Source of the DNA: Pyxidicoccus trucidator
Lineage (GTDB): Bacteria > Myxococcota > Myxococcia > Myxococcales > Myxococcaceae
NCBI RefSeq assembly: GCF_010894435.1
Contig: NZ_JAAIXZ010000004.1
Location: 1-64,000, forward strand
Reading direction: 5' to 3'
Length of the DNA stretch: 64,000 nt
Below the pieces are notes generated by a model, which made no database searches, was not told where the DNA came from, and was given only the letters and a program-made list of their open reading frames with translations. Below, piece by piece: positions 1 to 64,000 of the stretch (positions are counted from its first letter, which is position 1; each line of letters opens with the position of its first letter). The position numbers and the translations under genes were made by a program.

Positions 1-73
1 AACACGGAAGTTAAGCCCTCCAGAGCCGATGGTACTTCGCGGGAAACCGCGCGGGAGAGTAGGTCGCTGCCGG
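1..73 (+). rRNA. rrf: 5S ribosomal RNA, 3' part
   Basis: The window begins inside a 5S rRNA gene. The stretch contains the conserved 5S signature around GAAGTTAAGCCCTCCAG (positions 7-23) and the 3' arm GGGAGAGTAGGTCGCTGCC near 53-71. The 5' part lies outside the window, so the rest of an rrn operon is expected just upstream. The exact 3' end was judged by eye and may be off by a few bases. Confidence 0.93.
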
Positions 74-85
74 ATTCTTTTTGAG

Positions 86-124
86 AACCCCCGTTGCCCT
101 CGTGGCAACGGGGGTTTTCTTTTT
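86..124 (+). terminator. rho-independent terminator of the rRNA operon
   Basis: A 13-bp perfect stem (86-98 pairing with 104-116, five-base loop) carries a GGGGG/CCCCC core and is followed by a T-rich tract (about 115-126). It sits 12 bases after the 5S end, so it is the terminator of the rRNA operon. Confidence 0.93.
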
Positions 125-215
125 TCTGCGTCCTGCCTCGGGACGCGGACACGGGAGGCGTGGTTTCCCGCCGTCTCCCGGGCCTGGGCCTGACACCTGT
201 GAGGCCACCGCGGCG

Positions 216-1184
216 CTACGGGACTCGCAGCACCACCTTGCCTGCCGTGCCCCGGCCCTCCAGCTGGCGGTGGGCCTCGGCGGCTTCGGCCAGGTCGAGC
301 ACCAGTCCCGCTCGCACCTGCAGCCGTCCTTCGGCCAGCTCCCGCCCCAGGGTCTCGCGTGCCTGGCGTTGCAGCGCGGGCGGGTGTCGGGTGTGCAGCC
401 AGTAGGCGCTCACCTTCAAGGACTTCTCATAGAGCGCCTCCACGTCCACCGGGGGCGGTGCGCCACTCGCGCTGCCGTAGCTCACCAGGTGGCCGAAAGG
501 CGCCAGGGCTTCGAGGCTGCTCTTCCAGGTGCTTGCTCCCACCGAGTCGAGCACCAGCTCCACGCCCTGTCCTCCCGTCAGCGCGCGGACCTGTTCCGCG
601 ACGTCACCTTCGCCATACAGGAGGACTTCGTCTGCCCCGAGCTCCCGTGCGAGCCGGGCCTTCGCCTCCGTCGACACCGTTCCCAGCACCCTCGCTCCCG
701 CAGCCTTCGCGAGCTGGATTGCCAGCAGGCCGACTCCGCCCGCGGCCGCGTGGATGAGGACGGACTGTCTCTCCGTCACCCGGCCCACCGTGTGGACGAG
801 GTGCCAGGCCGTGAGCCCCTGGACGAGGAGTCCCGCGGCTTCCTCGAAGGAAACGCGCTCCGGAAGCGCCAGCAACTCCTGCTCCGGCGCCGTCACGAGC
901 TCCGCGTAGCTTTGCTTCGCCAGCGCCACCACCCGGCGACCGACCCAGCTCGCGTCGACGCCCGCGCCCACGGACTCCACCACTCCCGCCGCTTCGCTTC
1001 CGAGGATTCGGGGCAGCGGCACCTTGGAGTCGTAGAGCCCCCGACGGCGCTCCGTGTCCGCGAAGTTCACTCCCGCGGCCCGGACCCGGATGCGCACCTC
1101 TCCGGGGCCTGCCACCGGCTCGGGGACTTCCTCGAGCCGGAGAACCTCGGGCCCGCCCACCTGGTGATAGCGAATGGCTTTCAT
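216..1184 (-). CDS. NADPH:quinone oxidoreductase, MDR/zeta-crystallin-like
   Basis: This is a 322-residue medium-chain dehydrogenase/reductase of the quinone oxidoreductase type, expected to reduce quinones or enones with NADPH in the cytoplasm. The N-terminus MKAIRYHQVGGPEVLRLEEV is the typical GroES-like start, and the Rossmann nucleotide-binding motif appears as HAAAGGVGLLAIQLAKAAG. The Cys ligands of zinc-dependent members are not evident, as in zeta-crystallins. The ATG at 1184 was chosen because AAGGAG lies just upstream; a longer open frame to 1238 has no family similarity. The gene is convergent with the rRNA terminator and appears monocistronic. The true substrate cannot be told from sequence. 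Confidence 0.92.
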   Translation of the reverse strand: MKAIRYHQVGGPEVLRLEEVPEPVAGPGEVRIRVRAAGVNFADTERRRGLYDSKVPLPRILGSEAAGVVESVGAGVDASWVGRRVVALAKQSYAELVTAPEQELLALPERVSFEEAAGLLVQGLTAWHLVHTVGRVTERQSVLIHAAAGGVGLLAIQLAKAAGARVLGTVSTEAKARLARELGADEVLLYGEGDVAEQVRALTGGQGVELVLDSVGASTWKSSLEALAPFGHLVSYGSASGAPPPVDVEALYEKSLKVSAYWLHTRHPPALQRQARETLGRELAEGRLQVRAGLVLDLAEAAEAHRQLEGRGTAGKVVLRVP

Positions 1185-1458
1185 GCGGCGTCTCCTTGAC
1201 GTCCCGCTGTCTAATCGCGCCCTGTCACGCTCGCCCACCTCGTGAACTGCGCGGTGGCGGCCGTTGCGCGTGGCGCGCCTCCGGGCCTCGTCTCACTGGG
1301 ACTCCAGCGCTTCGTCCGCTGGGAGTGTCCCCCTTCCGCTGAGACTGACTGTGTCCGAGGGAACTTCGTGTTTCACACGTGCTGAAGCCACTGTGTGACT
1401 GGCCTGCCTGCTCGCGGCTTGATTGAGTGGCGTTCCCCCTTACTGAGGAGCCTCTCGC

Positions 1459-1911
1459 ATGAAGCTGCTTCGTCCCTGCCTCGGTGCGCTGTTCGCGGTC
1501 GGCCTGTTCTTCGCCCCTACGACTTCCGAGGCCGCTGGCGTCCGCGTCGGGCTCGGAGCCGACTACTGGATTGATGACAGCGCCGCGTTCAACTTCACGC
1601 TCGGTGTGGAGACGCGCATCACGGGCCCGCTGTCCGTCGGTGCCCGGTTTGGCGCCGCGCTCATCACGGATGGAAATGACGTCGGCATCCCGCTCGACAT
1701 CATCCTGCGCGCCAACCTCGCCCGGAACCGCATCTACATCGAGGGCATGGCCGGCCCCTGGCTTGTCTTCGGCCGAGGGGACGACGACGTGTTCCGCGCT
1801 CACGCGGCCTTCGGCTTCGGCCTCCAGGGCAAGGCGGCAAGCATCGGCATCGAGGTGGGCTACCTCAGCCCCAACCCCATCATCGGCCTGCGCCTGGGCT
1901 ACAAGTTCTGA
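1459..1911 (+). CDS. secreted beta-barrel-like protein of unknown function
   Basis: A 150-residue protein with a clear signal peptide (about residues 1-25, ending SEAAG). The mature part is made of alternating short beta-strand segments and closes with an aromatic residue (GLRLGYKF), as small outer-membrane beta-barrels do. A GAGGAG ribosome-binding site precedes the ATG. The strand pattern and terminal Phe are seen; outer-membrane location is inference. No specific family was recognised. Confidence 0.8.
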   Translation: MKLLRPCLGALFAVGLFFAPTTSEAAGVRVGLGADYWIDDSAAFNFTLGVETRITGPLSVGARFGAALITDGNDVGIPLDIILRANLARNRIYIEGMAGPWLVFGRGDDDVFRAHAAFGFGLQGKAASIGIEVGYLSPNPIIGLRLGYKF

Positions 1912-1914
1912 GCC

Positions 1915-2115
1915 TCAGTAGTGGGGTGGACGCTCCTGCTGCCGGGCGTCCACCAGGCCCGGGTCTCCCGCGAGCTTCTGCTTGAGCACCTCCATCTCCG
2001 CACGCAGCGCGGAGAGGACCTTCTGCTGGTCGTACAGCACGTCGCTCAGCTCCTGCAGCAGGTCCTGCTGCTGCATGTAGCGGAGTTCCAGCTCGGCAAT
2101 GCGCTTCTCGTCCAT
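1915..2115 (-). CDS. slyX: SlyX family protein
   Basis: A 66-residue coiled-coil protein. The pattern MDEKRIAELELRYMQQQDLL, then LSDVLYDQQKVLSALRAEME, then the C-terminal RPPHY is characteristic of SlyX. The family is small, cytoplasmic and coiled-coil, and its biochemical role is not established. The stop lies 4 nt beyond the stop of the upstream forward gene, so the two are convergent with no room for a separate terminator. Confidence 0.9.
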   Translation of the reverse strand: MDEKRIAELELRYMQQQDLLQELSDVLYDQQKVLSALRAEMEVLKQKLAGDPGLVDARQQERPPHY

Positions 2116-2180
2116 GGCTGGTTACCCTTAACGCGGAGCGGCCCTCCACGTCCCCTCCCGGCCGCCGATTCGTCCAGGTC

Positions 2181-2480
2181 ATGAACGTCCAGGAATACAT
2201 CCAGCGCTCCCGAGAGCTCCTCGCCCGGGGGCAGCCCGAGCTGGCGGAGTCCGCCCTCAGCGACGCCATCGACGCCGCCGTCGCGGCCGAGGACCTCATA
2301 TTGCTCACCCGCGCCCGCTTCGCGCTCGGAGAGCTGCTCTTCCATCAGGGGCGCGACGACGAGGCGCTCCCCTACCTGCAGGCCGTCGTCCGCACCGAGC
2401 GGGTGGATGGCTCCGTGGACGCCGAGGTGAAGGCCTCCGCGAAGATGCTCCGTCAGCTTCGCGGCACCGAGCCTCGCTGA
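2181..2480 (+). CDS. small TPR-repeat protein
   Basis: A 99-residue, wholly helical protein. Helix pairs such as REYIQRSRELLARGQPELAE-type and LLTRARFALGELLFHQGRDD-type segments fit about two tetratricopeptide repeats, a protein-protein interaction scaffold. No signal peptide or membrane segment is visible, so it is probably cytoplasmic. It lies divergent from slyX and convergent with the larger TPR gene that follows. The start has only a weak AGG upstream. Partner and role unknown. Confidence 0.75.
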   Translation: MNVQEYIQRSRELLARGQPELAESALSDAIDAAVAAEDLILLTRARFALGELLFHQGRDDEALPYLQAVVRTERVDGSVDAEVKASAKMLRQLRGTEPR

Positions 2481-2493
2481 CGCGGGCTCCACC

Positions 2494-3522
2494 TCAGGGG
2501 ATGCTGCACGACTGGCGGATGAGCTCCGGCTTGCCGGAGAAGCGCCGCTCCAGGTCCATCCGCGTCAGCCGGGCGTCGTTGATGCGCCCGCCCTCGAGCT
2601 GCATCGCGCACAGCGCCGCCAGGGCCTTGGGGTCCTCCAAATCCAGCCGGTCCGCCTGGCGCAGCGCCTCTTCCGCCGCCTCGACGTTTCCCAGCCGGAA
2701 CCACGCGAGCCCGAGCTCGAAATAGCCGACGCCCAGCCTCGGGTCCTCCTCTACCGCCTTTCGGAAGAGCTTCACTGCCTCCGCGTCCCGGCCCTCGCGC
2801 GTCCATACCCGGCCCTGCTCCACCAGTAGCCTGGAGCGCGGCAGCCGCCCCTGGAGCCCGTTCAGCACGGACCTCGCCTCGTCCCCTCGCTTCGCGGCGC
2901 TCAGCAGCCTCACGTAGCGCAGGGCCACCAGGGGGTCCGCCGGTGCCTTGACGTACGCTCGCCGCAGCGACTCGGCCGCTCCCTGCACGTCGCCGTCCTT
3001 CTCCTGCAGGTCCGCCCGGAGCAGGTCCGGCCGGGCGTCTCCTGGAGCCACCTGCGTCGCGCGCTCCAGTGAGGTGCTCACACACCGGTCCATCCGCTCC
3101 ACGTCGCAGATGCGCGCGAGCAGAAGCTGGTTCTCCACAGCGCGCGGGTCCCTTCGCTCCGCCTCCTTTGCCAGCTCGCGGGCCTCGGCCGGAGCACCTT
3201 CGAGCAGCAGCTCCGCGGCCTCACGCAACTCCGCGGGCGTGGCCTTCGGGTGCTCTCGCAGCGGCATCAGGAAGCGCACCCGCTCCTCGGCGGTCGTCGC
3301 CACGCGGGCGATGGCCAGCTCCTGCTCCGGCATGTTCCGAGGCAGGAAGAGGGGAATGAGGTGGATGAGCAGGGCGACGATGCATATCGCCAGCAATCGA
3401 CGCAGCCCCCGGTCCAGTCGACGCCAGCGCCGCGCGATCGGCCCTCGCGATTCGGCCCCTGCCGTCACCGACGAAGGGTCCACGCGCTCCTCCTGCTGCC
3501 GCTCTTCCAGCCCCACTTCCAT
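2494..3522 (-). CDS. membrane-anchored TPR protein
   Basis: A 342-residue protein with a basic, disordered N-terminus (about 1-40), one transmembrane helix (LLAICIVALLIHLIPLFL, about 45-62) and a long helical array of TPR-like units to the C-terminus, for example RDAEAVKLFRKAVEEDPRLG followed by VGYFELGLAWFRLGNVEAAE. The topology suggests a periplasmic TPR scaffold tethered to the inner membrane. The ATG at 3522 follows GGGGAGG; an upstream extension in the same frame is mostly antisense-like low-complexity and was rejected. Partners are unknown. Confidence 0.78.
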   Translation of the reverse strand: MEVGLEERQQEERVDPSSVTAGAESRGPIARRWRRLDRGLRRLLAICIVALLIHLIPLFLPRNMPEQELAIARVATTAEERVRFLMPLREHPKATPAELREAAELLLEGAPAEARELAKEAERRDPRAVENQLLLARICDVERMDRCVSTSLERATQVAPGDARPDLLRADLQEKDGDVQGAAESLRRAYVKAPADPLVALRYVRLLSAAKRGDEARSVLNGLQGRLPRSRLLVEQGRVWTREGRDAEAVKLFRKAVEEDPRLGVGYFELGLAWFRLGNVEAAEEALRQADRLDLEDPKALAALCAMQLEGGRINDARLTRMDLERRFSGKPELIRQSCSIP

Positions 3523-3568
3523 GCCTCCCCGAAGAGGACGCCGCCACTGCTTCCCGTGCGTGCCACGT

Positions 3569-3913
3569 CTATACCGCTCGTAGCCGGGGCCGCAGCCCGG
3601 AAGGAAGCTCCAGGCCGCAGCTCCAGCACAGCTCGAAGTTGCCCGGGTTCTCCTCACGACAGCGGGGGCAGTCCACGCTGCGCTCCGCCGCCTCCTGGTT
3701 CTCCCGCAGCTCCGCGAGCAGCCCCCGGGCCTGCTCCACGTCGGGCGGCCAGAGCCAGAGCTCCACCCACGTCTCTCCGCTCGGAATCTCTCCGCTCAGC
3801 GGAGCGAGCGATTCGCCGCGCACCTCCACCGACACGCCTGTGGCCTCGAGTGCTCCCGCCAGCAGCCGCGCTTCTCCCACCGTGCGATGCACGGAGAACT
3901 GCACGCGCCTCAT
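3569..3913 (-). CDS. DUF2007-like domain protein with C-terminal zinc ribbon
   Basis: 114 residues. The N-terminal about 75 residues (VQFSVHRTVGEARLLAGALE then VSVEVRGE and TWVELWLWPPDVEQARGLL) match the fold pattern of the DUF2007 'putative signal transducing' family. The C-terminus holds two Cys pairs (CPRCREENPGNFELCWSCG), a short zinc ribbon. It lies directly upstream of the membrane TPR gene on the same strand (46-nt gap), so the two may be cotranscribed. The start at the second Met (MRRVQF) was preferred over 3934. Function unknown. Confidence 0.78.
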   Translation of the reverse strand: MRRVQFSVHRTVGEARLLAGALEATGVSVEVRGESLAPLSGEIPSGETWVELWLWPPDVEQARGLLAELRENQEAAERSVDCPRCREENPGNFELCWSCGLELPSGLRPRLRAV

Positions 3914-4027
3914 CCCCCTCTCTTCACAGAACACCGCGCCCCCGGCAACCCCACCTGGACCTACGTCCTGGCCCGCCCGCTAGCGCTTCGAGCGCGCCGT
4001 GTCCGGCGCCCGGGACGTACGCCGCGG

Positions 4028-4447
4028 TCATTCCTCCTCGCGCAGCTCGTGCGGCCAGACGACGTGCGCATGCCTGGGCGCACGCGCGTGAAGCTCGGAC
4101 GTCAGCAGGGCATCCAGCTCCGCGAGCAGCGTGTCGTACGCGGGGCCCGCTCCACGCGCGGGGAGCCGCTTCGTGGCCAGTCGCACGCGGGGGGACTCCT
4201 CGTCCTCGAAGGCCAGCGTCACGGCCAGCCCGTCGTCCAGCCCGCCCGACTGGGGCACCAGGACGGCGGGCACCGGGCCACGTCCGGCCTCTTCGAGCAG
4301 CGGGCCCAGCTTCTGGACCTCGTCCGCGGTCAGGGCGCGCTCGGTCACCACCTCGCCCTGCTCCAGCACCTTCAGCAGCTTGAGCCCTTCCAGCCGCAGC
4401 GCCTGGGCTCCGGTGTTCGTCCGCCCGCTGCGTTCATAAGTCACCAT
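4028..4447 (-). CDS. hypothetical protein, possibly emfourin-like
   Basis: A 139-residue soluble protein without signal peptide or membrane segment. It opens MVTYERSG and contains a helix-rich LTADEVQKLGPLLEEAG segment followed by strands. This order (short N-terminal strand with a basic-Ser-Gly turn, then an acidic helix) vaguely recalls the emfourin/protealysin-inhibitor family, but the match is by eye only. A GTG two codons upstream (4453) is an alternative start; GGAGG sits further upstream (about 4464-4468). It is transcribed towards the DUF2007-like gene (114-nt gap). Confidence 0.6.
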   Translation of the reverse strand: MVTYERSGRTNTGAQALRLEGLKLLKVLEQGEVVTERALTADEVQKLGPLLEEAGRGPVPAVLVPQSGGLDDGLAVTLAFEDEESPRVRLATKRLPARGAGPAYDTLLAELDALLTSELHARAPRHAHVVWPHELREEE

Positions 4448-4657
4448 CCTCACGCGTCCATCACCTCCTCGGGCAGGAGGTAGGCACCCCGGCTCGCGGC
4501 GGCATCCCGGTCCGCTCCCGCCTCGTCGCGCAGGCCTCGGGCGGGCGTGCGTTTCCCGACACCGCGCGGGCCCTCCGGCCGAGTGTCCCGCCCGAGCGTC
4601 CTTCCTACTTTGCGGCCCTCCCCTGGCACTTACGCCAGGGGCTCCCGAGGTAGGTCC

Positions 4658-4870
4658 ATGAGCAAGGACAGCGGCAAGACCCCCAACCCCAACGATCAGC
4701 GCTCCGACACCAAGAATCCCAACAACCCTGCGCAGAAGGCCTCGCAGGACAACCGCTCCAACCAGATGAACCCGAACCGGCACCAGCAGAACACCCCGCA
4801 GGACGGCAACAGCTCCTCGCCGAACACGGGGAACTCGTCGGGCTCGGGCGGCAACCAGCGCAAGAGCTAG
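4658..4870 (+). CDS. Asn/Gln/Ser-rich, intrinsically disordered small protein
   Basis: A 70-residue, extremely hydrophilic protein with essentially no hydrophobic residues, dominated by Asn, Ser, Gln, Lys, Gly and Pro (for example NPNDQRSDTKNPNNPAQKAS). GAGGTAGG precedes the ATG. There is no signal peptide. The composition resembles small desiccation- or stress-linked hydrophilins, but that is only inference from composition. It stands alone between convergent and divergent neighbours. Confidence 0.65.
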   Translation: MSKDSGKTPNPNDQRSDTKNPNNPAQKASQDNRSNQMNPNRHQQNTPQDGNSSSPNTGNSSGSGGNQRKS

Positions 4871-4999
4871 CGCCTGGCGCTTCCGCAGCACCTCCAGGAC
4901 CGGGGAGGGTCGGCCCCAGGTCCTGGCTCGCTGGCGCGGTGAGGCCTCGCGGCGCTCCCTGCCGCGCTCATCGCGCCAGCGCGGTTCCGTCGTCCCGGG

Positions 5000-5839
5000 T
5001 CAGCGCGACTTGGGGGAGCACTCGCCTTCGCCGCGGTAGTGGCCCACCGTCCGCACCAGCGCCGTGACGAAGTCGCGCAGGTTGCGCACGCCACCCACGC
5101 CGCCCGTGCCGTACTGGCCCGACGGCAGCTCCGTCAGGTCCACCGCCTCCAGCTCCTCCAGCAGGATTTCCCCATCCGCACCGGCGATGCCCAGCTTGTC
5201 CGCCGCCGCCAGCGCGTCGAAGCGCATCTTCGCGTCCGGCGACTGGAGGTCGTCGAAGAAGAGGTGGTCGCCGTGCATGGTCAGCTCCACCGTCTCCTCT
5301 CCTCCGTCCGGCACCGTCACGCCCTCGCCCAGGTCGGGATTCTCACAGCGCTCGTACAGGGTGTTCGTGGGGAAACCCCAGGCGAAGCGCTTCGTCACCG
5401 AGCCCTTCGTCGCCGTGCCCTCCACGTAGACGGAGTAGCCCTCCGTCTTCATCAGCGCCACGTCCTGCGCGTCCGCGTTGGCGGCCACCGCCTCCGGCCA
5501 GGGAGCAATCGCATAGCTGACGTGGTCCCAGTCCTTCGACGGCAGGTCCGTGAAGGTCTCCACCACCACCGGCCCGGGCTTGTGCACGTCGAACACCTTC
5601 GCCTGGCCCTGCTGCGCGGCGGTCTCGTCCTGCGTGGCCACCTTCACCTCGCCCAGCATCACCAGGAACTTGCCGTACTTCACCGTCCAGCCGTCCACGA
5701 AGCCAGCCCCGCCTCCGACGGCCGCGGGGATTTCCTTCTCGATGTAGTCCTCTCCGTACGTGGTGAAGGTGACGGTGCCCTTGCCCTCACCGCAAGCGGC
5801 CAGCCCGAGGAACGACAGTCCCAGCATCCAGTTCTTCAT
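5000..5839 (-). CDS. lipoprotein, MbnP-like, last gene of a TonB-receptor operon
   Basis: A 279-residue lipoprotein (MKNWMLGLSFLGLAACGEGK; lipobox LAAC). Downstream of the lipobox is a beta-rich domain with GWTVKYGKFLVMLGEVKVA, DHVSYAIAP, YSVYVEGTATKGSVTKRFAW and a metal-ligand-like MHGDHLFFDDL, then a helical tail with an EF-hand-like GADGEILLEEL. The order of these blocks matches the preceding lipoprotein gene (5836-6606) and resembles that of MbnP-type copper-binding proteins; this assignment is by pattern only. Its ATG overlaps the stop of the upstream gene by 4 nt (ATGA), so translation is probably coupled. Confidence 0.8.
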   Translation of the reverse strand: MKNWMLGLSFLGLAACGEGKGTVTFTTYGEDYIEKEIPAAVGGGAGFVDGWTVKYGKFLVMLGEVKVATQDETAAQQGQAKVFDVHKPGPVVVETFTDLPSKDWDHVSYAIAPWPEAVAANADAQDVALMKTEGYSVYVEGTATKGSVTKRFAWGFPTNTLYERCENPDLGEGVTVPDGGEETVELTMHGDHLFFDDLQSPDAKMRFDALAAADKLGIAGADGEILLEELEAVDLTELPSGQYGTGGVGGVRNLRDFVTALVRTVGHYRGEGECSPKSR

Positions 5840-6606
5840 TGCGCGGCTCCTTCTTCCCACGTCACGACGTAGGTGGTGGTGTCTTCCACGCCGCGCACCA
5901 GCGCATTCTGCGCCTGGCTGCCAGCGGGGAAGGTGTAGACGCCATCCGCGTCCGGGTCGGTCGCGGTGGCGAAGTCGATGCGGCCCAGCCACTTCCCCAG
6001 GTCCACGGCGATGCGCACCCGGCCCGCCTCCATCCCCAGGGACTTCTCGAAACGCACTCCGGCCACCGGCGCCGGCAGGTCCGCCACCGCGTCGAAGCGC
6101 ACCGTGCCGCCGTCCGCGTTGCGCGCAGTGCCCCGCACCCGCACCGCGTGGCCCCCCAGTGCGCCTGTCGCATCCGTCGAGGCGGTGGGCGGCTGCAGCG
6201 TCAGCTCCAGCGAGCCGTACTCACCCGTCACCGCGTTGGCGTCTCCCAGCGGCGCTCCGGCCAGCAGGTCCACGGTGGAGGTGGTCAGCACCTCGCCCAT
6301 CGCGTCCCCTGGCAGGTAGTGGCCCGGGTGCGCGTGCGCCGTGCCGCCGATGAGCGAGTACCAGTCGAAGCGCGGCGTGCTCCGGGACGACAGCAGCACG
6401 CGGCCCTCGAAGAAGCGCACCGGGCCCAGGCAGGCGTGCGCGGACTCCACCGTCACCGTCCAGCCCCGCTCGTTGGCACCGCTGGGGCGCGTGGCCGTCA
6501 CCTCGACGGGGAAGGTGCGGCGCTCCGCCTCGCTGCCACAGCCGCTCAGGGCCGTGGACGCGGCGGCCAGCGCGAGTGCGCCCGTCAGCACGTGTCTGCG
6601 AATCAC
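5836..6606 (-). CDS. lipoprotein, paralogue of its downstream neighbour
   Basis: A 256-residue lipoprotein starting at a GTG (6606) that overlaps the TonB-receptor stop (GTGA) and is preceded by GGAGG. The N-terminus is a signal peptide ending STALSGC. The mature part has GWTVTVESAHACLGPVRFFE, TAHAHPGHYLPGDAMGE (His-rich) and YGSLELTLQPP, then AVRVRGTARNADGGTVRFDA and DPDADGVYTFPAG. The same blocks occur in the same order in the downstream lipoprotein, so the pair probably arose by duplication. The His cluster suggests metal or ligand capture at the cell surface or in the periplasm. Confidence 0.8.
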   Translation of the reverse strand: MIRRHVLTGALALAAASTALSGCGSEAERRTFPVEVTATRPSGANERGWTVTVESAHACLGPVRFFEGRVLLSSRSTPRFDWYSLIGGTAHAHPGHYLPGDAMGEVLTTSTVDLLAGAPLGDANAVTGEYGSLELTLQPPTASTDATGALGGHAVRVRGTARNADGGTVRFDAVADLPAPVAGVRFEKSLGMEAGRVRIAVDLGKWLGRIDFATATDPDADGVYTFPAGSQAQNALVRGVEDTTTYVVTWEEGAAQ

Positions 6607-8939
6607 AGGTGAACCTCCAGGGTGAGCGAGGCCTGCCGAGGCGACCCCGCGGTGAAGTGTCTTGCCGGTACGAGGCTGGGCGCGGACTCCGGGTCGAAGC
6701 GCGAGCTGTAGACGAACTCGCCATCGCGCCAGCGCGAGTCGAGGGCGTTCTTCACCTCCAGCCGCAGGCCCAGCTCGCCCCGCCGCACCGCCGTGTACGC
6801 GTCCGCGAGGAACACGGTGCGGCTGCGCTCGTCGAAGGGCAGCGGCCTGGGGCCGAGCAGCGTGAGGCCCGTGCCCACCGAGAAGGTGGCGCCCGTGCCG
6901 CCCAGCCAGGCCCACGTCACGGGACGCTCCCAGCCCACGTCCGCGCGGGCCACCAGCGGCGCGAAGTAGGGGAGCAGCGTGTCCGTCTTCGTCACGTACG
7001 CGTGCGCCAAGGTGGCGCTCAGCGCCGCGACGAGGCCGGGAAGTGGCCGCGCCTGCACGGCGGCGGACACTCCCGAGCGCAGCGTCTCGCCCGTGTACAC
7101 GGTGCTGCCCACCGTGTGGTCGAAGAAGAAGTCGTTCTCCACCTGCGAGCCGAAGAGGCTCACCTGCGCCGCCCAGCGCTCGCCGTCACGGCGGGCGCCC
7201 AGCTCCGCACCCCTCACGGCGACGAAGGGGGCGCGCTCTCCTTCCGACAGGCTGCGCGCCTGCGGCGAGCGGAAGCCGTCTCCGTAGCTGGCGAACAGGC
7301 GCCACGCCTCCGCGCCGTCTCCGAGCGCGTACTCCACGCCCGCCTTCGCGCCCAGGTGCATGCCGAAGGCGCTGCGCGAGTAGCCCCGCCCGTCGTAGAA
7401 GCGCGGGTCGCTGAAGGCGAGCGCGTCGAAGACCTCCACGCCCAGCGCGTCCGCCCGTCCGCCCAGGCGCAGCGCCCAGCGGCCCAGCGACATGCGCCCC
7501 TCCGCCCAGCCCCACACGTCCGTCTGGGTGATGCGCGCGTCCACTTCGTCCGAGAAGAAGGTGCCGTCGGACTCGCGGTAGCGGCGCTGCGTCTGCTCCA
7601 CGCCGTCGCGACGGGCGCCCAGGCCCAGCTCCAGCGCGACGGGACGGCCGAACGCCGTCACATTCCGGCGGTGCTCGGCGCGGGCGCCCAGCGTGCTGCC
7701 GTCGTTCGTCTGCTCCAGCCCGTCCCCGCGCACGTCCACGCGGTAGCCGGTGAAGTTGTTGCGCAGCCGCAGGTCCGTGAGGATTCCGAAGACCTCCAGC
7801 TTCGTGCGTCCCTTCCCGGTGCGAGGCAGCTCCACGCCCAGCAGCAGCTGGTGCCGCGAGACGTTGCCTCCCTGCCGCGACGTGGAGGGAGAGAAGAAGG
7901 TGCTGCGGCCCGCGAGCAGGTCGTCCTCGCGCACCACGCCCGGCGAGTCGAAGCGCGTGACGTAGCTGCCTCCGAGCGCCCGCACCGTGAGCCCCTCGCC
8001 GAGCTTCGCGGTGGCCTGCGCGAGGAGGGACGCGCGCCCGTAGCCCCGCTGTGAGCCGTAGCCCCGGCCCTGGCCCAGCTCCACGGCGGCGAAGGTGCCC
8101 TCGTCGTCTCCCGGGCGCACGGTGGCGACGAGCCGCCGCTGTCCGAACTGGCCCAGCGTGCCCGCGAGGTGGACGCCGGGCTCCTCGACTCCCAGGTCCA
8201 TGCGCACCGTGCCGGCGACGGCGAAGTCTCCCTGCGACGCGCGGTAGGAACCCTCCGTGACTTCGAGCGCCTGGACGACCTCGGGGATGACGAAGTTCGT
8301 GTCCGCGTAGCCGAGCGCGTGGATGTGGCTTACCTCGTTCACCGGCAGGCCGCCCACGTCCAGCTCCACGTCCTGCCCGTGCAGCGCATCGAAGCCGCGC
8401 AGGAAGAGCTGGTGCGCCTTGCCCTCGCCGCTGTGCTGCGAGGCCACGAGCCCCGGCACGGCGCGGAGCAGGTCGACGGCGCTCGTTCTCGGCGCAGCGT
8501 CGAGGATGTCCCGGCCGAGTGTGACTTCGGAGGCGCTCTGCGTGGGCCGGGTGCCTCGCACCACCGTGGTGCTGGTGGGCTGGGGCTCGGAGGTCGCGGT
8601 GGCCTGGGCGTCGGTGGCCGCAGTGGCCGGGGCTTCGGTGGGCGCAGGGGACTGTGCGTCAGCGGGTGCAGTGGCCGCTGCTTCGGCGGGTGCGGTGGCC
8701 GCTGCTTCGGTGGGTGCGGCGGCCGAGGAGTCGGGCGCAACGGCCGCAGGCACGGCCTCGGAAGCCTCTCCCCCGTCCTGGGGGATGGCCGGTGACACAG
8801 CAAGTACACACACCGACAACGCGGTAACGAAGAGCACGGGCACGCAATGGCAGACAGCGGCGCGAGCCACGTCCCGGAGCACACGCACCCATGGCACGTG
8901 TCGCTCCAGTGGACGGCTCCACCGGCAGGACGGATTCAT
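6603..8939 (-). CDS. TonB-dependent outer-membrane receptor
   Basis: 778 residues: an N-terminal signal segment (about 30-52), a long Ala/Pro/Thr-rich linker with imperfect repeats (about 55-125; e.g. APAEAAATAPADAQSPAP), a plug domain (TSAVDLLRAVPGLVASQHSG, LFLRGFDALHGQDVELDVGG, VPEVVQALEVTEG-like), then a 22-strand-type barrel ending with an outer-membrane signature (QASLTLEVHL). It imports an unknown substrate across the outer membrane with energy from TonB. Upstream lies a His-rich membrane protein and downstream two lipoproteins with 4-nt overlaps, which points to metal uptake. The start is not strongly supported by a ribosome-binding site. Confidence 0.9.
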   Translation of the reverse strand: MNPSCRWSRPLERHVPWVRVLRDVARAAVCHCVPVLFVTALSVCVLAVSPAIPQDGGEASEAVPAAVAPDSSAAAPTEAAATAPAEAAATAPADAQSPAPTEAPATAATDAQATATSEPQPTSTTVVRGTRPTQSASEVTLGRDILDAAPRTSAVDLLRAVPGLVASQHSGEGKAHQLFLRGFDALHGQDVELDVGGLPVNEVSHIHALGYADTNFVIPEVVQALEVTEGSYRASQGDFAVAGTVRMDLGVEEPGVHLAGTLGQFGQRRLVATVRPGDDEGTFAAVELGQGRGYGSQRGYGRASLLAQATAKLGEGLTVRALGGSYVTRFDSPGVVREDDLLAGRSTFFSPSTSRQGGNVSRHQLLLGVELPRTGKGRTKLEVFGILTDLRLRNNFTGYRVDVRGDGLEQTNDGSTLGARAEHRRNVTAFGRPVALELGLGARRDGVEQTQRRYRESDGTFFSDEVDARITQTDVWGWAEGRMSLGRWALRLGGRADALGVEVFDALAFSDPRFYDGRGYSRSAFGMHLGAKAGVEYALGDGAEAWRLFASYGDGFRSPQARSLSEGERAPFVAVRGAELGARRDGERWAAQVSLFGSQVENDFFFDHTVGSTVYTGETLRSGVSAAVQARPLPGLVAALSATLAHAYVTKTDTLLPYFAPLVARADVGWERPVTWAWLGGTGATFSVGTGLTLLGPRPLPFDERSRTVFLADAYTAVRRGELGLRLEVKNALDSRWRDGEFVYSSRFDPESAPSLVPARHFTAGSPRQASLTLEVHL

Positions 8940-9023
8940 GGCGCGGACGAGTAAGCGAGCCCGAGGACTCCGCTTCGACCGCGCGACACCTACGCTTCTG
9001 GAATCACTTTGGATGTGTCGCCG

Positions 9024-9425
9024 CTACGGGCCCTGCGGCATCGCCGTCAGGCGCGGCGCCGCTCCGGGGGCTCGCGCGGGCCCCCGGAGGACTTCCGCCA
9101 GCCACGACACGGCCCGGACTCGCGGCGCTTCCACCGCCGCCCAGGTCGCCGCCACCGCGTGCAGGTGCTCCACCGAGCCCGTCAGGTGCCGGTGCCCGTC
9201 CGGCCCGTGCCCCTGGCCCGGCTTTCCGTCCTCCGGCGCGTCAGGGCTGTCCCGAGGCGCGTCGTGCGAGTGCGCCCGTTCTCCGGACACATGGGCGTGC
9301 TCATGCCGAGCACCCCCGCCGCCGTGGCCCACCACCGCGTGCAGCACCGGCGCCATCGCGAGCCCGTACACCAGGACCATCAGTCCCAGGCACGCCAGGT
9401 CTCGTCGGTCATGGGGGTTCAGCAA
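9024..9425 (-). CDS. His-rich single-pass membrane protein
   Basis: About 133 residues with one hydrophobic helix (LACLGLMVLVYGLAMAPVLH) followed by a His-dense segment (HGGGGARHEHAHVSGERAHS, then HGPDGHRHLTGSVEHLH). Such clusters are typical of proteins that bind Zn, Ni, Co or Cu. No ATG is available near the start; the TTG at 9425 is tentative. The gene lies 84 nt upstream of the TonB receptor on the same strand and is probably first in that operon. Its metal and function are inferred from composition. Confidence 0.68.
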   Translation of the reverse strand: MLNPHDRRDLACLGLMVLVYGLAMAPVLHAVVGHGGGGARHEHAHVSGERAHSHDAPRDSPDAPEDGKPGQGHGPDGHRHLTGSVEHLHAVAATWAAVEAPRVRAVSWLAEVLRGPARAPGAAPRLTAMPQGP

Positions 9426-9537
9426 GGAGGCTCGGCCCGGGAAAGGGGAGGGTCGGTCGCCTCCTAGCCGTCTTCCCCAGGACAGGCAAGGACGCCTCCC
9501 CCGCGAGTTGACCCGCGCTCAACACCCACAGGCCCGA

Positions 9538-9564
9538 AAGAGCCATACGCCTTGTGTGGCTCTT
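9538..9564. promoter_or_regulatory. inverted repeat in the glpD / metal-operon intergenic region
   Basis: An 8-bp perfect inverted repeat (9538-9545, AAGAGCCA; 9557-9564, TGGCTCTT) separated by 11 bases lies between the divergent His-rich gene and glpD. It could be an operator for either operon or a leader hairpin. No known consensus is matched. Confidence 0.4.
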
Positions 9565-9620
9565 GACGCGGCGCATTGAATAAACCTGCCGTAACGGTGC
9601 CGTCGCATTAAACTCTGTGC

Positions 9621-11315
9621 GTGCGTTCCGAATCCGCCGCGCTCCGCCAACCGTCTTCCGAGGGCGAGGTCCCGCCGCCTCCGTCCCGCGCGGATCGCCT
9701 GCGCGCCCTGGCCACCGAGGAGTTCGACCTCCTCGTCATCGGCGGAGGCGTCACCGGCTCGGGCTCGGCGCGCGACGCCGCCCTGCGTGGCCTCAAGGTC
9801 GCACTCGTCGAGCGCGAGGACTTCGCCAGCGGCACGTCGAGCCGCTCGTCGCGCCTCATCCATGGCGGCCTGCGCTACCTGGAGCATGGCCACCTGGGGC
9901 TCGTCTTCGAGTCCAGCATCGAGCGCCGCCGGCTTCTTCAGCTCGCTCCACACCTGGTGCGCCCCCTGGCCTTCATCTGGCCCGTCTACGCCGGCGCGCG
10001 CGTCCCCAAGTGGAAGCTCACCGCGGGGCTCATGCTCTATGACGCCCTCTCGCTCTTCCGGAACGTGAAGGGCTACCAGAGCCTCAGCCTGCGCCAGGTG
10101 CGGGAGATGGAGCCGGGCCTGCGCTCGGAGGACCTCAAGGGCGGCGCCCGCTACTACGACGCCGCCACCGACGACGCGCGCCTCACCCTGGCCAATGCCG
10201 TGGGCGCGTCCGAGGCCGGGGCCACCGTCCTCAACCACGCCTCCGTCCGTGGCCTCGTCCTGCACGAGGGAAAGGCCCGGGGCGCGGTGGTGGTGGACCA
10301 CCTCACCGGCCAGGAAGTCACCGTGCGCGCCCGCGCCATCGTCAACGCCACCGGGCCGTGGAGCGATGAGATTCGCAAGCTCGATGCGCCCGCGATGACG
10401 GGCCCCGCGGTGCGCGGCAGCAAGGGCGTCCACATCGCCGTGCCGCGCGAGCGCCTGGGCCACCGTGACGCGCTCACGCTGCTGTCCCCCAAGGACGGCC
10501 GCGTCATGTTCGTGCTGCCCGCCGAGGGCTTCACCATCATCGGCACCACGGAGACGGCCACGCGCGCGCACCCCGCCGAGGTGCGCGCCAGCGAGGCCGA
10601 CGTCGCCTACCTGCTGGAGTCCGCCAACGCCTTCTTCCCCGCCGCCCACCTCACCCGCGAGGACGTGGTGAGCGCCTGGGCCGGCATCCGGCCCCTCGTG
10701 GCCAGCGGCTACCACGGCTCTCCGGACGCCGGCAGCGCCAGCCGCGAGCACGCCATCGACGTGAGCCCCGCCGGCGTGCTGGCCATCAGCGGCGGCAAGC
10801 TCACCACCTACCGCGTCATGGCCCGCGACGTGGTGGACGCGGTGGAGCGCCACCTGGGCCAGCCCCACCGCAAGTCCTCCACCGAGACGCTGCCCCTGCC
10901 CGGCGGAGACATCGCCGACCTGGAGGCGGAGTTCACCGCCGCTCGCGCCGAGGTGGGCGACGACGCCACCGCCGTCCATCTGGTGCGCGCCTACGGCAGC
11001 CGCTGGCGCCGCGTCTGGGCGCTCACCCGCGACGAGCCCGCGCTGGCCCGGCCGCTCGCCGAGGGCCTGCCCTACCGCGCCGCCGAGGCCGTGTGGGGCG
11101 TCACCCATGAACTGGCGCTTACCTTGTCCGACCTCCTCATCCGCCGGCTGAAGGTGGCTTTCGAGACGAGGGATTTGGGCCGCGCCGCCGCCCGCGTGGC
11201 CGCCGAGGTCATGGCGCCCCGCCTGGGGTGGGATGCCGCGGAGACGCAGCGGCAGCTCGCCACCTACGAGTCCGACGCACTGCGCATCTTCGGCGTGGAC
11301 AGCGCGGACGCCTGA
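9621..11315 (+). CDS. glpD: aerobic glycerol-3-phosphate dehydrogenase
   Basis: A 564-residue FAD-dependent enzyme that oxidises sn-glycerol 3-phosphate to dihydroxyacetone phosphate and passes electrons to the quinone pool at the inner membrane. The Rossmann motif VIGGGVTGSGSARDAALRGL is at about 39-58, the family block TSSRSSRLIHGGLRYLEHG at about 73-91, and the DAO C-terminal domain fills the last 150 residues. Length agrees with bacterial GlpD. The GTG at 9621 is the start. No glpF or glpK is adjacent, so it is not in a full glycerol operon here. Confidence 0.95.
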   Translation: MRSESAALRQPSSEGEVPPPPSRADRLRALATEEFDLLVIGGGVTGSGSARDAALRGLKVALVEREDFASGTSSRSSRLIHGGLRYLEHGHLGLVFESSIERRRLLQLAPHLVRPLAFIWPVYAGARVPKWKLTAGLMLYDALSLFRNVKGYQSLSLRQVREMEPGLRSEDLKGGARYYDAATDDARLTLANAVGASEAGATVLNHASVRGLVLHEGKARGAVVVDHLTGQEVTVRARAIVNATGPWSDEIRKLDAPAMTGPAVRGSKGVHIAVPRERLGHRDALTLLSPKDGRVMFVLPAEGFTIIGTTETATRAHPAEVRASEADVAYLLESANAFFPAAHLTREDVVSAWAGIRPLVASGYHGSPDAGSASREHAIDVSPAGVLAISGGKLTTYRVMARDVVDAVERHLGQPHRKSSTETLPLPGGDIADLEAEFTAARAEVGDDATAVHLVRAYGSRWRRVWALTRDEPALARPLAEGLPYRAAEAVWGVTHELALTLSDLLIRRLKVAFETRDLGRAAARVAAEVMAPRLGWDAAETQRQLATYESDALRIFGVDSADA

Positions 11316-11497
11316 AATCCGACGGGTGTCAAAAGCCCGTTGTCCGCCGGACATGCACCCGAGCAGCCGGCCGGCCGGCGTGCTTAACTTGCGCGCCGGG
11401 AACGGGACGCGCTGTCCTCTCGTTCACTCCGGCCCTGAGTCGCGTGCCGGAAGGACCGCCGCACCACCCGCTGGCCGGGGCGTGTAAGGAGAACGAC

Positions 11498-13300
11498 ATG
11501 AAGCGTTGGGTCTGGCTTGGGCTGGTGGGAAGCCTGGTGGCCTGTTCCGAGAAGAAGCCGCCGCCCGTGGATGACGTCGAGCCCCAGGCCTGTCCGGGCA
11601 CCTCCGAGGTGTCCCTGCCGGACATGCCGCGCGAGCAGGCGCTGACGGACGGCACGGAGGAGGTGCTCATCACCTTCCGGCCCCGCGTCTCCGCCAGCGC
11701 CAAGGCCAGCACGGACGCGTTCGCCACCGAGGTGGTGCGTGCCGGAGGCCAGGTGAAGCGCCGCTTCCCGAGCCTCAACCTGGTGTCCGCCCGGGTGACG
11801 CCCGAGGCCCGCGAGGCGCTCGCCCAGAACCCGGACGTGGTGTCGGTGCGGCCGAACCGCGTGGTGCGCGCCTTCGGGATGATGCCCCGCCTTCCCGCCA
11901 GCGCGTGGCTGGGCGGCGTCCCCAACACCGTCGGCTCCGTGGGCGAGTACACCCAGGGCCTGCGGATGGTGCAGGCCCCCGAGGTCTGGGATGCCAATGG
12001 CGATGGCGTGCTCGACCCGGGCAGCCCGTCGGGCACCGGCATCAAGGTGTGCGTCGTCGACAGCGGCTGGGATGACAGGCACCCCGAGCTGAAGGCGGCC
12101 TACATCGGCGGCAAGGACTTCGTCGACGATGACGACGAGCTGACGGGTGGCGACGGGCCGCTGGACCGGTCCACGAACCGGGAGGGCGTCGTCGTGTGGG
12201 GCGGCGGCCATGGCACGCACACCGCGGCCACCATCGCGGCGCAGCTCGGCGCGGGGGGCAAGGTGCGCCCGGGCCAGGAGGTCAACGGCGTGGTCGGCGT
12301 GGCGCCCACGGTGTCGCTGCTCATCGCCCGCGTGCTGGACGTGACGGGCAGCGGCTCGACGGATGACGTCATCGCCGCCATCGAGTGGTGCCAGTCGCAG
12401 GGAGCGCACATCGCCTCGCTGTCGCTGGGGTCGGCGGAGGAGGACGCCGCCGAGAAGCAGGCCTTCGCCACGGCGCTCCAGCGCGGAATGCTGTCCATCG
12501 CCGCGACGGGTAACTCCGGCGCGAGCAGGATTTCCTTCCCCGCGGCCTATGACTCGGTGATGGCCGTGGGCGCGGTGCGCTTCAGCGGCGAGTGGGCCGA
12601 TTTCTCGCAGTTCGGCCCACAGACGTCGCTGGTGGGGCCCGGCGTGAGCGTGCTGAGCGCCACCATCGTCGGCACCTCGCCGTTCGCGAACATCGTGGCG
12701 GCGGGCGCGGACATCGCGACCACTCCCCTGGAGTACTCGGGCATCGGCACGTACACGAATCGGCTGGTGAACTGCGGCCTGGGGGACAGCGTCCTCTCCT
12801 GCGGCGAGGGCGTCACCTGCGACGGGTTCGTGGCGTACGTGGACCGTGGCGGCGGCATCCTCTTCTCGGAGAAGGCGCGCAACGTCATCCGCGCGGGCGC
12901 CAAGGCCATCATCATTGGCAACGACAAGGCCGAAGAAGAGGATGAGAGAGGCTTCACGCTCACCGACCCGTCACCCCACTGGGTGCCCACGACGGCCGTG
13001 ACGCTGGCGCTGGCCGGCGTCATGAAGGGACAAATCGGGCAGCAGGTGACGGTCGATGTCAGCGGCTCGGACTACCTGTCGCAGACGGGGACCTCCATGG
13101 CCACGCCGCACGTGGCCGGGGTGGCCGCGCTCGTGTGGAGCTCGAATCCCAACCTCACCCCCCTCCAGGTGCGCGAGTCGCTGGAGAAGAGCGCCAGGGA
13201 GCTGGGGCCTGCCGGCCGCGACGTCCAGTTCGGCTTCGGCCTGGTGCAGGCCGCCGATGCCGTCGGGTACGCGAGGCAGAAGTTCCCGCGCGTGCCGTGA
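11498..13300 (+). CDS. subtilisin-family (S8) serine protease lipoprotein with inserted PA-like domain
   Basis: A 600-residue secreted protease. Signal peptide with lipobox (SLVAC, Cys16), an inhibitor-like propeptide (about 50-125, ending NPDVVSVRPNRVVRAF), and the S8 domain with Asp188 (VCVVDSGWDD), His238 (GGGHGTH) and Ser533 (TGTSMATPHVAG). Between His and Ser is an insertion of about 130 residues with Cys residues and RAGAKAIIIGNDKAEEED, typical of a PA domain in large subtilases. AAGGAG precedes the ATG; a longer same-frame ORF was rejected because the signal peptide begins here. Likely an extracellular protease in the predatory or developmental repertoire. Confidence 0.94.
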   Translation: MKRWVWLGLVGSLVACSEKKPPPVDDVEPQACPGTSEVSLPDMPREQALTDGTEEVLITFRPRVSASAKASTDAFATEVVRAGGQVKRRFPSLNLVSARVTPEAREALAQNPDVVSVRPNRVVRAFGMMPRLPASAWLGGVPNTVGSVGEYTQGLRMVQAPEVWDANGDGVLDPGSPSGTGIKVCVVDSGWDDRHPELKAAYIGGKDFVDDDDELTGGDGPLDRSTNREGVVVWGGGHGTHTAATIAAQLGAGGKVRPGQEVNGVVGVAPTVSLLIARVLDVTGSGSTDDVIAAIEWCQSQGAHIASLSLGSAEEDAAEKQAFATALQRGMLSIAATGNSGASRISFPAAYDSVMAVGAVRFSGEWADFSQFGPQTSLVGPGVSVLSATIVGTSPFANIVAAGADIATTPLEYSGIGTYTNRLVNCGLGDSVLSCGEGVTCDGFVAYVDRGGGILFSEKARNVIRAGAKAIIIGNDKAEEEDERGFTLTDPSPHWVPTTAVTLALAGVMKGQIGQQVTVDVSGSDYLSQTGTSMATPHVAGVAALVWSSNPNLTPLQVRESLEKSARELGPAGRDVQFGFGLVQAADAVGYARQKFPRVP

Positions 13301-13357
13301 CGACGCGCTGGCCCTCCGCCGTGTGAGGCGGGTGGGCTGAAGTCGAGTGGAGCGAAG

Positions 13358-13393
13358 GCCCCCGGCGCCGCGTCAGGCTCCGGGGGCTTTGCG
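13358..13393 (+). terminator. intrinsic terminator of the subtilase gene
   Basis: GCCCCCGG (13358-13365) pairs with CCGGGGGC (13380-13387), followed by TTTGCGTTT. It sits 58 nt after the protease stop and just before the convergent anti-sigma gene. Confidence 0.7.
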
Positions 13394-13436
13394 TTTCAGG
13401 GGGCGCGGGCTTGCTGGCCCTCTCGACAGGCCAGGG

Positions 13437-13916
13437 TCAGCGCGGCGTCGCCACGAGGCACGCACCCACGGCGGCCTCGAGCGCGTCCACGGCCTCGCGC
13501 GAGGGGTCCACGCACCAGGCCTCGGTCAGCAGGCTGCTGGGGCGCGTCTCGCGGCTCCAGGGCTCGTCCCCCATCGTCGTGGGGCCCACCTTCACCATGC
13601 TGAGGGCGACGAAGGCCACCACCGCGGTGGCGCCCATCAGCATCTTCCCCCAGTTGGCCCAGGTGCCCGGCAGGGGGACCCACTGGGGCACCGCGGGCCG
13701 GGCCAGCCGGGCCTCCAGCGCGGAGAAGCTGAGGGCGGGGCGCGAGGGCGTCCGGCGCGCGCGCTGCGCCATCCACCCGCGCTCCAGGCGGAGCCACGTC
13801 AGGGCATGCCGGCACGCGGGGCAGGCGTCCACGTGGGCATCCACCCGCGCGGAGTCCTCCGCCGACAGCTCGCCGGCCAGCAGCGCGTCCAGCTCCCCTT
13901 CACGGCACGCGCTCAT
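13437..13916 (-). CDS. anti-sigma factor with N-terminal zinc finger (zf-HC2)
   Basis: A 159-residue membrane-anchored anti-sigma factor. The HC2 zinc-binding anti-sigma motif is seen as HVDACPACRHAL near residues 28-39, with an additional N-terminal Cys4. A transmembrane helix (MLMGATAVVAFVALSMVKVG) follows at about 92-111 and a small periplasmic C-terminal domain has two Cys. The gene overlaps the preceding ECF sigma gene by 4 nt, so the pair is translationally coupled and this protein is expected to hold that sigma factor inactive. Confidence 0.92.
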   Translation of the reverse strand: MSACREGELDALLAGELSAEDSARVDAHVDACPACRHALTWLRLERGWMAQRARRTPSRPALSFSALEARLARPAVPQWVPLPGTWANWGKMLMGATAVVAFVALSMVKVGPTTMGDEPWSRETRPSSLLTEAWCVDPSREAVDALEAAVGACLVATPR

Positions 13917-14527
13917 GGCCGACCTCCGACGTGGGCGGCCAGCTGCTCGCGGAGCTGCAGCCGGGCGCGGTGGATTTCGTTCTTCACCTTCTGCAGGGAC
14001 CAGCCCATCACCGACGAAATCTCCTCATACGGCAGGCCGTGGTCGATGCGCAGCAGCAGCGCCGCGCGCCGCTCCTCGCGCAGCATCCCCAGCGCTTCGG
14101 CCAGCAGGCCCTCCAGCTCGCGGTCCAGCAGCAGGTCCTCGGGCGTGGGCGTGGGGAGCACCGCCTCCACGCGGCTGGCGTGCTCCTCGTCGTCCACGTC
14201 CACGTGGATGCCCCGGTGGCGCCGGGACTCCAGGTACACGTGCCGGGCGATGCCCAGCAGCCAGGAGCCGAGCCGGTCCTCGTCGCGCAGCGCGCCGAGC
14301 CGCCCGTGGGCACGCACGAAGGTCTCCTGCGTCGCCTCGTCCGCGGCGGCCTCGTCCCGGAGCAAATCGCGCAGGAAGCGCCACACGCCGGGGGAATGGC
14401 GCTCGAACAGCGTCCGGAACGCGGCGGGGTCTCCGGCGCGCGCCCGGCGCAGCAGGGCCCGCTCCCGGTCCATGTCGGACGGGGGCGCACCTGCCAGTAC
14501 CATCTTCACCGCGGAAAGAAGGGCCAC
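13913..14527 (-). CDS. ECF-type RNA polymerase sigma factor
   Basis: A 204-residue sigma-70-family ECF factor. Region 2 is seen as FRTLFERHSPGVWRFLRDLL with DEATQETFVRAHGRL, and region 4 as REERRAALLLRIDHGLPYEE with ISSVMGWSLQKVKNEIHRAR. The GTG at 14527 has a GGAGGGG six bases upstream and was preferred to the internal ATG at 14503. It is followed, with a 4-nt overlap, by its likely anti-sigma factor. Regulon unknown. Confidence 0.94.
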   Translation of the reverse strand: MALLSAVKMVLAGAPPSDMDRERALLRRARAGDPAAFRTLFERHSPGVWRFLRDLLRDEAAADEATQETFVRAHGRLGALRDEDRLGSWLLGIARHVYLESRRHRGIHVDVDDEEHASRVEAVLPTPTPEDLLLDRELEGLLAEALGMLREERRAALLLRIDHGLPYEEISSVMGWSLQKVKNEIHRARLQLREQLAAHVGGRP

Positions 14528-14990
14528 GGCCCCTCCGTGTCACGAGCCGGCCTGGAGTTTCACCGGCCCGTGCTTTTTTCCCAAGTCCCCCGGGTGGGGC
14601 GGGCACTGGACGTTCCGCGGAGGGCTCACTCAATGCAAGTCATGGGGCTGGATTTGTCTTGGGTCATCCTGGTGCAATCGCTTGCGTTCTGGCGGTCCCT
14701 CCCGAGGGGCCGGCTGCTGCTTGCGCCGCTCCGGCTCGCGTCGCGGGATGGCCGCGAATGCGGGGGCCTGGGGCTCGGGTGAGCGTGAAGCACGCCTGCC
14801 TGGCCGCCGGGGTGACGAGGCGACGCGGTGTCGAGGTGAAACCTCGCCCGGGGCCCACGTGCCCCAGGCCCCCGGTCTTGTTGGAAATTTCACGGGTTGG
14901 TAGAAGTCAGGCGTCGTGCGCGGCGGTGAGGGACGTGCACCGTGTCCTCCCGCCATGCCGTGCGGGACATCCCGAGGAGAGCCGACCGTC
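14528..14990. other. intergenic region between divergent ECF sigma and acyltransferase genes
   Basis: No gene was found in this 463-bp gap. It should hold the promoters of both divergent genes. A short A/T run (about 14574-14581) and a GC-rich tract are seen, but no confident promoter or hairpin could be assigned. Confidence 0.6.
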
Positions 14991-16223
14991 ATGCCCGCCA
15001 ACCCCGCTCGTCCGGATGCCGCGGCGGCGCACGTCCCGCTCCTTCGGGGGCACCTGCCCGTACTCGACGGTGTGCGAGGCTTGGCCGTCCTGCTGGTGGT
15101 CTTCTTCCACACCACCCACGTGAGCGCCGACAACGCGGTGGGCAAGGCCACCTGGTGGCTGGCCGGCATCGGCTGGACGGGCGTGGACCTCTTCTTCGTC
15201 CTCTCCGGCTTCCTCATCACCGGCATCCTGTGGGAGGCGAAGGGCCAGCCGTACTTCTTCCGCAACTTCTACATGCGCCGCTTCCTGCGCATCTTCCCGC
15301 TCTACTACCTCGCCCTCGCCGTGTCGTTCCTGGTGCTGCCGGCGCTCGCCGGCCGCCTCCACCTGGATGAACGCATCACCACCGATGGCGCCACCTGGTA
15401 CCTGCTCTACCTCTCCAACTTCTACCAACTGTGGGTGGACACCACGCACCCCATCCTCGGCGTGGTGTGGTCCCTGGCGATTGAAGAGCAGTTCTACATC
15501 GTCTGGCCCTTCCTCATCGCCGCGGTGTCGTACCGGGGCGCCATCCGCCTGTGCCTCGGCACCATCGCCCTGGCCATCCTGGTGCGCGTGGGGCTCACCC
15601 TGTCCGGCGCCAGCCACGAGAGCACCTACGTGGTGACGTTCTGCCGCGTGGACTCGCTGGCCGTGGGCGCGCTGCTGTCCCTGGCGCTGCGCCACCCGGA
15701 GGGCCTGGGCCTCAAAGCCTTCCGCTGGATGCGCCCCGCCGTCTGGGCCTGCGTGCCGGTGGTGCTCGTCATGGTGGTGCTGCCCCCGGGCGACACCTAC
15801 GAGGCCGTGAAGCGCACCGTCGGCTACACCGCCATCGCCGTCGTGTACGCGGTGGCCGTGTACAAGTCCGTGGCCGTCGCGCCGGGCACCTGGGTGCACC
15901 GCTTCTTTTCATCAAAGCTGCTGCGCACCTACGGCAAGTACAGCTACGCCATCTACCTCATCCACTCGCCGCTGGACGCCATCCTCCGCCGCGCGCCGCT
16001 GGTGGGGACGCCGCTCCGGACGGTGGGCGGCTCAGACATCCCCATGCAGCTGGTCTTCTATGTCGTGGCGGCGGCGCTGTCGCTGGGGCTCGCGCTGGTG
16101 AGCTGGAACCTCTTCGAGAAGCACCTGCTCAAGCTCAAGGACTACTTCCCCTACGGTGAGCAGCGTCCCCGCGCCGGCGGAGCAGAGCCGCTGGCGGGTG
16201 GCTCCCCGGGCGCCGCGAACTGA
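14991..16223 (+). CDS. acyltransferase 3 family membrane protein
   Basis: A 410-residue integral membrane protein of the acyltransferase-3 (OafA/NolX-like) family, which transfers acyl groups, commonly acetyl, to surface sugars. The N-terminal signature LPVLDGVRGLAVLLVVFFHT with the catalytic-type His and the WTGVDLFFVLSGFLITGILW block are diagnostic, as is FYMRRFLRIFPLYYLA. About ten hydrophobic helices follow. The start ATG at 14991 is preceded by GAGGAG; a 25-codon upstream extension was rejected. The target polysaccharide is unknown. Confidence 0.93.
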   Translation: MPANPARPDAAAAHVPLLRGHLPVLDGVRGLAVLLVVFFHTTHVSADNAVGKATWWLAGIGWTGVDLFFVLSGFLITGILWEAKGQPYFFRNFYMRRFLRIFPLYYLALAVSFLVLPALAGRLHLDERITTDGATWYLLYLSNFYQLWVDTTHPILGVVWSLAIEEQFYIVWPFLIAAVSYRGAIRLCLGTIALAILVRVGLTLSGASHESTYVVTFCRVDSLAVGALLSLALRHPEGLGLKAFRWMRPAVWACVPVVLVMVVLPPGDTYEAVKRTVGYTAIAVVYAVAVYKSVAVAPGTWVHRFFSSKLLRTYGKYSYAIYLIHSPLDAILRRAPLVGTPLRTVGGSDIPMQLVFYVVAAALSLGLALVSWNLFEKHLLKLKDYFPYGEQRPRAGGAEPLAGGSPGAAN

Positions 16224-16291
16224 CGCGCCCGCTGTCTGTCTTTGTGCGGAAGGTGGCGTGAAGCGGGCAGGGCCCGCGCCGTCGCCAGCGC

Positions 16292-16585
16292 TCAGTCCCG
16301 GAGCCGCGAGACGGCCTCGGCCACGCGCAGGGCCCAGGTCTCCGCCGAGTCCAGCTCCGCCCGCGCGCTGGCAAAGCGGTCCAGCCCTTCGTCGGAGCCG
16401 TCACGCGTGAAGACGGCGTCGTGGAACTCCTTCTGTGCGCGGGTCAGCCAGTGGCTCGCCTTCTGCCTCAGCTGTGCGGCGGCCTGCGGTGTGAGGGCTG
16501 CCTGTCCCGGGTCCATCAGCTCCTGTTCCTCCGGGTACAACGACGTCACCTTGTTGAAGGTGACATGCTCAATGGTCGTAGTCAT
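16292..16585 (-). CDS. hypothetical helical protein
   Basis: A 97-residue, mostly helical cytoplasmic protein (e.g. AAAQLRQKASHWLTRAQKEF) without recognisable motifs, signal peptide or membrane segment. The ATG (MTTTIEHVTFNKV) fits the onset of gene-like composition; the longer open frame upstream is Trp/Arg-rich and antisense-like. It lies between an acyltransferase gene and a SARP regulator on the same strand as the latter but 144 nt downstream of it. Function unknown. Confidence 0.62.
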   Translation of the reverse strand: MTTTIEHVTFNKVTSLYPEEQELMDPGQAALTPQAAAQLRQKASHWLTRAQKEFHDAVFTRDGSDEGLDRFASARAELDSAETWALRVAEAVSRLRD

Positions 16586-16729
16586 ACGCTGAGAATTTGC
16601 ACCGCGGGGCGGGCGAGCACCTGACCACCAGGGCGATAGCGCGTGTGATTCCAGACAGAGCCTCGTCCCCTGGGGCAGTGGGCACACGCCGGGCGGAAGT
16701 CCGCCCCGGCATGCCTGCCGCCCCCGGCC

Positions 16730-18802
16730 TCAGGCGCTGGGAATGCGCCGGGCGCGGGCCCTGACGCGCGCGGCCTCCTCGGCATTGCCCGTCTCATCCA
16801 GGAGCGCGGCGGCGCGGTGGTACAGCACGGCCGCCTCCATGTGACGCAGGGCCGAGGCCTCCGAGTTGGCGGCGGCCACCAGGAAGGGCGCGGCGCGGCG
16901 CGGCTCGTTGCCCTCCAGCCAGTGCTGCGCCACCACCGCCGGCGCGGCCTTGCGCAGCTCCAGCGCCACCGCCAGCCGCCGGTGCAGCAGGGCCTCCAGC
17001 GAGCGCGGCACGCCCTGGCGCACCACCTCGAAGAGCAAGTCGTGAGTGAAGCGCTCACCCCGGAAGATTTGAGCGCCCTCCAGCTCCGCCACGTGCGTGG
17101 CGAGGGAGAGGGCCGGCATCTCCAGCACCTCGCTGGCCAGCTCCAGCCCGAAGTTCGTCCGGGCCAGGGCCGCCAGCCGGGCGACCTGCAACGCCGCCGG
17201 GGACAGCCGCTCCAGGCGCTGCTGAATCAGCTGCTGTCCCCGTCCGGAGGGCGGGACGTGCTCGGGCCAGCCACGCTCCAGCCCGCCCGTCTCCAGCAGG
17301 TGCTTGAGCGTCTCGGTGATGAAGAGCGGGTTGCCGCCGGTGTGTCGCGTGACGTCGCCCGCGAGCCGCTCCGCGCCGGGCAGGTCCAGGCTGTTGAGCA
17401 GCGCGCCCACGGCGTCCGCGGGCAGCGGCTCCAGCTCGATGACGACGGCGAGCCCCGTCGTCACCAGCTGCTGAATGGCGGCTTCAGCCTGGGGTGACAG
17501 CTCGTCGCTCCGGAACGTGTCGATGAAGCGCGGGTGGCGTCCCCCTGGCCCGGGCGTCTGGCGGCGCGACAGCATGAGCACCGCGAACTCGGCGGTGGCC
17601 GAGTCCATGAACTGCAAGTCATCCGCGACGAGCGCGTCCACGTTGGCGCAGAGCTGGTAGACCAGCTCGCAGTTCGCCTCGACGAAGCGGCTGCGGTCCG
17701 CCTCATCCGTCATGGGCGGGGGCGGCCCCTCGGGCCCGGCCAGGTCCGGCAGCAACCGCGCCAGCTCGCGCCGCACCCAGGGCTCCAGCTTCGGGTCCGG
17801 CACCCGGGCCAGCAGCTGCCGCACCAGCCGGACGTGCGAGGCGTAGGGCACGTTCAGCTCTCCCGGCCGCGCCTCCAGCAGGAAGTGCGTGCCGCGCGAC
17901 GCCGCGAAGTCATGCGCCAGGCGCGTCTTGCCCACCCCGGGCTCGCCGCCCAGGAAGATGGTCTGCCCCGCCTCCCACGCCACCTCCATGAGCGCCCACT
18001 CGCGCTCACGGCCCACCAGCACCGGCGGGCGGAGCACGGACAGCGGCAGCTTCGGCTTCGCGGAGGGGGAGGGCTTCGCCGCCGACGGCCCGCGCTCGAT
18101 TTCCCGCGCGAGCGCCACCGTCTCCGGCAGCGGCGTAGTGTCCAGTTCTTCACGCAGCAGGCGGCGGCACCGCTCGAAGGCGTTGAGCGCGGCCATGCGG
18201 TCCCCGGACACGTAGTGCAGCCGTATCAGCCGGCGCCACGCTTCCTCCGAGTATGGGTCCATGGCGATGAGCCGCTCCGAGAGTGCGAGCGCGCCGGACA
18301 AATCCCCGCGCCGCTCCCGCGCCTCGGACTCCAGGCCCGCGGCCCGGCGCCGCAGCTTGTCGAGCCGCTCGCGCGCACCCTCCAGCCACGCCTGGAACTC
18401 GGAGCAGTCCTCGTACTCCAGCGTCCCGAGCAGCACGCCGTCCAGCTCCAGCGCCTGCGTGTGACGCCCTGCGAGCACGTGCGCCTGCAACTCCGAGGCA
18501 TCAGTGACGACGCGCTCGCACAGGGAGAGCACATCCGTGCCCTGCACCAGCTCCGCCCCGCAGGCGAGCCGGAGCCGGCGTAGCAGCTGTCGCATGTTGT
18601 TTCGCGCGGTTGTCTCGCTGGACTCGGCCCACAGGAGTCCCGCCAGCCGGTACTTGGGGTGCGGGCCCTCCAGGGCCAGCCACGCCAGCACTCCGGCTGT
18701 CCGCCGCTCCAGGGGCATGAGGGTGCTGCCGCTCCGGAGCCGGGCTTCGCCAAGCACCTCCAGGCGGAACCCTTGAGTGTCTGCTACGTCGTCTGCCGCC
18801 AT
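16730..18802 (-). CDS. SARP-type (BTAD) transcriptional activator with AAA ATPase domain
   Basis: 690 residues. N-terminal OmpR-like winged helix (FRLEVLGEARLRSGSTLMPL, ERRTAGVLAWLALEGPHPKY), then a bacterial transcriptional activation (BTAD) domain (about 105-240), then an NB-ARC/AAA-type ATPase with Walker A FLGGEPGVGKTRLAHDF and a Walker-B-like DALVADDLQFMD, and a TPR-like C-terminus. This is the layout of AfsR/SARP activators. GGGGAGG precedes the ATG at 18802. It is divergent from an FAD monooxygenase gene whose promoter contains heptamer repeats of SARP type, so that gene is a likely target. Confidence 0.9.
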   Translation of the reverse strand: MAADDVADTQGFRLEVLGEARLRSGSTLMPLERRTAGVLAWLALEGPHPKYRLAGLLWAESSETTARNNMRQLLRRLRLACGAELVQGTDVLSLCERVVTDASELQAHVLAGRHTQALELDGVLLGTLEYEDCSEFQAWLEGARERLDKLRRRAAGLESEARERRGDLSGALALSERLIAMDPYSEEAWRRLIRLHYVSGDRMAALNAFERCRRLLREELDTTPLPETVALAREIERGPSAAKPSPSAKPKLPLSVLRPPVLVGREREWALMEVAWEAGQTIFLGGEPGVGKTRLAHDFAASRGTHFLLEARPGELNVPYASHVRLVRQLLARVPDPKLEPWVRRELARLLPDLAGPEGPPPPMTDEADRSRFVEANCELVYQLCANVDALVADDLQFMDSATAEFAVLMLSRRQTPGPGGRHPRFIDTFRSDELSPQAEAAIQQLVTTGLAVVIELEPLPADAVGALLNSLDLPGAERLAGDVTRHTGGNPLFITETLKHLLETGGLERGWPEHVPPSGRGQQLIQQRLERLSPAALQVARLAALARTNFGLELASEVLEMPALSLATHVAELEGAQIFRGERFTHDLLFEVVRQGVPRSLEALLHRRLAVALELRKAAPAVVAQHWLEGNEPRRAAPFLVAAANSEASALRHMEAAVLYHRAAALLDETGNAEEAARVRARARRIPSA

Positions 18803-18960
18803 GTCCTCCCCGGTCCCCCCGAGTTGGAAGGCGGCGGATGTTAACACGACGTACCGGGGCGTCCGTCACGGGTAGGGTCAGCCCCAGGAGTGACAATCCT
18901 TGGCATGTGGGTTTTCCGCCATACGGCAGCTCGCCGCTCTGGGCGGACGCATTTTTTACC

Positions 18961-18987
18961 TGTGAACGCGGTCACAGCGTGGTCACA
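18961..18987 (+). promoter_or_regulatory. SARP-type heptamer repeats / CRP-like site upstream of the monooxygenase
   Basis: GGTCACA occurs at 18970-18976 and again at 18981-18987, an exact 11-bp repeat distance. A -10-like TTATTC/TATTCA starts 8-9 bp further on (18996-19002). Known SARP activators bind heptamers spaced 11 bp with the last one about 8 bp from the -10. The same bases 18961-18976 also read TGTGA-N6-TCACA, a perfect CRP-like palindrome, so the site could belong to a CRP/FNR protein instead. Confidence 0.6.
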
Positions 18988-19031
18988 CCCTTTGGTTATT
19001 CAATGTGCGAGTAATTGCCCGGGAGGCGTCA

Positions 19032-20621
19032 ATGGGTTGCGACAACCAACAGGCCGACATGCAGGTGGATGTCATCATCAGCGGCTGCGGTCCGGTGGGG
19101 GCGCTCACGGGGAATCTGCTGGGGCTGCTGGGGGTGCGGACGCTGCTGCTGGAGCGGGACGTGGCCCCGCACGCCGAGCCCCGCGCCTTCTCTTGCGACG
19201 ACGAGGGGCTGCGCATCTACCAGTCCGCGGGGCTCCTCGAGGTGCTCCAGAAGGACATGAAGCAGACGCACTTCGCGGAGTACGTGGGTGGCTCCGGCAA
19301 GCGCTTCGCCGAGCTGCACACGGGCGCGACGGACTTCGGCTTCGGGCACACGCCGCTGTGGTTCTTCCACCAGCCGCTGCTGGAGGCGGGGCTCCGGGAC
19401 GGGCTGCGGCGCTTCCCGCACGTGGAGCTGCGGCAGGGCGTGACGTTCACCACCGTGGACCAGCGCGCGGGCGGGGTGACGGTGCGCTACCGGGAGACGG
19501 CCACCGGCGAGGAGCGCACGGTCCGCGCGCGCTACCTGCTGGCGTGTGACGGCGCGCGCAGCTCGGTGCGCAAGGCGGTGGGCATTCCGATGTCCGGGAA
19601 GTCCTACGGCGAGCCCTGGCTGGCAGTGTCCGGCACCATCGACGGCGGCGCGCCCGACATCTGCCGCTTCGTGTGTGACCCGAAGCGCCCCGCCTTCGTG
19701 GCGACGGGGGCGGTGAATCAGCTCCGCTGGGAGTTCATGCTGATGCCGGGCGAGACGCGCGAGCACATGGAGAACCCGGAGACGATTGCGAAGCTCATCG
19801 CGCCCTACGTCGACCCGAAGCGGGTGAAAATCGAGCGCGCGACGGTGTACACGTTCCACTGCCTCAGCGCGGAGCGTTGGCGCGAGGGCAACGTCTTCCT
19901 GCTGGGGGATGCGGCGCACACCATGCCGCCCTTCATGGGGCAGGGGCTGGTGTCCGGCCTGCGTGACGCGGCCAACCTCGCGTGGAAGCTGAAGCGCGTG
20001 CTCAACGGGCAGGCGTCGGATGCGCTGCTGGACACCTACGAGCTGGAGCGCCGCCCGCACGTGAGCGACGTGCAGCAGCTGTGCGTGCGCGTGGGGCACC
20101 TCTTCCTGGCGCGCAACCCCATGGTGGCCGCGGCCCGGGACGTGATGATGCGGACCCTGCAGAAGATTCCGCGCGTGCGCCGCTTCATCCAGGGCTTCGA
20201 GTTCAAGCAGGCCCCGCTCCACGCCAAGGGGTACTACTTCGGCGGCAAGGGCGCCGGGGCCAAGGACGCGCAGGGCACGTACTTCATCCAGCCCAAGGTG
20301 CGGCTGGAGTCGGGCAGGGAGGTGCTGCTCGACGACACCCTGGGCAACGACTTCACGGTGATGTGCCGGGCGGACGCTCCGGCCGCGGAGCTGGCGGCGG
20401 CGCGCGAGCTGGCGGAGTCCCTGGGTGGCACGCTGGTGACCTTCAGCCCCACGGCGGAGAAGGCGAACGCCCCGTCCGCGGTGGAGGACGTCACCGGGAA
20501 GCTCTCCGAGTGGTTCTCGCGCCACACCGCCGACGTGGTGGTGCTGCGGCCGGACCGCTTCGTCTTCGGCGCCGTGAAGGCGGGCCGCCTGCCGGAGCTG
20601 CGCGAGGCGCTGGGCGTCTGA
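19032..20621 (+). CDS. FAD-dependent aromatic monooxygenase (MhpA/PheA-like)
   Basis: A 529-residue class A flavoprotein monooxygenase, predicted to hydroxylate an aromatic ring with NAD(P)H and O2. Motifs seen: GxGxxG-like VIISGCGPVGALTGNLLGLL (about 16-35), the DG motif YLLACDGARSSVRKAVG, and the GD motif NVFLLGDAAHTMPPFMGQGL. The ATG at 19032 follows GGGAGG. Closest family by pattern is 3-(3-hydroxyphenyl)propionate hydroxylase, but a role tailoring a secondary metabolite is equally possible given the divergent SARP regulator; no other pathway genes are adjacent. Confidence 0.9.
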   Translation: MGCDNQQADMQVDVIISGCGPVGALTGNLLGLLGVRTLLLERDVAPHAEPRAFSCDDEGLRIYQSAGLLEVLQKDMKQTHFAEYVGGSGKRFAELHTGATDFGFGHTPLWFFHQPLLEAGLRDGLRRFPHVELRQGVTFTTVDQRAGGVTVRYRETATGEERTVRARYLLACDGARSSVRKAVGIPMSGKSYGEPWLAVSGTIDGGAPDICRFVCDPKRPAFVATGAVNQLRWEFMLMPGETREHMENPETIAKLIAPYVDPKRVKIERATVYTFHCLSAERWREGNVFLLGDAAHTMPPFMGQGLVSGLRDAANLAWKLKRVLNGQASDALLDTYELERRPHVSDVQQLCVRVGHLFLARNPMVAAARDVMMRTLQKIPRVRRFIQGFEFKQAPLHAKGYYFGGKGAGAKDAQGTYFIQPKVRLESGREVLLDDTLGNDFTVMCRADAPAAELAAARELAESLGGTLVTFSPTAEKANAPSAVEDVTGKLSEWFSRHTADVVVLRPDRFVFGAVKAGRLPELREALGV

Positions 20622-20650
20622 GGCCCCGCGCCGGGCCACCCCGAAGAATC

Positions 20651-20688
20651 AACTAAGGGCTTAGTTGACGAACAACTAAGTCCTTAGT
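20651..20688 (+). promoter_or_regulatory. two palindromic operators for the BlaI-type repressor
   Basis: AACTAAG-GG-CTTAGTT (20651-20666) is a perfect palindrome with 7-bp arms. ACTAAG-TC-CTTAGT (20675-20688) is a second with 6-bp arms. Their centres are 23 bp apart and they lie 27-64 bp upstream of the repressor start codon. Paired dyads just upstream are the usual target of BlaI/MecI repressors, so autoregulation of the operon is likely. Confidence 0.82.
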
Positions 20689-20714
20689 AGTTTGCTGGCC
20701 ACGGAGGTACTCAC

Positions 20715-21113
20715 GTGGCCAGCAAACCCGAGCCCGAAGCGCCCCGGCCGTTGACGCCGGTGGAGCTCGAGCTGATGCAACTCGTGTGGAAGCAGGGCGA
20801 GGTGAGCGTGGCGGACGTGCTCGCCGCGCTGCCGCCTGAGCGCGCTCTCGCGTACACCTCGGTGTCCACCGTCCTGCGCATCCTCGAGCAGAAGGGCGTG
20901 GTGCGCAGCCGCAAGCAGGGGCGGGGACACCTGTACTCGGCGGTGCTGCCGCGCGAGGCGTACGAGGCGCAGAGCGTGCGCCACCTGGTGGACACCCTCT
21001 TCGAGGGCACGCCCTCCGCGCTGGTGGCGCGACTGGTGGAGGCCCTGCCGCTGGCCCCGGACGAGGTGGAGCAGATCCACCAGTTGCTCAAGGCGAAGGG
21101 GGGCAAGCCATGA
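20715..21113 (+). CDS. BlaI/MecI/CopY-family transcriptional repressor
   Basis: A 132-residue winged-helix repressor. The helix-turn-helix reads LTPVELELMQLVWKQGEVSV ... AYTSVSTVLRILEQKGVVRS with the wing RKQGRGHLYSAVLPREAYEA, and a helical dimerisation/cleavage region follows. In the family a membrane metallopeptidase inactivates the repressor by proteolysis. GTG start with GGAGGT six bases upstream. Two palindromic operators lie directly upstream, and the stop overlaps the start of an M56 peptidase gene (ATGA). Confidence 0.95.
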   Translation: MASKPEPEAPRPLTPVELELMQLVWKQGEVSVADVLAALPPERALAYTSVSTVLRILEQKGVVRSRKQGRGHLYSAVLPREAYEAQSVRHLVDTLFEGTPSALVARLVEALPLAPDEVEQIHQLLKAKGGKP

Positions 21114-22726
21114 GCGCCGCCCTCCGGGAGCTCGCATCATTATATGTAGCCGTGGCGCTGCTCCTGCCGGTGGCGCTGCTGCTGGCGCGGCTGGCGCTGG
21201 AGCTGCTCGCGAGGCTGGGCGCGCCGCTGTCCTCGCGCCAGTCGCTGCGCGTGGGCCGGGGGGCGCTGCTGCTGGCGCTCGTGCTGCCGGTGCTGGCCAC
21301 GGCGGCGCATGCGCTCGCTCCGGCCGGGCCCCTCTTCAGCTTCGAGCGCTCGGTGGCGCGCCACGCGGGGCGCCTGCCCGGGCCCACGTGGGACGCTCCC
21401 GCCGCGAGGCCCGCGCCGCGTCCTCGTGACACGGCGCCGGCCTCGGTGCCGTGGCTGCTCCTCGCCGCGTCTGTGATTGCCATGGGCGCGTCTGGCTTTA
21501 CCGCCCGTGCGCTCGTGCGACACCAGCGGCTGCTGCGGAGGCTGGAGTGCCTGCCTCGCGTGCGGGCCGTGGGCCGCGTCTCGGTGGTGCTGGGCGAGGA
21601 GGGCATGCCTGCCTTCTCCGCGTGGTTCCCGCGTCTGGGGAGCGGAGCGTCCGCGTGGGTGGTGGTGCCTCCGTCGGTGCTCGGTGACGCGGAGTCGCTG
21701 CGCCTCACGGTGCTGCACGAACTGCAGCACCACCGCCAGCGAGACACGCACCTGGCCTTCGCGCGCCTGGTCCTCACCGGCGCCTTCTTCTGGCATCCCG
21801 CCGCGCACGTGCTGTCTCGCTGGCTCGTCGCGCTGCAGGAGCTGGCGTGTGACGAGGCGCTGGTGGTGGGCGGCCGGGCCCAGGCGCACGCCTATGCACG
21901 CTGTCTGCTTCAAGCGGCGCTCACCGTTCCGGGCGCGCCGCCCCTTCCCGCCGGAGCCACCGGCATGTCCCACCCCACCGCGAGGAGAATCCAGATGCTG
22001 TTCCAACCCCGTCCCTTCCGCGCCCACGGCGCCGCGGCGTTGCTGGCCGCGCTCTTCCTGGTGCTCCTTCCCCTGGCGACGCTGGCCCAGGGCGCGGCGC
22101 GCGGCCGTACGGTGACGCTCGCCGAGGCGAAGGCGCTGGCCGAGTCCAGCCAGCCCTCCGGCGACCTGCCGGTGGTGGTGGACGCGAAGGTGGTGGAGCA
22201 GCTCAACCGGCTCATCGGCACGGAGAAGGGCCGCGCCTTCATGAAGCGCGCCCTGACGAACCTGGGCACGCAGCGGGACGCGCTGGTGACGGGCCTGCGC
22301 TCCAAGAGCCTTCCCGAGGGCCTGCTGGCCGTGGCGGTGGTGGAGTCGGCGGTGGCGAACCTGCCGGAGACCTCCACGAGTCCGTCGCTCGCCCCCGGCA
22401 TGCGCGGCGCGGGCGTGTGGATGTTCATCCCCGAGACGGCGCGTCGCTACGGCCTCGAAGTGAGCGCCACCCGCGACGAGCGGCTGGACGTGACGCGCGA
22501 GACGCAGGCCGCCGCGGCCCTGCTGTCGGACCTGCACGCGCGCTACAGCGACTGGCGGCTGGCGCTCGCGGCCTACAACCAGGGCGAGAAGAAGGTGGAC
22601 GAGGCGCTGGCCCAGGGCGGCAGCCGCGACGTGTCGGCGCTCATGGCCGCCGGCCGGCTCAACGACTACACCGCCACCGTGCAGGCCGGGCTGCTCATCG
22701 TCCGCAATCCGCACCTGCTGGACTGA
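21110..22726 (+). CDS. M56 (BlaR1-type) metallopeptidase fused to a lytic transglycosylase domain
   Basis: A 538-residue membrane protein. Hydrophobic helices at about 8-35, 50-70 and 113-128 precede a zinc metallopeptidase motif HELQHHRQRD (203-212) with ELACDEA (244-250) as the M56 partner motif; another helix lies at about 307-327. The C-terminal region (about 390-535) is not a penicillin-binding sensor but a transglycosylase/MltD-like domain with LPEGLLAVAVVESAVANL (Glu412 as candidate acid), GAGVWMFIPETARRYGL and AAYNQGE. It overlaps the BlaI-like repressor by 4 nt, so the two form one regulatory module for cell-wall status or antibiotic stress. The sensed signal is inference. Confidence 0.9.
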   Translation: MSAALRELASLYVAVALLLPVALLLARLALELLARLGAPLSSRQSLRVGRGALLLALVLPVLATAAHALAPAGPLFSFERSVARHAGRLPGPTWDAPAARPAPRPRDTAPASVPWLLLAASVIAMGASGFTARALVRHQRLLRRLECLPRVRAVGRVSVVLGEEGMPAFSAWFPRLGSGASAWVVVPPSVLGDAESLRLTVLHELQHHRQRDTHLAFARLVLTGAFFWHPAAHVLSRWLVALQELACDEALVVGGRAQAHAYARCLLQAALTVPGAPPLPAGATGMSHPTARRIQMLFQPRPFRAHGAAALLAALFLVLLPLATLAQGAARGRTVTLAEAKALAESSQPSGDLPVVVDAKVVEQLNRLIGTEKGRAFMKRALTNLGTQRDALVTGLRSKSLPEGLLAVAVVESAVANLPETSTSPSLAPGMRGAGVWMFIPETARRYGLEVSATRDERLDVTRETQAAAALLSDLHARYSDWRLALAAYNQGEKKVDEALAQGGSRDVSALMAAGRLNDYTATVQAGLLIVRNPHLLD

Positions 22727-22807
22727 CTCGCGACGGCGGCTCAGGTGCCCGGACCGTTCGGGTAGGCAGGTTGACCTGGGGTGTAGCGGCGCTGATACAC
22801 AGCCCGG

Positions 22808-25800
22808 ATGCTCCTGGAACCCACACCCCGTGCACCCTGGCTGCTGTCTGTCTGTCTTTTCCTCCTCGCGGTGAGCGGCGCCTGCGACTCGCGGGCGCCC
22901 GCTCCCGCACCGCCTCCCGGGCCCGTCGGCACCGTGGAGGCTCCGCTGGACCCTCCCACGCAGTTCGGCGAGGTGGCCTTCGTGGCGACGGGGCCGTGCT
23001 CCGCCTACGACTACAGCACCATCGACAACTGCTTCAACGACGAGAACCCGCAGCGGCCCAGCATCTTCCGCGAGCTGTCCGCGGCCTCGCGGCCCTACCG
23101 CGCCTCCTATTGGGATCCGCTGTCCCTCCAGCCCGCCGTGCTCTCCGGGGTGATGCAGCCCTTCCCGCCGACGGAGTACGACAACGGCTGGAGCACCCCG
23201 CGGCTGCCCGAGGAGAGCGACGCGGCCAACGCCATCCAGGTGCTGCCCTTCAACCGCGGCACCAACGACGGGCGAGTCTTCGTGCGCGGCGGCTGCCGGG
23301 GCTGCGCGGAGGGCTCCACGCTGTACACGTTCCGCCCCGAGCGGCTCGGCCACGACTTCCGCTACGACTTCGCCAGCAAGGGCACCGGGCTGGTGCAGCC
23401 CTCGCACGCCGTGGGGCTCCACCCCTTCGTGTACTTCAACCCGATGGCCACGGCGATGACGGCGAAGAACAACGGCGACTTCCCCGACGCGCTGCACAGC
23501 ACCACGTGCGAGGACTCGATGTCGGCCCTGGAGAAGGGCCTGCACGGGCGCAACCCCGTGGCGTGCAGGGCCCGCTACGACGTGGGCTCTCCGTTCGTCT
23601 CCGGTGACTGCTACGAGATGTCCCTCGTCTACGGCATGGCCGAGTCCACCGGCAGGCGCTGGGAGCTGCGCTCGGTGGACCTCACCGTCTTCGTGCGCGC
23701 CCCGAAGTCCCTCACCGCGGGGGACCCGGTGGGCGGCGGCACCGCGGGCTGGGGCCTGTGGGTCTACCCGCGCAACCCGGAGGGCGAGGTGAAGTCGCTG
23801 CCTGCCTGGGATTTGCCGCCGTTCCGTCCCTTCAACCCCCACGACTCGCCGTGGGGCGACATGAACTCGGGCTCCACGTACAGCATCCCCGGGACGCCGG
23901 ACACCATCGACTGGCGGCGCCTGTTCACCACGAATCCCGGCTTCCAGTGCTACACGGCGGTGCCGGTGTGGCCGTACCCCACGCCGCTCTACGTGCGGAA
24001 CACCTCGGCGTCCGCGCCGAAGTGGTGCCAGTTCTTCGACCGGCAGAGCTACCGGTCCTCCTTCCAGGTCGAGGACGACGAGGACGCCGTCATCGGCAAT
24101 GGCGGCACCTGGAATGGCGCCACGGGGTGGGGCGCGGGTGAGAAGCCCTACGCCCTCTTCGAGCCCGCGGTGAGCGGTGACGGGCGCATGCTCATCGTCA
24201 ACATGAACGGCCTCTACTACGCGACGGCGGACGACATCTGCCGCGCGTCCAGCTGGGGGCACTTCAAGCCCATCAGCATGCTGCCGATGGATTCGACGGC
24301 GAACTCCCGCTACGAGCTGGCGAAGTCCCAGGTCGTCAACGGCAGGCCGCAGCCCTTCCGGGACACGATGGGCAACGCCATCCCCTTCGGCGTGCGCAAC
24401 CAGGGCGCCTATCCCTGGCTGGACCGCGAGGGGAAGAACCTGTTCTTCGCCGCGAAGAACAACCCGCATGACGGCTACTACGCGCGCCAGGTGTTCGGCG
24501 TGAACCGGTTCACCAATGCCTCCTACCTGGACCAGTTGATTGGCGCGCCCGTCTACGATGCCGACCGCGCGAAGTTCAACCCGGACCGCGCGCCCGCGCA
24601 GTCCGTGACGGTGCTCGGCGCGTGGACGCGGGGCAAGGCCGTCATCCTCGACAACGGCCTCAGCATCAGCGACCTGGGTGGCAACAACGAGGACCAGTTC
24701 CAGCGCACCTACGACTTGCGCCTCTACGCGGGCGCCGACGTGAAGCTCACGCCCCACGGGGCCTCGCAAATCTTCTCGTTCGAGAACCAGCTCAACCACT
24801 TCGACGGCCTGCGGCCCACGCTGCCCTTCGACGTGGTGTGGAACGTCCAGGCCAACACCCAGCGCAACACGGAGGTGGCCTTCGACGACTACCTCAACAA
24901 GCGCGCCTTCGTGGTGGCTCACATGAACGCGGCCATGCGCATGGACGTGTCACCCCACGGGCCGTGGCGGGCGGAGACCTTCCCCCAGGACGGCTTCGTG
25001 CCCATGCGTGACGCCTGGGCCTACGTGCGCGGCGGCGGCGTCGCGGACTTCCGCTTCAAGCGCAACCCGCTGGCCCAGAACGCCGCCACGGGCCACCCGC
25101 TGTTCGGGACGGATGGCCCCCAGCCTCCTGGCTCCGTGCGGCTGCGCGGCGGTGCGCGCATCGAGCCCGTGGCACTCGGCGGCGTCAGCGGCAAGGGCGT
25201 CTGGCTCGACGGCCGCAACGACTTCATGGACATGGGCTATCCCGTCGATGCGTCGCGACGCGACTGGCTCTTCGGCATCTGGCTGGACTCGCGCCAGGAG
25301 AACAAGCTCAAGCCCGGCATGACGCTCGCGCGCAGCCTGCCGCGGACCATCTTCTACTTCTCGGACAACTCCTGGGTCGGGCTCGTCCAGGTGAAGGACT
25401 CCGGCGGCAACGTGTGGCACGAGCTCGCCGTGTACAACGGCTCGACGAGCACCTCGTACACCGTCAACCTGGGCTCGCTGGTGCAGGCCGGCCGCTACTT
25501 CCACTTCGGGATGAAAATCTATACCGAGGCCGGCCAGCGCACGCTCGCGTTCTACATCAATGGCACATGGCACTCGACGCTGACGGTCTCCTCGCGCGAC
25601 GTGGGCTTCGACCCGATGTGGAACTCGATGAATGGCTGGACGTGGATGACGGTGGGAGACCCGGGTCCCGCCTTCGTCCCGGGCCAGTCGCGTCTGCCCT
25701 TCTACGGCTGGGTGGACGAGCTGCGCATCTACGCGCTGTCTTCATCGGATGTGCGGCAGCCCTGGACCGAGGAGCTCATCTGCAACCAGGCGCTGGGGAC

Positions 25801-26320
25801 GACGGTGGACCTGTCCATCCGCGACTCCGAGCAGTGGCACCCGGCGCTCGACGAGCTCCGCTGGCGCTCGTACCAGTACCCCGGCCCGCGCCGTGCCATT
25901 TGCGAGCAACTGCGGCTGGCCTCGTACGTGGAGCCGCTCGACTACCCGGCTCAGTACGGCCAGCACCTCTGCATCGACCGCGTCCACAAGAACCCCCGGG
26001 GCTCGACGAGCCTGTCCAACCGTTGCATGCGCTCGGGGATGATGGGGCTGCCCACGCTCCAGGCGGTGGTGCCCCGGCCCGACACCAGCGCCACCGCCTT
26101 CTGCCTGTCCTGCCACACGGGGACGGCGCCCCTGCCGGGCCTGCGGCTGGGCGCGCTGACGGCGGGGACGGGCCCGCGCTTCCAGGACCGCCGACGTCAG
26201 CCAATGAACGTCCCGGCGGTGCTGGGCGGTGTCGTTCCGCCGTGGCTGACCACGGGCCTCAACCAGCCGGACGGCACCCGCACGCTGGACCACTACTTCG
26301 ACCACTTCCCGGCGCCCTGA
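22808..26320 (+). CDS. large secreted protein with LamG-like domain and C-terminal CxxCH
   Basis: A 1170-residue protein with an N-terminal signal peptide (to about 26; Cys26 suggests a possible lipoprotein although the lipobox is imperfect). The first 750 residues are a beta/aromatic-rich region with scattered Cys pairs. Around 790-990 there is a concanavalin/LamG-like module (VWLDGRNDFMDMGYPVDA, RTLAFYINGTWHSTLTV, GWVDELRIYALSSSDV). Near the C-terminus FCLSCHTG is a heme-c type CxxCH motif. It precedes a phosphoesterase and a TonB-type receptor gene on the same strand. No family was recognised as a whole; a surface carbohydrate-binding or electron-transfer role is conjecture. Confidence 0.83.
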   Translation: MLLEPTPRAPWLLSVCLFLLAVSGACDSRAPAPAPPPGPVGTVEAPLDPPTQFGEVAFVATGPCSAYDYSTIDNCFNDENPQRPSIFRELSAASRPYRASYWDPLSLQPAVLSGVMQPFPPTEYDNGWSTPRLPEESDAANAIQVLPFNRGTNDGRVFVRGGCRGCAEGSTLYTFRPERLGHDFRYDFASKGTGLVQPSHAVGLHPFVYFNPMATAMTAKNNGDFPDALHSTTCEDSMSALEKGLHGRNPVACRARYDVGSPFVSGDCYEMSLVYGMAESTGRRWELRSVDLTVFVRAPKSLTAGDPVGGGTAGWGLWVYPRNPEGEVKSLPAWDLPPFRPFNPHDSPWGDMNSGSTYSIPGTPDTIDWRRLFTTNPGFQCYTAVPVWPYPTPLYVRNTSASAPKWCQFFDRQSYRSSFQVEDDEDAVIGNGGTWNGATGWGAGEKPYALFEPAVSGDGRMLIVNMNGLYYATADDICRASSWGHFKPISMLPMDSTANSRYELAKSQVVNGRPQPFRDTMGNAIPFGVRNQGAYPWLDREGKNLFFAAKNNPHDGYYARQVFGVNRFTNASYLDQLIGAPVYDADRAKFNPDRAPAQSVTVLGAWTRGKAVILDNGLSISDLGGNNEDQFQRTYDLRLYAGADVKLTPHGASQIFSFENQLNHFDGLRPTLPFDVVWNVQANTQRNTEVAFDDYLNKRAFVVAHMNAAMRMDVSPHGPWRAETFPQDGFVPMRDAWAYVRGGGVADFRFKRNPLAQNAATGHPLFGTDGPQPPGSVRLRGGARIEPVALGGVSGKGVWLDGRNDFMDMGYPVDASRRDWLFGIWLDSRQENKLKPGMTLARSLPRTIFYFSDNSWVGLVQVKDSGGNVWHELAVYNGSTSTSYTVNLGSLVQAGRYFHFGMKIYTEAGQRTLAFYINGTWHSTLTVSSRDVGFDPMWNSMNGWTWMTVGDPGPAFVPGQSRLPFYGWVDELRIYALSSSDVRQPWTEELICNQALGTTVDLSIRDSEQWHPALDELRWRSYQYPGPRRAICEQLRLASYVEPLDYPAQYGQHLCIDRVHKNPRGSTSLSNRCMRSGMMGLPTLQAVVPRPDTSATAFCLSCHTGTAPLPGLRLGALTAGTGPRFQDRRRQPMNVPAVLGGVVPPWLTTGLNQPDGTRTLDHYFDHFPAP

Positions 26321-26325
26321 CGCCA

Positions 26326-26342
26326 GGAGGCGCCGCGCCTCC
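26326..26342 (+). terminator. GC hairpin after the 1170-residue protein gene
   Basis: GGAGGCG (26326-26332) pairs perfectly with CGCCTCC (26336-26342) around a 3-base loop, six bases after the stop. There is no T tract, so its termination activity is uncertain. Confidence 0.35.
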
Positions 26343-26524
26343 ACCGTTCCGCCGGGACGCGTTCGCGTTCCGCGCGGACGCCACGGTGTGGGGCGCCGCT
26401 CCCTCTGGACCCATGGCTCAGGGCTGTCTCCCTCGGACGCGTCAGGCAGGGCGTGTGTGGCCTGCGGCTTGCTCAGCGGCGGTGCGGCTGACCTGCAAGC
26501 CATTCCAGGGAGATGGACAGACAC

Positions 26525-28213
26525 ATGCGGCTCTCACGGAGAAAGAATTTCAGTGACGTTCGTGCCGGCTGGCTTCAGGGCCTCCTCGTGGCCGCCTTGC
26601 TGGTGCTTCCTTCGGCGGCGCGGGCGGACTCGAGGAGCAGTGCGTGGGTGAGCTCCACCGGCCGCTCGTATGAGAACCCCCGCTTCCGGCTGGAGCTGTC
26701 GGCGCCCGCGACGGTGACGCTCGACCTGATGTCCTCGGTGGACACCTATCTCTACCTGCTCAACCAGGATGGCTCGCAGCTCCTCGCCCAGGATGACGAC
26801 AGCGGCGACGGCTACAACAGCCGGCTGACGGTGTCGCTGGGGGCAGGCAGGTACATGCTCGTCGCCGCCACCTACTCGCCGGGCCAGCTCGGTGACTTCA
26901 CCCTCAACACCAGCCATGGAGGCCTGGCGTACTGCTTCACCGCCTACGTGGACGTGAACTTCAGCGGCGCCTCCAACACCTTCTGCGAGGGCGGAAGCCA
27001 GCCGTTCTATAACGACGCGTACTCGTCCCTGCGTGTTCCCAAGGGCCTGCGCGTGCGCGCCTTCGAGCACAGCGGTGGCGTCGGCCGGGCGCGCACGTAC
27101 TTCCAGGACGCGCCGAACCTGGGCGGGTCCTACAACGACATGATTTCGAGCTTCTCCTGGTCCAACTTCCAGGTGAACGACTTCTTCATGGTGTTCGCCT
27201 CGGACCCGCAGTTCTCCTGGAAGCACTGCAACGACGACAGCGGGAGCGCGCTCTGTGCCCGGGAGCAGCAGGCCTTCGGGGGGTGGAATGACGACGACCT
27301 GGCGCGCTACTACAACACCAACGTCGTCAACGGCATCAACCAGGTGAAGAACCTGCTGGGCGAGTACCGGTTCGGCGGCACCGTGGTGAACGGCGACCTG
27401 ACGGAGTTCGGCAATCAGGACGTCGACCTGGGTGACTACATCAACATCTACGAGCGCGGCGTGCAGTCCAACGTCTACCTGGGCCTGGGCAACCACGACT
27501 ACGACAACAACGTCAACGACTGCTACGAGAACTACTGCGCCACGAACATGGTCTGGTACTTCAGGGACCAGGTGTGGACGCTCAACCCGAGCCGCTTCGA
27601 CTACTCGGAGAGCGGCGTCTATTACGAGTTCCCGAGCAACCGGAAGAACCACGCGGGGAGCCTGGGGTACTCGTGGGACATCGGCAACGTCCACTTCGTC
27701 CAGCTCAACAACTACCCCACGTACACCCGAGACTGGAACGGCTGGAACTTCGGCGACGCGCGCCGCGACTACTTCTACATCCAGTCCGCCATCGCCTGGC
27801 TGCGCAATGACCTCCAGAACGCCGTCAACAGCGGCAAGGAGCTGGTCGTCAACCTGCACGACTGGGGGATGGGCGCGAGCGGCGAGCTGATGGCGGTGCT
27901 GAACGACTTCCCGGTCTCCGCCGTGTATGCGGGCCACTGGCACGGCACCTATGGCCGGTATGAGACGCGGGCGATGAACGACGGCAGGGGGATGCCCGTC
28001 TTCCTCGGGGGCTCGGCCCACGTGGGCAGCTTCCTGGTGACCCGCTTCGTGAACAACAAGATGTACACATGGGTCATGTCCGTGGACCAGTTCAACGGCG
28101 GCGGGCTGCGCGTGCTGTACAACGGCAACGCCTACGCGGCCTCCACGCCGGGCCTGTTCGACGTCTGCACCGGGTGCTCGCGGTACTACCAGGACGTGTT
28201 CGACATGCGCTGA
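26525..28213 (+). CDS. secreted metallophosphoesterase with PPC and crystallin-like domains
   Basis: About 562 residues. A signal peptide (ends SAARAD) is followed by a PPC domain (about 40-115; ATVTLDLMSSVDTYLYLLNQ, GAGRYMLVAATYSPG), a beta/gamma-crystallin-like module (about 125-200; FTAYVDVNFSGASNTFCEGG, GRARTYFQDAPNLGGSYND) and a calcineurin-like phosphoesterase with VVNGDLTEFG, LGLGNHDYDNN, VVNLHDWG and AGHWHGTYG, which supply the usual Asp, Asn and His metal ligands. The second ATG (26525) was chosen since GGGAG abuts the first (26513). The crystallin module recalls myxobacterial spore-coat protein S. Substrate unknown. Confidence 0.88.
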   Translation: MRLSRRKNFSDVRAGWLQGLLVAALLVLPSAARADSRSSAWVSSTGRSYENPRFRLELSAPATVTLDLMSSVDTYLYLLNQDGSQLLAQDDDSGDGYNSRLTVSLGAGRYMLVAATYSPGQLGDFTLNTSHGGLAYCFTAYVDVNFSGASNTFCEGGSQPFYNDAYSSLRVPKGLRVRAFEHSGGVGRARTYFQDAPNLGGSYNDMISSFSWSNFQVNDFFMVFASDPQFSWKHCNDDSGSALCAREQQAFGGWNDDDLARYYNTNVVNGINQVKNLLGEYRFGGTVVNGDLTEFGNQDVDLGDYINIYERGVQSNVYLGLGNHDYDNNVNDCYENYCATNMVWYFRDQVWTLNPSRFDYSESGVYYEFPSNRKNHAGSLGYSWDIGNVHFVQLNNYPTYTRDWNGWNFGDARRDYFYIQSAIAWLRNDLQNAVNSGKELVVNLHDWGMGASGELMAVLNDFPVSAVYAGHWHGTYGRYETRAMNDGRGMPVFLGGSAHVGSFLVTRFVNNKMYTWVMSVDQFNGGGLRVLYNGNAYAASTPGLFDVCTGCSRYYQDVFDMR

Positions 28214-28330
28214 GCGGCACGTCGCGCGGCGGGGCCATGATGCAACGATGATGAAGTGAAGAGCCTCGCGTGAGGCTCACGCGGGACGGCGCCGGAATGA
28301 TGGACACCTCCTTCACCGAGGTGTCCCAGC

Positions 28331-30433
28331 ATGAAGCGCAACGGGCGTCTGCCGTTCCGAGAGAGGAAGGCCCACGGGCCGTGGAAGTGCGGAAGCGGGC
28401 CGCTCGGCCGCATGCGCGGGGCATTCCGGTTCGCTGGAGCCCGGGTGCTGGTGCTCGGGCTGTGCCTCGGCCCCGTCGCGAGTGCCCGGGCCTCCGACGT
28501 CACCGAGTATGTCGCGGTGAACCGACCAGCCCCCGACGGCAGCGCGGTGCGCTCGTCCGAGCGGCTCGCGGAGAGCGTCCCTGGCGTGCAGCTGGATGTG
28601 AATGGCCCCGCCATTCACGGCGCCACCGCGTTCGAGAACAGCTACCTGCTGGACGGGCTCTCCACCAATGACTCTACCACCGGAGCCAATGCGCTGCCGC
28701 TGAGCACCGAGTTCCTCTCGAGCCTGAACTTCATCACCAGTGGGTACATGGCGGAGTACGGCCGGGCCACCGGCGGCATCATCGAGGCGGACCTGCGGGT
28801 GGAGCCGTCCGAGCGGCTCCAGGGCTCCATCTTCGGGTACTGGGTGCCCGGTGCGCTGGCAGCCAGCGACGTCTCCGGCCGCGGTCCGCTCAGGCACCTG
28901 GGAGACTTCGGCGCCACGCTGGGCGGCTCCCTGGTGAGACATCGGCTGTCCTTCTTCGCAGGAGTGGCCCCGGCCCTCGGCCGCGTGGAGCAGACCCGCA
29001 CCTTCCAGGGCGCCTCGCGGACCTCCTTCGCCGACCAGCGCACGCTCCAGGCCGTGGCGAAGCTGAGGTACGCCGTCAACCTCGACCATGAGCTGTTCCT
29101 GTCGTTCATCACCACGCCTGGCTTCTCACGAGGGGACGGGAGGCCCACGTCGGAGGACGTGTCCCCCGAGTCCGAGGCACCGCGCGAGCTCGACAGCAAT
29201 GCCTCCTCGGTGAGGCTCACATACGCGGGCGGGTTCCTCGACAAGCGGCTGCTGCTCAACCTGCGTGCCGGCTGGCAGTGGCAGCGCGTCTCCCCGGGGG
29301 ACGAAGGCGCGGGACTCGAGCCGGGCTCGGTGCGCGCCCAGGACCAGCTCCAGGCGAACGCCCGGCTCACGTACCTGATGTCCTGGGCGGGCTACCACGT
29401 CTTCAAGACGGGCGTGGAGGCGGAGCGTGTCACGACGGAGCTGTCGTCGACGGCGAGCCGACAGGTCCTCGCGGGCTACGTGCAGGACAGCTGGTCCTTC
29501 TCCAACCGCTTCACGTTGAACGCCGGCCTTCGCTACGAAGCGCAGTCGCTGGAGGCGGGTGAGGGTGAGGGCACCTTGCGGCTCGGAGGCGCGCTCCTCC
29601 CGCGCCTGGGCCTGGTGCTGGACCCGCTGGCGAATGGCAGGACGCGGATGTTCGCGCATGTCGCGAAGTACCAGTCCCTGGTGTCGCCCGCCCTGCTCAC
29701 GAGCCCGGTGCGGAGCGTGACAGTGGACCCGGCCCTGGTGCCGCCCTCCTCCCGCGAGCTCGTCGTGGGAATCGAGTACGAGCTGCTCAGCCAGGTCCGG
29801 ACCGGCGCGAGCTACACCGGCCGCAGGTTGGACTCGGCCCTCCAGTACCTGCCCCACGGCGAGGGGACGGAGGTCCTGCTCGGCAACCCCGGAGAGGGCC
29901 TCGCCTCGGGCACTCCGAAGGCGGAGCGCGCGTACGACGCGGTGACGCTCTGGCTGGATGGGAACTTTGGTGAGGAGTGGCTGTCGCGGCTCAGCTATAC
30001 GGCGTCGCGGCTTCGCGGCAACAGCCCGGGGCTCCAGCCGCTCGCGGGTGCACCGGGCCTCGCCGTCGACACCACGCCCGCCGAGCTGTCGGACACCCGG
30101 ACCGTGCTGCCGGCGGACCGGACGCACACGGTGAAGGCCTATCTCTCCCGGGACTTCTCCCTCACGCGGAGGCTCAACACCAACCTGGGCCTGTCGTATC
30201 TGGGCGCCTCGGGCACGCCGCGGGAAGAGGGTGGGCGCACGTCGTGGGCCCACACGCTGGATGTCCATCTCGGCGCGGGCTACTGGCTCGCCCCGGGCTC
30301 CCGCCTGGAGTTCAGCCTGGACGTGTTCAACCTCCTCGACGTCCAGGAGGATGCGCGGTGGGACGGAAGCACGCCCCTCCGGCTCCAGGCTCCGCGACAG
30401 GTGCGCCTCGGCGCGCGGTACCTGTTCTTCTGA
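28331..30433 (+). CDS. TonB-dependent receptor-like outer-membrane protein
   Basis: 700 residues. After a basic N-terminus and signal segment (about 35-53) there is a plug domain of the type found in receptors without a TonB-interaction peptidase-regulatory domain (VPGVQLDVNGPAIHGATAFE, NSYLLDGLSTND, SLNFITSGYMAEYGRATGGI), followed by a beta-barrel ending LGARYLFF. GAGGTG lies before the ATG at 28331; an ATG at 28412 is a possible shorter start. It may form a transport unit with the two secreted proteins upstream, but its substrate is not evident. Confidence 0.85.
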   Translation: MKRNGRLPFRERKAHGPWKCGSGPLGRMRGAFRFAGARVLVLGLCLGPVASARASDVTEYVAVNRPAPDGSAVRSSERLAESVPGVQLDVNGPAIHGATAFENSYLLDGLSTNDSTTGANALPLSTEFLSSLNFITSGYMAEYGRATGGIIEADLRVEPSERLQGSIFGYWVPGALAASDVSGRGPLRHLGDFGATLGGSLVRHRLSFFAGVAPALGRVEQTRTFQGASRTSFADQRTLQAVAKLRYAVNLDHELFLSFITTPGFSRGDGRPTSEDVSPESEAPRELDSNASSVRLTYAGGFLDKRLLLNLRAGWQWQRVSPGDEGAGLEPGSVRAQDQLQANARLTYLMSWAGYHVFKTGVEAERVTTELSSTASRQVLAGYVQDSWSFSNRFTLNAGLRYEAQSLEAGEGEGTLRLGGALLPRLGLVLDPLANGRTRMFAHVAKYQSLVSPALLTSPVRSVTVDPALVPPSSRELVVGIEYELLSQVRTGASYTGRRLDSALQYLPHGEGTEVLLGNPGEGLASGTPKAERAYDAVTLWLDGNFGEEWLSRLSYTASRLRGNSPGLQPLAGAPGLAVDTTPAELSDTRTVLPADRTHTVKAYLSRDFSLTRRLNTNLGLSYLGASGTPREEGGRTSWAHTLDVHLGAGYWLAPGSRLEFSLDVFNLLDVQEDARWDGSTPLRLQAPRQVRLGARYLFF

Positions 30434-30460
30434 GGTCCGCCGGAAGGAGCGTTCCCCTAC

Positions 30461-30490
30461 GCCCGCGAGGACGGCTTCGTCCGAGCGGGC
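30461..30490. terminator. bidirectional hairpin between convergent genes
   Basis: GCCCGC (30461-30466) pairs with GCGGGC (30485-30490), with an inner GGAC/GTCC stem. It sits between the receptor stop (30433) and the convergent LysR gene stop (30510), where a shared terminator is expected. No T run. Confidence 0.5.
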
Positions 30491-30509
30491 GGCAGCGCCT
30501 CCCCGCCTG

Positions 30510-31400
30510 TCACTGCCGGCGTGAGGCTGCTTCGTGCGCAATGGCGCGGAAGTGCGTAGCGGCGGGGGAGGGCTGGGGGCTCGGGAAGGCAAGCTCCAGC
30601 TCCGCGTGGCCCGAGGCGCCACTCAGTGCGCGGAAGACGACGCCCTTCGGCCGGAGTGCCTGGGCCGAAGCCGGGGCGATGGTGAGCCCGAGCCCCGCTT
30701 CGACCATGCCGATGACGGAGGTCCACGAGTTGGCTTCCTGCACGACGCGAGGAGAGAAGCCCGCGGCGAGGCACATGCTCGTCACCGTGTCGTGCAGACC
30801 GGGCGCCGCATGGCGGGGGAACAAGACGAAGGGCTCGCTCGCGAGCGACGACAAGGAGACGACCTTGCGGCGGGCCCGTGGGTGCCTCGCGGGAAGCCCG
30901 AGCACGAAGCGCTCGCGGAGCAGGCGTTCGACTGTCACGCCCTCGTGCTGGAACGGGGCCCGGATGATGGCCAGGTCCAGCTCCCCGCTGACGAGCGCGC
31001 CGCCGACATTCATCGTCTCGCTGTCGTCGATTTCCAGCTTCACCTCCGGGAACCGCGTCCGGAACCGGAGCACGATGTCGGGCAGGACGCCGAAGGCCGA
31101 GGACGCGGCGAAGCCGACGCGCAGGGTTCCCGTCTCTCCCCGGGCCGCCTGGCGAACGGTGGTGATGATGTCCGCGCGCTTGGCCAGCAGCACCCGAGCA
31201 TCCTCCAGCAAGCGACTTCCCGCGGGAGTGAGGGCCACGCGTCGGCTCGTCCTGGCGAGGAGCTCGACGCCCAGCTCCGCCTCCAGCCTGCGTATCTGCT
31301 GACTGAAGGGCGGCTGCGCCATGCCGACCCGAGCGGCGGCCCGGCCGAAGTGCAGCTCCTCCGCCACGGCGACGAAGAGCTGGAGTTGACGGAATTCCAT
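30510..31400 (-). CDS. LysR-family transcriptional regulator
   Basis: A 296-residue LysR regulator: N-terminal winged HTH (MEFRQLQLFVAVAEELHFGR, AAARVGMAQPPFSQQIRRLE, AELGVELLARTSRRVALTPA) and the LysR substrate-binding domain (TLRVGFAASSAFGVLPDIVL). It is divergent from the S9 peptidase gene with a 76-bp intergenic region containing a 15-bp palindrome, so that gene is its most likely target in addition to itself. Confidence 0.95.
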   Translation of the reverse strand: MEFRQLQLFVAVAEELHFGRAAARVGMAQPPFSQQIRRLEAELGVELLARTSRRVALTPAGSRLLEDARVLLAKRADIITTVRQAARGETGTLRVGFAASSAFGVLPDIVLRFRTRFPEVKLEIDDSETMNVGGALVSGELDLAIIRAPFQHEGVTVERLLRERFVLGLPARHPRARRKVVSLSSLASEPFVLFPRHAAPGLHDTVTSMCLAAGFSPRVVQEANSWTSVIGMVEAGLGLTIAPASAQALRPKGVVFRALSGASGHAELELAFPSPQPSPAATHFRAIAHEAASRRQ

Positions 31401-31404
31401 ATCC

Positions 31405-31419
31405 AGACGATATCCGTCT
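31405..31419. promoter_or_regulatory. palindrome in the LysR / S9-peptidase promoter region
   Basis: AGACG-ATATC-CGTCT is a perfect 15-bp dyad (31405-31419) immediately upstream of the LysR start codon. ATATCC is also repeated at 31399 and 31410. It fits a LysR-type binding site for the divergent pair. Confidence 0.55.
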
Positions 31420-31476
31420 CAATGCGCGCTGAAAGATATATTGGTCGTGCATGATGCGGCTCCCTAGCATCAGGGC

Positions 31477-33696
31477 ATGCGACGCCTTCTTTCCGCTGTC
31501 GGTCTCCTGATGACGGTCCTCCTGGTTGCGCCCGGCGTGGGGCTCGCGCAGGGGGCCACTCCGGACGCGAAGCTCCAGGAGCGACTGGACCTCGCCGACC
31601 AGCTCAACCGGCTGCCGCAGTTCATCCGCGACAGCCTCGTTCCTCCAAGATGGTTCCGCGACGGAGACCGGCTGGTCTTCTGGTCGGAGGCGGGGAAGGA
31701 CGGGGGGACATGGGTGCTGATGCACGCCCGGACGGGAGCGATGAAGCCGCTGCTGTCTGGCACCGAGCTGCGCGCCCAGCTGGCTCGGCTGCTGGGCAAG
31801 CCGGTGCAGTCGCTCCGCTTCTTCGACGTCGCCATCGCCCCCGACCAGCGGAGCATCGTCTTCGCCTTCGGGGGGAAGACGTTCGGGCTGGACCTGGAGG
31901 CTGGCCAGGTCACCGCGCTCACTCCGGAGGACCCGGCCGCGCTGTTGCTGTCCCGGAGCCACTTCGTATCTCCACGGGGTGGGGCGGTGGCGGAGCAGCG
32001 CGAGGGTGGCTTCGTGGTGCGGAGCGCTGACGGGAGCAAGGTGGTGGAGCGCGGGGGAGAGGAGCACCTTGGCTGGCGCATCCCCGAGGCCCCGTGGTCT
32101 CCGGACGGCCGCTTCCTGGCGGTCTGGCGCGAGGACCTGCGCGGCGTCCACAAGGTGCCCGTCGTGGACTATTCGAGCGCCCTGGAGCGGGTGACGTGGA
32201 CTCCCTACGCGAAGTCGGGAACGCCGCTGCCCCGCTCGGAGCTCCACCTCGTGGAGGTGGCGACGGGCCGCGTGACGCAAATCGCTCCAGGGAAGGAGGA
32301 GACGCACGACTGGTTCCTCGGCTGGCGTCCGGATGGAAGCGAGGCGCTGAGCCTTCACCTCACTCGCGACGGCAAGAGGATGGACCTCATGGCGGTGGAG
32401 CCGGCATCCGGCAAGCGTCGGCGGGTGCTGCGCGAGGAGCGGCCGGAGACCTTCGTCGCGGGGCTGGACCTGGCCGTGGGGGGCTGGGCGAAGCAGGTGA
32501 AGCTGCTGCCGGACGGCAAGGGCTTCCTCTGGATGTCAGAGCGCGACGGCTGGCGGCACGCCTATCTGTATGACCTGGAGGGCCGGCTGGTGCGTCAGGT
32601 CACCCGGGGCGCCTTCCCGGTCCACGAGGTGGTGAGCATCGCGCCCGAAGGGGACGCGCTGTTCGTGCTGGCCTCGGCCGACAGCGGCGCGCCCTACGAG
32701 CACCTCTTCTATCGAGGGAGCTTGAAGGGCGGCGCGCTGAAGCGGTTGTCTTCGGGCTCGGGCATGCACCGAATCACGCTGGCTCCGTCAGGGAGGTATT
32801 ACGTCGACGCGTGGTCTTCGAGGACGCAGCCCCGGCTGAGGGAGCTGGTCTCCACGGATGGCAAGACGCGCGTCCGTCTCACCACGGCCGATGTGAGCGC
32901 GGTGGAGGCGCTGGGCTACAAGCCTCCGGAGGCGCTCACCGTCGTGGCTGCTGATGGCGTCACGCCCCTGCACGGAGTGCTCTACACGCCGCGCGACTTC
33001 GACCCCGCGAAGCGCTACCCGGTCCTGGCGTACATCTATGCCGGACCCTTCACCACGGCGGTGCCCTGGAACTACATCGGCAATGCGATGTCGCTCGATA
33101 GCGTCGCGCTGGCGCAGTTGGGGTTCGTGGTGGTGATGCTGGACCCCCGGGGCGGGCCGGGCCGGAGCAAGGCGTTCCAGGATGCGCACTACGGCCGGGT
33201 CGGCCAGACGGAGATTCCCGACTTCGTCGCGGGCCTGAAGCAGGCCGCCGCCACGCGCCCCTGGATGGACCTGGAGCGCGTCGGCATCGTGGGCCATTCG
33301 TGGGGCGGCTACTTCGCGCTGCGCGGCATGCTGACGGCGCCGGAGTTCTTCAAGGCGGGCTACGCGGGGGCACCGGGAGCACTGGAGGAGGAAGCCATCA
33401 TCAACGAGCCCTACCTCGGGCTGCCGAGTGTGAATCCCGCCGGGTATCAGGCTGGCTCCAACGTCGCGCTCGCGGGGAAGCTGCGCGGGCAGCTCAAGAT
33501 GATGCACGGGACGAGCGATGTGAATGCGACGCTCTCCACGACGATGCGCATGGCCGAAGCGCTCATCCGTGAGGGCAAGCACTTCGAGCTGCTCATCATG
33601 CCGGGACAGCCCCACAGCCCCGAGCCACCCCTGGACCGCTACTACCTCGACGACGTCGGCCAGTTCTTCATCCGGACGCTGGGCGGTCCGAGGTGA
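31477..33696 (+). CDS. prolyl oligopeptidase (S9) family peptidase, secreted
   Basis: A 739-residue S9 peptidase. Signal peptide (to about 24), then a DPP-IV-like beta-propeller N-terminal domain (about 90-460), and an alpha/beta-hydrolase domain with nucleophile Ser608 (GHSWGG), Asp681 (HGTSDVNA) and His713 (GQPHSPEP). It is expected to cleave peptides after Pro or related residues in the periplasm or outside the cell. Regulated presumably by the divergent LysR protein. Confidence 0.94.
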   Translation: MRRLLSAVGLLMTVLLVAPGVGLAQGATPDAKLQERLDLADQLNRLPQFIRDSLVPPRWFRDGDRLVFWSEAGKDGGTWVLMHARTGAMKPLLSGTELRAQLARLLGKPVQSLRFFDVAIAPDQRSIVFAFGGKTFGLDLEAGQVTALTPEDPAALLLSRSHFVSPRGGAVAEQREGGFVVRSADGSKVVERGGEEHLGWRIPEAPWSPDGRFLAVWREDLRGVHKVPVVDYSSALERVTWTPYAKSGTPLPRSELHLVEVATGRVTQIAPGKEETHDWFLGWRPDGSEALSLHLTRDGKRMDLMAVEPASGKRRRVLREERPETFVAGLDLAVGGWAKQVKLLPDGKGFLWMSERDGWRHAYLYDLEGRLVRQVTRGAFPVHEVVSIAPEGDALFVLASADSGAPYEHLFYRGSLKGGALKRLSSGSGMHRITLAPSGRYYVDAWSSRTQPRLRELVSTDGKTRVRLTTADVSAVEALGYKPPEALTVVAADGVTPLHGVLYTPRDFDPAKRYPVLAYIYAGPFTTAVPWNYIGNAMSLDSVALAQLGFVVVMLDPRGGPGRSKAFQDAHYGRVGQTEIPDFVAGLKQAAATRPWMDLERVGIVGHSWGGYFALRGMLTAPEFFKAGYAGAPGALEEEAIINEPYLGLPSVNPAGYQAGSNVALAGKLRGQLKMMHGTSDVNATLSTTMRMAEALIREGKHFELLIMPGQPHSPEPPLDRYYLDDVGQFFIRTLGGPR

Positions 33697-33891
33697 GCGA
33701 GGCCACGGAGGCAGGTTCGATGCCCATCAAGCCTTCGAGGTGTGACGCGGCGTGCCCACCTGTGCAGCGCTCCGCACAGTGCCACGGGCCACTCCGCTGG
33801 CGAGCCCCACGAAACCTCGCGGCATGTGGGTTGCTGAGGGGCCCGGCCGTATCGGTCATGTGTGCCCACCTCGTGGGCCAGGAGAGACGGG

Positions 33892-34668
33892 ATGCGCTGG
33901 ATGTGGGGATGGATTGCCGTGCTGCCTTTGCTCACGGCATGTGGAGAAAATGAGCCGTCGAAGCTGGCGGACCTGAAGGGGCTGCGGCTCGATGGCGACG
34001 TCAACCCCTTCGAGAGGTCGTACGTGCAGCGCTACGTCTACCTCGAACTCGAGCACGACGGAGCCGAGTGCGTCACGATGTCCAGCGACGTGAAGGCCTT
34101 CGTCAATGACATCGAGGTTCCCCTGGTCATCCCGGGCGGAGTCGATGCGGACACGGGTGGCTGTCACATCATCCTCTTCGCGCTGGAATCGGATCGGGAC
34201 GCCCTCCCCTTCCCGGTGTTCGACGATGGGCTCACGCGCGTCCGCATCACGGATGGAGACACGCACCTCGAAGCCGATATCGCGAGCCTGTGTACCCCTC
34301 GCACCTTCGCGCTACGCACGCCCGCGGACGGAGTCCTCCGCGCGGGGACCGAAGTGGATATCGAGTGGCTGCCGGCGACCGACGAACTGCTGGTGGAGAC
34401 GGTCCAGGTCTCGCGCTCTGTCGAGCGTCGCATCGACTTCCGCGCGGCTGAAGGGAAGCTCCAGGCAGCGGGCAACCATGTGCGCCTCACGTGGCCTCAA
34501 CTGCCGGAAGACTGGACGGGTCCGGCGACGCTCTGGCTCGAGGGTGGACTCCATCGGGAAACCCAGCCGTATCGCAATCCCGCCCAGCGGTGCGACGGGT
34601 TCGTGAGCTGTCAGGTCGACTGCGCGCCGCAGATGCAGCTCAATCTCCAGGTACAGCTGGCGGGCTGA
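33892..34668 (+). CDS. lipoprotein of unknown function
   Basis: A 258-residue lipoprotein (signal peptide MRWMWGWIAVLPLLTACGEN; lipobox LTAC). The mature chain is beta-strand-rich, with Cys residues that could pair (VTMSSD..., DTGGCHIILFALE, PAQRCDGFVSCQVDCAP). AGGAGAG precedes the ATG at 33892, which fixes the start over 33862. No known domain was recognised. It stands alone between the S9 peptidase and the DUF2652 pseudogene. Confidence 0.85.
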   Translation: MRWMWGWIAVLPLLTACGENEPSKLADLKGLRLDGDVNPFERSYVQRYVYLELEHDGAECVTMSSDVKAFVNDIEVPLVIPGGVDADTGGCHIILFALESDRDALPFPVFDDGLTRVRITDGDTHLEADIASLCTPRTFALRTPADGVLRAGTEVDIEWLPATDELLVETVQVSRSVERRIDFRAAEGKLQAAGNHVRLTWPQLPEDWTGPATLWLEGGLHRETQPYRNPAQRCDGFVSCQVDCAPQMQLNLQVQLAG

Positions 34669-34722
34669 GCCCTGTGTCATGACCGTAGCCCAGGCCACCG
34701 CCACCTGGGCCAGGCTGGCGGC

Positions 34723-35043
34723 ATGGCGATAGAGAAGGCGCTGCTGCTCATCGCGGACATCGGCGGGTACACCCGCTTCATGAAACAGCACCGCTTCAGC
34801 CTCGCGCACGCGCAGGACACGGTGGCGCAGCCGCTCGAAGCCGTCATCGACGCCGACCGGCCGGTTCAAGCTCGCCAAGCTCGAAGGCGACGCGGCCTTC
34901 TTCTATGCCGTCGGGGACGATGTCACGGCCTTCGCCCGGCAGATCTCGGACGTCCGCGGCGCCTTCGTCGCCCGGCGCGAGCAGATCATCCTCGACCGGA
35001 TGTGCCAGTGCGATGGGTGCATGCAGGTCAGTGCCCTGACGCT
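34723..35043 (+). pseudogene. DUF2652 family gene, frameshifted and truncated
   Basis: The first about 45 codons read MAIEKALLLIADIGGYTRFM and further DUF2652 sequence. Near 34855-34865 the sensible reading jumps by one base: in the next frame FKLAKLEGDAAFFYAVGDD, AFVARREQIILD and CQCDGCMQVSALTL continue the same family. After about 35040 the family sequence ends and gives way to unrelated DNA, so the expected C-terminal third is missing. Both the frameshift and the truncation mark a dead gene. DUF2652 proteins are small, soluble and of unknown function (some resemble nucleotide-cyclase-type folds). Confidence 0.82.
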
Positions 35044-35585
35044 CATCGACCTGAACGATGTTCGCACCTCACTGCCCGCAGCGCTGGGCCCGAGCGCCCC
35101 CAGGGAAGCGCGAGGCGGCATGCTGCCCGCGCACGGCAGCGGTGTACCCGGGGAGCGTGATGCGGGCCTCCTCAAACGCCCTCCCGCACCACGGCAGGCG
35201 TGCCGAGCGGGCCCCTGGCGGCCAAAGGACCCCCCTAGCGCGCGCCCAACTGGGCCTCCATCCTTCCTATGCTCTCCGGCTGGCTTAGTGGCGACTTGGC
35301 CCCGAGCAGAGCGCCACGCCGAGCCGTAGAAGCCACCCGGGCTGAGTACCAGCTCGGCGCCGCGTGGCCTATCCGGCGCTCAGCGGCAGCCGAGCATCAC
35401 CTGCGCTGTGCGGCGGAAGCCTCTTATGCCGGGCGCCACCTCGGGCCGTGGCGCCCACCCGGTACATAACGCCGTCCAACACCTGTCCGGCCGGTCGCTA
35501 TTGGATACATTCGTGAACCACTGCATTGAACCAGCCCAGCAGAGCAAATCCTGCCAATCAACCACTCAAAATACAGGTCGGGTTC
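35044..35585. other. non-coding stretch at the left edge of the KAP island
   Basis: About 540 bp with no convincing gene. The left half is GC-rich like the host chromosome and the last 100 bases become AT-richer towards the KAP gene. Short open frames on both strands have antisense-like composition. No direct repeat or tRNA end was recognised that would mark an attachment site. Confidence 0.6.
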
Positions 35586-37904
35586 TCATGATGCATCGTT
35601 CGACACCAAAGCGCCAAACTGCTCAATGATTCGACCCAAACGCCCCGCGTCGATTCCTCTAGAGCGGAACACCATGTATACAGATTTCAGTCTTTCGTAC
35701 TCTCCAAAAACATCACCAATAATTCTAATGAGATCGCTCTCCGATTGTCGTTTGTTCAGTAATCCAAACGCATCGCCCGCTGAATACCCTACCATCAAGA
35801 GCAGATGCGGCAAGCGTTCGGGCATTCGCTCTGCATATCTAACTAGGCTTGCCTTGTAGTGTTCTCTCGATACAGGCGATTCAGAACCACGCTCCGCTAT
35901 CATCTGCCCTGCAACGACCAAGGCCTCAGCAGCATCCTGCACGTCCTGCCCTTCGAATGGGTCTCCCTCTTCAACTTGCTTCGCAACGGACTCAATCCAC
36001 TTGAAGGCAGCTCTAGTTATGACCTTTTCTGAGACTTCCCCTCGCTGCGCGCGCCGTATCAATCCATGGACGTCAACAATAGTGAGTCGAGAGCCGACAG
36101 CAGCACCAACGAGCCTGTTCACTTGCTCCTGAAGCAACTCTGGCGACCACCCCCGCTCATTTCCATAGGAAGGTCGCGCAGCCACGCCAATCAGCTTGAC
36201 CAGGAAGTGAACAACCAGATCTTTATCGAGCTGTCCCGCCGTTGATGCCACTCCCGAGACAACACACTCAAACTCTGGCGGGCCAATATCGGGAATCCAA
36301 TACCCGACCTCCTCGGCGATCAGTTTCGCATCGGGTAGCGCCCGTCCTTGAAGCTCCACGATCATTAAACTCGCAATCCCGCCCACGTCTCGCGACCGGG
36401 CCAGAGCCACTAGTCTATCACAAAGCAGTTTGACTTGACCTCTTGTCATTGCGCCAGTCGGTGGCGCATGGCGAAAGTAATTATCAAAAATCCTAGGACT
36501 ACGAATCCTGCGCCTTGCCGCTTCGTCGTTAGGGTTCCTCAAAGAATCCGGCCTCACGATGCTCCCAAAAAGATGCTTAAGAACACCGCGAACAAACTCC
36601 TCGACATCCGGACTAAGCACAGAGGCACTTCCGCGAACAATCGCATCTAATTTTGCGTCTCGCGACGCGTGCCGCTCCTCTTCATTATTCTTGTCCACCC
36701 TAGACATCGAAAGCTCATTCGAACTTAGCAGCTCAGTCAAGAATGCCTTGTTGCGACGAATCCTGTCATAAACATCAGGCTGAAAAAAACGCAAAGCCTC
36801 CAGAAGCACTGCATCAACAACATCTACGTCAGGATCGTCACCTGCGACAAAAAGCGCACGAAGGCCATTGACGTACCGTTTCAAGTCACGTGGCGTTCGG
36901 ATGGCAGATGTAAGCAGACTCAATGGCGAATCGCGCATCCAGAATTCCAGCGGGACAAGTTCCGATGGCAACGACTGCCGAACAGCAGCAAGCACGGCTG
37001 CGATCTGTTCAGAGATGTTCTCCATCATCACTCTGTCATTTGGCAGAGGGATATGCATTGGGACCTGAACAATTTTGTCCAGATATCCTTTTCCATATCC
37101 TTCCAGCACAGACCCTTCAAGCACGTCTCGAACGCGCCTATCATCCATTGCCACAATCAGGGACACAAATGGAAGATCAGCCACGATTCGCACAAGACGA
37201 AGAAGGCCTAGTAATTCCGTCTTGTTCAGTCGATCAACGTCATCCAACTCGATAATCAAGCGTCCGCCAGCTTTGCCCAATTCTTTCAGTCCTGCCTCCA
37301 CCGCCATGCGGTGCTCATCAAGTTTCTTATGGCCCGATCCCGCGAGATCGGCGAGGCCGGCTAGGCCGCCTGATAACTCTGCCGTTTGATTGAGAGCCTG
37401 TGCGGCTATGTCGCTAGCTTCCTTCAATTTTCCGGCATCTACATTGACGCCGAATACAGTGACTCCCTTGGATGCCACGGTAAGAAACGTTCCCATGGCT
37501 CTAAGGGCAGACGCTGCCCTTGCCCATGGCTTTTCTTGGTCAACAGCAATCTCTGCGGCGATTGTCGCAAAAAATGCCATTACCAAGGCGCCAGCATCCT
37601 CGTAAAACCAAGGGTTAAATGCAACAAATCGGACATTGGGGCGCCCTTGCATGTGTCGGCGCACATGGTCGCGAAGCATGTTAAGGACGGTCGTTTTCCC
37701 AATGCCCCACGGCCCGAACAATCCTACAACCAGCCCATCCTGGGTGGGCCATTCAACCGCAATGCGAGCCAAACGAGGGATGAAGGAATCTCGGAGTTCG
37801 TATCGGTCCTCTTCAAGCGTTTGGCCTGGCCGGTCTGAAGATATTTTTTCCTTCAGAGACAGCGTCGTCAACCCAGTCGGTTCCTGGCTGTTGTTCACGC
37901 TCAT
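35586..37904 (-). CDS. KAP-family P-loop NTPase, low-GC, probable acquired gene
   Basis: 772 residues from the ATG at 37904 (a GTG at 38075 would add 57). Walker A LFGPWGIGKTTVLNML (GPWGIGKT at 64-71) with VRFVAFNPWFYEDAGAL, and Walker B RLIIELDDVDRL (about 215-226), typical of KAP ATPases; SLIVAMDDRRVRDVLEG follows as sensor-like segment. KAP proteins are membrane-associated NTPases, some in phage defence. A hydrophobic, Gly/Ala-rich insert (about 135-190) lies between the Walker motifs. Codon use is far AT-richer than the neighbours, and decayed sequence flanks both sides, which supports horizontal acquisition. Function is inference. Confidence 0.88.
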   Translation of the reverse strand: MSVNNSQEPTGLTTLSLKEKISSDRPGQTLEEDRYELRDSFIPRLARIAVEWPTQDGLVVGLFGPWGIGKTTVLNMLRDHVRRHMQGRPNVRFVAFNPWFYEDAGALVMAFFATIAAEIAVDQEKPWARAASALRAMGTFLTVASKGVTVFGVNVDAGKLKEASDIAAQALNQTAELSGGLAGLADLAGSGHKKLDEHRMAVEAGLKELGKAGGRLIIELDDVDRLNKTELLGLLRLVRIVADLPFVSLIVAMDDRRVRDVLEGSVLEGYGKGYLDKIVQVPMHIPLPNDRVMMENISEQIAAVLAAVRQSLPSELVPLEFWMRDSPLSLLTSAIRTPRDLKRYVNGLRALFVAGDDPDVDVVDAVLLEALRFFQPDVYDRIRRNKAFLTELLSSNELSMSRVDKNNEEERHASRDAKLDAIVRGSASVLSPDVEEFVRGVLKHLFGSIVRPDSLRNPNDEAARRRIRSPRIFDNYFRHAPPTGAMTRGQVKLLCDRLVALARSRDVGGIASLMIVELQGRALPDAKLIAEEVGYWIPDIGPPEFECVVSGVASTAGQLDKDLVVHFLVKLIGVAARPSYGNERGWSPELLQEQVNRLVGAAVGSRLTIVDVHGLIRRAQRGEVSEKVITRAAFKWIESVAKQVEEGDPFEGQDVQDAAEALVVAGQMIAERGSESPVSREHYKASLVRYAERMPERLPHLLLMVGYSAGDAFGLLNKRQSESDLIRIIGDVFGEYERLKSVYMVFRSRGIDAGRLGRIIEQFGALVSNDAS

Positions 37905-38580
37905 GATCGCTCTTGTCTTTCTGGCGGCTGGCGATTGGATGTTGCCATCCTTAGACTTTGAAGTACCCCAAAATCGCAACAATCCCGAAGGCAACCCTGC
38001 TTGAAGTGCGTGGCTCCAGAACTTCAGAATCTTTTCACCTACGCGCGTTTGGAGCACCCGGTTTTCCTCCGGCACTGTGCAGCGACGGGACCCGGACCAT
38101 ACCTAACCTGATCTTCACCGCGCTAGGCGGGTACTACGGTCCCAGTGTGGCTCGGGCCACGCTAGCGCTACGTGTCGGGCGAGCACCACGCGTAAGACTG
38201 TGCAGGGGACGGACTCACGCGGAGCACCACCTTGGATCTGTGGGTCCCGCCCGGTGCACAACAGCCACGGCCCGTGCCGAGCACCGCCGCTCCGGTGGAC
38301 GAGTGAGCGCTACGAAGAGACGTTGAGCGGCTCGATGCGCGCGGTGAGGACGGGAAGCGGTATCTCGGTGTTCCCGATGCGCGCATGGGCCTCCCGTCGG
38401 GTCGCGATGGGAAGCCCGATCACGGTCTCTCACTCCGACCGGTATTTCGCATTTAGGCGACTAATCTGAATTGGATGGGATTCTGCGGGTGGGATGTCCT
38501 AGAACGCCCATGGTCAGCTCCGCCGCTCCTAGGGCGGGAGCGTGGGAAGCACCGCTTCAGGACAAAAGGGGAGAACGACA
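37905..38580. other. non-coding stretch at the right edge of the KAP island
   Basis: About 680 bp with no supported gene. The first 170 bases could be a 5' extension of the KAP frame. From about 38100 the composition returns to host GC. GCGCTAG (38120-38126) and CTAGCGC (38162-38168) form an inverted repeat. Short open frames are Arg/Ser-rich and were not called. Confidence 0.5.
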
Positions 38581-39339
38581 ATGTTCAAGAGAGCGGCAGT
38601 GCTCGTGGTCAGCTGTGGCGCGTTGCTGGGCGGGTGCGGTGGCGACCCGCGGGGCGACACCGGGGAGATTGTCTCCAACCTGCTCGAGGCCGGGTTTCCG
38701 GCTGACGACATCGAGGTCGTCGAGGATGCCGTCTACGTGGGGCGCGACGCTCAGGTGACCCTCGAGGCGTCACGGCAGATGCTGCAGCCCGGCGAGGGGA
38801 GCGCGGAGCAATACGGGAGTGCCGGTGTCGGCACCGCCGTGACGAAGATCTGCGTCAACCCCACCTCCGCGTTCAAAAGCTACACCCGGCTGAGCCAGGG
38901 GCTCGACATGGCCATCGCCAATTACAACTCCCTGGGGCTCAGGATTACCTTCGCGTGGGGCCCGACCACCGGCTGCACCGCGAACATCACCGCCCAGACC
39001 ACGTCTGGCACCGGCGGCTCTGCTGGCTTCCCCTCGGGCGGCCTTCCCTACGGAGTCATCAACATCGGCACAGGACTGAACAGCTTCAGCGTCGACGTGA
39101 ACGAGCACGTCATCACCCACGAACTGGGCCACACGATTGGGATGCGGCACTCGGACTTCTACGATTCCAGCATCAGCTGCGGGAGCGGCGGCAGTGGAGT
39201 GCCTCCCCCGTTCAGTCCCATCCCCGGGACTCCATCCGCGGCCACGCCGGGCGGGTCGCTCATGAACACCTGCCCACCGCCCACCCCGACCGGCGAGTTC
39301 ACCAGCTCTGACCGCACTGCGTTGCAGTACCTCTACTGA
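38581..39339 (+). CDS. M57-type secreted metalloprotease lipoprotein
   Basis: A 252-residue protein with lipobox (GALLGGC) and a catalytic zinc motif HELGHTIGMRHSD in the C-terminal half, the extended HExxHxxGxxH of metzincin-like peptidases; the HELGH(T)IG context matches the M57 (dual-action HEIGH) family found in myxobacteria. VINIGTGLN precedes the motif. GGGGAG lies before the ATG. It stands with two small Cys-containing lipoproteins on the same strand and could act as an extracellular protease. Confidence 0.92.
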   Translation: MFKRAAVLVVSCGALLGGCGGDPRGDTGEIVSNLLEAGFPADDIEVVEDAVYVGRDAQVTLEASRQMLQPGEGSAEQYGSAGVGTAVTKICVNPTSAFKSYTRLSQGLDMAIANYNSLGLRITFAWGPTTGCTANITAQTTSGTGGSAGFPSGGLPYGVINIGTGLNSFSVDVNEHVITHELGHTIGMRHSDFYDSSISCGSGGSGVPPPFSPIPGTPSAATPGGSLMNTCPPPTPTGEFTSSDRTALQYLY

Positions 39340-39467
39340 GCCAGACTGGCGCCAGGACGAGGAACATGGGGGCGGCCCGGGTCGCCCTTCTTCAGCTCCC
39401 TCCTTGATTGCATGAAGCAGTCCGTTCACACTGTCCGAGTAAACAGCTAAAGCCGGGAGTGAGAGCC

Positions 39468-39851
39468 ATGATGAAGCAGACCTTCCTCGCAGGTGTGGTG
39501 GCGCTGGTGCTGTTGGGCTGTGGCTCGGTCGGCAACGAGCCGCCAGAGGCGGGCGCGGAGGCGCTCGGCGCGGACGAGGCGGCCCTGACGACGTATCCCA
39601 GCTGTTGTTCCGCCATTCCCGGCTCCGGCTACACCGAGGCCTTCTGTGACTCGGTGGCGTACTCGCCCGGCCGCTGCAACCAGGTCTGGAGCGGCACCGC
39701 CTGCCAGTGGTCGAACACGGCCTGCCCGGTGACGTGCTGCCAGCCCAAGAGTGGCAGCACCGTGCCCTGGAACTACTGCAACCCGTATGCAATCTCCGCT
39801 GACCGCTGCAACCAGGTCAACGGCGGTACCACCTGCAACTGGACCTGCTGA
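39468..39851 (+). CDS. Cys-rich lipoprotein with a duplicated module
   Basis: A 127-residue lipoprotein (VALVLLGC). The mature part holds two tandem copies of a Cys-rich module: CCSAIPGSG ... FCDS ... RCNQVWSGTACQW and CCQPKSGST ... YCNP ... RCNQVNGGTTCNW. In each, the order CC, C, RCNQV..GT.C.W is kept. Such modules are usually disulfide-knotted and extracellular. No known family was recognised. Two tandem ATGs (39468 and 39471) could both serve. Confidence 0.82.
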   Translation: MMKQTFLAGVVALVLLGCGSVGNEPPEAGAEALGADEAALTTYPSCCSAIPGSGYTEAFCDSVAYSPGRCNQVWSGTACQWSNTACPVTCCQPKSGSTVPWNYCNPYAISADRCNQVNGGTTCNWTC

Positions 39852-39859
39852 GCAGGAAG

Positions 39860-39894
39860 CACCTCGAAGGGCTCGGCGCGCACCGAGGTGTTTC
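39860..39894 (+). terminator. hairpin after the Cys-rich lipoprotein gene
   Basis: CACCTCG (39860-39866) pairs with CGAGGTG (39884-39890) and is followed by TTTCTC. It is 8 nt past the stop. The loop is long (17 nt), so the activity is uncertain. Confidence 0.45.
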
Positions 39895-40083
39895 TCGTGT
39901 GCGTGCCGAGCAGGCGCCAGCCGGAGGGATGTCGTTCAGTAGCCCAGGTCCCGCGGATGAGCAGCCGCTCGCCCTCTACCCGGTCTTCGCCGCGGCGAGC
40001 GCCTCCGCGCCCGCCACCTGGGCTTCACCGCCGGGCTGACGGCACGGGCTCCCCTCTCTCGCCGTACCTCAGGAGAAGCGACG

Positions 40084-40395
40084 ATGAGCAGACTCCTCCC
40101 CTGGAAGTCCCCACTGATGGCGCTCGGTACCGCGGTGATGCTCGCCGCATGCGGAGGCGCCGAGCCGGAAAGCGCCATTCCCACGGCGGATGAGCCGTCC
40201 GCGACGGCAGAAGTCCAGGCCATGGGCCCCACGACGTGTGACCCGGCGAGCTACTGCCGGGTGCCGACCCAGCACGTCCGGTGCGCGGACGGCTTCATCA
40301 TGTACGCCTACAGAACCAGCGATGGCTGGTGCATCGAGCAGGACATCTGCGTCGGGCACGGCGGCCCCCTCATCTGCCCGCTGCGCCCGGACTGA
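40084..40395 (+). CDS. small Cys-containing lipoprotein
   Basis: A 103-residue lipoprotein (LMALGTAVMLAAC). The mature region after a short acidic linker has six Cys (TTCDPASYCRV, VRCADGF, WCIEQDICVG, LICPLRPD) spaced as in a small disulfide-rich fold. AGGAGAAG lies just before the ATG. It is related in style, but not clearly in sequence, to the Cys-rich lipoprotein upstream. Function unknown. Confidence 0.8.
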   Translation: MSRLLPWKSPLMALGTAVMLAACGGAEPESAIPTADEPSATAEVQAMGPTTCDPASYCRVPTQHVRCADGFIMYAYRTSDGWCIEQDICVGHGGPLICPLRPD

Positions 40396-40457
40396 GCCTC
40401 CCTGCCCGCGCGCCCGGACTCCCGGGCACGCGGCACTCGCACCTGGGCCGCCCGGCG

Positions 40458-40620
40458 TCACTTCCCGGCGCGATGGGCCGCCTCCAGCGTGGGCAGCATT
40501 CCGGGTAACTTGAGGCCATCGAAGTTCTCTTGAGACTGACTGTCATCGAGATGAACGCACATCTTCGGCCAACGCTTCAGGCACCGCTTCAAATACGTAC
40601 TCACGACGGCGGTGGAGTTG
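40458..40620 (-). pseudogene. orphan 3' end of a gene cut off by an IS-like element
   Basis: Reading the minus strand from about 40620 down to a TGA at 40458-40460 gives an uninterrupted, protein-like tail: STAVVSTYLKRCLKRWPKM, CVHLDDSQSQENFDGLKL, PGMLPTLEAAHRAGK. No start codon with context is left, and the 5' end abuts the TGTAGAGCGACAG end of the IS21-like remnant. The most natural reading is that an insertion removed the rest of the gene. The parent family was not recognised. Confidence 0.55.
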
Positions 40621-40832
40621 TAGAGCGACAGCAAAATTGACCCCCTCCCCGGGCCTGAAAACCAGGGAGGGAGTCAGCAATGGGAGAGACGGCAGTAGTA
40701 GCCCTTCGCTCGACAGCGGAGGAGTCGATGGTCGAGCAGGAGGTCGTGCGGCGGATGCGCGCATTGGCGGAGGCGGGCTGGGGCCACAAGTGCATCGCGC
40801 ACGAGGTGCGCCTGGCCGCGCTCGCGCACCGA
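40615..40832 (+). mobile_element. IS21-like element remnant (left end and start of IstA)
   Basis: The sequence TGTAGAGCGACAGCAAAATT followed by GACCCCC (about 40619-40645) has the look of an IS21-family terminal end. From 40680 an open frame reads MGETAVVALRSTAEESMVEQ and EVVRRMRALAEAGWGHKCIA, the helix-turn-helix start of IS21-type transposases. The frame loses similarity after about 40815 and the element ends next to the stop of the NTF2-like gene, so only a fragment is left and it cannot transpose. Confidence 0.6.
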
Positions 40833-41234
40833 CTATCGGGTGCCTTTCGTCCACGCCCAGGCCGCCACGCGCCACCCTTCCGCGGTCTTCCGCAACGCGA
40901 CCGTAAACACCGCTCCGGACTGCGTGACCTTCGTGCCGTTCAGGTCGAATGTCATGGTCGCCGGCAGGACGACATAGGCAGTATCGCCGGTGACCTCGTT
41001 GTGTAGCGGCTCCCCAACACTGACGAAATAGCCGGAAGCACCGTGTCCCTTGCCTTCGCTCAGGACGTCCCTGTACCAGTCCTGAGTCGCCGTCGGCCCC
41101 TGCCAGACGTGCGGCGCCATGCCGTCGAGAATCTGGCCAGGGACAGAGAACGTCGCTGCCATTGCCTGCACGTCACCTCGGTTGAATGCATCGAGGTATT
41201 GGTGCACCGCCGCCCATGGAGTCTCTGTGCCCAT
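40833..41234 (-). CDS. NTF2-like (SnoaL/SgcJ type) protein
   Basis: A 133-residue protein of the NTF2-like superfamily: N-terminal helix WAAVHQYLDAFNRGDVQAMA, then GQILDGMAPHVWQGPTATQD and a four-strand sheet ending TAEGWRVAAWAWTKGTR. Members include small cyclases, isomerases and many proteins of unknown role; the pocket specificity cannot be read. GGGAGGG precedes the ATG. It survives between an IS remnant and pseudogenes. Confidence 0.86.
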   Translation of the reverse strand: MGTETPWAAVHQYLDAFNRGDVQAMAATFSVPGQILDGMAPHVWQGPTATQDWYRDVLSEGKGHGASGYFVSVGEPLHNEVTGDTAYVVLPATMTFDLNGTKVTQSGAVFTVALRKTAEGWRVAAWAWTKGTR

Positions 41235-41659
41235 GTGTTTGCCCTCCCGTTTGCCCCTCCGCGAGGCCGAGTTCTACGGAGCCAGCGCTCGCAGAGGCAT
41301 CGCGAAAGGCCGCCACGATTTGCGTGTCGTCCGCTGTCCGGAAGATGCCGGAGAGACGGACCCCATCTCCCGCGCGTTCGGTCTTCCATTCAGGAGCGGA
41401 GTTCGAACGAGGCATGCGGGCTGACCTGTCCATGGACGGGTTGGCTCGCGATCGCGCAGAGGCCAACCTGACCCATCATACGCAGGCGGCCAACCGAGAC
41501 AAACTGCACCGGGGTCGCAGTGGACGCCGACAGGAAAACACTGGCCTACGCATCGGGCGAATGGGAGGCCAGTTGAGCCTGCCCCCAATGTGGGGGCAGC
41601 AGGCGGGTGCTGGCGTACTTGACTGCACCCGGTGGGGTGCGCGCCATTCCGCAGTCACG
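41235..41659. other. decayed or non-coding stretch between the NTF2-like gene and DUF2381 remnant
   Basis: About 425 bp without a supported gene. On the minus strand an open frame at 41173-41415 has partly protein-like composition but low third-position GC and overlaps the NTF2-like gene start; it was not called. Confidence 0.45.
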
Positions 41660-42220
41660 GCCAGAGAGCCGGATGACAAGGTCGTCATCAGGACGCTCGA
41701 CATCTCGAAGCGTCCGGCCGACGCGACCCACAACATCTACGTGTCCGGCCAGGTGACGACGGTCCTCCGCTTCGAGGAAGACATGGACCCGGCCAGGACA
41801 CAGTTCATGGGCTGGGAGGGCTGCTTCGAACCCCTTCTCTTGGGTAAAAGGAAGGTGGTGCTGGAGCCGCTCCGCGACCTCGGCGAAGAGGTGGGGCTGC
41901 CACTGCTTGTGACGCTCTCAGATGGAACCACGATTCCGTTTCTCGTCAGGCCACCGCGCCGTGAGCCGGGCGGGTGGACGGACCATCAGGTGAACGTGTT
42001 CAGGAGCGGTAGCAGCTACAACGCGGTGCTCTCCTCGCTTCACGACTCAATCAAGCGGGAGCGTGAGCTCAGCCAGGAGAATGAGCGACTCAAGGCGGAA
42101 GAGAACTCGGTGGACCACGCCTTGGCGACGCTGCTCGCCAACGGCGAGGTGAAGAAGACGCCATTTCGCAGTGCGAAGACCTTCCGCTCGAAGAACCAGG
42201 ACATGGACATGGTTGACTGG
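41660..42220 (+). pseudogene. DUF2381-family gene fragment
   Basis: The in-frame product reads VVIRTLDISKRPADATHNIY, VSGQVTTVLRFEEDMDPART, then VVLEPLRDLGEEVGLPLLVT and LVRPPRREPGGWTDHQVNVF, followed by a coiled-coil LHDSIKRERELSQENERLKA. This matches the N-terminal domain and coiled coil of DUF2381, a paralogous family described in Myxococcus. The signal peptide and proper start are replaced by unrelated sequence and the C-terminal domain is missing, so the gene is broken. The open frame is longer on both sides only by chance. Confidence 0.68.
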
Positions 42221-42533
42221 TGGAGTGTCGCTGCGCCCGGATGGCACTCCGGGGCCGCAGGAGTGCTCCTCGGATGCCAGGTTGGTGATGCGGGCGCTCA
42301 AGCTCCAAGTGGGGGATGCCGCCCTGGTAGAGCTGGGGCAGGTCTGGACCGCGGGGCCGCAGGTCGTCATCCGGTACTACGAGGCCCACCCGCCGGACAG
42401 CGAGAAGCTCGCCATCTGCGCGGTGGCCCGGCTCAGCTACGACCAGATGCGGAAGCTGCCCGAGTCGAAGCCTGGAACGGCCATTCTCGAAGGCTCCTTC
42501 GCCTCCGCCTACGTCGTGGACTCCTTCCGGTAG
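42221..42533 (+). pseudogene. fragment of the gene that usually follows DUF2381 genes
   Basis: In another frame than the preceding fragment, GVSLRPDGTPGPQECSSDAR, LVMRALKLQVGDAALVELG, QVWTAGPQVVIRYYEA and AVARLSYDQMRKLPESKPGT form a coherent short protein. Its start motif 'LRPDGTPGPQEC' is, from memory, common in small myxobacterial proteins encoded beside DUF2381 genes. The middle part appears deleted and no start codon remains, so this is a remnant fused to the DUF2381 fragment by deletion. Confidence 0.5.
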
Positions 42534-42566
42534 CAGATTGCGAGGGTAGCGCTGCCCAAGGGCCCG

Positions 42567-42780
42567 TCACCCCCGGTGCACATCCCGGAACGCGAGCATG
42601 GCTCCCAGCCGCTGCTCCCGTTCCGGGTCGAAGCCGCAGGTGGCATCCCAGGTGGGCGGGTTCTCGTACGTTCCAAAGGGCATGGCCCTTCGCGCGCATC
42701 TGCTCTTCGAGCCGCTCGCCGAGCGTGCCCGGGCCGAGGTCGCGCTGCTGGAGCGGCTCGAACGCAAGCTCACCCGCGCC
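42567..42780 (-). pseudogene. possible decayed gene fragment
   Basis: On the minus strand MPFGTYENPPTWDATCGFDP followed by EREQRLGAMLAFRDVHRG ends in a proper stop at 42567, and the flanking upstream DNA continues protein-like only in a different frame (GERLEEQMRAKGHA). This looks like the 3' end of a gene with a frameshift. The family is not recognised and composition evidence is weak. Confidence 0.3.
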
Positions 42781-42791
42781 TCGCTCCCCGC

Positions 42792-43667
42792 TCAGCGCAT
42801 GAACCGGCTGAGCACAGCGAAGTCGTCCTGCGCGTGTCCCGCCTGGAGGGCCTTCTGGAAGAGCCGGTCGAAGGCCTCGGGCATCTCGCGATGAAGCCCC
42901 CGCTCCCTGCAGAGCTCCAGCAGGTGTCGCAGCGCCCCATGATGTATTTCGAGCGTCGCCAGCGTCGTCGCGTCGCTGCCGAAGCGGCCCTGCTGCACGC
43001 GCATCAGGACATCCGTCACGGCGCCCTCCACCACGGGCGAGGTGGCCTTCACGTAACCCATGAAGGACTCCAGGGGCACCTTCTCCGCCTCGCAGACGGC
43101 CGCGCCCTGGAGCACGCCGAACATCGCGCCCCACAGGTACACGAGCAGCGCGCTGTCGAGCGCGGCGGCGTGGCCCACGTCGGCGCCCACGTGCTGCGTA
43201 TTCCCCCCGAGCGTGAGGAGGACGGGCTTGTACTGCTCGAACAGCTCGCTCGGGCCCGAGTAGAGGAGGGTACCCCCGGGCTGGCCGATGAAGTCCGGCG
43301 TCCCCATGATGGCGCCATCCAGGTAGGGGATTCCGTGCTGCCGCGCCCACGTGGCCTGCTCCCGCGCCTGGCTCGGTGAGCCGGACGTGAGCTGCACCAG
43401 CAGCTTCCCACGCAGGGCGCGCGTCACCTCATCCGGCCGGAGCAGCGAGTCACTCGTGCCGTAGTCATTCACGTTCACCACGACGATGTCCGCGGCGGCC
43501 ACGGCATCCCGCACCGTCGCCGCGATGCGGGCTCCCTGCGCGGCCAGGGGCTCGCACTTCGCCCGCGTGCGATTCCAGATGTCGACACCGTACCCCTGCT
43601 TCAGGAAGGCACTCACGAGCGCGGAGCCCATGCGCCCCACGCCCAGGACAGCGATTGCTGGTTTCAT
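42792..43667 (-). CDS. NAD(P)-dependent oxidoreductase, 6PGDH / beta-hydroxyacid dehydrogenase family (imine-reductase-like)
   Basis: A 291-residue enzyme: N-terminal Rossmann fold AIAVLGVGRMGSALVSAFLK (about 4-23), the conserved LLVQLTSGSPSQAREQATWA substrate-binding block, DGAIMGTPDFIG, and a helical C-terminal domain with the dimer helix. In many imine reductases this catalytic Lys position is replaced; the equivalent here reads around GADVGHAAALDSALLVYLWG and lacks an obvious Lys, as in imine reductases rather than hydroxyisobutyrate dehydrogenases. GAGGAGAA precedes the ATG. It is followed, in the direction of transcription, by the pseudogene region; the SDR gene lies upstream, so they may be cotranscribed. 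Confidence 0.88.
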   Translation of the reverse strand: MKPAIAVLGVGRMGSALVSAFLKQGYGVDIWNRTRAKCEPLAAQGARIAATVRDAVAAADIVVVNVNDYGTSDSLLRPDEVTRALRGKLLVQLTSGSPSQAREQATWARQHGIPYLDGAIMGTPDFIGQPGGTLLYSGPSELFEQYKPVLLTLGGNTQHVGADVGHAAALDSALLVYLWGAMFGVLQGAAVCEAEKVPLESFMGYVKATSPVVEGAVTDVLMRVQQGRFGSDATTLATLEIHHGALRHLLELCRERGLHREMPEAFDRLFQKALQAGHAQDDFAVLSRFMR

Positions 43668-43701
43668 GTCGGTTCTCCTCAATGTGTGAATGAAGTGCTA
43701 C

Positions 43702-44463
43702 CTACGCGTGCGGCGTGGCGACCTGGGTGAGTCCCCCATCCACGGGCAGCTCGGCCCCGGTGGTGAAGGTGGCCTCGAAGGCGAGGAACAGCGCCGCCCG
43801 GGCGACCTCCTCGGGCGTGCCGATGCGCCTCATGGGCGTGGTGTCGTTCCCCTCCTTCTCGAAGGCCGCCAGCTCCTCCGGGGACGCGCCATCGACGCCC
43901 ATCGTCGGCGTCTTGATGAAGCCCGGGCTCACCGCGTTCACCCGGATGCCCCTCGGCAGCAGCTCCGAGGCGAGCCCTTGAGCGAACGACCGGAGCGCTG
44001 CCTTGGAGCCCGAGTAGACGCTCATGCCGGGAATGCCCGTCACATTCGCCACGGAGGTGGTGAAGACGAACGAGCCGCCCTCCTTGACGAGCGGGGCCAG
44101 GCGCTGCGCCGTGAAGTACGCGCCCTTGGTGTTGATGTCGAACGTCTGGTCGTACACGGCCTCGGTGACGTGCTCGAACATTCCCAGCCGCGCGAAGCCG
44201 GCGTTGATGAACACGAAGTCCACCCGGCCGAGCTTCTCCTCCACCGTCCTTGCCAGTGCGTCGATGTCGGCGAGGCTCGCCGTATCCGAGCGCACCACGT
44301 GCGCCCGGGGCCCGAGCTCACGCCGCGCCACCTCCAGGGTCCTCTCGTTCCGCCCCGTGAGGAGCACCTCGGCGCCGCCGTCGAGGAGCGCCTTCACGGT
44401 GGCCAGTCCCATTCCCTGCGTCCCGCCGGTGACGACTGCCTTCTTGCCTGCGTACCTGCCCAT
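43702..44463 (-). CDS. short-chain dehydrogenase/reductase (SDR)
   Basis: A 253-residue classical SDR: cofactor motif [18 protein letters not shown] (TGxxxGxG), NAG motif [12 protein letters not shown], catalytic Ser in [11 protein letters not shown] and YSGSK (Tyr-x3-Lys). Ends with the usual DGG motif (LPVDGGLTQ). AAGGAGAA precedes the ATG at 44463. It lies 34 nt upstream of the 6PGDH-like gene on the same strand and is divergent from an AraC regulator, which probably controls both. Substrate unknown. Confidence 0.94.
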
Positions 44464-44607
44464 GGACTTCTCCTTGGTGACGCGGCAATGAATAGGGAGG
44501 ACGCCCGCGGCGGTCGCACACGTTCGGACGCGCGGTGAGCACGTTCGGACGGCGGCAGCGGCCACCCGGCGCTATGTCCCGGGCGGAATGTGGAGGAGGG
44601 CAAAGGC

Positions 44608-45480
44608 ATGGACAGGGAGAAGCAGACCGCGAGCGTGCTGGACTCCGTCGACCCCGGTTTCCTGCTGGCGTCAGGAGGGGACGGGCCACGCGCCCGGCTC
44701 GGGCTGCGCGTGGAGTTCCAGACGGCCGGGCCCGGGGAGATGTCGCTCGAGGCCGAGCCCGACCACTGGCTCAAGATTCACGCCGGGACGCCCCTACGGG
44801 GCGCCTGCCGCTTCCACCGCTTCGTCTACACCCAGGGCGACATCGACCTCTGCCCGGCCGGGACGTCGGACGTGTGGGAGACCCAGGATGCGAGCGCCTC
44901 CGTGCTCATTCGGCTCTCCCCCGCGCTCCTGCGGCGCGCCGCGGAGGACATGGGGCTGAACCCCGACCGCGCCGGCCTGGAGCCGCGCCACCAGTTCAGG
45001 GACCCGCAGATTGAGCACATCGGCTGGGCGCTCGACGCGGACCGCAGGGCCGGCCATCCGGGCGGGCTGCTCTACAGCGAGTGCCTGGGCCTGGCGCTCT
45101 CCGTCCACCTGCTGGGCCGCTACCCCGCGCCCCTCGAGCGCGAGCGTGGCCTGTCGAAGCCGCAATTGCGCCGCGTGACGGAGTACATCGAGGAGCACCT
45201 GGACCAGAACCTCTCCCTGGCTCGGCTGGCCGGAGTCGCCAGCGTCAGCGCGTCGCACCTGAAGACGCTGTTCAAGCGCTCCACGGGGCTGCCGGTGCAC
45301 GAGTACGTCGTGCAGCGCCGCGTGGAGCGCGCCCGGACCCTGCTGCAGCGGGGTGGACTGTCCGCCGGTGAGGTGGCGCTCGAAGCGGGCTTCTCGCACC
45401 AGAGCCACATGGCGCGGTGCATGCGTCGCGTCCTCGGGGTGACGCCCACGGCGGTGATGCGCGGCGCGCGCGCACGGTGA
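44608..45480 (+). CDS. AraC-family transcriptional regulator
   Basis: A 290-residue regulator with a C-terminal double HTH of the AraC type (RRVTEYIEEHLDQNLSLARL, AGVASVSASHLKTLFKRSTG, VHEYVVQRRVERARTLLQRG, EVALEAGFSHQSHMARCMRR) and an N-terminal ligand-sensing half. The ATG at 44608 follows GAGGAGG; an in-frame GTG lies at 44590. Divergent from the SDR/oxidoreductase pair, so it most likely regulates them. The inducer is not evident. Confidence 0.94.
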   Translation: MDREKQTASVLDSVDPGFLLASGGDGPRARLGLRVEFQTAGPGEMSLEAEPDHWLKIHAGTPLRGACRFHRFVYTQGDIDLCPAGTSDVWETQDASASVLIRLSPALLRRAAEDMGLNPDRAGLEPRHQFRDPQIEHIGWALDADRRAGHPGGLLYSECLGLALSVHLLGRYPAPLERERGLSKPQLRRVTEYIEEHLDQNLSLARLAGVASVSASHLKTLFKRSTGLPVHEYVVQRRVERARTLLQRGGLSAGEVALEAGFSHQSHMARCMRRVLGVTPTAVMRGARAR

Positions 45481-45483
45481 GCT

Positions 45484-46206
45484 TCAGAACCGTCCTTGCA
45501 GTCCGAAGCTCGCACCGCCGGAGCCCACGGAGACCGCTGGAGTCACGCCAACCGACGTCGGAGCCTTCGGCGCGGAGTCGGTCAACTCATAGCCTATGAT
45601 GGTGAACACGGGAGCAGTCGCGAGCAGCAAGGCGCCCAGGTCCTTGGCCCCCAGCAGGTGCGCGGCTCCGGCGGAGGCGACCGACACGCCCAGCCCACCA
45701 AAGGCCGCCGCGAGACTGCCATTGCCTCCCGCCTTGCCTCCGCCCCACGCCACGCCCAGCGGCAGGCCGACACCCAGTCCCGCGCTGCCTCCTACGATGG
45801 CGCCGAACATGAGGCACAGGCCCGATTCGTTCTGGTGGGAGCTATTCCCTTCACACAGCCCGAAGCCCAGCAGCCCCCCGCCCAACGCACCCGCCGCCCC
45901 CAGTCCCAGCGAGGTGAGCAGTCCGCCTCCGAGCTCGGCCCCCACGCGGACCACTCCGTGACGCCGCACGGGCGCGGGGTCGGCTGTCCCGGCATCGAGA
46001 GCGGTGGTTCCGCCTTCGACCACGAGCGGAGGGTCCGTGGGCGCCAGGACCGGCCACTGGGAGAGCGGAGTGCCTTCGGGCACCACGTCCGACGGATGTG
46101 AGGACTGGGCGGAGGCGGGCACGGCGAGGAGCAGCAGGAGCAGGGGCGCACATCCCAGCCAGGTGAGCGGGAAGGGGCGCCGGTGGAGTTCCACGTTGGA
46201 AGGCAT
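45484..46206 (-). CDS. secreted Gly/Ala-rich membrane-associated protein
   Basis: A 240-residue protein with a signal peptide (WLGCAPLLLLLLAVPASAQ, about 13-32) and Gly/Ala-rich hydrophobic segments (GGGLLTSLGLGAAGALGGGL, GAIVGGSAGLGVGLPLGVAW, LLGAKDLGALLLATAPVFTI), the look of an outer-membrane or glycine-zipper protein. It closes SFGLQGRF. Its stop is 3 nt from the convergent AraC stop. No family was recognised and the start at 46206 has only a weak ribosome-binding site. Confidence 0.72.
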   Translation of the reverse strand: MPSNVELHRRPFPLTWLGCAPLLLLLLAVPASAQSSHPSDVVPEGTPLSQWPVLAPTDPPLVVEGGTTALDAGTADPAPVRRHGVVRVGAELGGGLLTSLGLGAAGALGGGLLGFGLCEGNSSHQNESGLCLMFGAIVGGSAGLGVGLPLGVAWGGGKAGGNGSLAAAFGGLGVSVASAGAAHLLGAKDLGALLLATAPVFTIIGYELTDSAPKAPTSVGVTPAVSVGSGGASFGLQGRF

Positions 46207-46397
46207 GCCCCGGCGGACTGCAAGCAGGGCGCCATGCACGTCCCCGCGCCAGCCGCGTCTCCTCCCGTGAGGCGCGCTGCACGCGCTGTGAATCCCCCTG
46301 CACAGTCCCGGGCCGGGAGCGGGGAGGGGCGCGAAAAGCTCCGCGCATAGGATGCTCGGGCGGGCCCTCCCGGCACCGCTCACACCCCGAGGAAGCA

Positions 46398-47366
46398 ATG
46401 CGCTCGAAGCTCTTGATGTCCTGTCTCGCGTGGCTGTGTGTCGCCACCGCCTGCGGTGAAGTCTCCGAGGGGAGCGCCACGGAAGCGCCCTCCACCGGAG
46501 AGAGCACCCAGGCCGTGCTGTACCCGCCGCCCGTGCCCGCCAGCGGCAACATCCTGGACAGCACCACGTACATGGGCCCGCTGGCGCTGCCCGGCTCGGT
46601 GCAGACCCAGTTCACGATGAACCCGCAGTACTTCTCCTTCAGCTTCCAGGCGCAGGCCGGTGCGCAGGTGAAGCTGGAGGTGACACACCTGGGCAGCAGC
46701 ATGTACCTGGACACGGGCCTCTTCGTGTACGGGCCGAAGCAGGCCAATGGCAGCTACGGCACCCTGGCGCTCGCCCAGGATGATGACGCCGGCTACGGCC
46801 AGCTGAGCAAGATTGCCGCGCTCGCGCTCACCCAGGGTGGCGAGTACCTCGCGGTGGTGAGCACCGGCACGGGCGCGGGCAAGCAGTTCCGCCTCCAGCT
46901 CGACTGCCTCAACGGCCTGTGCCCGCCGTCGCCCGCGCCGTCCAGCTACACGCTCGCGCTGAATCCCCTGCCGTACCCGCCCGGCGTCCAGGCCATCATG
47001 GACTTCGCCTACGACGCCTGCGAGGGCGCGTGCACGGGCTGGCTGCGCATCTACGACTTCCCCTGGTACTTCACGGGCGAGCCCACGCTGGAGATGGCCC
47101 GCCGCGCGGTGGAGCGCCAGTCCTACTTCGATGACTTCGCGTACGCGCGTGGCACCACGCTGCCCTATGCGCAGTGGGAGCCGCGCATCGCCCCCGCGTA
47201 CCGCGACCTGCACCTGGAGTTCCTCACCACGTACTGGAACGGCACGGAGACGGTGACGGTGGCCGTCTACGAGGGCGGGAGCATGTACTCGAACCACGAC
47301 CTGTACGTGGTCCTCTTCCCTCAGTCGCACAAGGTCATGGTGTACGAAGAGGACTACTACCTCTGA
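46398..47366 (+). CDS. lipoprotein with PPC-like domain
   Basis: A 322-residue lipoprotein (CLAWLCVATAC). The first third after the linker (about 55-165) has the PPC beta-sandwich look: FSFSFQAQAGAQVKLEVTHL, YLDTGLFVYGPKQAN, LAQDDDAGYGQLSKIAALAL, GGEYLAVVSTG. Two Cys pairs (LDCLNGLC, YDACEGAC) follow, then a Trp/Tyr-rich C-terminal domain of unknown type. PPC domains usually assist secretion or adhesion of exported proteins. GAGGAAG precedes the ATG. Function unknown. Confidence 0.8.
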   Translation: MRSKLLMSCLAWLCVATACGEVSEGSATEAPSTGESTQAVLYPPPVPASGNILDSTTYMGPLALPGSVQTQFTMNPQYFSFSFQAQAGAQVKLEVTHLGSSMYLDTGLFVYGPKQANGSYGTLALAQDDDAGYGQLSKIAALALTQGGEYLAVVSTGTGAGKQFRLQLDCLNGLCPPSPAPSSYTLALNPLPYPPGVQAIMDFAYDACEGACTGWLRIYDFPWYFTGEPTLEMARRAVERQSYFDDFAYARGTTLPYAQWEPRIAPAYRDLHLEFLTTYWNGTETVTVAVYEGGSMYSNHDLYVVLFPQSHKVMVYEEDYYL

Positions 47367-47370
47367 GTCA

Positions 47371-47400
47371 CACCCCCTGAGCGGAAACTTCCCGCCAGGG
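47371..47400 (+). terminator. hairpin after the PPC-like lipoprotein gene
   Basis: CCCCTG-a-GCGG pairs with CCGC-c-CAGGGG (about 47372-47399) with a single mismatch, directly after the stop. It lacks a T tract. Confidence 0.35.
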
Positions 47401-47612
47401 GCTCGCGGTCCACACGGCCCGCCGTGCTGGACCGCGCGTCCGTGCGCCGTCGGAGCCTTCATTTATCAGGTTCGGGGAAACTTCCGGTCCGCGGTTCCCG
47501 ACAACCCAGGTGCAAAAGCAGTCAGACGTCCGGCGCCCCACGCCGCCGTGCTCGTGCGCCTCGCCGCGCGCGTGTCCCCCCCTCGCGTGACTGACACCTG
47601 GAGTCCCCCCTG

Positions 47613-48539
47613 ATGCGCCCGACAAGGATGATGTGGAGCACCGCGCTGCTGTCCGCTGGCCTGCTGCTGGCCTCGTGCGGTGGCAACCCCGAGGAGACCC
47701 CGCTCGCGACTCCCGAGGTGGACGCCACCGAGCTGAGCACCTCCGCCGCCGAGCTGAACTCGCCCATCTATGACCGGGCGCGGGCCTACGCCGCCGCCAA
47801 CCCCACGCGCGACGGCGGCACGTGGGACCAGTGGTGCGGCTCGCTGATGTGGCGCTTCGGTCAGCTCCCCGAGTCCTCGGCGAGGCCCTCCGCCATCCAG
47901 GCCTACTACGCGTCCACCATCGTCTCGACGGACGCCTCGCGGGCCCTCACCGGTGCCTTCCACTGGTGGGACATCGGCTCGTTCGGCCACGTCGGCGCCG
48001 ACCTCAACGGCGGTGGCTCGGTGGTCTTCATGGCCACCCGCAAGCTCTCCCAGTCCTGGGGCGACGCCATCGGCATCAACAGCGTGTCTGGCTATTCGAG
48101 CGCGTCGGGTGCGCGGTATCTCGGTTGGTCCATGGACTACGCCGGTGGCCGCATCGCTGGCGGCGGCTCTCCGCCTCCTACCGGTGGCTCACTGCCCTGG
48201 ACGACGACGGAGCAGGACGGCATCCCCGGCGTCATCTATTACAAGCGCATCCAGACGGTGGGCCGGCGCGACTTCGGTTACACGGGCCCCATCGACGGAA
48301 TCACGGGCCCGAACACGGAGAAGGTTCGCGTGCGGATTACCGCGCGGGAGCTGAACCGCCGCGGCGGGCCGCGCACCTCCGCGCAGGAGGATGGGATTCC
48401 GGGCAGCATCTACTGGACTCGCGTGCAGACGGTGGGCCGGAGCTTCGGCTACACGGGCCCTATCGACGGCATCCCCGGCCCGAACACCTACAAGGCCGAG
48501 CACAAGATCTGCGCGTACGCGGTGAACCGGGCCTTCTAA
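47613..48539 (+). CDS. secreted protein with two peptidoglycan-binding-like repeats
   Basis: A 308-residue lipoprotein (ALLSAGLLLASC). An N-terminal domain (about 50-185) contains GGTWDQWCGSLMWRFGQL, FHWWDIGSFGHVGADLNGG and SVVFMATRKLSQSWGDAIG, features seen in endolysin-like or CHAP-like enzymes (a Cys, a His and an Asn in plausible order). Two C-terminal repeats follow: DGIPGVIYYKRIQTVGRRDF with YTGPIDGITGPNT, then DGIPGSIYWTRVQTVGRSFG with YTGPIDGIPGPNT. The D-G-x-x-G-x-x-T box is the peptidoglycan-binding type. Likely a cell-wall hydrolase used against prey or self; catalytic assignment is tentative. Confidence 0.82.
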   Translation: MRPTRMMWSTALLSAGLLLASCGGNPEETPLATPEVDATELSTSAAELNSPIYDRARAYAAANPTRDGGTWDQWCGSLMWRFGQLPESSARPSAIQAYYASTIVSTDASRALTGAFHWWDIGSFGHVGADLNGGGSVVFMATRKLSQSWGDAIGINSVSGYSSASGARYLGWSMDYAGGRIAGGGSPPPTGGSLPWTTTEQDGIPGVIYYKRIQTVGRRDFGYTGPIDGITGPNTEKVRVRITARELNRRGGPRTSAQEDGIPGSIYWTRVQTVGRSFGYTGPIDGIPGPNTYKAEHKICAYAVNRAF

Positions 48540-48553
48540 GGTTTCGAAGGGCA

Positions 48554-48580
48554 TCCCGGAGGAGAACCCTCCGGGACTCT
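48554..48580 (+). terminator. intrinsic-type hairpin after the peptidoglycan-binding protein gene
   Basis: TCCCGGAGG (48554-48562) pairs perfectly with CCTCCGGGA (48568-48576) around a 5-base loop, followed by CTCTTC, 15 nt past the stop. Confidence 0.65.
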
Positions 48581-48719
48581 TCAGTGCCTTACCTGAACCC
48601 CTTGGAGACAGAACCCGGGGTGCATCCTGGCCATGCTGGCGTCTCCCATGGGGTATGCCTGCGGCGCCCAGGCTCCTGCTCGGCGCTCCATGCCCGGTCG
48701 CACGCAGGTCGAGACGGTT

Positions 48720-49898
48720 CTATGGGAGGTGCCTGGTCAGGGAGATGTTCCGGATCTGGAAGTCATCCAGATTACTGGTTCCTCCGCAGTAGATCTCGAT
48801 GGTGTTCTGCCCCGACTGGAACAGCCCGCTCTCGAACACCATGGACCGGCTCTGCCAGGACTCCGCGCTCTGCGTCGGAAGGGAGCGCGAACCTGCTCCG
48901 TTGATGACCACGCGGTTCGTGGAATTGTCCACGTCGAACAGGTCAAAATTCAGTTCCACGAAGGGCCCACGCGGGGCCTCGGTCAGGTTGAGGCTCAAGG
49001 TGAGCTTCCCGCCGGTGGGAGAGGGCACCTCCCAGTACGTGACGAGATCGTCACCCATGTGCTCGACCTGCGGGTGGATGCTGGTCGTGGTGGACGGGAC
49101 GTGCACCATCTGGAGCGGACTCTCTCCAGTCGAGTACCGCACACTCACGGCGTACCAGAGGTCTCCCACGGGCTGGGCCGAGACGCTCTGGATGGTCGTG
49201 GTGGACTGGTTGTCCAGGAAGGCCATCTCCAGGTTCGAGAGAGTCCAATTCGCCGTGCTGTCGAAGCGCACTCCGTCCGTGCTTCTGCGGACGGCGTAAC
49301 CGAGCACGTCCGAGCCTGTCGCAGGGGTCCACGACAGTCGGATGCCGTTGTTCGTCACCGAGTACGACAATCCGGACACCGGGGGACGGGAGTTGTTCGT
49401 CGCGTGCACCGAGGTCACCGACTCGATATCGGAACCTGGGGTGGAGGTGCTACTGGTCTTCGTGGACAGGTCCTCAATGCGGACATACCGGGCAGATGAA
49501 AGCCCCGTCCCGGCGATATCCAGAAGGCTGAAGGCCGAGCCGATGCCGACCAGTACGAAGCTGGCCGGGTCGGTACTATCGGAGATGAGGACGCGGAACT
49601 CCTCGTCGACTCCACCTGAGGCGCTGCCCAGCTCACGAATCTCGATATCGGGTCCGGTCCCATTCACAATGGGCGTATCACCCATGTCCAGCAGGATGTA
49701 GGCGCCAGGCCCTCCCATCGCGAGGTACTTGGAATCAGGTGCACCCAGCACGTCCAGCGGGTTCGCATTGCTATTGCCCGAGGTGCCATTCAGCACCACG
49801 GAATCGATTACCTGTTTGGCATAGGGCTCGGCGGCCAATGCTTGCCCTGCCATTCCCAGAAAAAAGACAAGGCCCGTGGCTGACTTCATCCACCACAT
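48720..49898 (-). CDS. secreted protein with fibronectin-III domain
   Basis: A 392-residue exported protein. Signal peptide (ATGLVFFLGMAGQALA), an N-terminal cell-surface-type domain (AKQVIDSVVLNGTSGNSNAN, LDVLGAPDSKYLAMGGPGAY, SARYVRIEDLS, discoidin-like), a fibronectin-III-like domain (about 165-265; ISYSVTNNGIRLSWTPA, VLGYAVRRSTDG) and a C-terminal beta domain with a metal- or glycan-binding look (NTIEIYCGGTSNLDDFQIRN). The ATG at 49898 follows AAGGG; 49913 is an alternative. Its adhesive modules suggest a surface or matrix role; none is proven. Confidence 0.78.
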   Translation of the reverse strand: MWWMKSATGLVFFLGMAGQALAAEPYAKQVIDSVVLNGTSGNSNANPLDVLGAPDSKYLAMGGPGAYILLDMGDTPIVNGTGPDIEIRELGSASGGVDEEFRVLISDSTDPASFVLVGIGSAFSLLDIAGTGLSSARYVRIEDLSTKTSSTSTPGSDIESVTSVHATNNSRPPVSGLSYSVTNNGIRLSWTPATGSDVLGYAVRRSTDGVRFDSTANWTLSNLEMAFLDNQSTTTIQSVSAQPVGDLWYAVSVRYSTGESPLQMVHVPSTTTSIHPQVEHMGDDLVTYWEVPSPTGGKLTLSLNLTEAPRGPFVELNFDLFDVDNSTNRVVINGAGSRSLPTQSAESWQSRSMVFESGLFQSGQNTIEIYCGGTSNLDDFQIRNISLTRHLP

Positions 49899-50034
49899 TC
49901 GTTTCCCTTTCATTGAAGAACCGCTGGTTGAGAATAGTCTAGCATTGATTAGCGGACGTCGCTGCCTCCGGAGTGAAGGCACCCGGGGCCCGCTTCTTCG
50001 CGTATGCGTCGAGAGCAGGCCCCGAAGTCGTCTG

Positions 50035-50802
50035 TCAGTCCTGCACCCAGCGGAAGGTCACCCGGTCACCGCCGGTGAGCCGCTCGGAGAGGCCGTAGAG
50101 CGCGTACTTGTCCTCGTGGGTCGCGAAGATGCCCTTCGCCTTGCTGAAGACGAAGCGCGTGCCGGGGCTGGTGACGATGCTGGCCCACTGCGAGTTGGTG
50201 TTGCAGTTGTTGGTCGACGGGTAGGGCCAGTCGCACCACGAGCTGCCGTCCTGGTTCCACACGCGCCACGTCTCGCCACCGCCGATGATGGTGACCTGCT
50301 TCCACCAGGTCACGTCCGGGCCGGACTCAAGCCGGAACTCGACGCCATCCGACGCCGTGACGCCGTGCTCGATGGTGACGTTGATGATGTCCCCGTCCGG
50401 CAGCTCGACGCGGGCCGTGTACGGGACGACCTGCTTGTCACACGTGTAGCACATGTGCTGCGTGTCGCTCGGCGAGGTACAGCCGCTGCTGATGTACTCC
50501 GAGTAGTAAATGCCGTCGTATGCGCACTGGCTGCAGAAGTGGTTGTAGTAGCCGGTGACGCACTGGGCGAGATAGCGCGTGGTCGTCCGCTCCATGTCCG
50601 CCCAGGTGATGGTCGACACGGCCATGGCCGTGACGGTCCTTCCCTCGTCCTCCTGCTCCTGCTGGGGCTGGGGCTCGGGGCGCGTCGCCTCGGGGGTGGG
50701 GGCGGGAGTCGGGAGCTCCTGCTCGGGAGCGGGAGCGCACCCGGCGCCTCCCACGAGGCTGAAGCCGAGCACGGTCGAGACAAGCCAGTTCCGCATCTGC
50801 AT
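50035..50802 (-). CDS. Cys-rich lipoprotein of unknown function
   Basis: A 255-residue lipoprotein (LVGGAGC) with a Pro/Glu/Gln-rich linker, then a region with clustered Cys (ARYLAQCVTGYYNHFCSQCA, YDGIYYSEYISSGCTSPSDT, HMCYTCDKQVVPYTARVELP) in which two CxxC-like pairs could form disulfides or bind metal. The rest (GDIINVTIEHGVTASDGVEF, WWKQVTIIGGGETWRVWN) is beta-rich and Trp-rich. No family was recognised. It is transcribed alone, between the fibronectin-like gene and the MBL hydrolase on the same strand. Confidence 0.78.
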   Translation of the reverse strand: MQMRNWLVSTVLGFSLVGGAGCAPAPEQELPTPAPTPEATRPEPQPQQEQEDEGRTVTAMAVSTITWADMERTTTRYLAQCVTGYYNHFCSQCAYDGIYYSEYISSGCTSPSDTQHMCYTCDKQVVPYTARVELPDGDIINVTIEHGVTASDGVEFRLESGPDVTWWKQVTIIGGGETWRVWNQDGSSWCDWPYPSTNNCNTNSQWASIVTSPGTRFVFSKAKGIFATHEDKYALYGLSERLTGGDRVTFRWVQD

Positions 50803-50995
50803 GATGAGTGTCCTCGCTGAAAGCGCCTGAAGCAGGCGGCGCGCGCGGCTGCGCACGCGAAGGGGAGTCGAGTGATTCCGTTTTGGATACGTAGGCCTGA
50901 AAAAAGCTGGCTACGCGTCCCGCTGATTTTCCGGATGCGCACGGAATCAGCCCGGTCCCCACGTTCCCCGACTTCAGGCGCCCCGCCCGCGCGCC

Positions 50996-51949
50996 TCAGT
51001 GCTGGTGTCCCATCCGCACCTCGACGCTCGGGTGCGCGGAGGCGAAGGCGCGCAGCTTCTTGAAGCTCTCCGCGCCGCGCGGGCCGTCCAAGGTGAAGGT
51101 GCCGGGCTCCACGTCGTGCTCCCAGCCCCAGCGCGTGTGGCTGGCGTCACCCACCAGCAGCACCGGGCCCTTGGTGGAGCGCACCAGGTACGCGGTGCTG
51201 CCGGGCGTGTGGCCGGGCACCCAGAGCGCAAACACCGAGCCGTCTCCGAAGATGTCGACCGCGCCGTCGAAGAGGCCGTTGGCCTCGGCGGCGTAGGTCC
51301 ACTCGGACAGCGCGGGCTTGCCCTCCAGCGCGCGGTCGGTGCTGCCCTGCACGGCGGCATGGAAGACGGCGCGGGCCGATGTCTCTCCCGGGCCGGAGTA
51401 CACGGGCGTGCCGCGGGGCACGTCGGCCATGCCCATGACGTGGTCCAGGTGCAGGTGCGTGAGGAAGACGCCCGCCAGGGGCTGGGGCTGCTTCGCCAGC
51501 CACTCGCCGAGCGGCGCGTGCACCTTCAGCTTCTCCATGTGCATGGCGCTCCGGACGAGCCCGCTCAGCGCCGACTTCTCGGGCGCGTCGCGCAGGGCCG
51601 TCTCCACGCCGGTGTCGACGATGAACAGCCCCCGCTGCGGGTGGCGGAGGGCGTGGAAGAAGACCTGCACGGGCTCGTCCCCGTCCTGGAGCCCCGCGGA
51701 CTTCGCGGTGGGGTGCTTCAGGTTGACGAGGCCGCCGCGCTCCACCGCCCAGTCGGCGGAGTTCACCGTCTCCAATTCCACGGGGCCGGGCTGGCCCAGC
51801 AGGGCGACCAGGTCCGTCGTCGGGCGGGCCTCGCCGAGCGCGGACTTCTGGGTGTCGTGCGAACTGGCGGCGAAGCCCGCGACTCCGGCGATGGCGAGGG
51901 AGCCGGCGAGGACGGCGGCGAGGGAGAGGGCGAGGTTCCTGGGGCGCAT
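50996..51949 (-). CDS. MBL-fold metallo-hydrolase
   Basis: A 317-residue protein with a signal-like hydrophobic N-terminus (LALSLAAVLAGSLAIAGVAG, about 4-23) and a metallo-beta-lactamase fold. The zinc motif is GVFLTHLHLDHVMGMADV (HxHxDH), with VPGHTPGSTAYLV and VLLVGDASHTRWGWEH supplying the other ligands. It is probably a lactonase- or hydrolase-like exported enzyme; quorum-quenching lactonases are a possibility only. It is divergent from a LysR gene, with a long inverted repeat in between. Confidence 0.92.
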   Translation of the reverse strand: MRPRNLALSLAAVLAGSLAIAGVAGFAASSHDTQKSALGEARPTTDLVALLGQPGPVELETVNSADWAVERGGLVNLKHPTAKSAGLQDGDEPVQVFFHALRHPQRGLFIVDTGVETALRDAPEKSALSGLVRSAMHMEKLKVHAPLGEWLAKQPQPLAGVFLTHLHLDHVMGMADVPRGTPVYSGPGETSARAVFHAAVQGSTDRALEGKPALSEWTYAAEANGLFDGAVDIFGDGSVFALWVPGHTPGSTAYLVRSTKGPVLLVGDASHTRWGWEHDVEPGTFTLDGPRGAESFKKLRAFASAHPSVEVRMGHQH

Positions 51950-51996
51950 GGGGCTTGGCTCCGTTGCTTCGAGACACCCGGAAGGTAGCGATGTCA

Positions 51997-52039
51997 GAAT
52001 GCATGGAAAACGGCGAAGAAGGCATGGGGTCATGCATTC
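51997..52039. promoter_or_regulatory. 9-bp inverted repeat in the MBL / LysR intergenic region
   Basis: GAATGCATG (51997-52005) and CATGCATTC (52031-52039) are perfect inverted repeats 25 bp apart, the second abutting the LysR start codon (52040). LysR proteins often bind such dyads and control both the divergent gene and themselves. Confidence 0.68.
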
Positions 52040-52924
52040 ATGGATATCTCCTGGGATGACGCGCGGTTGTTCCTGTCCATCGCGGAGACGGGCAGCTTCA
52101 GCGGCGCGGCGCGGCAGCTACGCATCGGCCAGCCCACGGTGAGCCGGCGGCTGGCGGCGCTGGAGTACGCGGTGGGGGCCACGCTGTTCCGGCGGAGCGT
52201 GGACGGCGCGGCGCTGACGGCGGCGGGGGAGCGGCTGGTGCTGCCGGCGAAGAAGATGGCGGAGTGGGCGGGCGAGCTGCACCGGGTGGCGGAGTCAGCG
52301 GACAACTCGCCGCGCGGCCTGGTGCGGGTGACGGCGAGCCCGTACGCGAGCTTCGACTTCCTGGCGCCCTTCGGCGCGTTTGTCGCCCAGAAGCACCCGG
52401 GGCTGCGGCTGGAGGTGCTGTCGGCGATTCAGTACCTGGACCTGGCGCGCGGCGAGGCGGACCTCGCCCTGCGCTCGAAGCCGCCGACGAACGCGGACCT
52501 GAAGCTCGTCTACACGCTGGAGACGCACAACGCCGTCTTCGTCGCGAAGTCCCTCAAGGCGAAGCTGCCGAAGAAGCCGACGCTCCAGCAGGTGCCGTGG
52601 GTGGCGTGGGCGCCGCCGTTCGAGGCGGTGACGCCCAACCCGCAGCTGGAGTCCCTCATCCCGGGCTTCTCACCCGTCTTCACCGCGGACAACTACCTGG
52701 TGATGCTGGCGGCGGCGGAGGCGGGCGTCGGGGCCATGGTGATGGCGAACCTCACCCATCGCTTCAGCCGGGACAGGGGACTGGTGCCGCTGGACCTCGA
52801 CCTGGGGCCGTACTCGAAGGGCCAACTGCACCTGGTGTGCGCGAAGTCGGCGCTGGACATTCCCCGGGTGCGCAAGGTGTCGGAGCTGCTGGTGGACGAA
52901 CTGGAGCGCACGAAGCGACGGTGA
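52040..52924 (+). CDS. LysR-family transcriptional regulator
   Basis: A 294-residue LysR regulator: HTH ISWDDARLFLSIAETGSFSG, AARQLRIGQPTVSRRLAALE and a substrate-binding domain (RVTASPYASFDFLAPFGAF, LEVLSAIQYLDLARGEADLA). ATG at 52040 (MDISWDDARLF) sits on the inverted repeat. It is divergent from the MBL hydrolase and followed 48 nt later by an SDR gene on the same strand, so both are candidate targets. Confidence 0.95.
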   Translation: MDISWDDARLFLSIAETGSFSGAARQLRIGQPTVSRRLAALEYAVGATLFRRSVDGAALTAAGERLVLPAKKMAEWAGELHRVAESADNSPRGLVRVTASPYASFDFLAPFGAFVAQKHPGLRLEVLSAIQYLDLARGEADLALRSKPPTNADLKLVYTLETHNAVFVAKSLKAKLPKKPTLQQVPWVAWAPPFEAVTPNPQLESLIPGFSPVFTADNYLVMLAAAEAGVGAMVMANLTHRFSRDRGLVPLDLDLGPYSKGQLHLVCAKSALDIPRVRKVSELLVDELERTKRR

Positions 52925-52972
52925 GCGGCCCCGGCACTGGACCCGGCGCCGCCGCGGCGCTAGGAAACCCTC

Positions 52973-53791
52973 ATGCCTACGCTCAAGGGAAAGACGCTCT
53001 TCATCACTGGCGCCAGCCGGGGAATCGGCAAGGCCATCGCGCTCCGGGCCGCCCGGGATGGCGCCAACATCGTCATCGCCGCCAAGACGACCGAGCCGCA
53101 TCCGAAGCTGCCCGGCACCATCTACACGGCCGCCGAGGAAATCGAGAAGGCCGGCGGCAGGGCGCTGCCCTGCATGGTGGACATCCGCGACGAGCAGCAG
53201 ATTGCCGCCGCGGTGGCGAAGGCGGTGGAGACGTTCGGCGGCATCGACATCCTGGTGAACAACGCCAGCGCCATCAGCCTGACGGGCACGCTCGAGACGC
53301 CGATGAAGCGGTACGACCTCATGCACGGCATCAACACGCGCGGCACCTTCGCGTGCTCGCAGGCGTGCATCCCCCATCTGAAGAAGTCCAGCAACCCGCA
53401 CATCCTCAACAACTCGCCGCCGCTCAACATGGAGGCGCGCTGGTTCGCGCCCCACGTCGCGTACACCATGGCCAAGTTCGGGATGAGCATGTGCGTGCTC
53501 GGCATGGCGGAGGAGCTCAAGTCGGACGGCATCGCCGTCAACGCCATCTGGCCTCGCACCGTCATCGCCACCGCGGCCGTGCAGAACCTGCTGGGCGGCG
53601 AGGAGACGATGCGCGGCAGCCGCTTCCCTGAAATCATGGCCGACGCGGCCTATGCCATCCTCACGAAGCCGAGCCGCGAGTTCACCGGCAACTTCTGCAT
53701 CGACGAGGAGGTACTTCGCGCCGAGGGCGTGACGGACTTCTCCAAGTACCAGGAGCCGGGCGCGGAGCTGCTCCCCGACTACTTCCTCTGA
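52973..53791 (+). CDS. SDR family oxidoreductase (HSDL2-like)
   Basis: A 272-residue SDR with TLFITGASRGIGKAIALRAA, NNASAISLTG, catalytic Ser near ILNNSPPLNM and YTMAK (Tyr-x3-Lys). The insertion before the active site, HPKLPGTIYTAAEEIEKAGG, is typical of the HSDL2/C-factor-like subgroup. Some relatives in myxobacteria are intercellular signalling proteins (C-factor type), but no direct evidence supports that here. Likely cotranscribed with the LysR gene. Confidence 0.92.
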   Translation: MPTLKGKTLFITGASRGIGKAIALRAARDGANIVIAAKTTEPHPKLPGTIYTAAEEIEKAGGRALPCMVDIRDEQQIAAAVAKAVETFGGIDILVNNASAISLTGTLETPMKRYDLMHGINTRGTFACSQACIPHLKKSSNPHILNNSPPLNMEARWFAPHVAYTMAKFGMSMCVLGMAEELKSDGIAVNAIWPRTVIATAAVQNLLGGEETMRGSRFPEIMADAAYAILTKPSREFTGNFCIDEEVLRAEGVTDFSKYQEPGAELLPDYFL

Positions 53792-53808
53792 GGCCTCCGG
53801 ACGCGGCG

Positions 53809-53834
53809 CGCTCGCGGGCCCACGCCCGCGAGCG
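53809..53834. terminator. bidirectional terminator between convergent genes
   Basis: CGCTCGCGGGC (53809-53819) pairs perfectly with GCCCGCGAGCG (53824-53834) around a 4-base loop between the SDR stop (53791) and the convergent lipoprotein gene (stop at 53841). Outer GAGGCC/GGCCTC arms extend it. Confidence 0.8.
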
Positions 53835-53840
53835 TGGGCC

Positions 53841-55034
53841 TCAGTCGATGGCGGGCTCGCCGAAGACGGACACCTCTCGCAGGCGCGAGAACTGGCCGAC
53901 GCCCGTGCTCCCGTCCGAATACCTGGCCGTCAGCCACAGCCGGAGGCGACTCACCGCGGGCGCCTCCGCCGCGAGCGCCACGTCCAGGTACAGCTCCTCC
54001 GCGGCCTGCTCGGCCGGGTCGTCGACGTAGGGGGCGGGCACGGAGGTGCCGAAGGGGGGGAACGGCGCGCTGTCTCCCAGCGGCAGCCAGGTCGTTCCGT
54101 CCACGGAGCCCTCCACGTGGAGCACATCGCCAAGGCTGTCGAGTCCCCGCAGGATGACCCGCCGGGGCCGCACGGGCTCCTTCAGCAGGATGAAGAGCTC
54201 CTCGGGCAGGCTCTCCTTACGGGTGCCCACCCGGGCAAGCGTGAGCCGGCCATCGGTGAAGGGGCACGGCTCGAGCGGGCCTGACTTCAACGCGCAGCCC
54301 GCGCCACGGCTGGCGGGCACCTGGCCGGCGAAGGGCAGCGGCACCGGAGGCGACTCGGAGACGGCGTTGTAATACAGCGTGTTCTTGAACCAGACGCGGG
54401 CGCCCTTCGACACGGCCTGCACTCGGGCCTGGGTGGTGAAGTCCTCCGCCAATTCCGGCGTCAGCCAGGGCGCATCGCTGCCCGCGAGGACCTTCCAGGC
54501 CACCCCGTCCTGGCCTTGAAGCAGCACGAAGTACTCCGGCTCCGGAATGTCCGCCGTGGGGACCACCGGCTCCCAGTCCAGCCGGACGCCGCCCGCCTCG
54601 TCCACGGTGCGCGCGTGGCTCTCCCAGGGGCGCAGGGGCGGCAGGTCCGCGTCCAGCGTGGCCTGGAACGAGAGAAAGTCCTTCCCGCCATCCTCGCGCG
54701 GCAGGTGGAGCTGGAAGGCGGTGACGTCCGTCCACGGGTGCGGGTGGTCCAGGCCGTCCGCGCCCACGTCGCGTGCGTTGAGCCGGTGGAGGAAGAGCCC
54801 CTCCGCGTCCGGCGTCACCCCGGCCCACGGCTCGTACCGGGTGGAGAAGACCTCGCTCCCGAACTCGTTGAGGCGGAAGTCCACCTTGCGCGGGCGCAGC
54901 AGCGAGAGCGGCCCTCCGCGCCAGGGGCTTCCGTCGGCCTGCAGCACGGTGCCGGACAGGTAGATGGGGTCATCGGGCTCCAGCGCGCAGCCCCCCAGGG
55001 CCACGCAGAGCGGAAGCAGTCGGTGAAGGCGCAT
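53841..55034 (-). CDS. lipoprotein downstream of a TonB receptor
   Basis: A 397-residue lipoprotein (LCVALGGC). N-terminal Ig/CNA-B-like segment (YLSGTVLQADGSPWRGGPLS), a middle region with TIPEPEYFVLLQGQDGVAWK and a C-terminal discoidin-like module (VSRLRLWLTARYSDGSTGVG). It starts 2 nt after the stop of the TonB receptor, so the two are almost certainly one operon and the lipoprotein may assist the receptor at the cell surface, as SusD-like proteins do (by analogy only; no SusD fold is apparent). Confidence 0.84.
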   Translation of the reverse strand: MRLHRLLPLCVALGGCALEPDDPIYLSGTVLQADGSPWRGGPLSLLRPRKVDFRLNEFGSEVFSTRYEPWAGVTPDAEGLFLHRLNARDVGADGLDHPHPWTDVTAFQLHLPREDGGKDFLSFQATLDADLPPLRPWESHARTVDEAGGVRLDWEPVVPTADIPEPEYFVLLQGQDGVAWKVLAGSDAPWLTPELAEDFTTQARVQAVSKGARVWFKNTLYYNAVSESPPVPLPFAGQVPASRGAGCALKSGPLEPCPFTDGRLTLARVGTRKESLPEELFILLKEPVRPRRVILRGLDSLGDVLHVEGSVDGTTWLPLGDSAPFPPFGTSVPAPYVDDPAEQAAEELYLDVALAAEAPAVSRLRLWLTARYSDGSTGVGQFSRLREVSVFGEPAID

Positions 55035-55036
55035 GG

Positions 55037-57727
55037 TCAGAAGGTCCCCTTCACGCCGAGGGTGGGCAGAATCACGGGCAGGCCGATTTTCGACTTCTTC
55101 AGCCCCACGGGCTGGCCGGGAGGCGCCTCGTAGCCGTACTCGTAGGAGACGACCTCGCTGCGCGCGGTGATGTTGAAGACGTCCAGGTACGCGTCGAGCA
55201 CGAAGCGGTCGAACACCCAGCTGTGCGAGGCGCGCACGTCGAGGCGGAAGAAGGCGGGCAGCCGGTCCACCGACTCGCGGTCCACGGGCATCCACTCCTC
55301 GTTGCCCTCGGCGTCGTTGCCCGGGCGGCGGGTGCGGTAGCCGAACTGGCCGCTCTCCGGCCGGCCGGTGTTGAAGTGCGCCACCGCGCCCACCGTGGCG
55401 AAGGCGAAGCGGTAGCTGAGCGCGGCGTTGACCGAGTGCGCCTGCTCGAAGACATAGGGCAGGTAGCCCTCCGCCTGCTCCAATTCCTCGCCCTGGGGCC
55501 CCAGCCGAGAGTAGCGCTCGAAGCGACGGCTCTGGTTGAAGCCATAGGTGAGCCAGCCGAACCAGCGGCGCCCGAGCGGCCGGCGCACCATCAGCTCCAC
55601 GCCGTAGGAGTAGCCACGGCCCTCGACGTCCTCGGCCTCCAGGCCGCGGCGGCGCACGTTGCTCACCACGTCCTCGAAGTTGAACTCCAGCGTGCGCGAC
55701 AGCCGGTTGAAGTAGGCCTCGGCGGAGACCTCCAGCTCCGGGTCCGGCCGCCACTCCGCGCCCGCGGAGAGCTGCACCGCGCGTTGCAGGCCCCGCTCCA
55801 GCGCGAGCATCTCCCCCGCGGGCACCGGCAGCAGCACCGTCGCGGGCTGGTGGTAGAGGCCCGTGCCGGCCTTGAGGGTGAGCGCGTCGGTGAGCAGGTG
55901 CCGCACCGCGAGCCGGGGCTCCACCGCGACGTGCGTGTCGAGCCCGAAGCCGTGGTAGCTGTCCAGGCGCAGGCCCGGCACCAGCGTCCAGCGCGCGGCG
56001 GGCCTCAGGGTGAGCTGCGCGCCCACGCCCGCGAAGGTGGCGAGGATGCCCGGCCGGCTGAAGGCATCCCTGCCGTCGACGGGGCCCACGGGACGGAGGA
56101 CGCCGGTGGCCACCACGTCCGCGCTCCGGCGCTCGAGCTGGCCGAAGACCTCCAGCGTCAGCGCGGAGGACAGCTCGCGCGTGTAGCCCGTGCGCAGCGT
56201 CACGCCGCCCTGCCGCAGCTCATAGGTGCCGGGGTTGTCGGCCCCGGAGGCGAAGTGCAGGCCGAGCCGGTCATACCCGAGCGTCAGTCCCACCTCCGCC
56301 TCGCCCCCGGCGAAGGGGTGCCGGCCGCGCAAGTCCAGGCGGTGGAAGAGCAGCGCCACGCCGCCGGCATCCTGCTCGGGGATGCGCGCGGACAGGCCCA
56401 CCGCGTCCGACGTGCCCAGCGCGAGCAGCCGCACCCGGCCCTCGCCCACGCGCTGCTCCACGCGGGCCTGATAGTCCCAGTAGTCGGCGTAGAGCTTGGG
56501 CTCGCCCGGGTCCGTGTAGGTCGTTCCGTCGGAGGCTGTATAGGAGGAGGGGCCGTTGACGCTGTTGGCCACGCGCGTGACGACGAGCCCGGTGTAGCTG
56601 ATGCGGGCCGCGGCGGTGATGGTGGTGCCCGAGTCCGGAAGCGGCACCTCCAGGAAGACGCCGCTGTTGATGAGGTCCACGTACGCGCTGCCGCGCACGC
56701 CGTCCTCGCGAGGCCGGCTCACGTGCGCGTCCACCGCGCCGCCGAGCAGGCTGCCGTAGCGGGCCGAGGGCACTCCCACCTGGAAGTCGAGCGTGTCGAT
56801 GAAGTCTGGATGGACGACGGCGTTGCCCACGAGCAGGTGGTAGAGGAAGGGCACGCGCACGCCGTCCACGAAGAAGGCGCTCGCGGAGGGCTGCACGCCG
56901 CGCACCACGGGGTAGGAGAGGCCCGAGGCCAGCGTCGTCACGCCGGGCATCAGCATGACGACGCGGAACGGGTCGCCCATGGTGCCGGGCACCTCGCGCA
57001 GCTCCTGCTCATGGAGGGTGATGCGGGAGACCTCGGTGCGGGGCCGGTCGCCGCGCACCACCGTCTCGTAGGGGTTCACCGACAGCGGCGCCAGCGCGTA
57101 GAGCACCTCCAGTTGCTGGCGCTCCTCCAGCGTCTCCTTGAGGAACAGCAGCTGGTGGCCCGGCGCGGTGACCTTCAGCTCCGAGGTGCCGGGGGGCAGC
57201 TCGAGGCGGAAGCGGCCCTGGGCGTCTGTCTCCGCGGTGGCCTCGCCCGCGCGCACGGTGGCGCCTGCAATCGGCTTGCGGGTGCCCTTCTGCCGCACGC
57301 GGCCGGTGAGCAGCGCGCGAGGGCCGGGCGCGGCGGGAGGCTCGAAGCGGTAGGAGTAGGGCAGGCGCACCGCGACGGGCGTGCCTCCGGAAGTCGCGGG
57401 GTGGAAGCGCAGGCGGCGGGCGGCGTCCAGGGCGGCCGTGGCCAGCTCGGGAGGCGCGTCCCCGATGACGAGGGTGGCTTCGGTGACGTCGCCGGCCTCG
57501 CTGACGGTGAGCTCCAGCTCCACCACCACGGGCACGGTGAAGGCGAAGCCGTCCGGCACGCGTGCGGGAGCGTCCTCGCGCAGGGTGGGCGGCACGAGCG
57601 GTGGGGTGGCGTCCGTGGGCGTCTCAGGCCGTGCGTCGTCGGCAAGGGCCTGTCGGGCTGCGAGCGCTGGGGAGGCGGAAATGCCAAGGGCAAGCGCGAG
57701 GAGAAGGAGTCTGGGTCGCGTCATCAT
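55037..57727 (-). CDS. TonB-dependent receptor with N-terminal TonB-like domain
   Basis: 896 residues: signal peptide; a domain at about 55-135 that looks like a TonB C-terminal domain (FAFTVPVVVELELTVSEAGD, TLVIGDAPPELATAALDAAR, RRLRFHPATSGGTPVAVRLP); a carboxypeptidase-regulatory-like domain (TGRVRQKGTRKPIAGATVRA, about 140-210); a plug (REVPGTMGDPFRVVMLMPGV, YPVVRGVQPSASAFFVDGVR); and a barrel ending LPTLGVKGTF. A receptor carrying its own TonB-like module is unusual and suggests a self-contained or regulatory coupling. It is followed by a lipoprotein gene. Confidence 0.9.
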   Translation of the reverse strand: MMTRPRLLLLALALGISASPALAARQALADDARPETPTDATPPLVPPTLREDAPARVPDGFAFTVPVVVELELTVSEAGDVTEATLVIGDAPPELATAALDAARRLRFHPATSGGTPVAVRLPYSYRFEPPAAPGPRALLTGRVRQKGTRKPIAGATVRAGEATAETDAQGRFRLELPPGTSELKVTAPGHQLLFLKETLEERQQLEVLYALAPLSVNPYETVVRGDRPRTEVSRITLHEQELREVPGTMGDPFRVVMLMPGVTTLASGLSYPVVRGVQPSASAFFVDGVRVPFLYHLLVGNAVVHPDFIDTLDFQVGVPSARYGSLLGGAVDAHVSRPREDGVRGSAYVDLINSGVFLEVPLPDSGTTITAAARISYTGLVVTRVANSVNGPSSYTASDGTTYTDPGEPKLYADYWDYQARVEQRVGEGRVRLLALGTSDAVGLSARIPEQDAGGVALLFHRLDLRGRHPFAGGEAEVGLTLGYDRLGLHFASGADNPGTYELRQGGVTLRTGYTRELSSALTLEVFGQLERRSADVVATGVLRPVGPVDGRDAFSRPGILATFAGVGAQLTLRPAARWTLVPGLRLDSYHGFGLDTHVAVEPRLAVRHLLTDALTLKAGTGLYHQPATVLLPVPAGEMLALERGLQRAVQLSAGAEWRPDPELEVSAEAYFNRLSRTLEFNFEDVVSNVRRRGLEAEDVEGRGYSYGVELMVRRPLGRRWFGWLTYGFNQSRRFERYSRLGPQGEELEQAEGYLPYVFEQAHSVNAALSYRFAFATVGAVAHFNTGRPESGQFGYRTRRPGNDAEGNEEWMPVDRESVDRLPAFFRLDVRASHSWVFDRFVLDAYLDVFNITARSEVVSYEYGYEAPPGQPVGLKKSKIGLPVILPTLGVKGTF

Positions 57728-57836
57728 CGGAGGCGGGGCGAAGGCAGGGGCATAGGACGCTGGCCGCCGTCCTGGTGATCAATCTTCTTTCCAGTCCCGC
57801 TCCCCGCCCCCGGACGCTGGGTGAAGCGGCGAGGGC

Positions 57837-58196
57837 TCAGGTGGGACGGGTACCGAGGCGCCGCGCGCAGAAGGCATCCATCGCCGTGGACGCGAGCACG
57901 GAGCCGAGCGCGAGTCCCACGTGGCCCTTCCGCGGACTGCCCTTGAGGGCACTGCCCAGGCCGGCCAGGTCCATGAAGTCTCCGCCCACGCGCGACCAGG
58001 CTAGCGGGGCAGCGCGCGAGGGCCACAGCAGGAAGCCCACGCCCACGGCGATTTCCCGCAACCCGAAGGTCCGCAGCACCCGGGTGTGCTTCTCCATACC
58101 CAGGAAGCGGGCGAGCGCCTGAGGTGCAATCAGCTCCGACAAGCCCACCGCGATGCTGAACCAGCCCAGTCCCCGTGCCAGCGTCTTTGCTTTCAT
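57837..58196 (-). CDS. small membrane protein with four hydrophobic segments
   Basis: A 119-residue membrane protein: LGWFSIAVGLSELIAPQALA, LREIAVGVGFLLWPS and LALGSVLASTAMDAFCA are hydrophobic helices. The start ATG at 58196 lies under GGGAGGAGGAG. Myxobacteria encode related small proteins, at times fused or adjacent to SRPBCC 'cyclase/dehydrase' proteins; that association is from memory. It is upstream of the TonB receptor on the same strand (109-nt gap). Role unknown. Confidence 0.8.
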   Translation of the reverse strand: MKAKTLARGLGWFSIAVGLSELIAPQALARFLGMEKHTRVLRTFGLREIAVGVGFLLWPSRAAPLAWSRVGGDFMDLAGLGSALKGSPRKGHVGLALGSVLASTAMDAFCARRLGTRPT

Positions 58197-58431
58197 TGCG
58201 TGCTCCTCCTCCCAGGGTGTGCGGGCCCGCCCGCCTTTGCGGGCGCGGGCCACGCCAGGGAAAGATGGGGCTGGTGCCCGTGAGGGGTGAGGGTCTCCCC
58301 TGATGGGTGGAAGGGCAGGCGAGCCGCCGTCCGAGGCACCTGCCGGTGACGCCCCCAGCCGTGGCCGGCCCGAGGCGAGCATGGCGGGAGGGCTTCGACC
58401 GGCGCGGCAGGTGAGGTAGGTACAGCGGGCC

Positions 58432-59634
58432 ATGTCCACGCCGTACGCCCGACTCCTCCTGCTGGCCTGTGCCCTCCTCGTCACGGCCTGTCCGCGCTCC
58501 ACCCGCGCCCCCATCACGAAGCCCGAGGAGGCGCTCGTTCCCGTCTCCCGCTCGCTGGAGCTGCGGGACGACGGCGAGCCCGCGGCGCTGCGGGCCGCCA
58601 TCGCGCAGAGCGTGGTGTGGCTGCGGGCGAGGCCGGCGGACCAGCGCTTCGTCTACGGCCGGCGCGAAGTCACCGCCGCCGTGCTGCGGGCCGCGCTGGA
58701 GCGCCTGCACTCGCGCCTCCGCGACGGCATGACTCCCGAGGAGCTGTCGGCGCGGGTGCTCGAGGACTTCGAGCCGATGGAGGCCGCCGGAGGCGAGGAC
58801 GGGCAGGTGCTGTTCACCGGCTACTACGAGCCCTCGCTCGACGCGAGCCTCACGCGGACGGACGAGTACACGGTGCCCATCCACGGGCTCCCGGAGGATT
58901 TGGTGGAGGTGCCGCTGGAGGCGTTCGCGGAGCGCTTCGCGGCGGAGCGCGTCTTCGGGCGGCTCGACGGGAAGAAGGTGGTGCCCTACTGGACGCGCAA
59001 CGAGATTCGCGGCGGGAGGCTGCAGGGGCGGGGGCTGGAGCTGGCGTGGGCGAAGGACCCCGTGGCGCTCTTCTTCACGGAGGTGCAGGGGAGCGGCACG
59101 CTGCGGCTGCCCGACGGGAGCCAGCGCCGCATCGGCTACGCGGCGTCGAATGGCAGGCCCTACCGGAGCATCGGCTCGCTGCTCATCCAGGAAGGCGTCA
59201 TCCCCCGCGAGGCCATGTCGATGCAGGCGCTGCGCTCGTGGCTGGCGGCGAACCCGGCGCAGTGCAGCCGGGTGCTCGACTTCAACGAGTCCTATGTCTT
59301 CTTCCGCTTCCTGGCGGGCGCCTCGGAGGGCTCGTTGGGGAGGCCGGTGACCCCGGGCCGCTCCATCGCCACGGATGCGCGGCTGTTCCCGAAGGGCGGG
59401 CTGGCCTTCATCCAGACGGAGCGTCCGGTGAAGCTGGCGGACGGCACGGTGCAGTGGAGGCCGCTGACGCGCTTCATGCTCAACCAGGACACGGGCGGCG
59501 CCATCCGTGGCGCGGGCCGGGTGGATGTCTACTGGGGCCCCGGCCCGGAGGCGGAGCTGTCCGCGGGGATGATGAAGCAGCAGGGCCGGCTGCTGTTCCT
59601 CGTCCCGCGCGCGGTGCCGGCGACTACTCACTGA
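58432..59634 (+). CDS. mltA: membrane-bound lytic murein transglycosylase A
   Basis: A 400-residue lipoprotein (LLACALLVTAC) of the MltA family, cleaving peptidoglycan glycan strands to 1,6-anhydromuropeptides at the outer membrane. Motifs: FTGYYEPSLDAS, YWTRNEIRGGRLQGRGLELA, VALFFTEVQGSGTLRLPDGS and the C-terminal 3D-type domain with FIQTERPVKLADG, RFMLNQDTGGAIRGAGRVDV and YWGPGPEAE. Length is typical. Its 3' end overlaps the convergent OsmC-tail ORF by 11 nt. Confidence 0.93.
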   Translation: MSTPYARLLLLACALLVTACPRSTRAPITKPEEALVPVSRSLELRDDGEPAALRAAIAQSVVWLRARPADQRFVYGRREVTAAVLRAALERLHSRLRDGMTPEELSARVLEDFEPMEAAGGEDGQVLFTGYYEPSLDASLTRTDEYTVPIHGLPEDLVEVPLEAFAERFAAERVFGRLDGKKVVPYWTRNEIRGGRLQGRGLELAWAKDPVALFFTEVQGSGTLRLPDGSQRRIGYAASNGRPYRSIGSLLIQEGVIPREAMSMQALRSWLAANPAQCSRVLDFNESYVFFRFLAGASEGSLGRPVTPGRSIATDARLFPKGGLAFIQTERPVKLADGTVQWRPLTRFMLNQDTGGAIRGAGRVDVYWGPGPEAELSAGMMKQQGRLLFLVPRAVPATTH

Positions 59635-59746
59635 GCTTCATGCTGAGGTGGACGGGCGTGGCGTTGGCGAGGTTGTCGCTGACGGGGCAGCGCGCCTCGA
59701 CTTCGCTCTTGAGCTGCGCAATCGGGTCGGCGTTGGCGGTGCTCAT
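59624..59746 (-). CDS. 40-codon OsmC C-terminal mini-gene
   Basis: A 40-residue ORF (MSTANADPIAQLKSEVEARC, then PVSDNLANATPVHLSMKLSE) with a strong AAGGAGAGG ribosome-binding site. The sequence is the end of an OsmC/Ohr-type fold including the second, peroxidatic-type Cys segment (EVEARCPVSDNL). A full OsmC is about 140 residues, so either an in-frame internal deletion left the start signal joined to the tail or a small peptide has been kept. It overlaps the mltA 3' end. Whether it is translated is unknown. Confidence 0.55.
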   Translation of the reverse strand: MSTANADPIAQLKSEVEARCPVSDNLANATPVHLSMKLSE

Positions 59747-60004
59747 GACAGCCTCTCCTTGTGAGAGGGATACGCGCCCGGCGCGGATTCCTGGCTGTCC
59801 GCTGTGTGGGATTACCCCGTTGGGCGGGGCGTGCCGGTACGGCCGGCGGGTGGAATCAGGACGCACCCGGCGAGGGGAGCGAGCAGGGGAGGAAGCACGG
59901 CCTCCGGGCGTGGCGGCACACGTAGGTGGCGGGCACACTCGGAAACCGGGCAGTATTGGGGGGTCTCCAGGGTGTGACGCCGTGAGGGGACAGAGGCAAC
60001 CGGG

Positions 60005-61096
60005 ATGAGCAGCGAAGTGGCTGAGACGAAAGACGGAGTGGTCCTCCTCGACTACGCGAAGCTCGCGGCGGGGGTGGACCTGTCGGCCGCCATCGAGCGT
60101 GCGTACGGGCACGACGGCATCGGCCTGCTGGTGGTGAAGGGGATACCGGGGCTGGTGGAGCTGCGCAGCGGCCTGCTGCCGCTGGGGTTCCGCTTCGCGG
60201 CGCTCCCCAACGAGGTGAAGGACCGGTACGTCCACCCGCGGAGCAGTTACTCGTTTGGCTGGAGCCACGGGAAGGAGCTGCTCAAGCCCGGCCAGTTCGA
60301 TGAGTTCAAGGGCTCGTACTACAACAACCCCCAGTACGACGTGCCCCAGGCGGACGCGTCGCTGGTGGAGAAGTACCCGGAGAACTACCACCCGAACGTC
60401 TGGCCGGACGCGGACTTCCCGGAGCTGCGCCCCGCCTTCATGACGCTGGGGCAGCGGATGGTGGACGTGGGCGTGCTCGTCGCGGAGCAGTGCGACAGGT
60501 ACGTGCGCTCGCGGCTGGGGGAGCGGCTGACGCCGGACGCGCAGCTGGCCCGGACGATTCGCGAGTCACGCGCGTGCAAGGCCCGGCTCCTCTATTACTT
60601 CGCCATCAACGAGGACGCGACGCCGCGCACGCGGGACTCGTGGTGTGGCTGGCACAGCGACCACGGCTCGCTGACGGCGCTCTGCCCGGCGATGTACTTC
60701 GAGGCGGAGCCCGGCGCGCGCGAGCCGGCGCGGGCGGACCTCCCGGTGCCGGACCCGGAGGCGGGCCTGTACGTGCGCACCCGGACGGGCCAGGAGAAGA
60801 AGGTGGTCATCCCGAAGGACTGCCTCGCGTTCCAGATTGGCGAGAGCTCGCAGATTGTGACGGGCGGGCTGCTGCGGGCGACGCCGCACGCGGTGCAGGC
60901 GCTGGCACACCCGGCGAGCCGGAACATCTCTCGCTCCACGTTCGCGGTGTTCATGCAGCCGGACAACGACGCGCACCTGCGGGCGCCGGCGGGGACGGAC
61001 GGGCAGGAGCAGCGCGTGGGCGCGTTCCAGCCGGGGATGACCTTCGGCGACTTCGCCCGGGCCACGTTCGCGAAGTTCTACAACCCGTACGCCTGA
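60005..61096 (+). CDS. isopenicillin N synthase-like 2OG/Fe(II)-type oxygenase
   Basis: A 363-residue non-heme iron oxygenase. N-terminal DIOX_N-like half (LLDYAKLAAGVDLSAAIERA, HDGIGLLVVKGIPGLVELRS) and a double-stranded beta-helix core with His217-x-Asp219 (CGWHSDHGSLTALCP) and His295 (RATPHAVQALAHP), the 2-His-1-carboxylate iron site, plus an Arg (SRSTFAVFMQPD) downstream. The family includes IPNS, ACC oxidase and flavonoid oxygenases. GAGGGG lies upstream. Substrate unknown; it may be a secondary-metabolite enzyme. Confidence 0.92.
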   Translation: MSSEVAETKDGVVLLDYAKLAAGVDLSAAIERAYGHDGIGLLVVKGIPGLVELRSGLLPLGFRFAALPNEVKDRYVHPRSSYSFGWSHGKELLKPGQFDEFKGSYYNNPQYDVPQADASLVEKYPENYHPNVWPDADFPELRPAFMTLGQRMVDVGVLVAEQCDRYVRSRLGERLTPDAQLARTIRESRACKARLLYYFAINEDATPRTRDSWCGWHSDHGSLTALCPAMYFEAEPGAREPARADLPVPDPEAGLYVRTRTGQEKKVVIPKDCLAFQIGESSQIVTGGLLRATPHAVQALAHPASRNISRSTFAVFMQPDNDAHLRAPAGTDGQEQRVGAFQPGMTFGDFARATFAKFYNPYA

Positions 61097-61662
61097 GCCT
61101 CCGCTCGGGGCGGCCCCCGCCTGGCCGCCCCGCGCCGGAGCCCGGAGCTGCTGCCCGGATGTTGTTGCAGCTGTGTGGCGACAAATGGCGCGCCGCGTCT
61201 GGTGGTTTCCCCTCATGCGCGCCACGAGTTGGCGGTCTCTCCTGCGGGAATCCCTTATCTATTTCATGGTTGGGATTGGGGCTCGCAATGACAAATTCGC
61301 AAATCACATACCCCAAGAGCCCTGAAATCTAGCGTTGGTGGAAAACTGTCCAGCGATGTCGGGTTTTCCCGAACTGCACTTGCAGTCGCAGTTGCCATCC
61401 GTAGGATTCCCGACCATCCAAGGCAGGCATCGCCGCGCTTTCTGGCTTGGATGCATGAGGGGGTTCCATCACGTCATCACCCAGGCTGACCAGGCTGGCC
61501 GAGGCCGGCCCGGTCACGCGTGTGCGTTCGCAGTGCCGTAGCCCGGTCCCCGCCGTCTGAGGGGCCGGAACGCCATGGACGGGTCTGCCTGCTCTCGAGC
61601 GGGGAGGCACGGGAGTGATCTGCCCTCTGTACACGACCCGCTGTACGAAGAGGTGGAATGAA
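61097..61662. other. intergenic region with hairpin and AT-rich promoter-like stretch
   Basis: About 565 bp without a gene. CGGGGCGGCC (61106-61115) pairs with GGCCGCCCCG (61123-61132), a strong hairpin with no T tract that may stop the oxygenase transcript. Around 61245-61335 the DNA is visibly AT-richer and is the most likely place of a promoter for the tandem secreted genes. No small ORF was convincing. Confidence 0.5.
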
Positions 61663-62835
61663 ATGAAGAAGCTGTTCCTGAATTCGTGTCTGGGCATGGC
61701 CCTCGCCGGCTCGCTGTGTAGCGGTGTGGCGGCCGCGTATCCCATCTCCCCGACGAAGGCCCCTGTCACCGTCATCCAGGACCCTTCGCTCCTGAGCACC
61801 TTCACGCTGGCGTATGACAATGCCAACACCAGCACTGTGTATTACGCCCCCAAGGGAGGCCGCACGGCGACGATGAACGGCATGCCGCTGATTGGCTACG
61901 CCGTGCTCTCCAACGGCGAGGGCATCCTGAACGCGCAGATGGAGTACGGCGTGTTCGGCTCGGACAAGACGAAGCTGTTCAACGCCATCCGGGCCGCCGG
62001 CAAGGTGCCCGTACAGTGGCCGTTCCGCAAGACGAAGATCATCCCCCTGACGCCCGGCATCAACCTGGATACGGGCGAGGAGTTCTGCGAGACCTTCGAG
62101 GACCCGGTGACGGGTGAGATGGTCGAGGAGTGCAGCGGCACCATCTACCGTGAAATCGAGTACTCGCAGAAGGGGCCCGCGCTCGGGGAGAACCTGGCCA
62201 TCACCGCGCTCCTGTCGCGCAACGGCTCCATCGTCTTCGAGACGCTGCTCCGTCAGGGCAACGCGCTGCAGATGAACGTGGAGGCGGAGTTCCTGGAGGC
62301 GGGCACGGCCTTCACCGCCACCGTCACCGTGAAGTACGAGAAGCTGTTCCAGAACTTCCACGCGTACGCCGGTGCCAAGGGCTTCCTGTGGAAGGCGGAG
62401 CTGGAGACTTTCTGGCGCCGCGAGGGCCTGTGCGTCGGCCGTCCGCCCACCGACTGCGGCATCTGGGTGGAGTACCGGGACCAGTTCGGCAACGTGGTCA
62501 CCACGCCGACCATCGACCCGAACAACGCCGCGCAGCAGACCGCGGTGTTCCAGTCCATCGAGCGGTTCGTCCAGAGCATCTCCGAGCAGATGCTGGCCCC
62601 CATGACGCCGCAGCTCGCGCCGGTGACCACGGGCACGCCCTCTGTCGGCTTCCGGGTCAGCGCCAAGTTCGAGAGCCAGCACAAGAGCGTCAACTTCACC
62701 CGCACGTTCACCAGCCCCAACGCCGTCAACGTGGGCTACACCACGTTCCCGGTGTCCATCGGCTGCGTGAAGATTACGCCTGAGCGGGACGTCATCCGGC
62801 ACCTCGGCGGGGACTGCGGCCTGTACTGGCAGTAG
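61663..62835 (+). CDS. secreted protein of unknown function (first of a tandem set)
   Basis: A 390-residue protein with a signal peptide (LGMALAGSLCSGVAAAY, about 10-26). The mature chain is strand-rich: FTLAYDNANTSTVYYAPKGG, IGYAVLSNGEGILNAQMEYG, LAITALLSRNGSIVFETLLR, FTATVTVKYEKLFQNFHAYA, FRVSAKFESQHKSVNFTRTF. Single Cys pairs are present (EEFCETFEDPVT ... VEECSG; EGLCVGRPPTDCG). No known family was recognised. Followed by a strong terminator and then by two more secreted genes with a similar N-terminal motif. Confidence 0.84.
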   Translation: MKKLFLNSCLGMALAGSLCSGVAAAYPISPTKAPVTVIQDPSLLSTFTLAYDNANTSTVYYAPKGGRTATMNGMPLIGYAVLSNGEGILNAQMEYGVFGSDKTKLFNAIRAAGKVPVQWPFRKTKIIPLTPGINLDTGEEFCETFEDPVTGEMVEECSGTIYREIEYSQKGPALGENLAITALLSRNGSIVFETLLRQGNALQMNVEAEFLEAGTAFTATVTVKYEKLFQNFHAYAGAKGFLWKAELETFWRREGLCVGRPPTDCGIWVEYRDQFGNVVTTPTIDPNNAAQQTAVFQSIERFVQSISEQMLAPMTPQLAPVTTGTPSVGFRVSAKFESQHKSVNFTRTFTSPNAVNVGYTTFPVSIGCVKITPERDVIRHLGGDCGLYWQ

Positions 62836-62855
62836 GCAACGCGCGTTCGACGTTC

Positions 62856-62893
62856 GCCCCGGGGGCAGCGGCGTGAGCTGCCCCCGGGGCTTT
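62856..62893 (+). terminator. intrinsic terminator within the secreted-protein cluster
   Basis: GCCCCGGGGGCAG (62856-62868) pairs perfectly with CTGCCCCCGGGGC (62878-62890), 13 bp, followed by TTT. It lies between the first and second secreted genes, so they are probably separate or attenuated transcription units. Confidence 0.85.
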
Positions 62894-62931
62894 CGACCCA
62901 CCCTTTGCTGTCCATCCTCTCGAGGCAATCA

Positions 62932-63732
62932 ATGAGTTTCTGGGGCGCAGTGGCACTGGTTGTGACGGTAGGTTCGGCGAGCGGAGCCGCGCCCGCGGGC
63001 CGTGTCGTCAATACCGAAGATGCGGTGTATTTCGAGTCGACCGCGGCCGGGCAGCAGGGAATCGTCTGGGTCTACCCGAAGACGAAGACGGTGGTGAAGC
63101 GCTTCCCGGCGGACACCACCTACCTGCAGGTCGACCGGCTCCTCCGGGACGTGCAGCTCCCGGCGAACCCGGGCACGGTGCACCCGAGCTGGGAGGGCAA
63201 GCAGGCCCTGTTCTACCAGGTGGTTTCGCAGAACGAGTGCGTCCTCAAGCTCAGGACGGAGATGCGCTTCGTCCAGCAGATGTTGATGGCGAAGGGCGTG
63301 ACGGTTCAGGGCACGCAGCGAAGCGCCATCTGCACCTTCACCTTCAAGCTCCGCAACGAGACGGCGGACATGGTGCGGCAGCTGGAGGCGGAGGCAGCGG
63401 CGGGCACGCTGGTCCAGCATGTCTTCGGGTTGGAGCTGAGCACCGCCTCCGGTGCGCCGCTGCCCTGGGCGTCGCTCCACTCCTCGCTGGTGGGTGGGGG
63501 CGTGGGGGTGGGCGTCTCCAGGAACACCGAGCTGGCGGCCTTCGAGCTGGGCCTGCTCGGCGCGGTGTCGCCGCTGGTGCAGCAGCCCGCCGAGGTGCGG
63601 CAGGCGTTCCTGACGAGCGCGCTGCAGACGCTGTTCGACTGGGACCAGGTCTCGCTCGAGGTGCAGCTGCGCGCGACCGCTCCGACGGGGCAGTACGAGT
63701 TCCCCGGCACGACGCAGACCATCCCCCTCTAG
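62932..63732 (+). CDS. secreted protein of unknown function (second of the tandem set)
   Basis: A 266-residue protein with an N-terminal signal peptide (FWGAVALVVTVGSASGAA). The mature part shows DAVYFESTAAGQQGIVWVYP, LQVDRLLRDVQLPANPGTVH, one Cys pair (NECVLKL, SAICTFTF), a helical MVRQLEAEAAAGTLVQHVFG and, near the C-terminus, FDWDQVSLEVQLRATAP. No domain was recognised. Its start lies 41 nt after the terminator. The neighbouring genes encode proteins with a similar 'STxYYxPKxxxxA'-like strand near the N-terminus. Confidence 0.82.
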   Translation: MSFWGAVALVVTVGSASGAAPAGRVVNTEDAVYFESTAAGQQGIVWVYPKTKTVVKRFPADTTYLQVDRLLRDVQLPANPGTVHPSWEGKQALFYQVVSQNECVLKLRTEMRFVQQMLMAKGVTVQGTQRSAICTFTFKLRNETADMVRQLEAEAAAGTLVQHVFGLELSTASGAPLPWASLHSSLVGGGVGVGVSRNTELAAFELGLLGAVSPLVQQPAEVRQAFLTSALQTLFDWDQVSLEVQLRATAPTGQYEFPGTTQTIPL

Positions 63733-63768
63733 GCGCGTGGTCCTCACTCCCTCCCCGAGCGCACTCCC

Positions 63769-64000
63769 ATGAGTCGAAACCCCCTTCACCGAAGCCTGGG
63801 CTTCCAGGCCCCGCGCATGCTGCTGCTGGCCGGACTGGTGCTGGCCACGAGCGCCGTCGCGCAGGTCCAGGTCGCTCCCGTCAGCCCCATCCACAACGAG
63901 GACGGCAAAATCGTCGGCTTCAACACGAACGAGCCGAGCACCTACTTCCTGCTTCCCAGCGCCTACCTGAAGGCCGAGCGGCAGACGCCGCCCGCCGCGT
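63769..64000 (+). CDS. secreted protein of unknown function, 5' part (cut by window edge)
   Basis: The ATG at 63769 opens a frame without stop to the end of the window, coding for a signal peptide (RMLLLAGLVLATSAVAQ) and then PVSPIHNEDGKIVGFNTNEP and STYFLLPSAYLKAERQTPPA. The layout (signal peptide, then an aromatic strand ending in Pro-x-x-x) is like the two preceding genes, so it is probably a third member of the tandem set. Confidence 0.72.
   Translation, partial: MSRNPLHRSLGFQAPRMLLLAGLVLATSAVAQVQVAPVSPIHNEDGKIVGFNTNEPSTYFLLPSAYLKAERQTPPAA

Follow-up and report, generated by a model that had tools for sequence, protein, structure and literature searches.

Layout of the operon and its operators

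The window analysed here is a stretch of 64,000 nucleotides from Pyxidicoccus trucidator (contig NZ_JAAIXZ010000004.1, forward strand). Between positions 20651 and 22726 it holds two perfect dyads, followed by the gene of a BlaI-family repressor and then by a gene in which an M56 peptidase is fused to an SLT (transglycosylase-like) domain. The gene of the BlaI/Penicillinase_R-family repressor (20715..21113, + strand) starts with GTG and encodes 132 aa, and the M56-SLT fusion gene (21110..22726, + strand) encodes 538 aa from an ATG start located inside the end of the repressor gene; the repressor stop and the M56-SLT start share the letters ATGA, in a 4-base overlap. In a Pfam profile search the repressor matched Penicillinase_R (PF03965) with E 1.3e-31 and 109.8 bits, the gathering cut-off being 22.6, and it fell below the cut-offs of the NCBI BlaI, MecI and CopY models. 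The 538-aa protein matched both Peptidase_M56 (E 1.1e-12, 48.2 bits, cut-off 31) and, over residues 397-507, SLT (PF01464; E 1.7e-17, 63.5 bits, cut-off 21.3). The Pfam scan of the same protein gave no match to a penicillin-binding domain and none to LysM (E up to 1), and the NCBI model blaR1_generic scored 18 against a cut-off of 400. The sequence-only reading of this DNA had claimed a BlaI-like repressor upstream of an M56 peptidase, with overlapping stop and start, and the profile matches and the shared ATGA bear this out; moreover, the HELQHHRQRD (residues 203-212), Glu412, GAGVWMFIPETARRYGL and AAYNQGE that it had listed are all present as it described them.

Two putative operators precede the repressor gene. 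Dyad 1, ACTAAGGGCTTAGT (ACTAAG-GG-CTTAGT), lies at 20652-20665 and runs at its right end into a TTGACG -35-like hexamer (20665-20670); dyad 2, ACTAAGTCCTTAGT (ACTAAG-TC-CTTAGT), lies 23 bp from dyad 1, at 20675-20688, within the presumed -35/-10 spacer. The presumed promoter, TTGACG-N17-TAGTTT (20665..20693, + strand), was read by eye and is backed by its conservation in the orthologue alignment; a scan for consensus promoters reported none at the locus, this one included, and a scan of the locus for terminators reported none. The two dyads are the sole exact matches to ACTAAGNNCTTAGT both in the window and in the 12.67-Mb genome, and a pair of ACTAA-N4-TTAGT dyads with the same 23-bp spacing was found in 17/17 orthologues with sequence upstream of the repressor. 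The claim of two perfect dyads ahead of the repressor holds. From the base composition of the window, about 0.06 exact and 0.5 relaxed sites would be expected in the whole genome; however, composition alone understates the background, because the reversed control pattern is commoner than predicted, with 2 exact and 8 relaxed occurrences. Chance sites being commoner than composition indicates, the case for operators therefore rests on their position, pairing and conservation. When up to two mismatches were allowed, the true pattern was found at 10 places of the genome, two of them the operon sites and a third at a paralogous repressor, versus 92 places for the reversed pattern.

As for the neighbouring genes, the FAD monooxygenase gene upstream of the operators was matched in 11 of 22 loci, the window counted. 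The 1170-aa frame at 22808, downstream of the operon, had no Pfam match, and the window was its sole match among the 22 loci, with up to about 4 kb of downstream sequence.

Distribution of the fusion and of its operators

The fusion is present in 53 of the 96 whole genomes of the family (Myxococcaceae), in 48 of them as one long match and in five in pieces, which are explained by contig ends or by a broken frame (G016). A scan of genome contigs returned 21 loci, 20 of which are labelled Myxococcus, Pyxidicoccus, Corallococcus, Archangium or Myxococcaceae and one Comamonas. Outside the family, none of the matches listed in 99 genomes of the phylum (195 genomes searched in all, with seven first-look candidates scored per genome) covered the M56 part. 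Furthermore, 20 SLT-only frames from outside the family lacked HExxH and, at E 1e-3, any match to M56; these frames come from the top of the match list and are not strictly the 20 best, G141, G140, G145, G169 and others having been skipped. In plasmid records, 52 had a match, none of which covered 80% of the 538-aa protein. Since the contig scan reaches close relatives only, independent M56-SLT fusions may occur beyond them.

The operators follow the fusion closely. Exact ACTAAGNNCTTAGT was found 55 times, in 39 of the 96 family genomes, and 52 of these dyads precede the fusion gene by no more than 700 bp. The others were found upstream of the orthologous repressor on a split contig (G023), upstream of an open repressor frame in G006, a genome without a remaining M56-SLT match, and in front of a polysaccharide deacetylase in G064, the sole one of the 55 unconnected to the operon. 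The relaxed pattern ACTAAN4TTAGT occurs at exactly two sites in 51 of the 53 operon genomes (one site in one genome and three in another), while the 43 family genomes without the operon have none in 37 cases and one to four in six. As read by eye, the relaxed pair is 23 bp apart in at least 33 operon genomes, and also in G006. Homologues of the G064 deacetylase (E up to 1e-30) are found in six of the 96 genomes, G064 counted. Two genomes, G079 and G033 (the latter with a fragment), carry such a homologue together with the operon; because the two relaxed sites of each are both at the operon, the dyad of G064 was treated as a single promoter capture. No second gene was found consistently under the operator in the 53 operon-bearing genomes. 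The sequence-only reading had seen the operators as serving the nearby operon alone and had left the wider regulon open; this question is now largely answered, and at the operator specificity tested the circuit seems to serve no operon but its own.

A probable counterpart in Myxococcus xanthus could be traced through the literature. In this organism 14 putative transglycosylases have been knocked out (PMC11444678; PMC12265050). MXAN_7318 (K1515_01440) is listed as 'Slt/MltD/MltE, LTG family 1' and MXAN_0754 as 'LTG family unknown', and MltA is MXAN_7308, ten tags away from MXAN_7318 (PMC11444678). In both G077 and G063 the fusion is the final SLT gene on the chromosome, and its distance to the sole MltA is about 15 kb in G077 and about 13 kb in G063. 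By gene order, MXAN_7318 is probably the orthologue of the M56-SLT fusion, and a knockout of the orthologue in M. xanthus probably exists already. Gliding was kept in 13 of the mutants, agmT being the exception (PMC11444678), and the sporulation screen picks out two genes other than MXAN_7318. M56 is unmentioned in the main texts of both PMC11444678 and PMC12265050, and BlaR is unmentioned in that of PMC11444678. For the MXAN_7318 locus tag and its neighbours PMC11444678 alone was found, and no description of an M56-transglycosylase fusion was recognised among the papers listed, from a body of literature to which subscription journals mostly do not belong.

The membrane protease and its transglycosylase-fold domain

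The M56 zinc-protease core, formed by H203ELQH207, E244xxxD248 and R292/R293 (21659..22000, + strand), was placed by profile match and alignment, and H203, E204, H207, E244, D248, R292 and R293 are invariant in an alignment of 21 rows. The equivalent residues of BlaR1, namely H201, H205, E242, D246 and the Arg293/Arg294 pair (PMC9834060), are matched here by motif. The full-length AlphaFold model, which is of low confidence (mean pLDDT 66.2) and poor in the zinc domain, predicts helices at residues 3-35, 42-69, 115-146 and 306-331, and the topology rests on these predictions; the fourth membrane helix (residues 306-331; 22025..22102, + strand) is placed by the AlphaFold helices and by a positive-inside reading made by eye. 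The model suggests the topology of BlaR1, with four helices and the SLT domain outside. A sequence search against the PDB returned a weak match to BlaR1 (8exs, E 0.11). In the fold search with the full-length model, BlaR1 was absent among the matches listed, a result that is uninformative given the poorly predicted zinc domain.

Between the second and third predicted helices lies a presumed periplasmic loop (residues 70-114; 21317..21451, + strand), which we call EL1 by analogy with BlaR1. It contains the stretch PxxPxFxFERS at residues 71-81, in which P71, P74, F76, F78, E79, R80 and S81 are identical in 18/18 rows, inside a variable loop: the mean pairwise identity in the 18 full-length rows is 0.466 for EL1 and 0.309 for residues 87-114. 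In BlaR1 the EL1 loop fills the active site of the sensor and is displaced by the beta-lactam (PMC9834060); by analogy, the conserved stretch may contact the SLT domain in the same manner.

The presumed periplasmic domain with the SLT/MltD fold spans residues 351-538 (22160..22723, + strand) and is supported by profile match, alignment and predicted fold. Its model has a mean pLDDT of 84.6, and the predicted fold matches MltD with Z 18.3 and rmsd 2.3 over 172 residues; in a profile search it matched PDB entry 8rhe with E 3.2e-15. The NCBI equivalog for murein transglycosylase D, NF008050, gave E 3.2e-16 and 58.7 bits, far under its cut-off of 508. A transglycosylase-like C-terminus in place of the penicillin sensor, as had been proposed from the letters of the DNA, is thus upheld by profile and by predicted fold, the catalytic Glu being present. 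Residues 401-538 are the best conserved region of the protein, with a mean pairwise identity of 0.805 versus 0.762 for the zinc core (residues 198-262) in the 18 full-length rows. The catalytic Glu followed by Ser, and the AYNxG motif, are kept in 22/22 orthologue rows, and the domain retains Glu412, Ser413, Tyr489, Asn490 and Tyr520, a set of residues that suits an enzyme and counts against a pure sensor.

Other positions of the active site are altered. The fused rows were compared with 31 other transglycosylases, that is, 11 of the 12 other SLT matches of the P. trucidator genome (one weak match was left out) and the 20 SLT-only frames mentioned above. All 22 fused rows have Pro429 where 31/31 of the others have Ser, and Met438 where 31/31 have Gln; at position 516 they have Arg, replaced by Lys or His in orthologues, where 29 of the 31 have Glu and two are gapped. 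In addition, an insert of eight residues follows the catalytic Glu-Ser in all 22 fused rows. The column of Pro429 is the least sure, depending on where the insert is placed, and residues 418-434 were modelled with pLDDT under 50; the invariant Ser426 could substitute for the lost Ser. The motif of the 'GLMQ' type reads GVWM, and the absence of its usual Gln had gone unremarked in the earlier reading. With respect to the SLT/GH23 family 1 signature, the Gln of GLMQ/GxWQ and the preceding Ser are both lacking, the Ser column being insert-dependent, and the domain thus belongs to the SLT fold family but departs in part from the active-site signature usual there. We take positions 429 and 516 to be those of Ser490 and Glu580 of LtgA, from a reading of the motifs and of Slt70 alignments. 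Both of these LtgA residues are contacted by bulgecin, an inhibitor (PMC5372988), and the GLMQ motif has been called essential to the architecture of the active site, together with the Ser that follows the Glu (PMC550655).

The replacements and the 8-residue insert in the fused SLT domain are new here. A site that is altered yet strongly constrained is less readily explained by decay than by a role as a receptor or as an enzyme whose specificity has changed, and the domain may have residual or altered lytic activity. The role in wall remodelling that the sequence-only reading had assigned to the protein is weakened, because three residues kept in 29 to 31 of the 31 other transglycosylases are replaced in the fused orthologues, and such Ser, Gln and Glu replacements suit a re-purposed binding site more than an ordinary lytic enzyme.

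A possible glycan sensor and its relation to known systems

Receptors of the BlaR1 type sense beta-lactams through a penicillin-binding fold. We consider the chances slightly better than even that the locus is a private, autoregulated BlaI-M56 operon of the Myxococcaceae with a transglycosylase-derived glycan sensor, analogous to the penicillin-binding sensor of BlaR1. A repressor dimer on each dyad would cover the promoter and hold the operon low. The M56 protein would cross the membrane with four helices, with its zinc protease in the cytoplasm and, in the periplasm, a transglycosylase-fold domain with an altered active site, the latter most likely binding glycan strands of peptidoglycan, muropeptides or an inhibitor of transglycosylases. 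Ligand binding, perhaps by displacing the conserved EL1 stretch, would activate the protease, and the activated protease would cleave the repressor and derepress the operon. We infer the topology, the activation and the cleavage of the repressor from BlaR1, and we infer also the signal and the induction. A peptidoglycan-derived dipeptide has been reported to destabilise the complexes of BlaI and MecI with DNA (PMC3305447), and an effect of this kind on the repressor-DNA complex is possible as a third link. That a lytic transglycosylase became a one-component transmembrane sensor of peptidoglycan (or of transglycosylase inhibitors), driving the site-specific proteolysis of a dedicated repressor as the glycan-strand counterpart of BlaR1, is proposed more tentatively, at somewhat less than an even chance. 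If the SLT domain only senses, the output is a puzzle, for the operator has no other consistent target and the loci searched show no conservation of the downstream gene; the lack of a second target therefore favours a retained enzymatic output, or another substrate of the M56 protease, against a pure sensor.

A retained output is the core of a different explanation, according to which the fused domain still works as a lytic transglycosylase tethered to the membrane and is what the circuit delivers: under wall stress the repressor would be cleaved and more of the enzyme made, and the products of this enzyme may aid the release of the repressor. We regard this as unlikely, with a chance that still has to be reckoned with. 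Glu412, Ser413, AYNxG and Tyr520 are in fact kept in the aligned orthologues, no region of the protein is more strongly conserved than the SLT domain, an effector would be expected within the operon because this circuit has no conserved target elsewhere, and the dipeptide coactivator reported for BlaI (PMC3305447) would agree with a role of the products. On the other hand, the Ser, Gln and Glu replaced in the fused rows are present in the 31 other transglycosylases, bar two gaps in the Glu column, and the GLMQ motif held essential (PMC550655) has lost its Gln here. We thus favour the glycan-sensor reading over an ordinary wall-remodelling enzyme.

It is improbable that there is no soluble ligand at all and that the SLT domain merely anchors the protease to peptidoglycan, reporting changes in the mechanics or spatial arrangement of the wall, or that the protease has substrates other than the repressor; the substrate-groove Tyr and Asn are kept amid an altered catalytic surround and no other gene consistently shares the operator, as such an anchor would allow, but the conservation in EL1 points to a contact between loop and domain as in BlaR1. 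Finally, an ordinary beta-lactam-responsive BlaI/BlaR1 system, which the presence of BlaI and M56 partners in one operon might suggest, is highly improbable given the unconserved downstream gene in the loci searched, and we reject the protein as a beta-lactam receptor in view of the missing penicillin-binding domain in the Pfam scan and of a blaR1 equivalog score far under the cut-off (18 versus 400).

Returning to the glycan-sensor reading, many myxobacteria have a repressor together with a membrane protease that bears an altered wall-cutting enzyme in place of a penicillin sensor, which suggests a means of sensing their own cell wall. This places a second wall-enzyme fold in the sensor position of BlaR1, conserved across much of a bacterial family and with signs of lost normal catalysis. 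If the reading is true, it would reveal a general route by which a wall enzyme becomes a receptor on an M56 protease, and Gram-negative predators would be able to read the state of the glycan directly through the inner membrane. The sensing of peptidoglycan glycans from inside the cell would become directly testable, and BlaI-M56 pairs with other C-termini, of which there are three more in the genome, would be testable as a wider class of envelope sensors.

The three other adjacent BlaI-M56 pairs of the P. trucidator genome lie on contigs C3, C12 and C22. Read by eye, the pairs of C3 and C22 each have a TTGAC hexamer surrounded by two dyads at a spacing of 22 bp, and that of C12 has a related pair with different spacing; the half-sites (ACGAA, ACGAC and GACTAC) all differ from those of the operon described here, which suggests that none of the four circuits interferes with the others. 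None of the other M56 proteins carries an SLT domain at its C-terminus, which matches TonB_C in C22, gives a weak repeat match below the cut-off in C3 and is unmatched in C12. A fifth Penicillinase_R match, of 23.4 bits, was found on contig C13, with no M56 gene in the stretch read.

Among characterised transglycosylases, MltD (PDB 8rhe/8rhf/8rhi) is the best match in both fold and sequence, and the fused domain shares with it the catalytic Glu, the next Ser, AYNxG and the Tyr of the ETxxY region. Unlike MltD, it is fused to a membrane protease, has no LysM match, has the active-site Ser, Gln and Glu replaced and bears the 8-residue insert after the catalytic Glu. As in the BlaI-BlaR1 and MecI-MecR1 systems (Staphylococcus aureus, Bacillus licheniformis), a Penicillinase_R repressor is paired with an M56 membrane protease and dyads lie over the presumed promoter; like BlaR1 and MecR1, the protease has HExxH...ExxxD, the Arg pair, four predicted helices, a C-terminal domain that would lie outside and a conserved stretch between helices 2 and 3. 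Two cleavage sites of the known systems have no counterpart. BlaR1 is autocleaved at Ser283-Phe284, whereas the corresponding SHPTARR stretch, located by eye, has no Phe; in S. aureus the cut is made at an Asn-Phe bond (PMC9834060), a site that the repressor described here lacks. In fact, asparagine is absent from its whole sequence, and a cut of the S. aureus type is therefore impossible in it. Unlike BlaR1 and MecR1, the sensor has a transglycosylase fold, not a penicillin-binding one, and the operon contains no beta-lactamase or PBP gene. The operon is a new form of the BlaI-M56 pair, outside the beta-lactam receptors.

Surroundings of the operon

The open reading frame lying directly downstream of the operon (window 22808-26320) would encode 1170 aa; it had no match in Pfam and none in the 21 other loci searched. 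The sole match of the source genome to MltA, another lytic transglycosylase, was found at window 58810-59307, 36 kb from the operon, and in the family members G077, G063, G060 and G076 the distance between MltA and the fusion gene was about 12-17 kb.

Further and decayed copies of the operon

A sequence entry under the name Comamonas sp. KCTC 72670 (locus L011) also contained the operon, at 75% identity and with the same operator pair; this entry is probably mislabelled or contaminated. Decayed copies were present in two genomes: in G006 (locus L059) the operators and the repressor frame were kept, and the M56-SLT gene gave no match, while in G016 (locus L061) the latter was split into two overlapping frames.

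Dyads outside the operon

The sole exact dyad independent of the operon (G064:C1:12402080) was located upstream of a polysaccharide deacetylase gene (locus L060, about 2109-3130), with an imperfect second dyad at 23 bp; this is possibly a captured promoter, under which a wall-modifying gene would stand. Among the matches listed, ACTAACYRGTTAGT dyads were repeated in two fusion-free genomes, G040 (G040:C3:464700) and G043 (G043:C4:30573-30683 and 211524), where they are perhaps sites for a different regulator.

Further BlaI-M56 pairs in the source genome

Besides the operon, the source genome (G000) contained three further BlaI-M56 pairs, on contigs C3 (about 360-361.5 kb, locus L037), C12 (about 197-199 kb, L035) and C22 (about 108.7-110 kb, L036). 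Each showed its own dyads, with a differing half-site, and the C-terminal parts of the three M56 proteins differed from one another, one of them carrying TonB_C.
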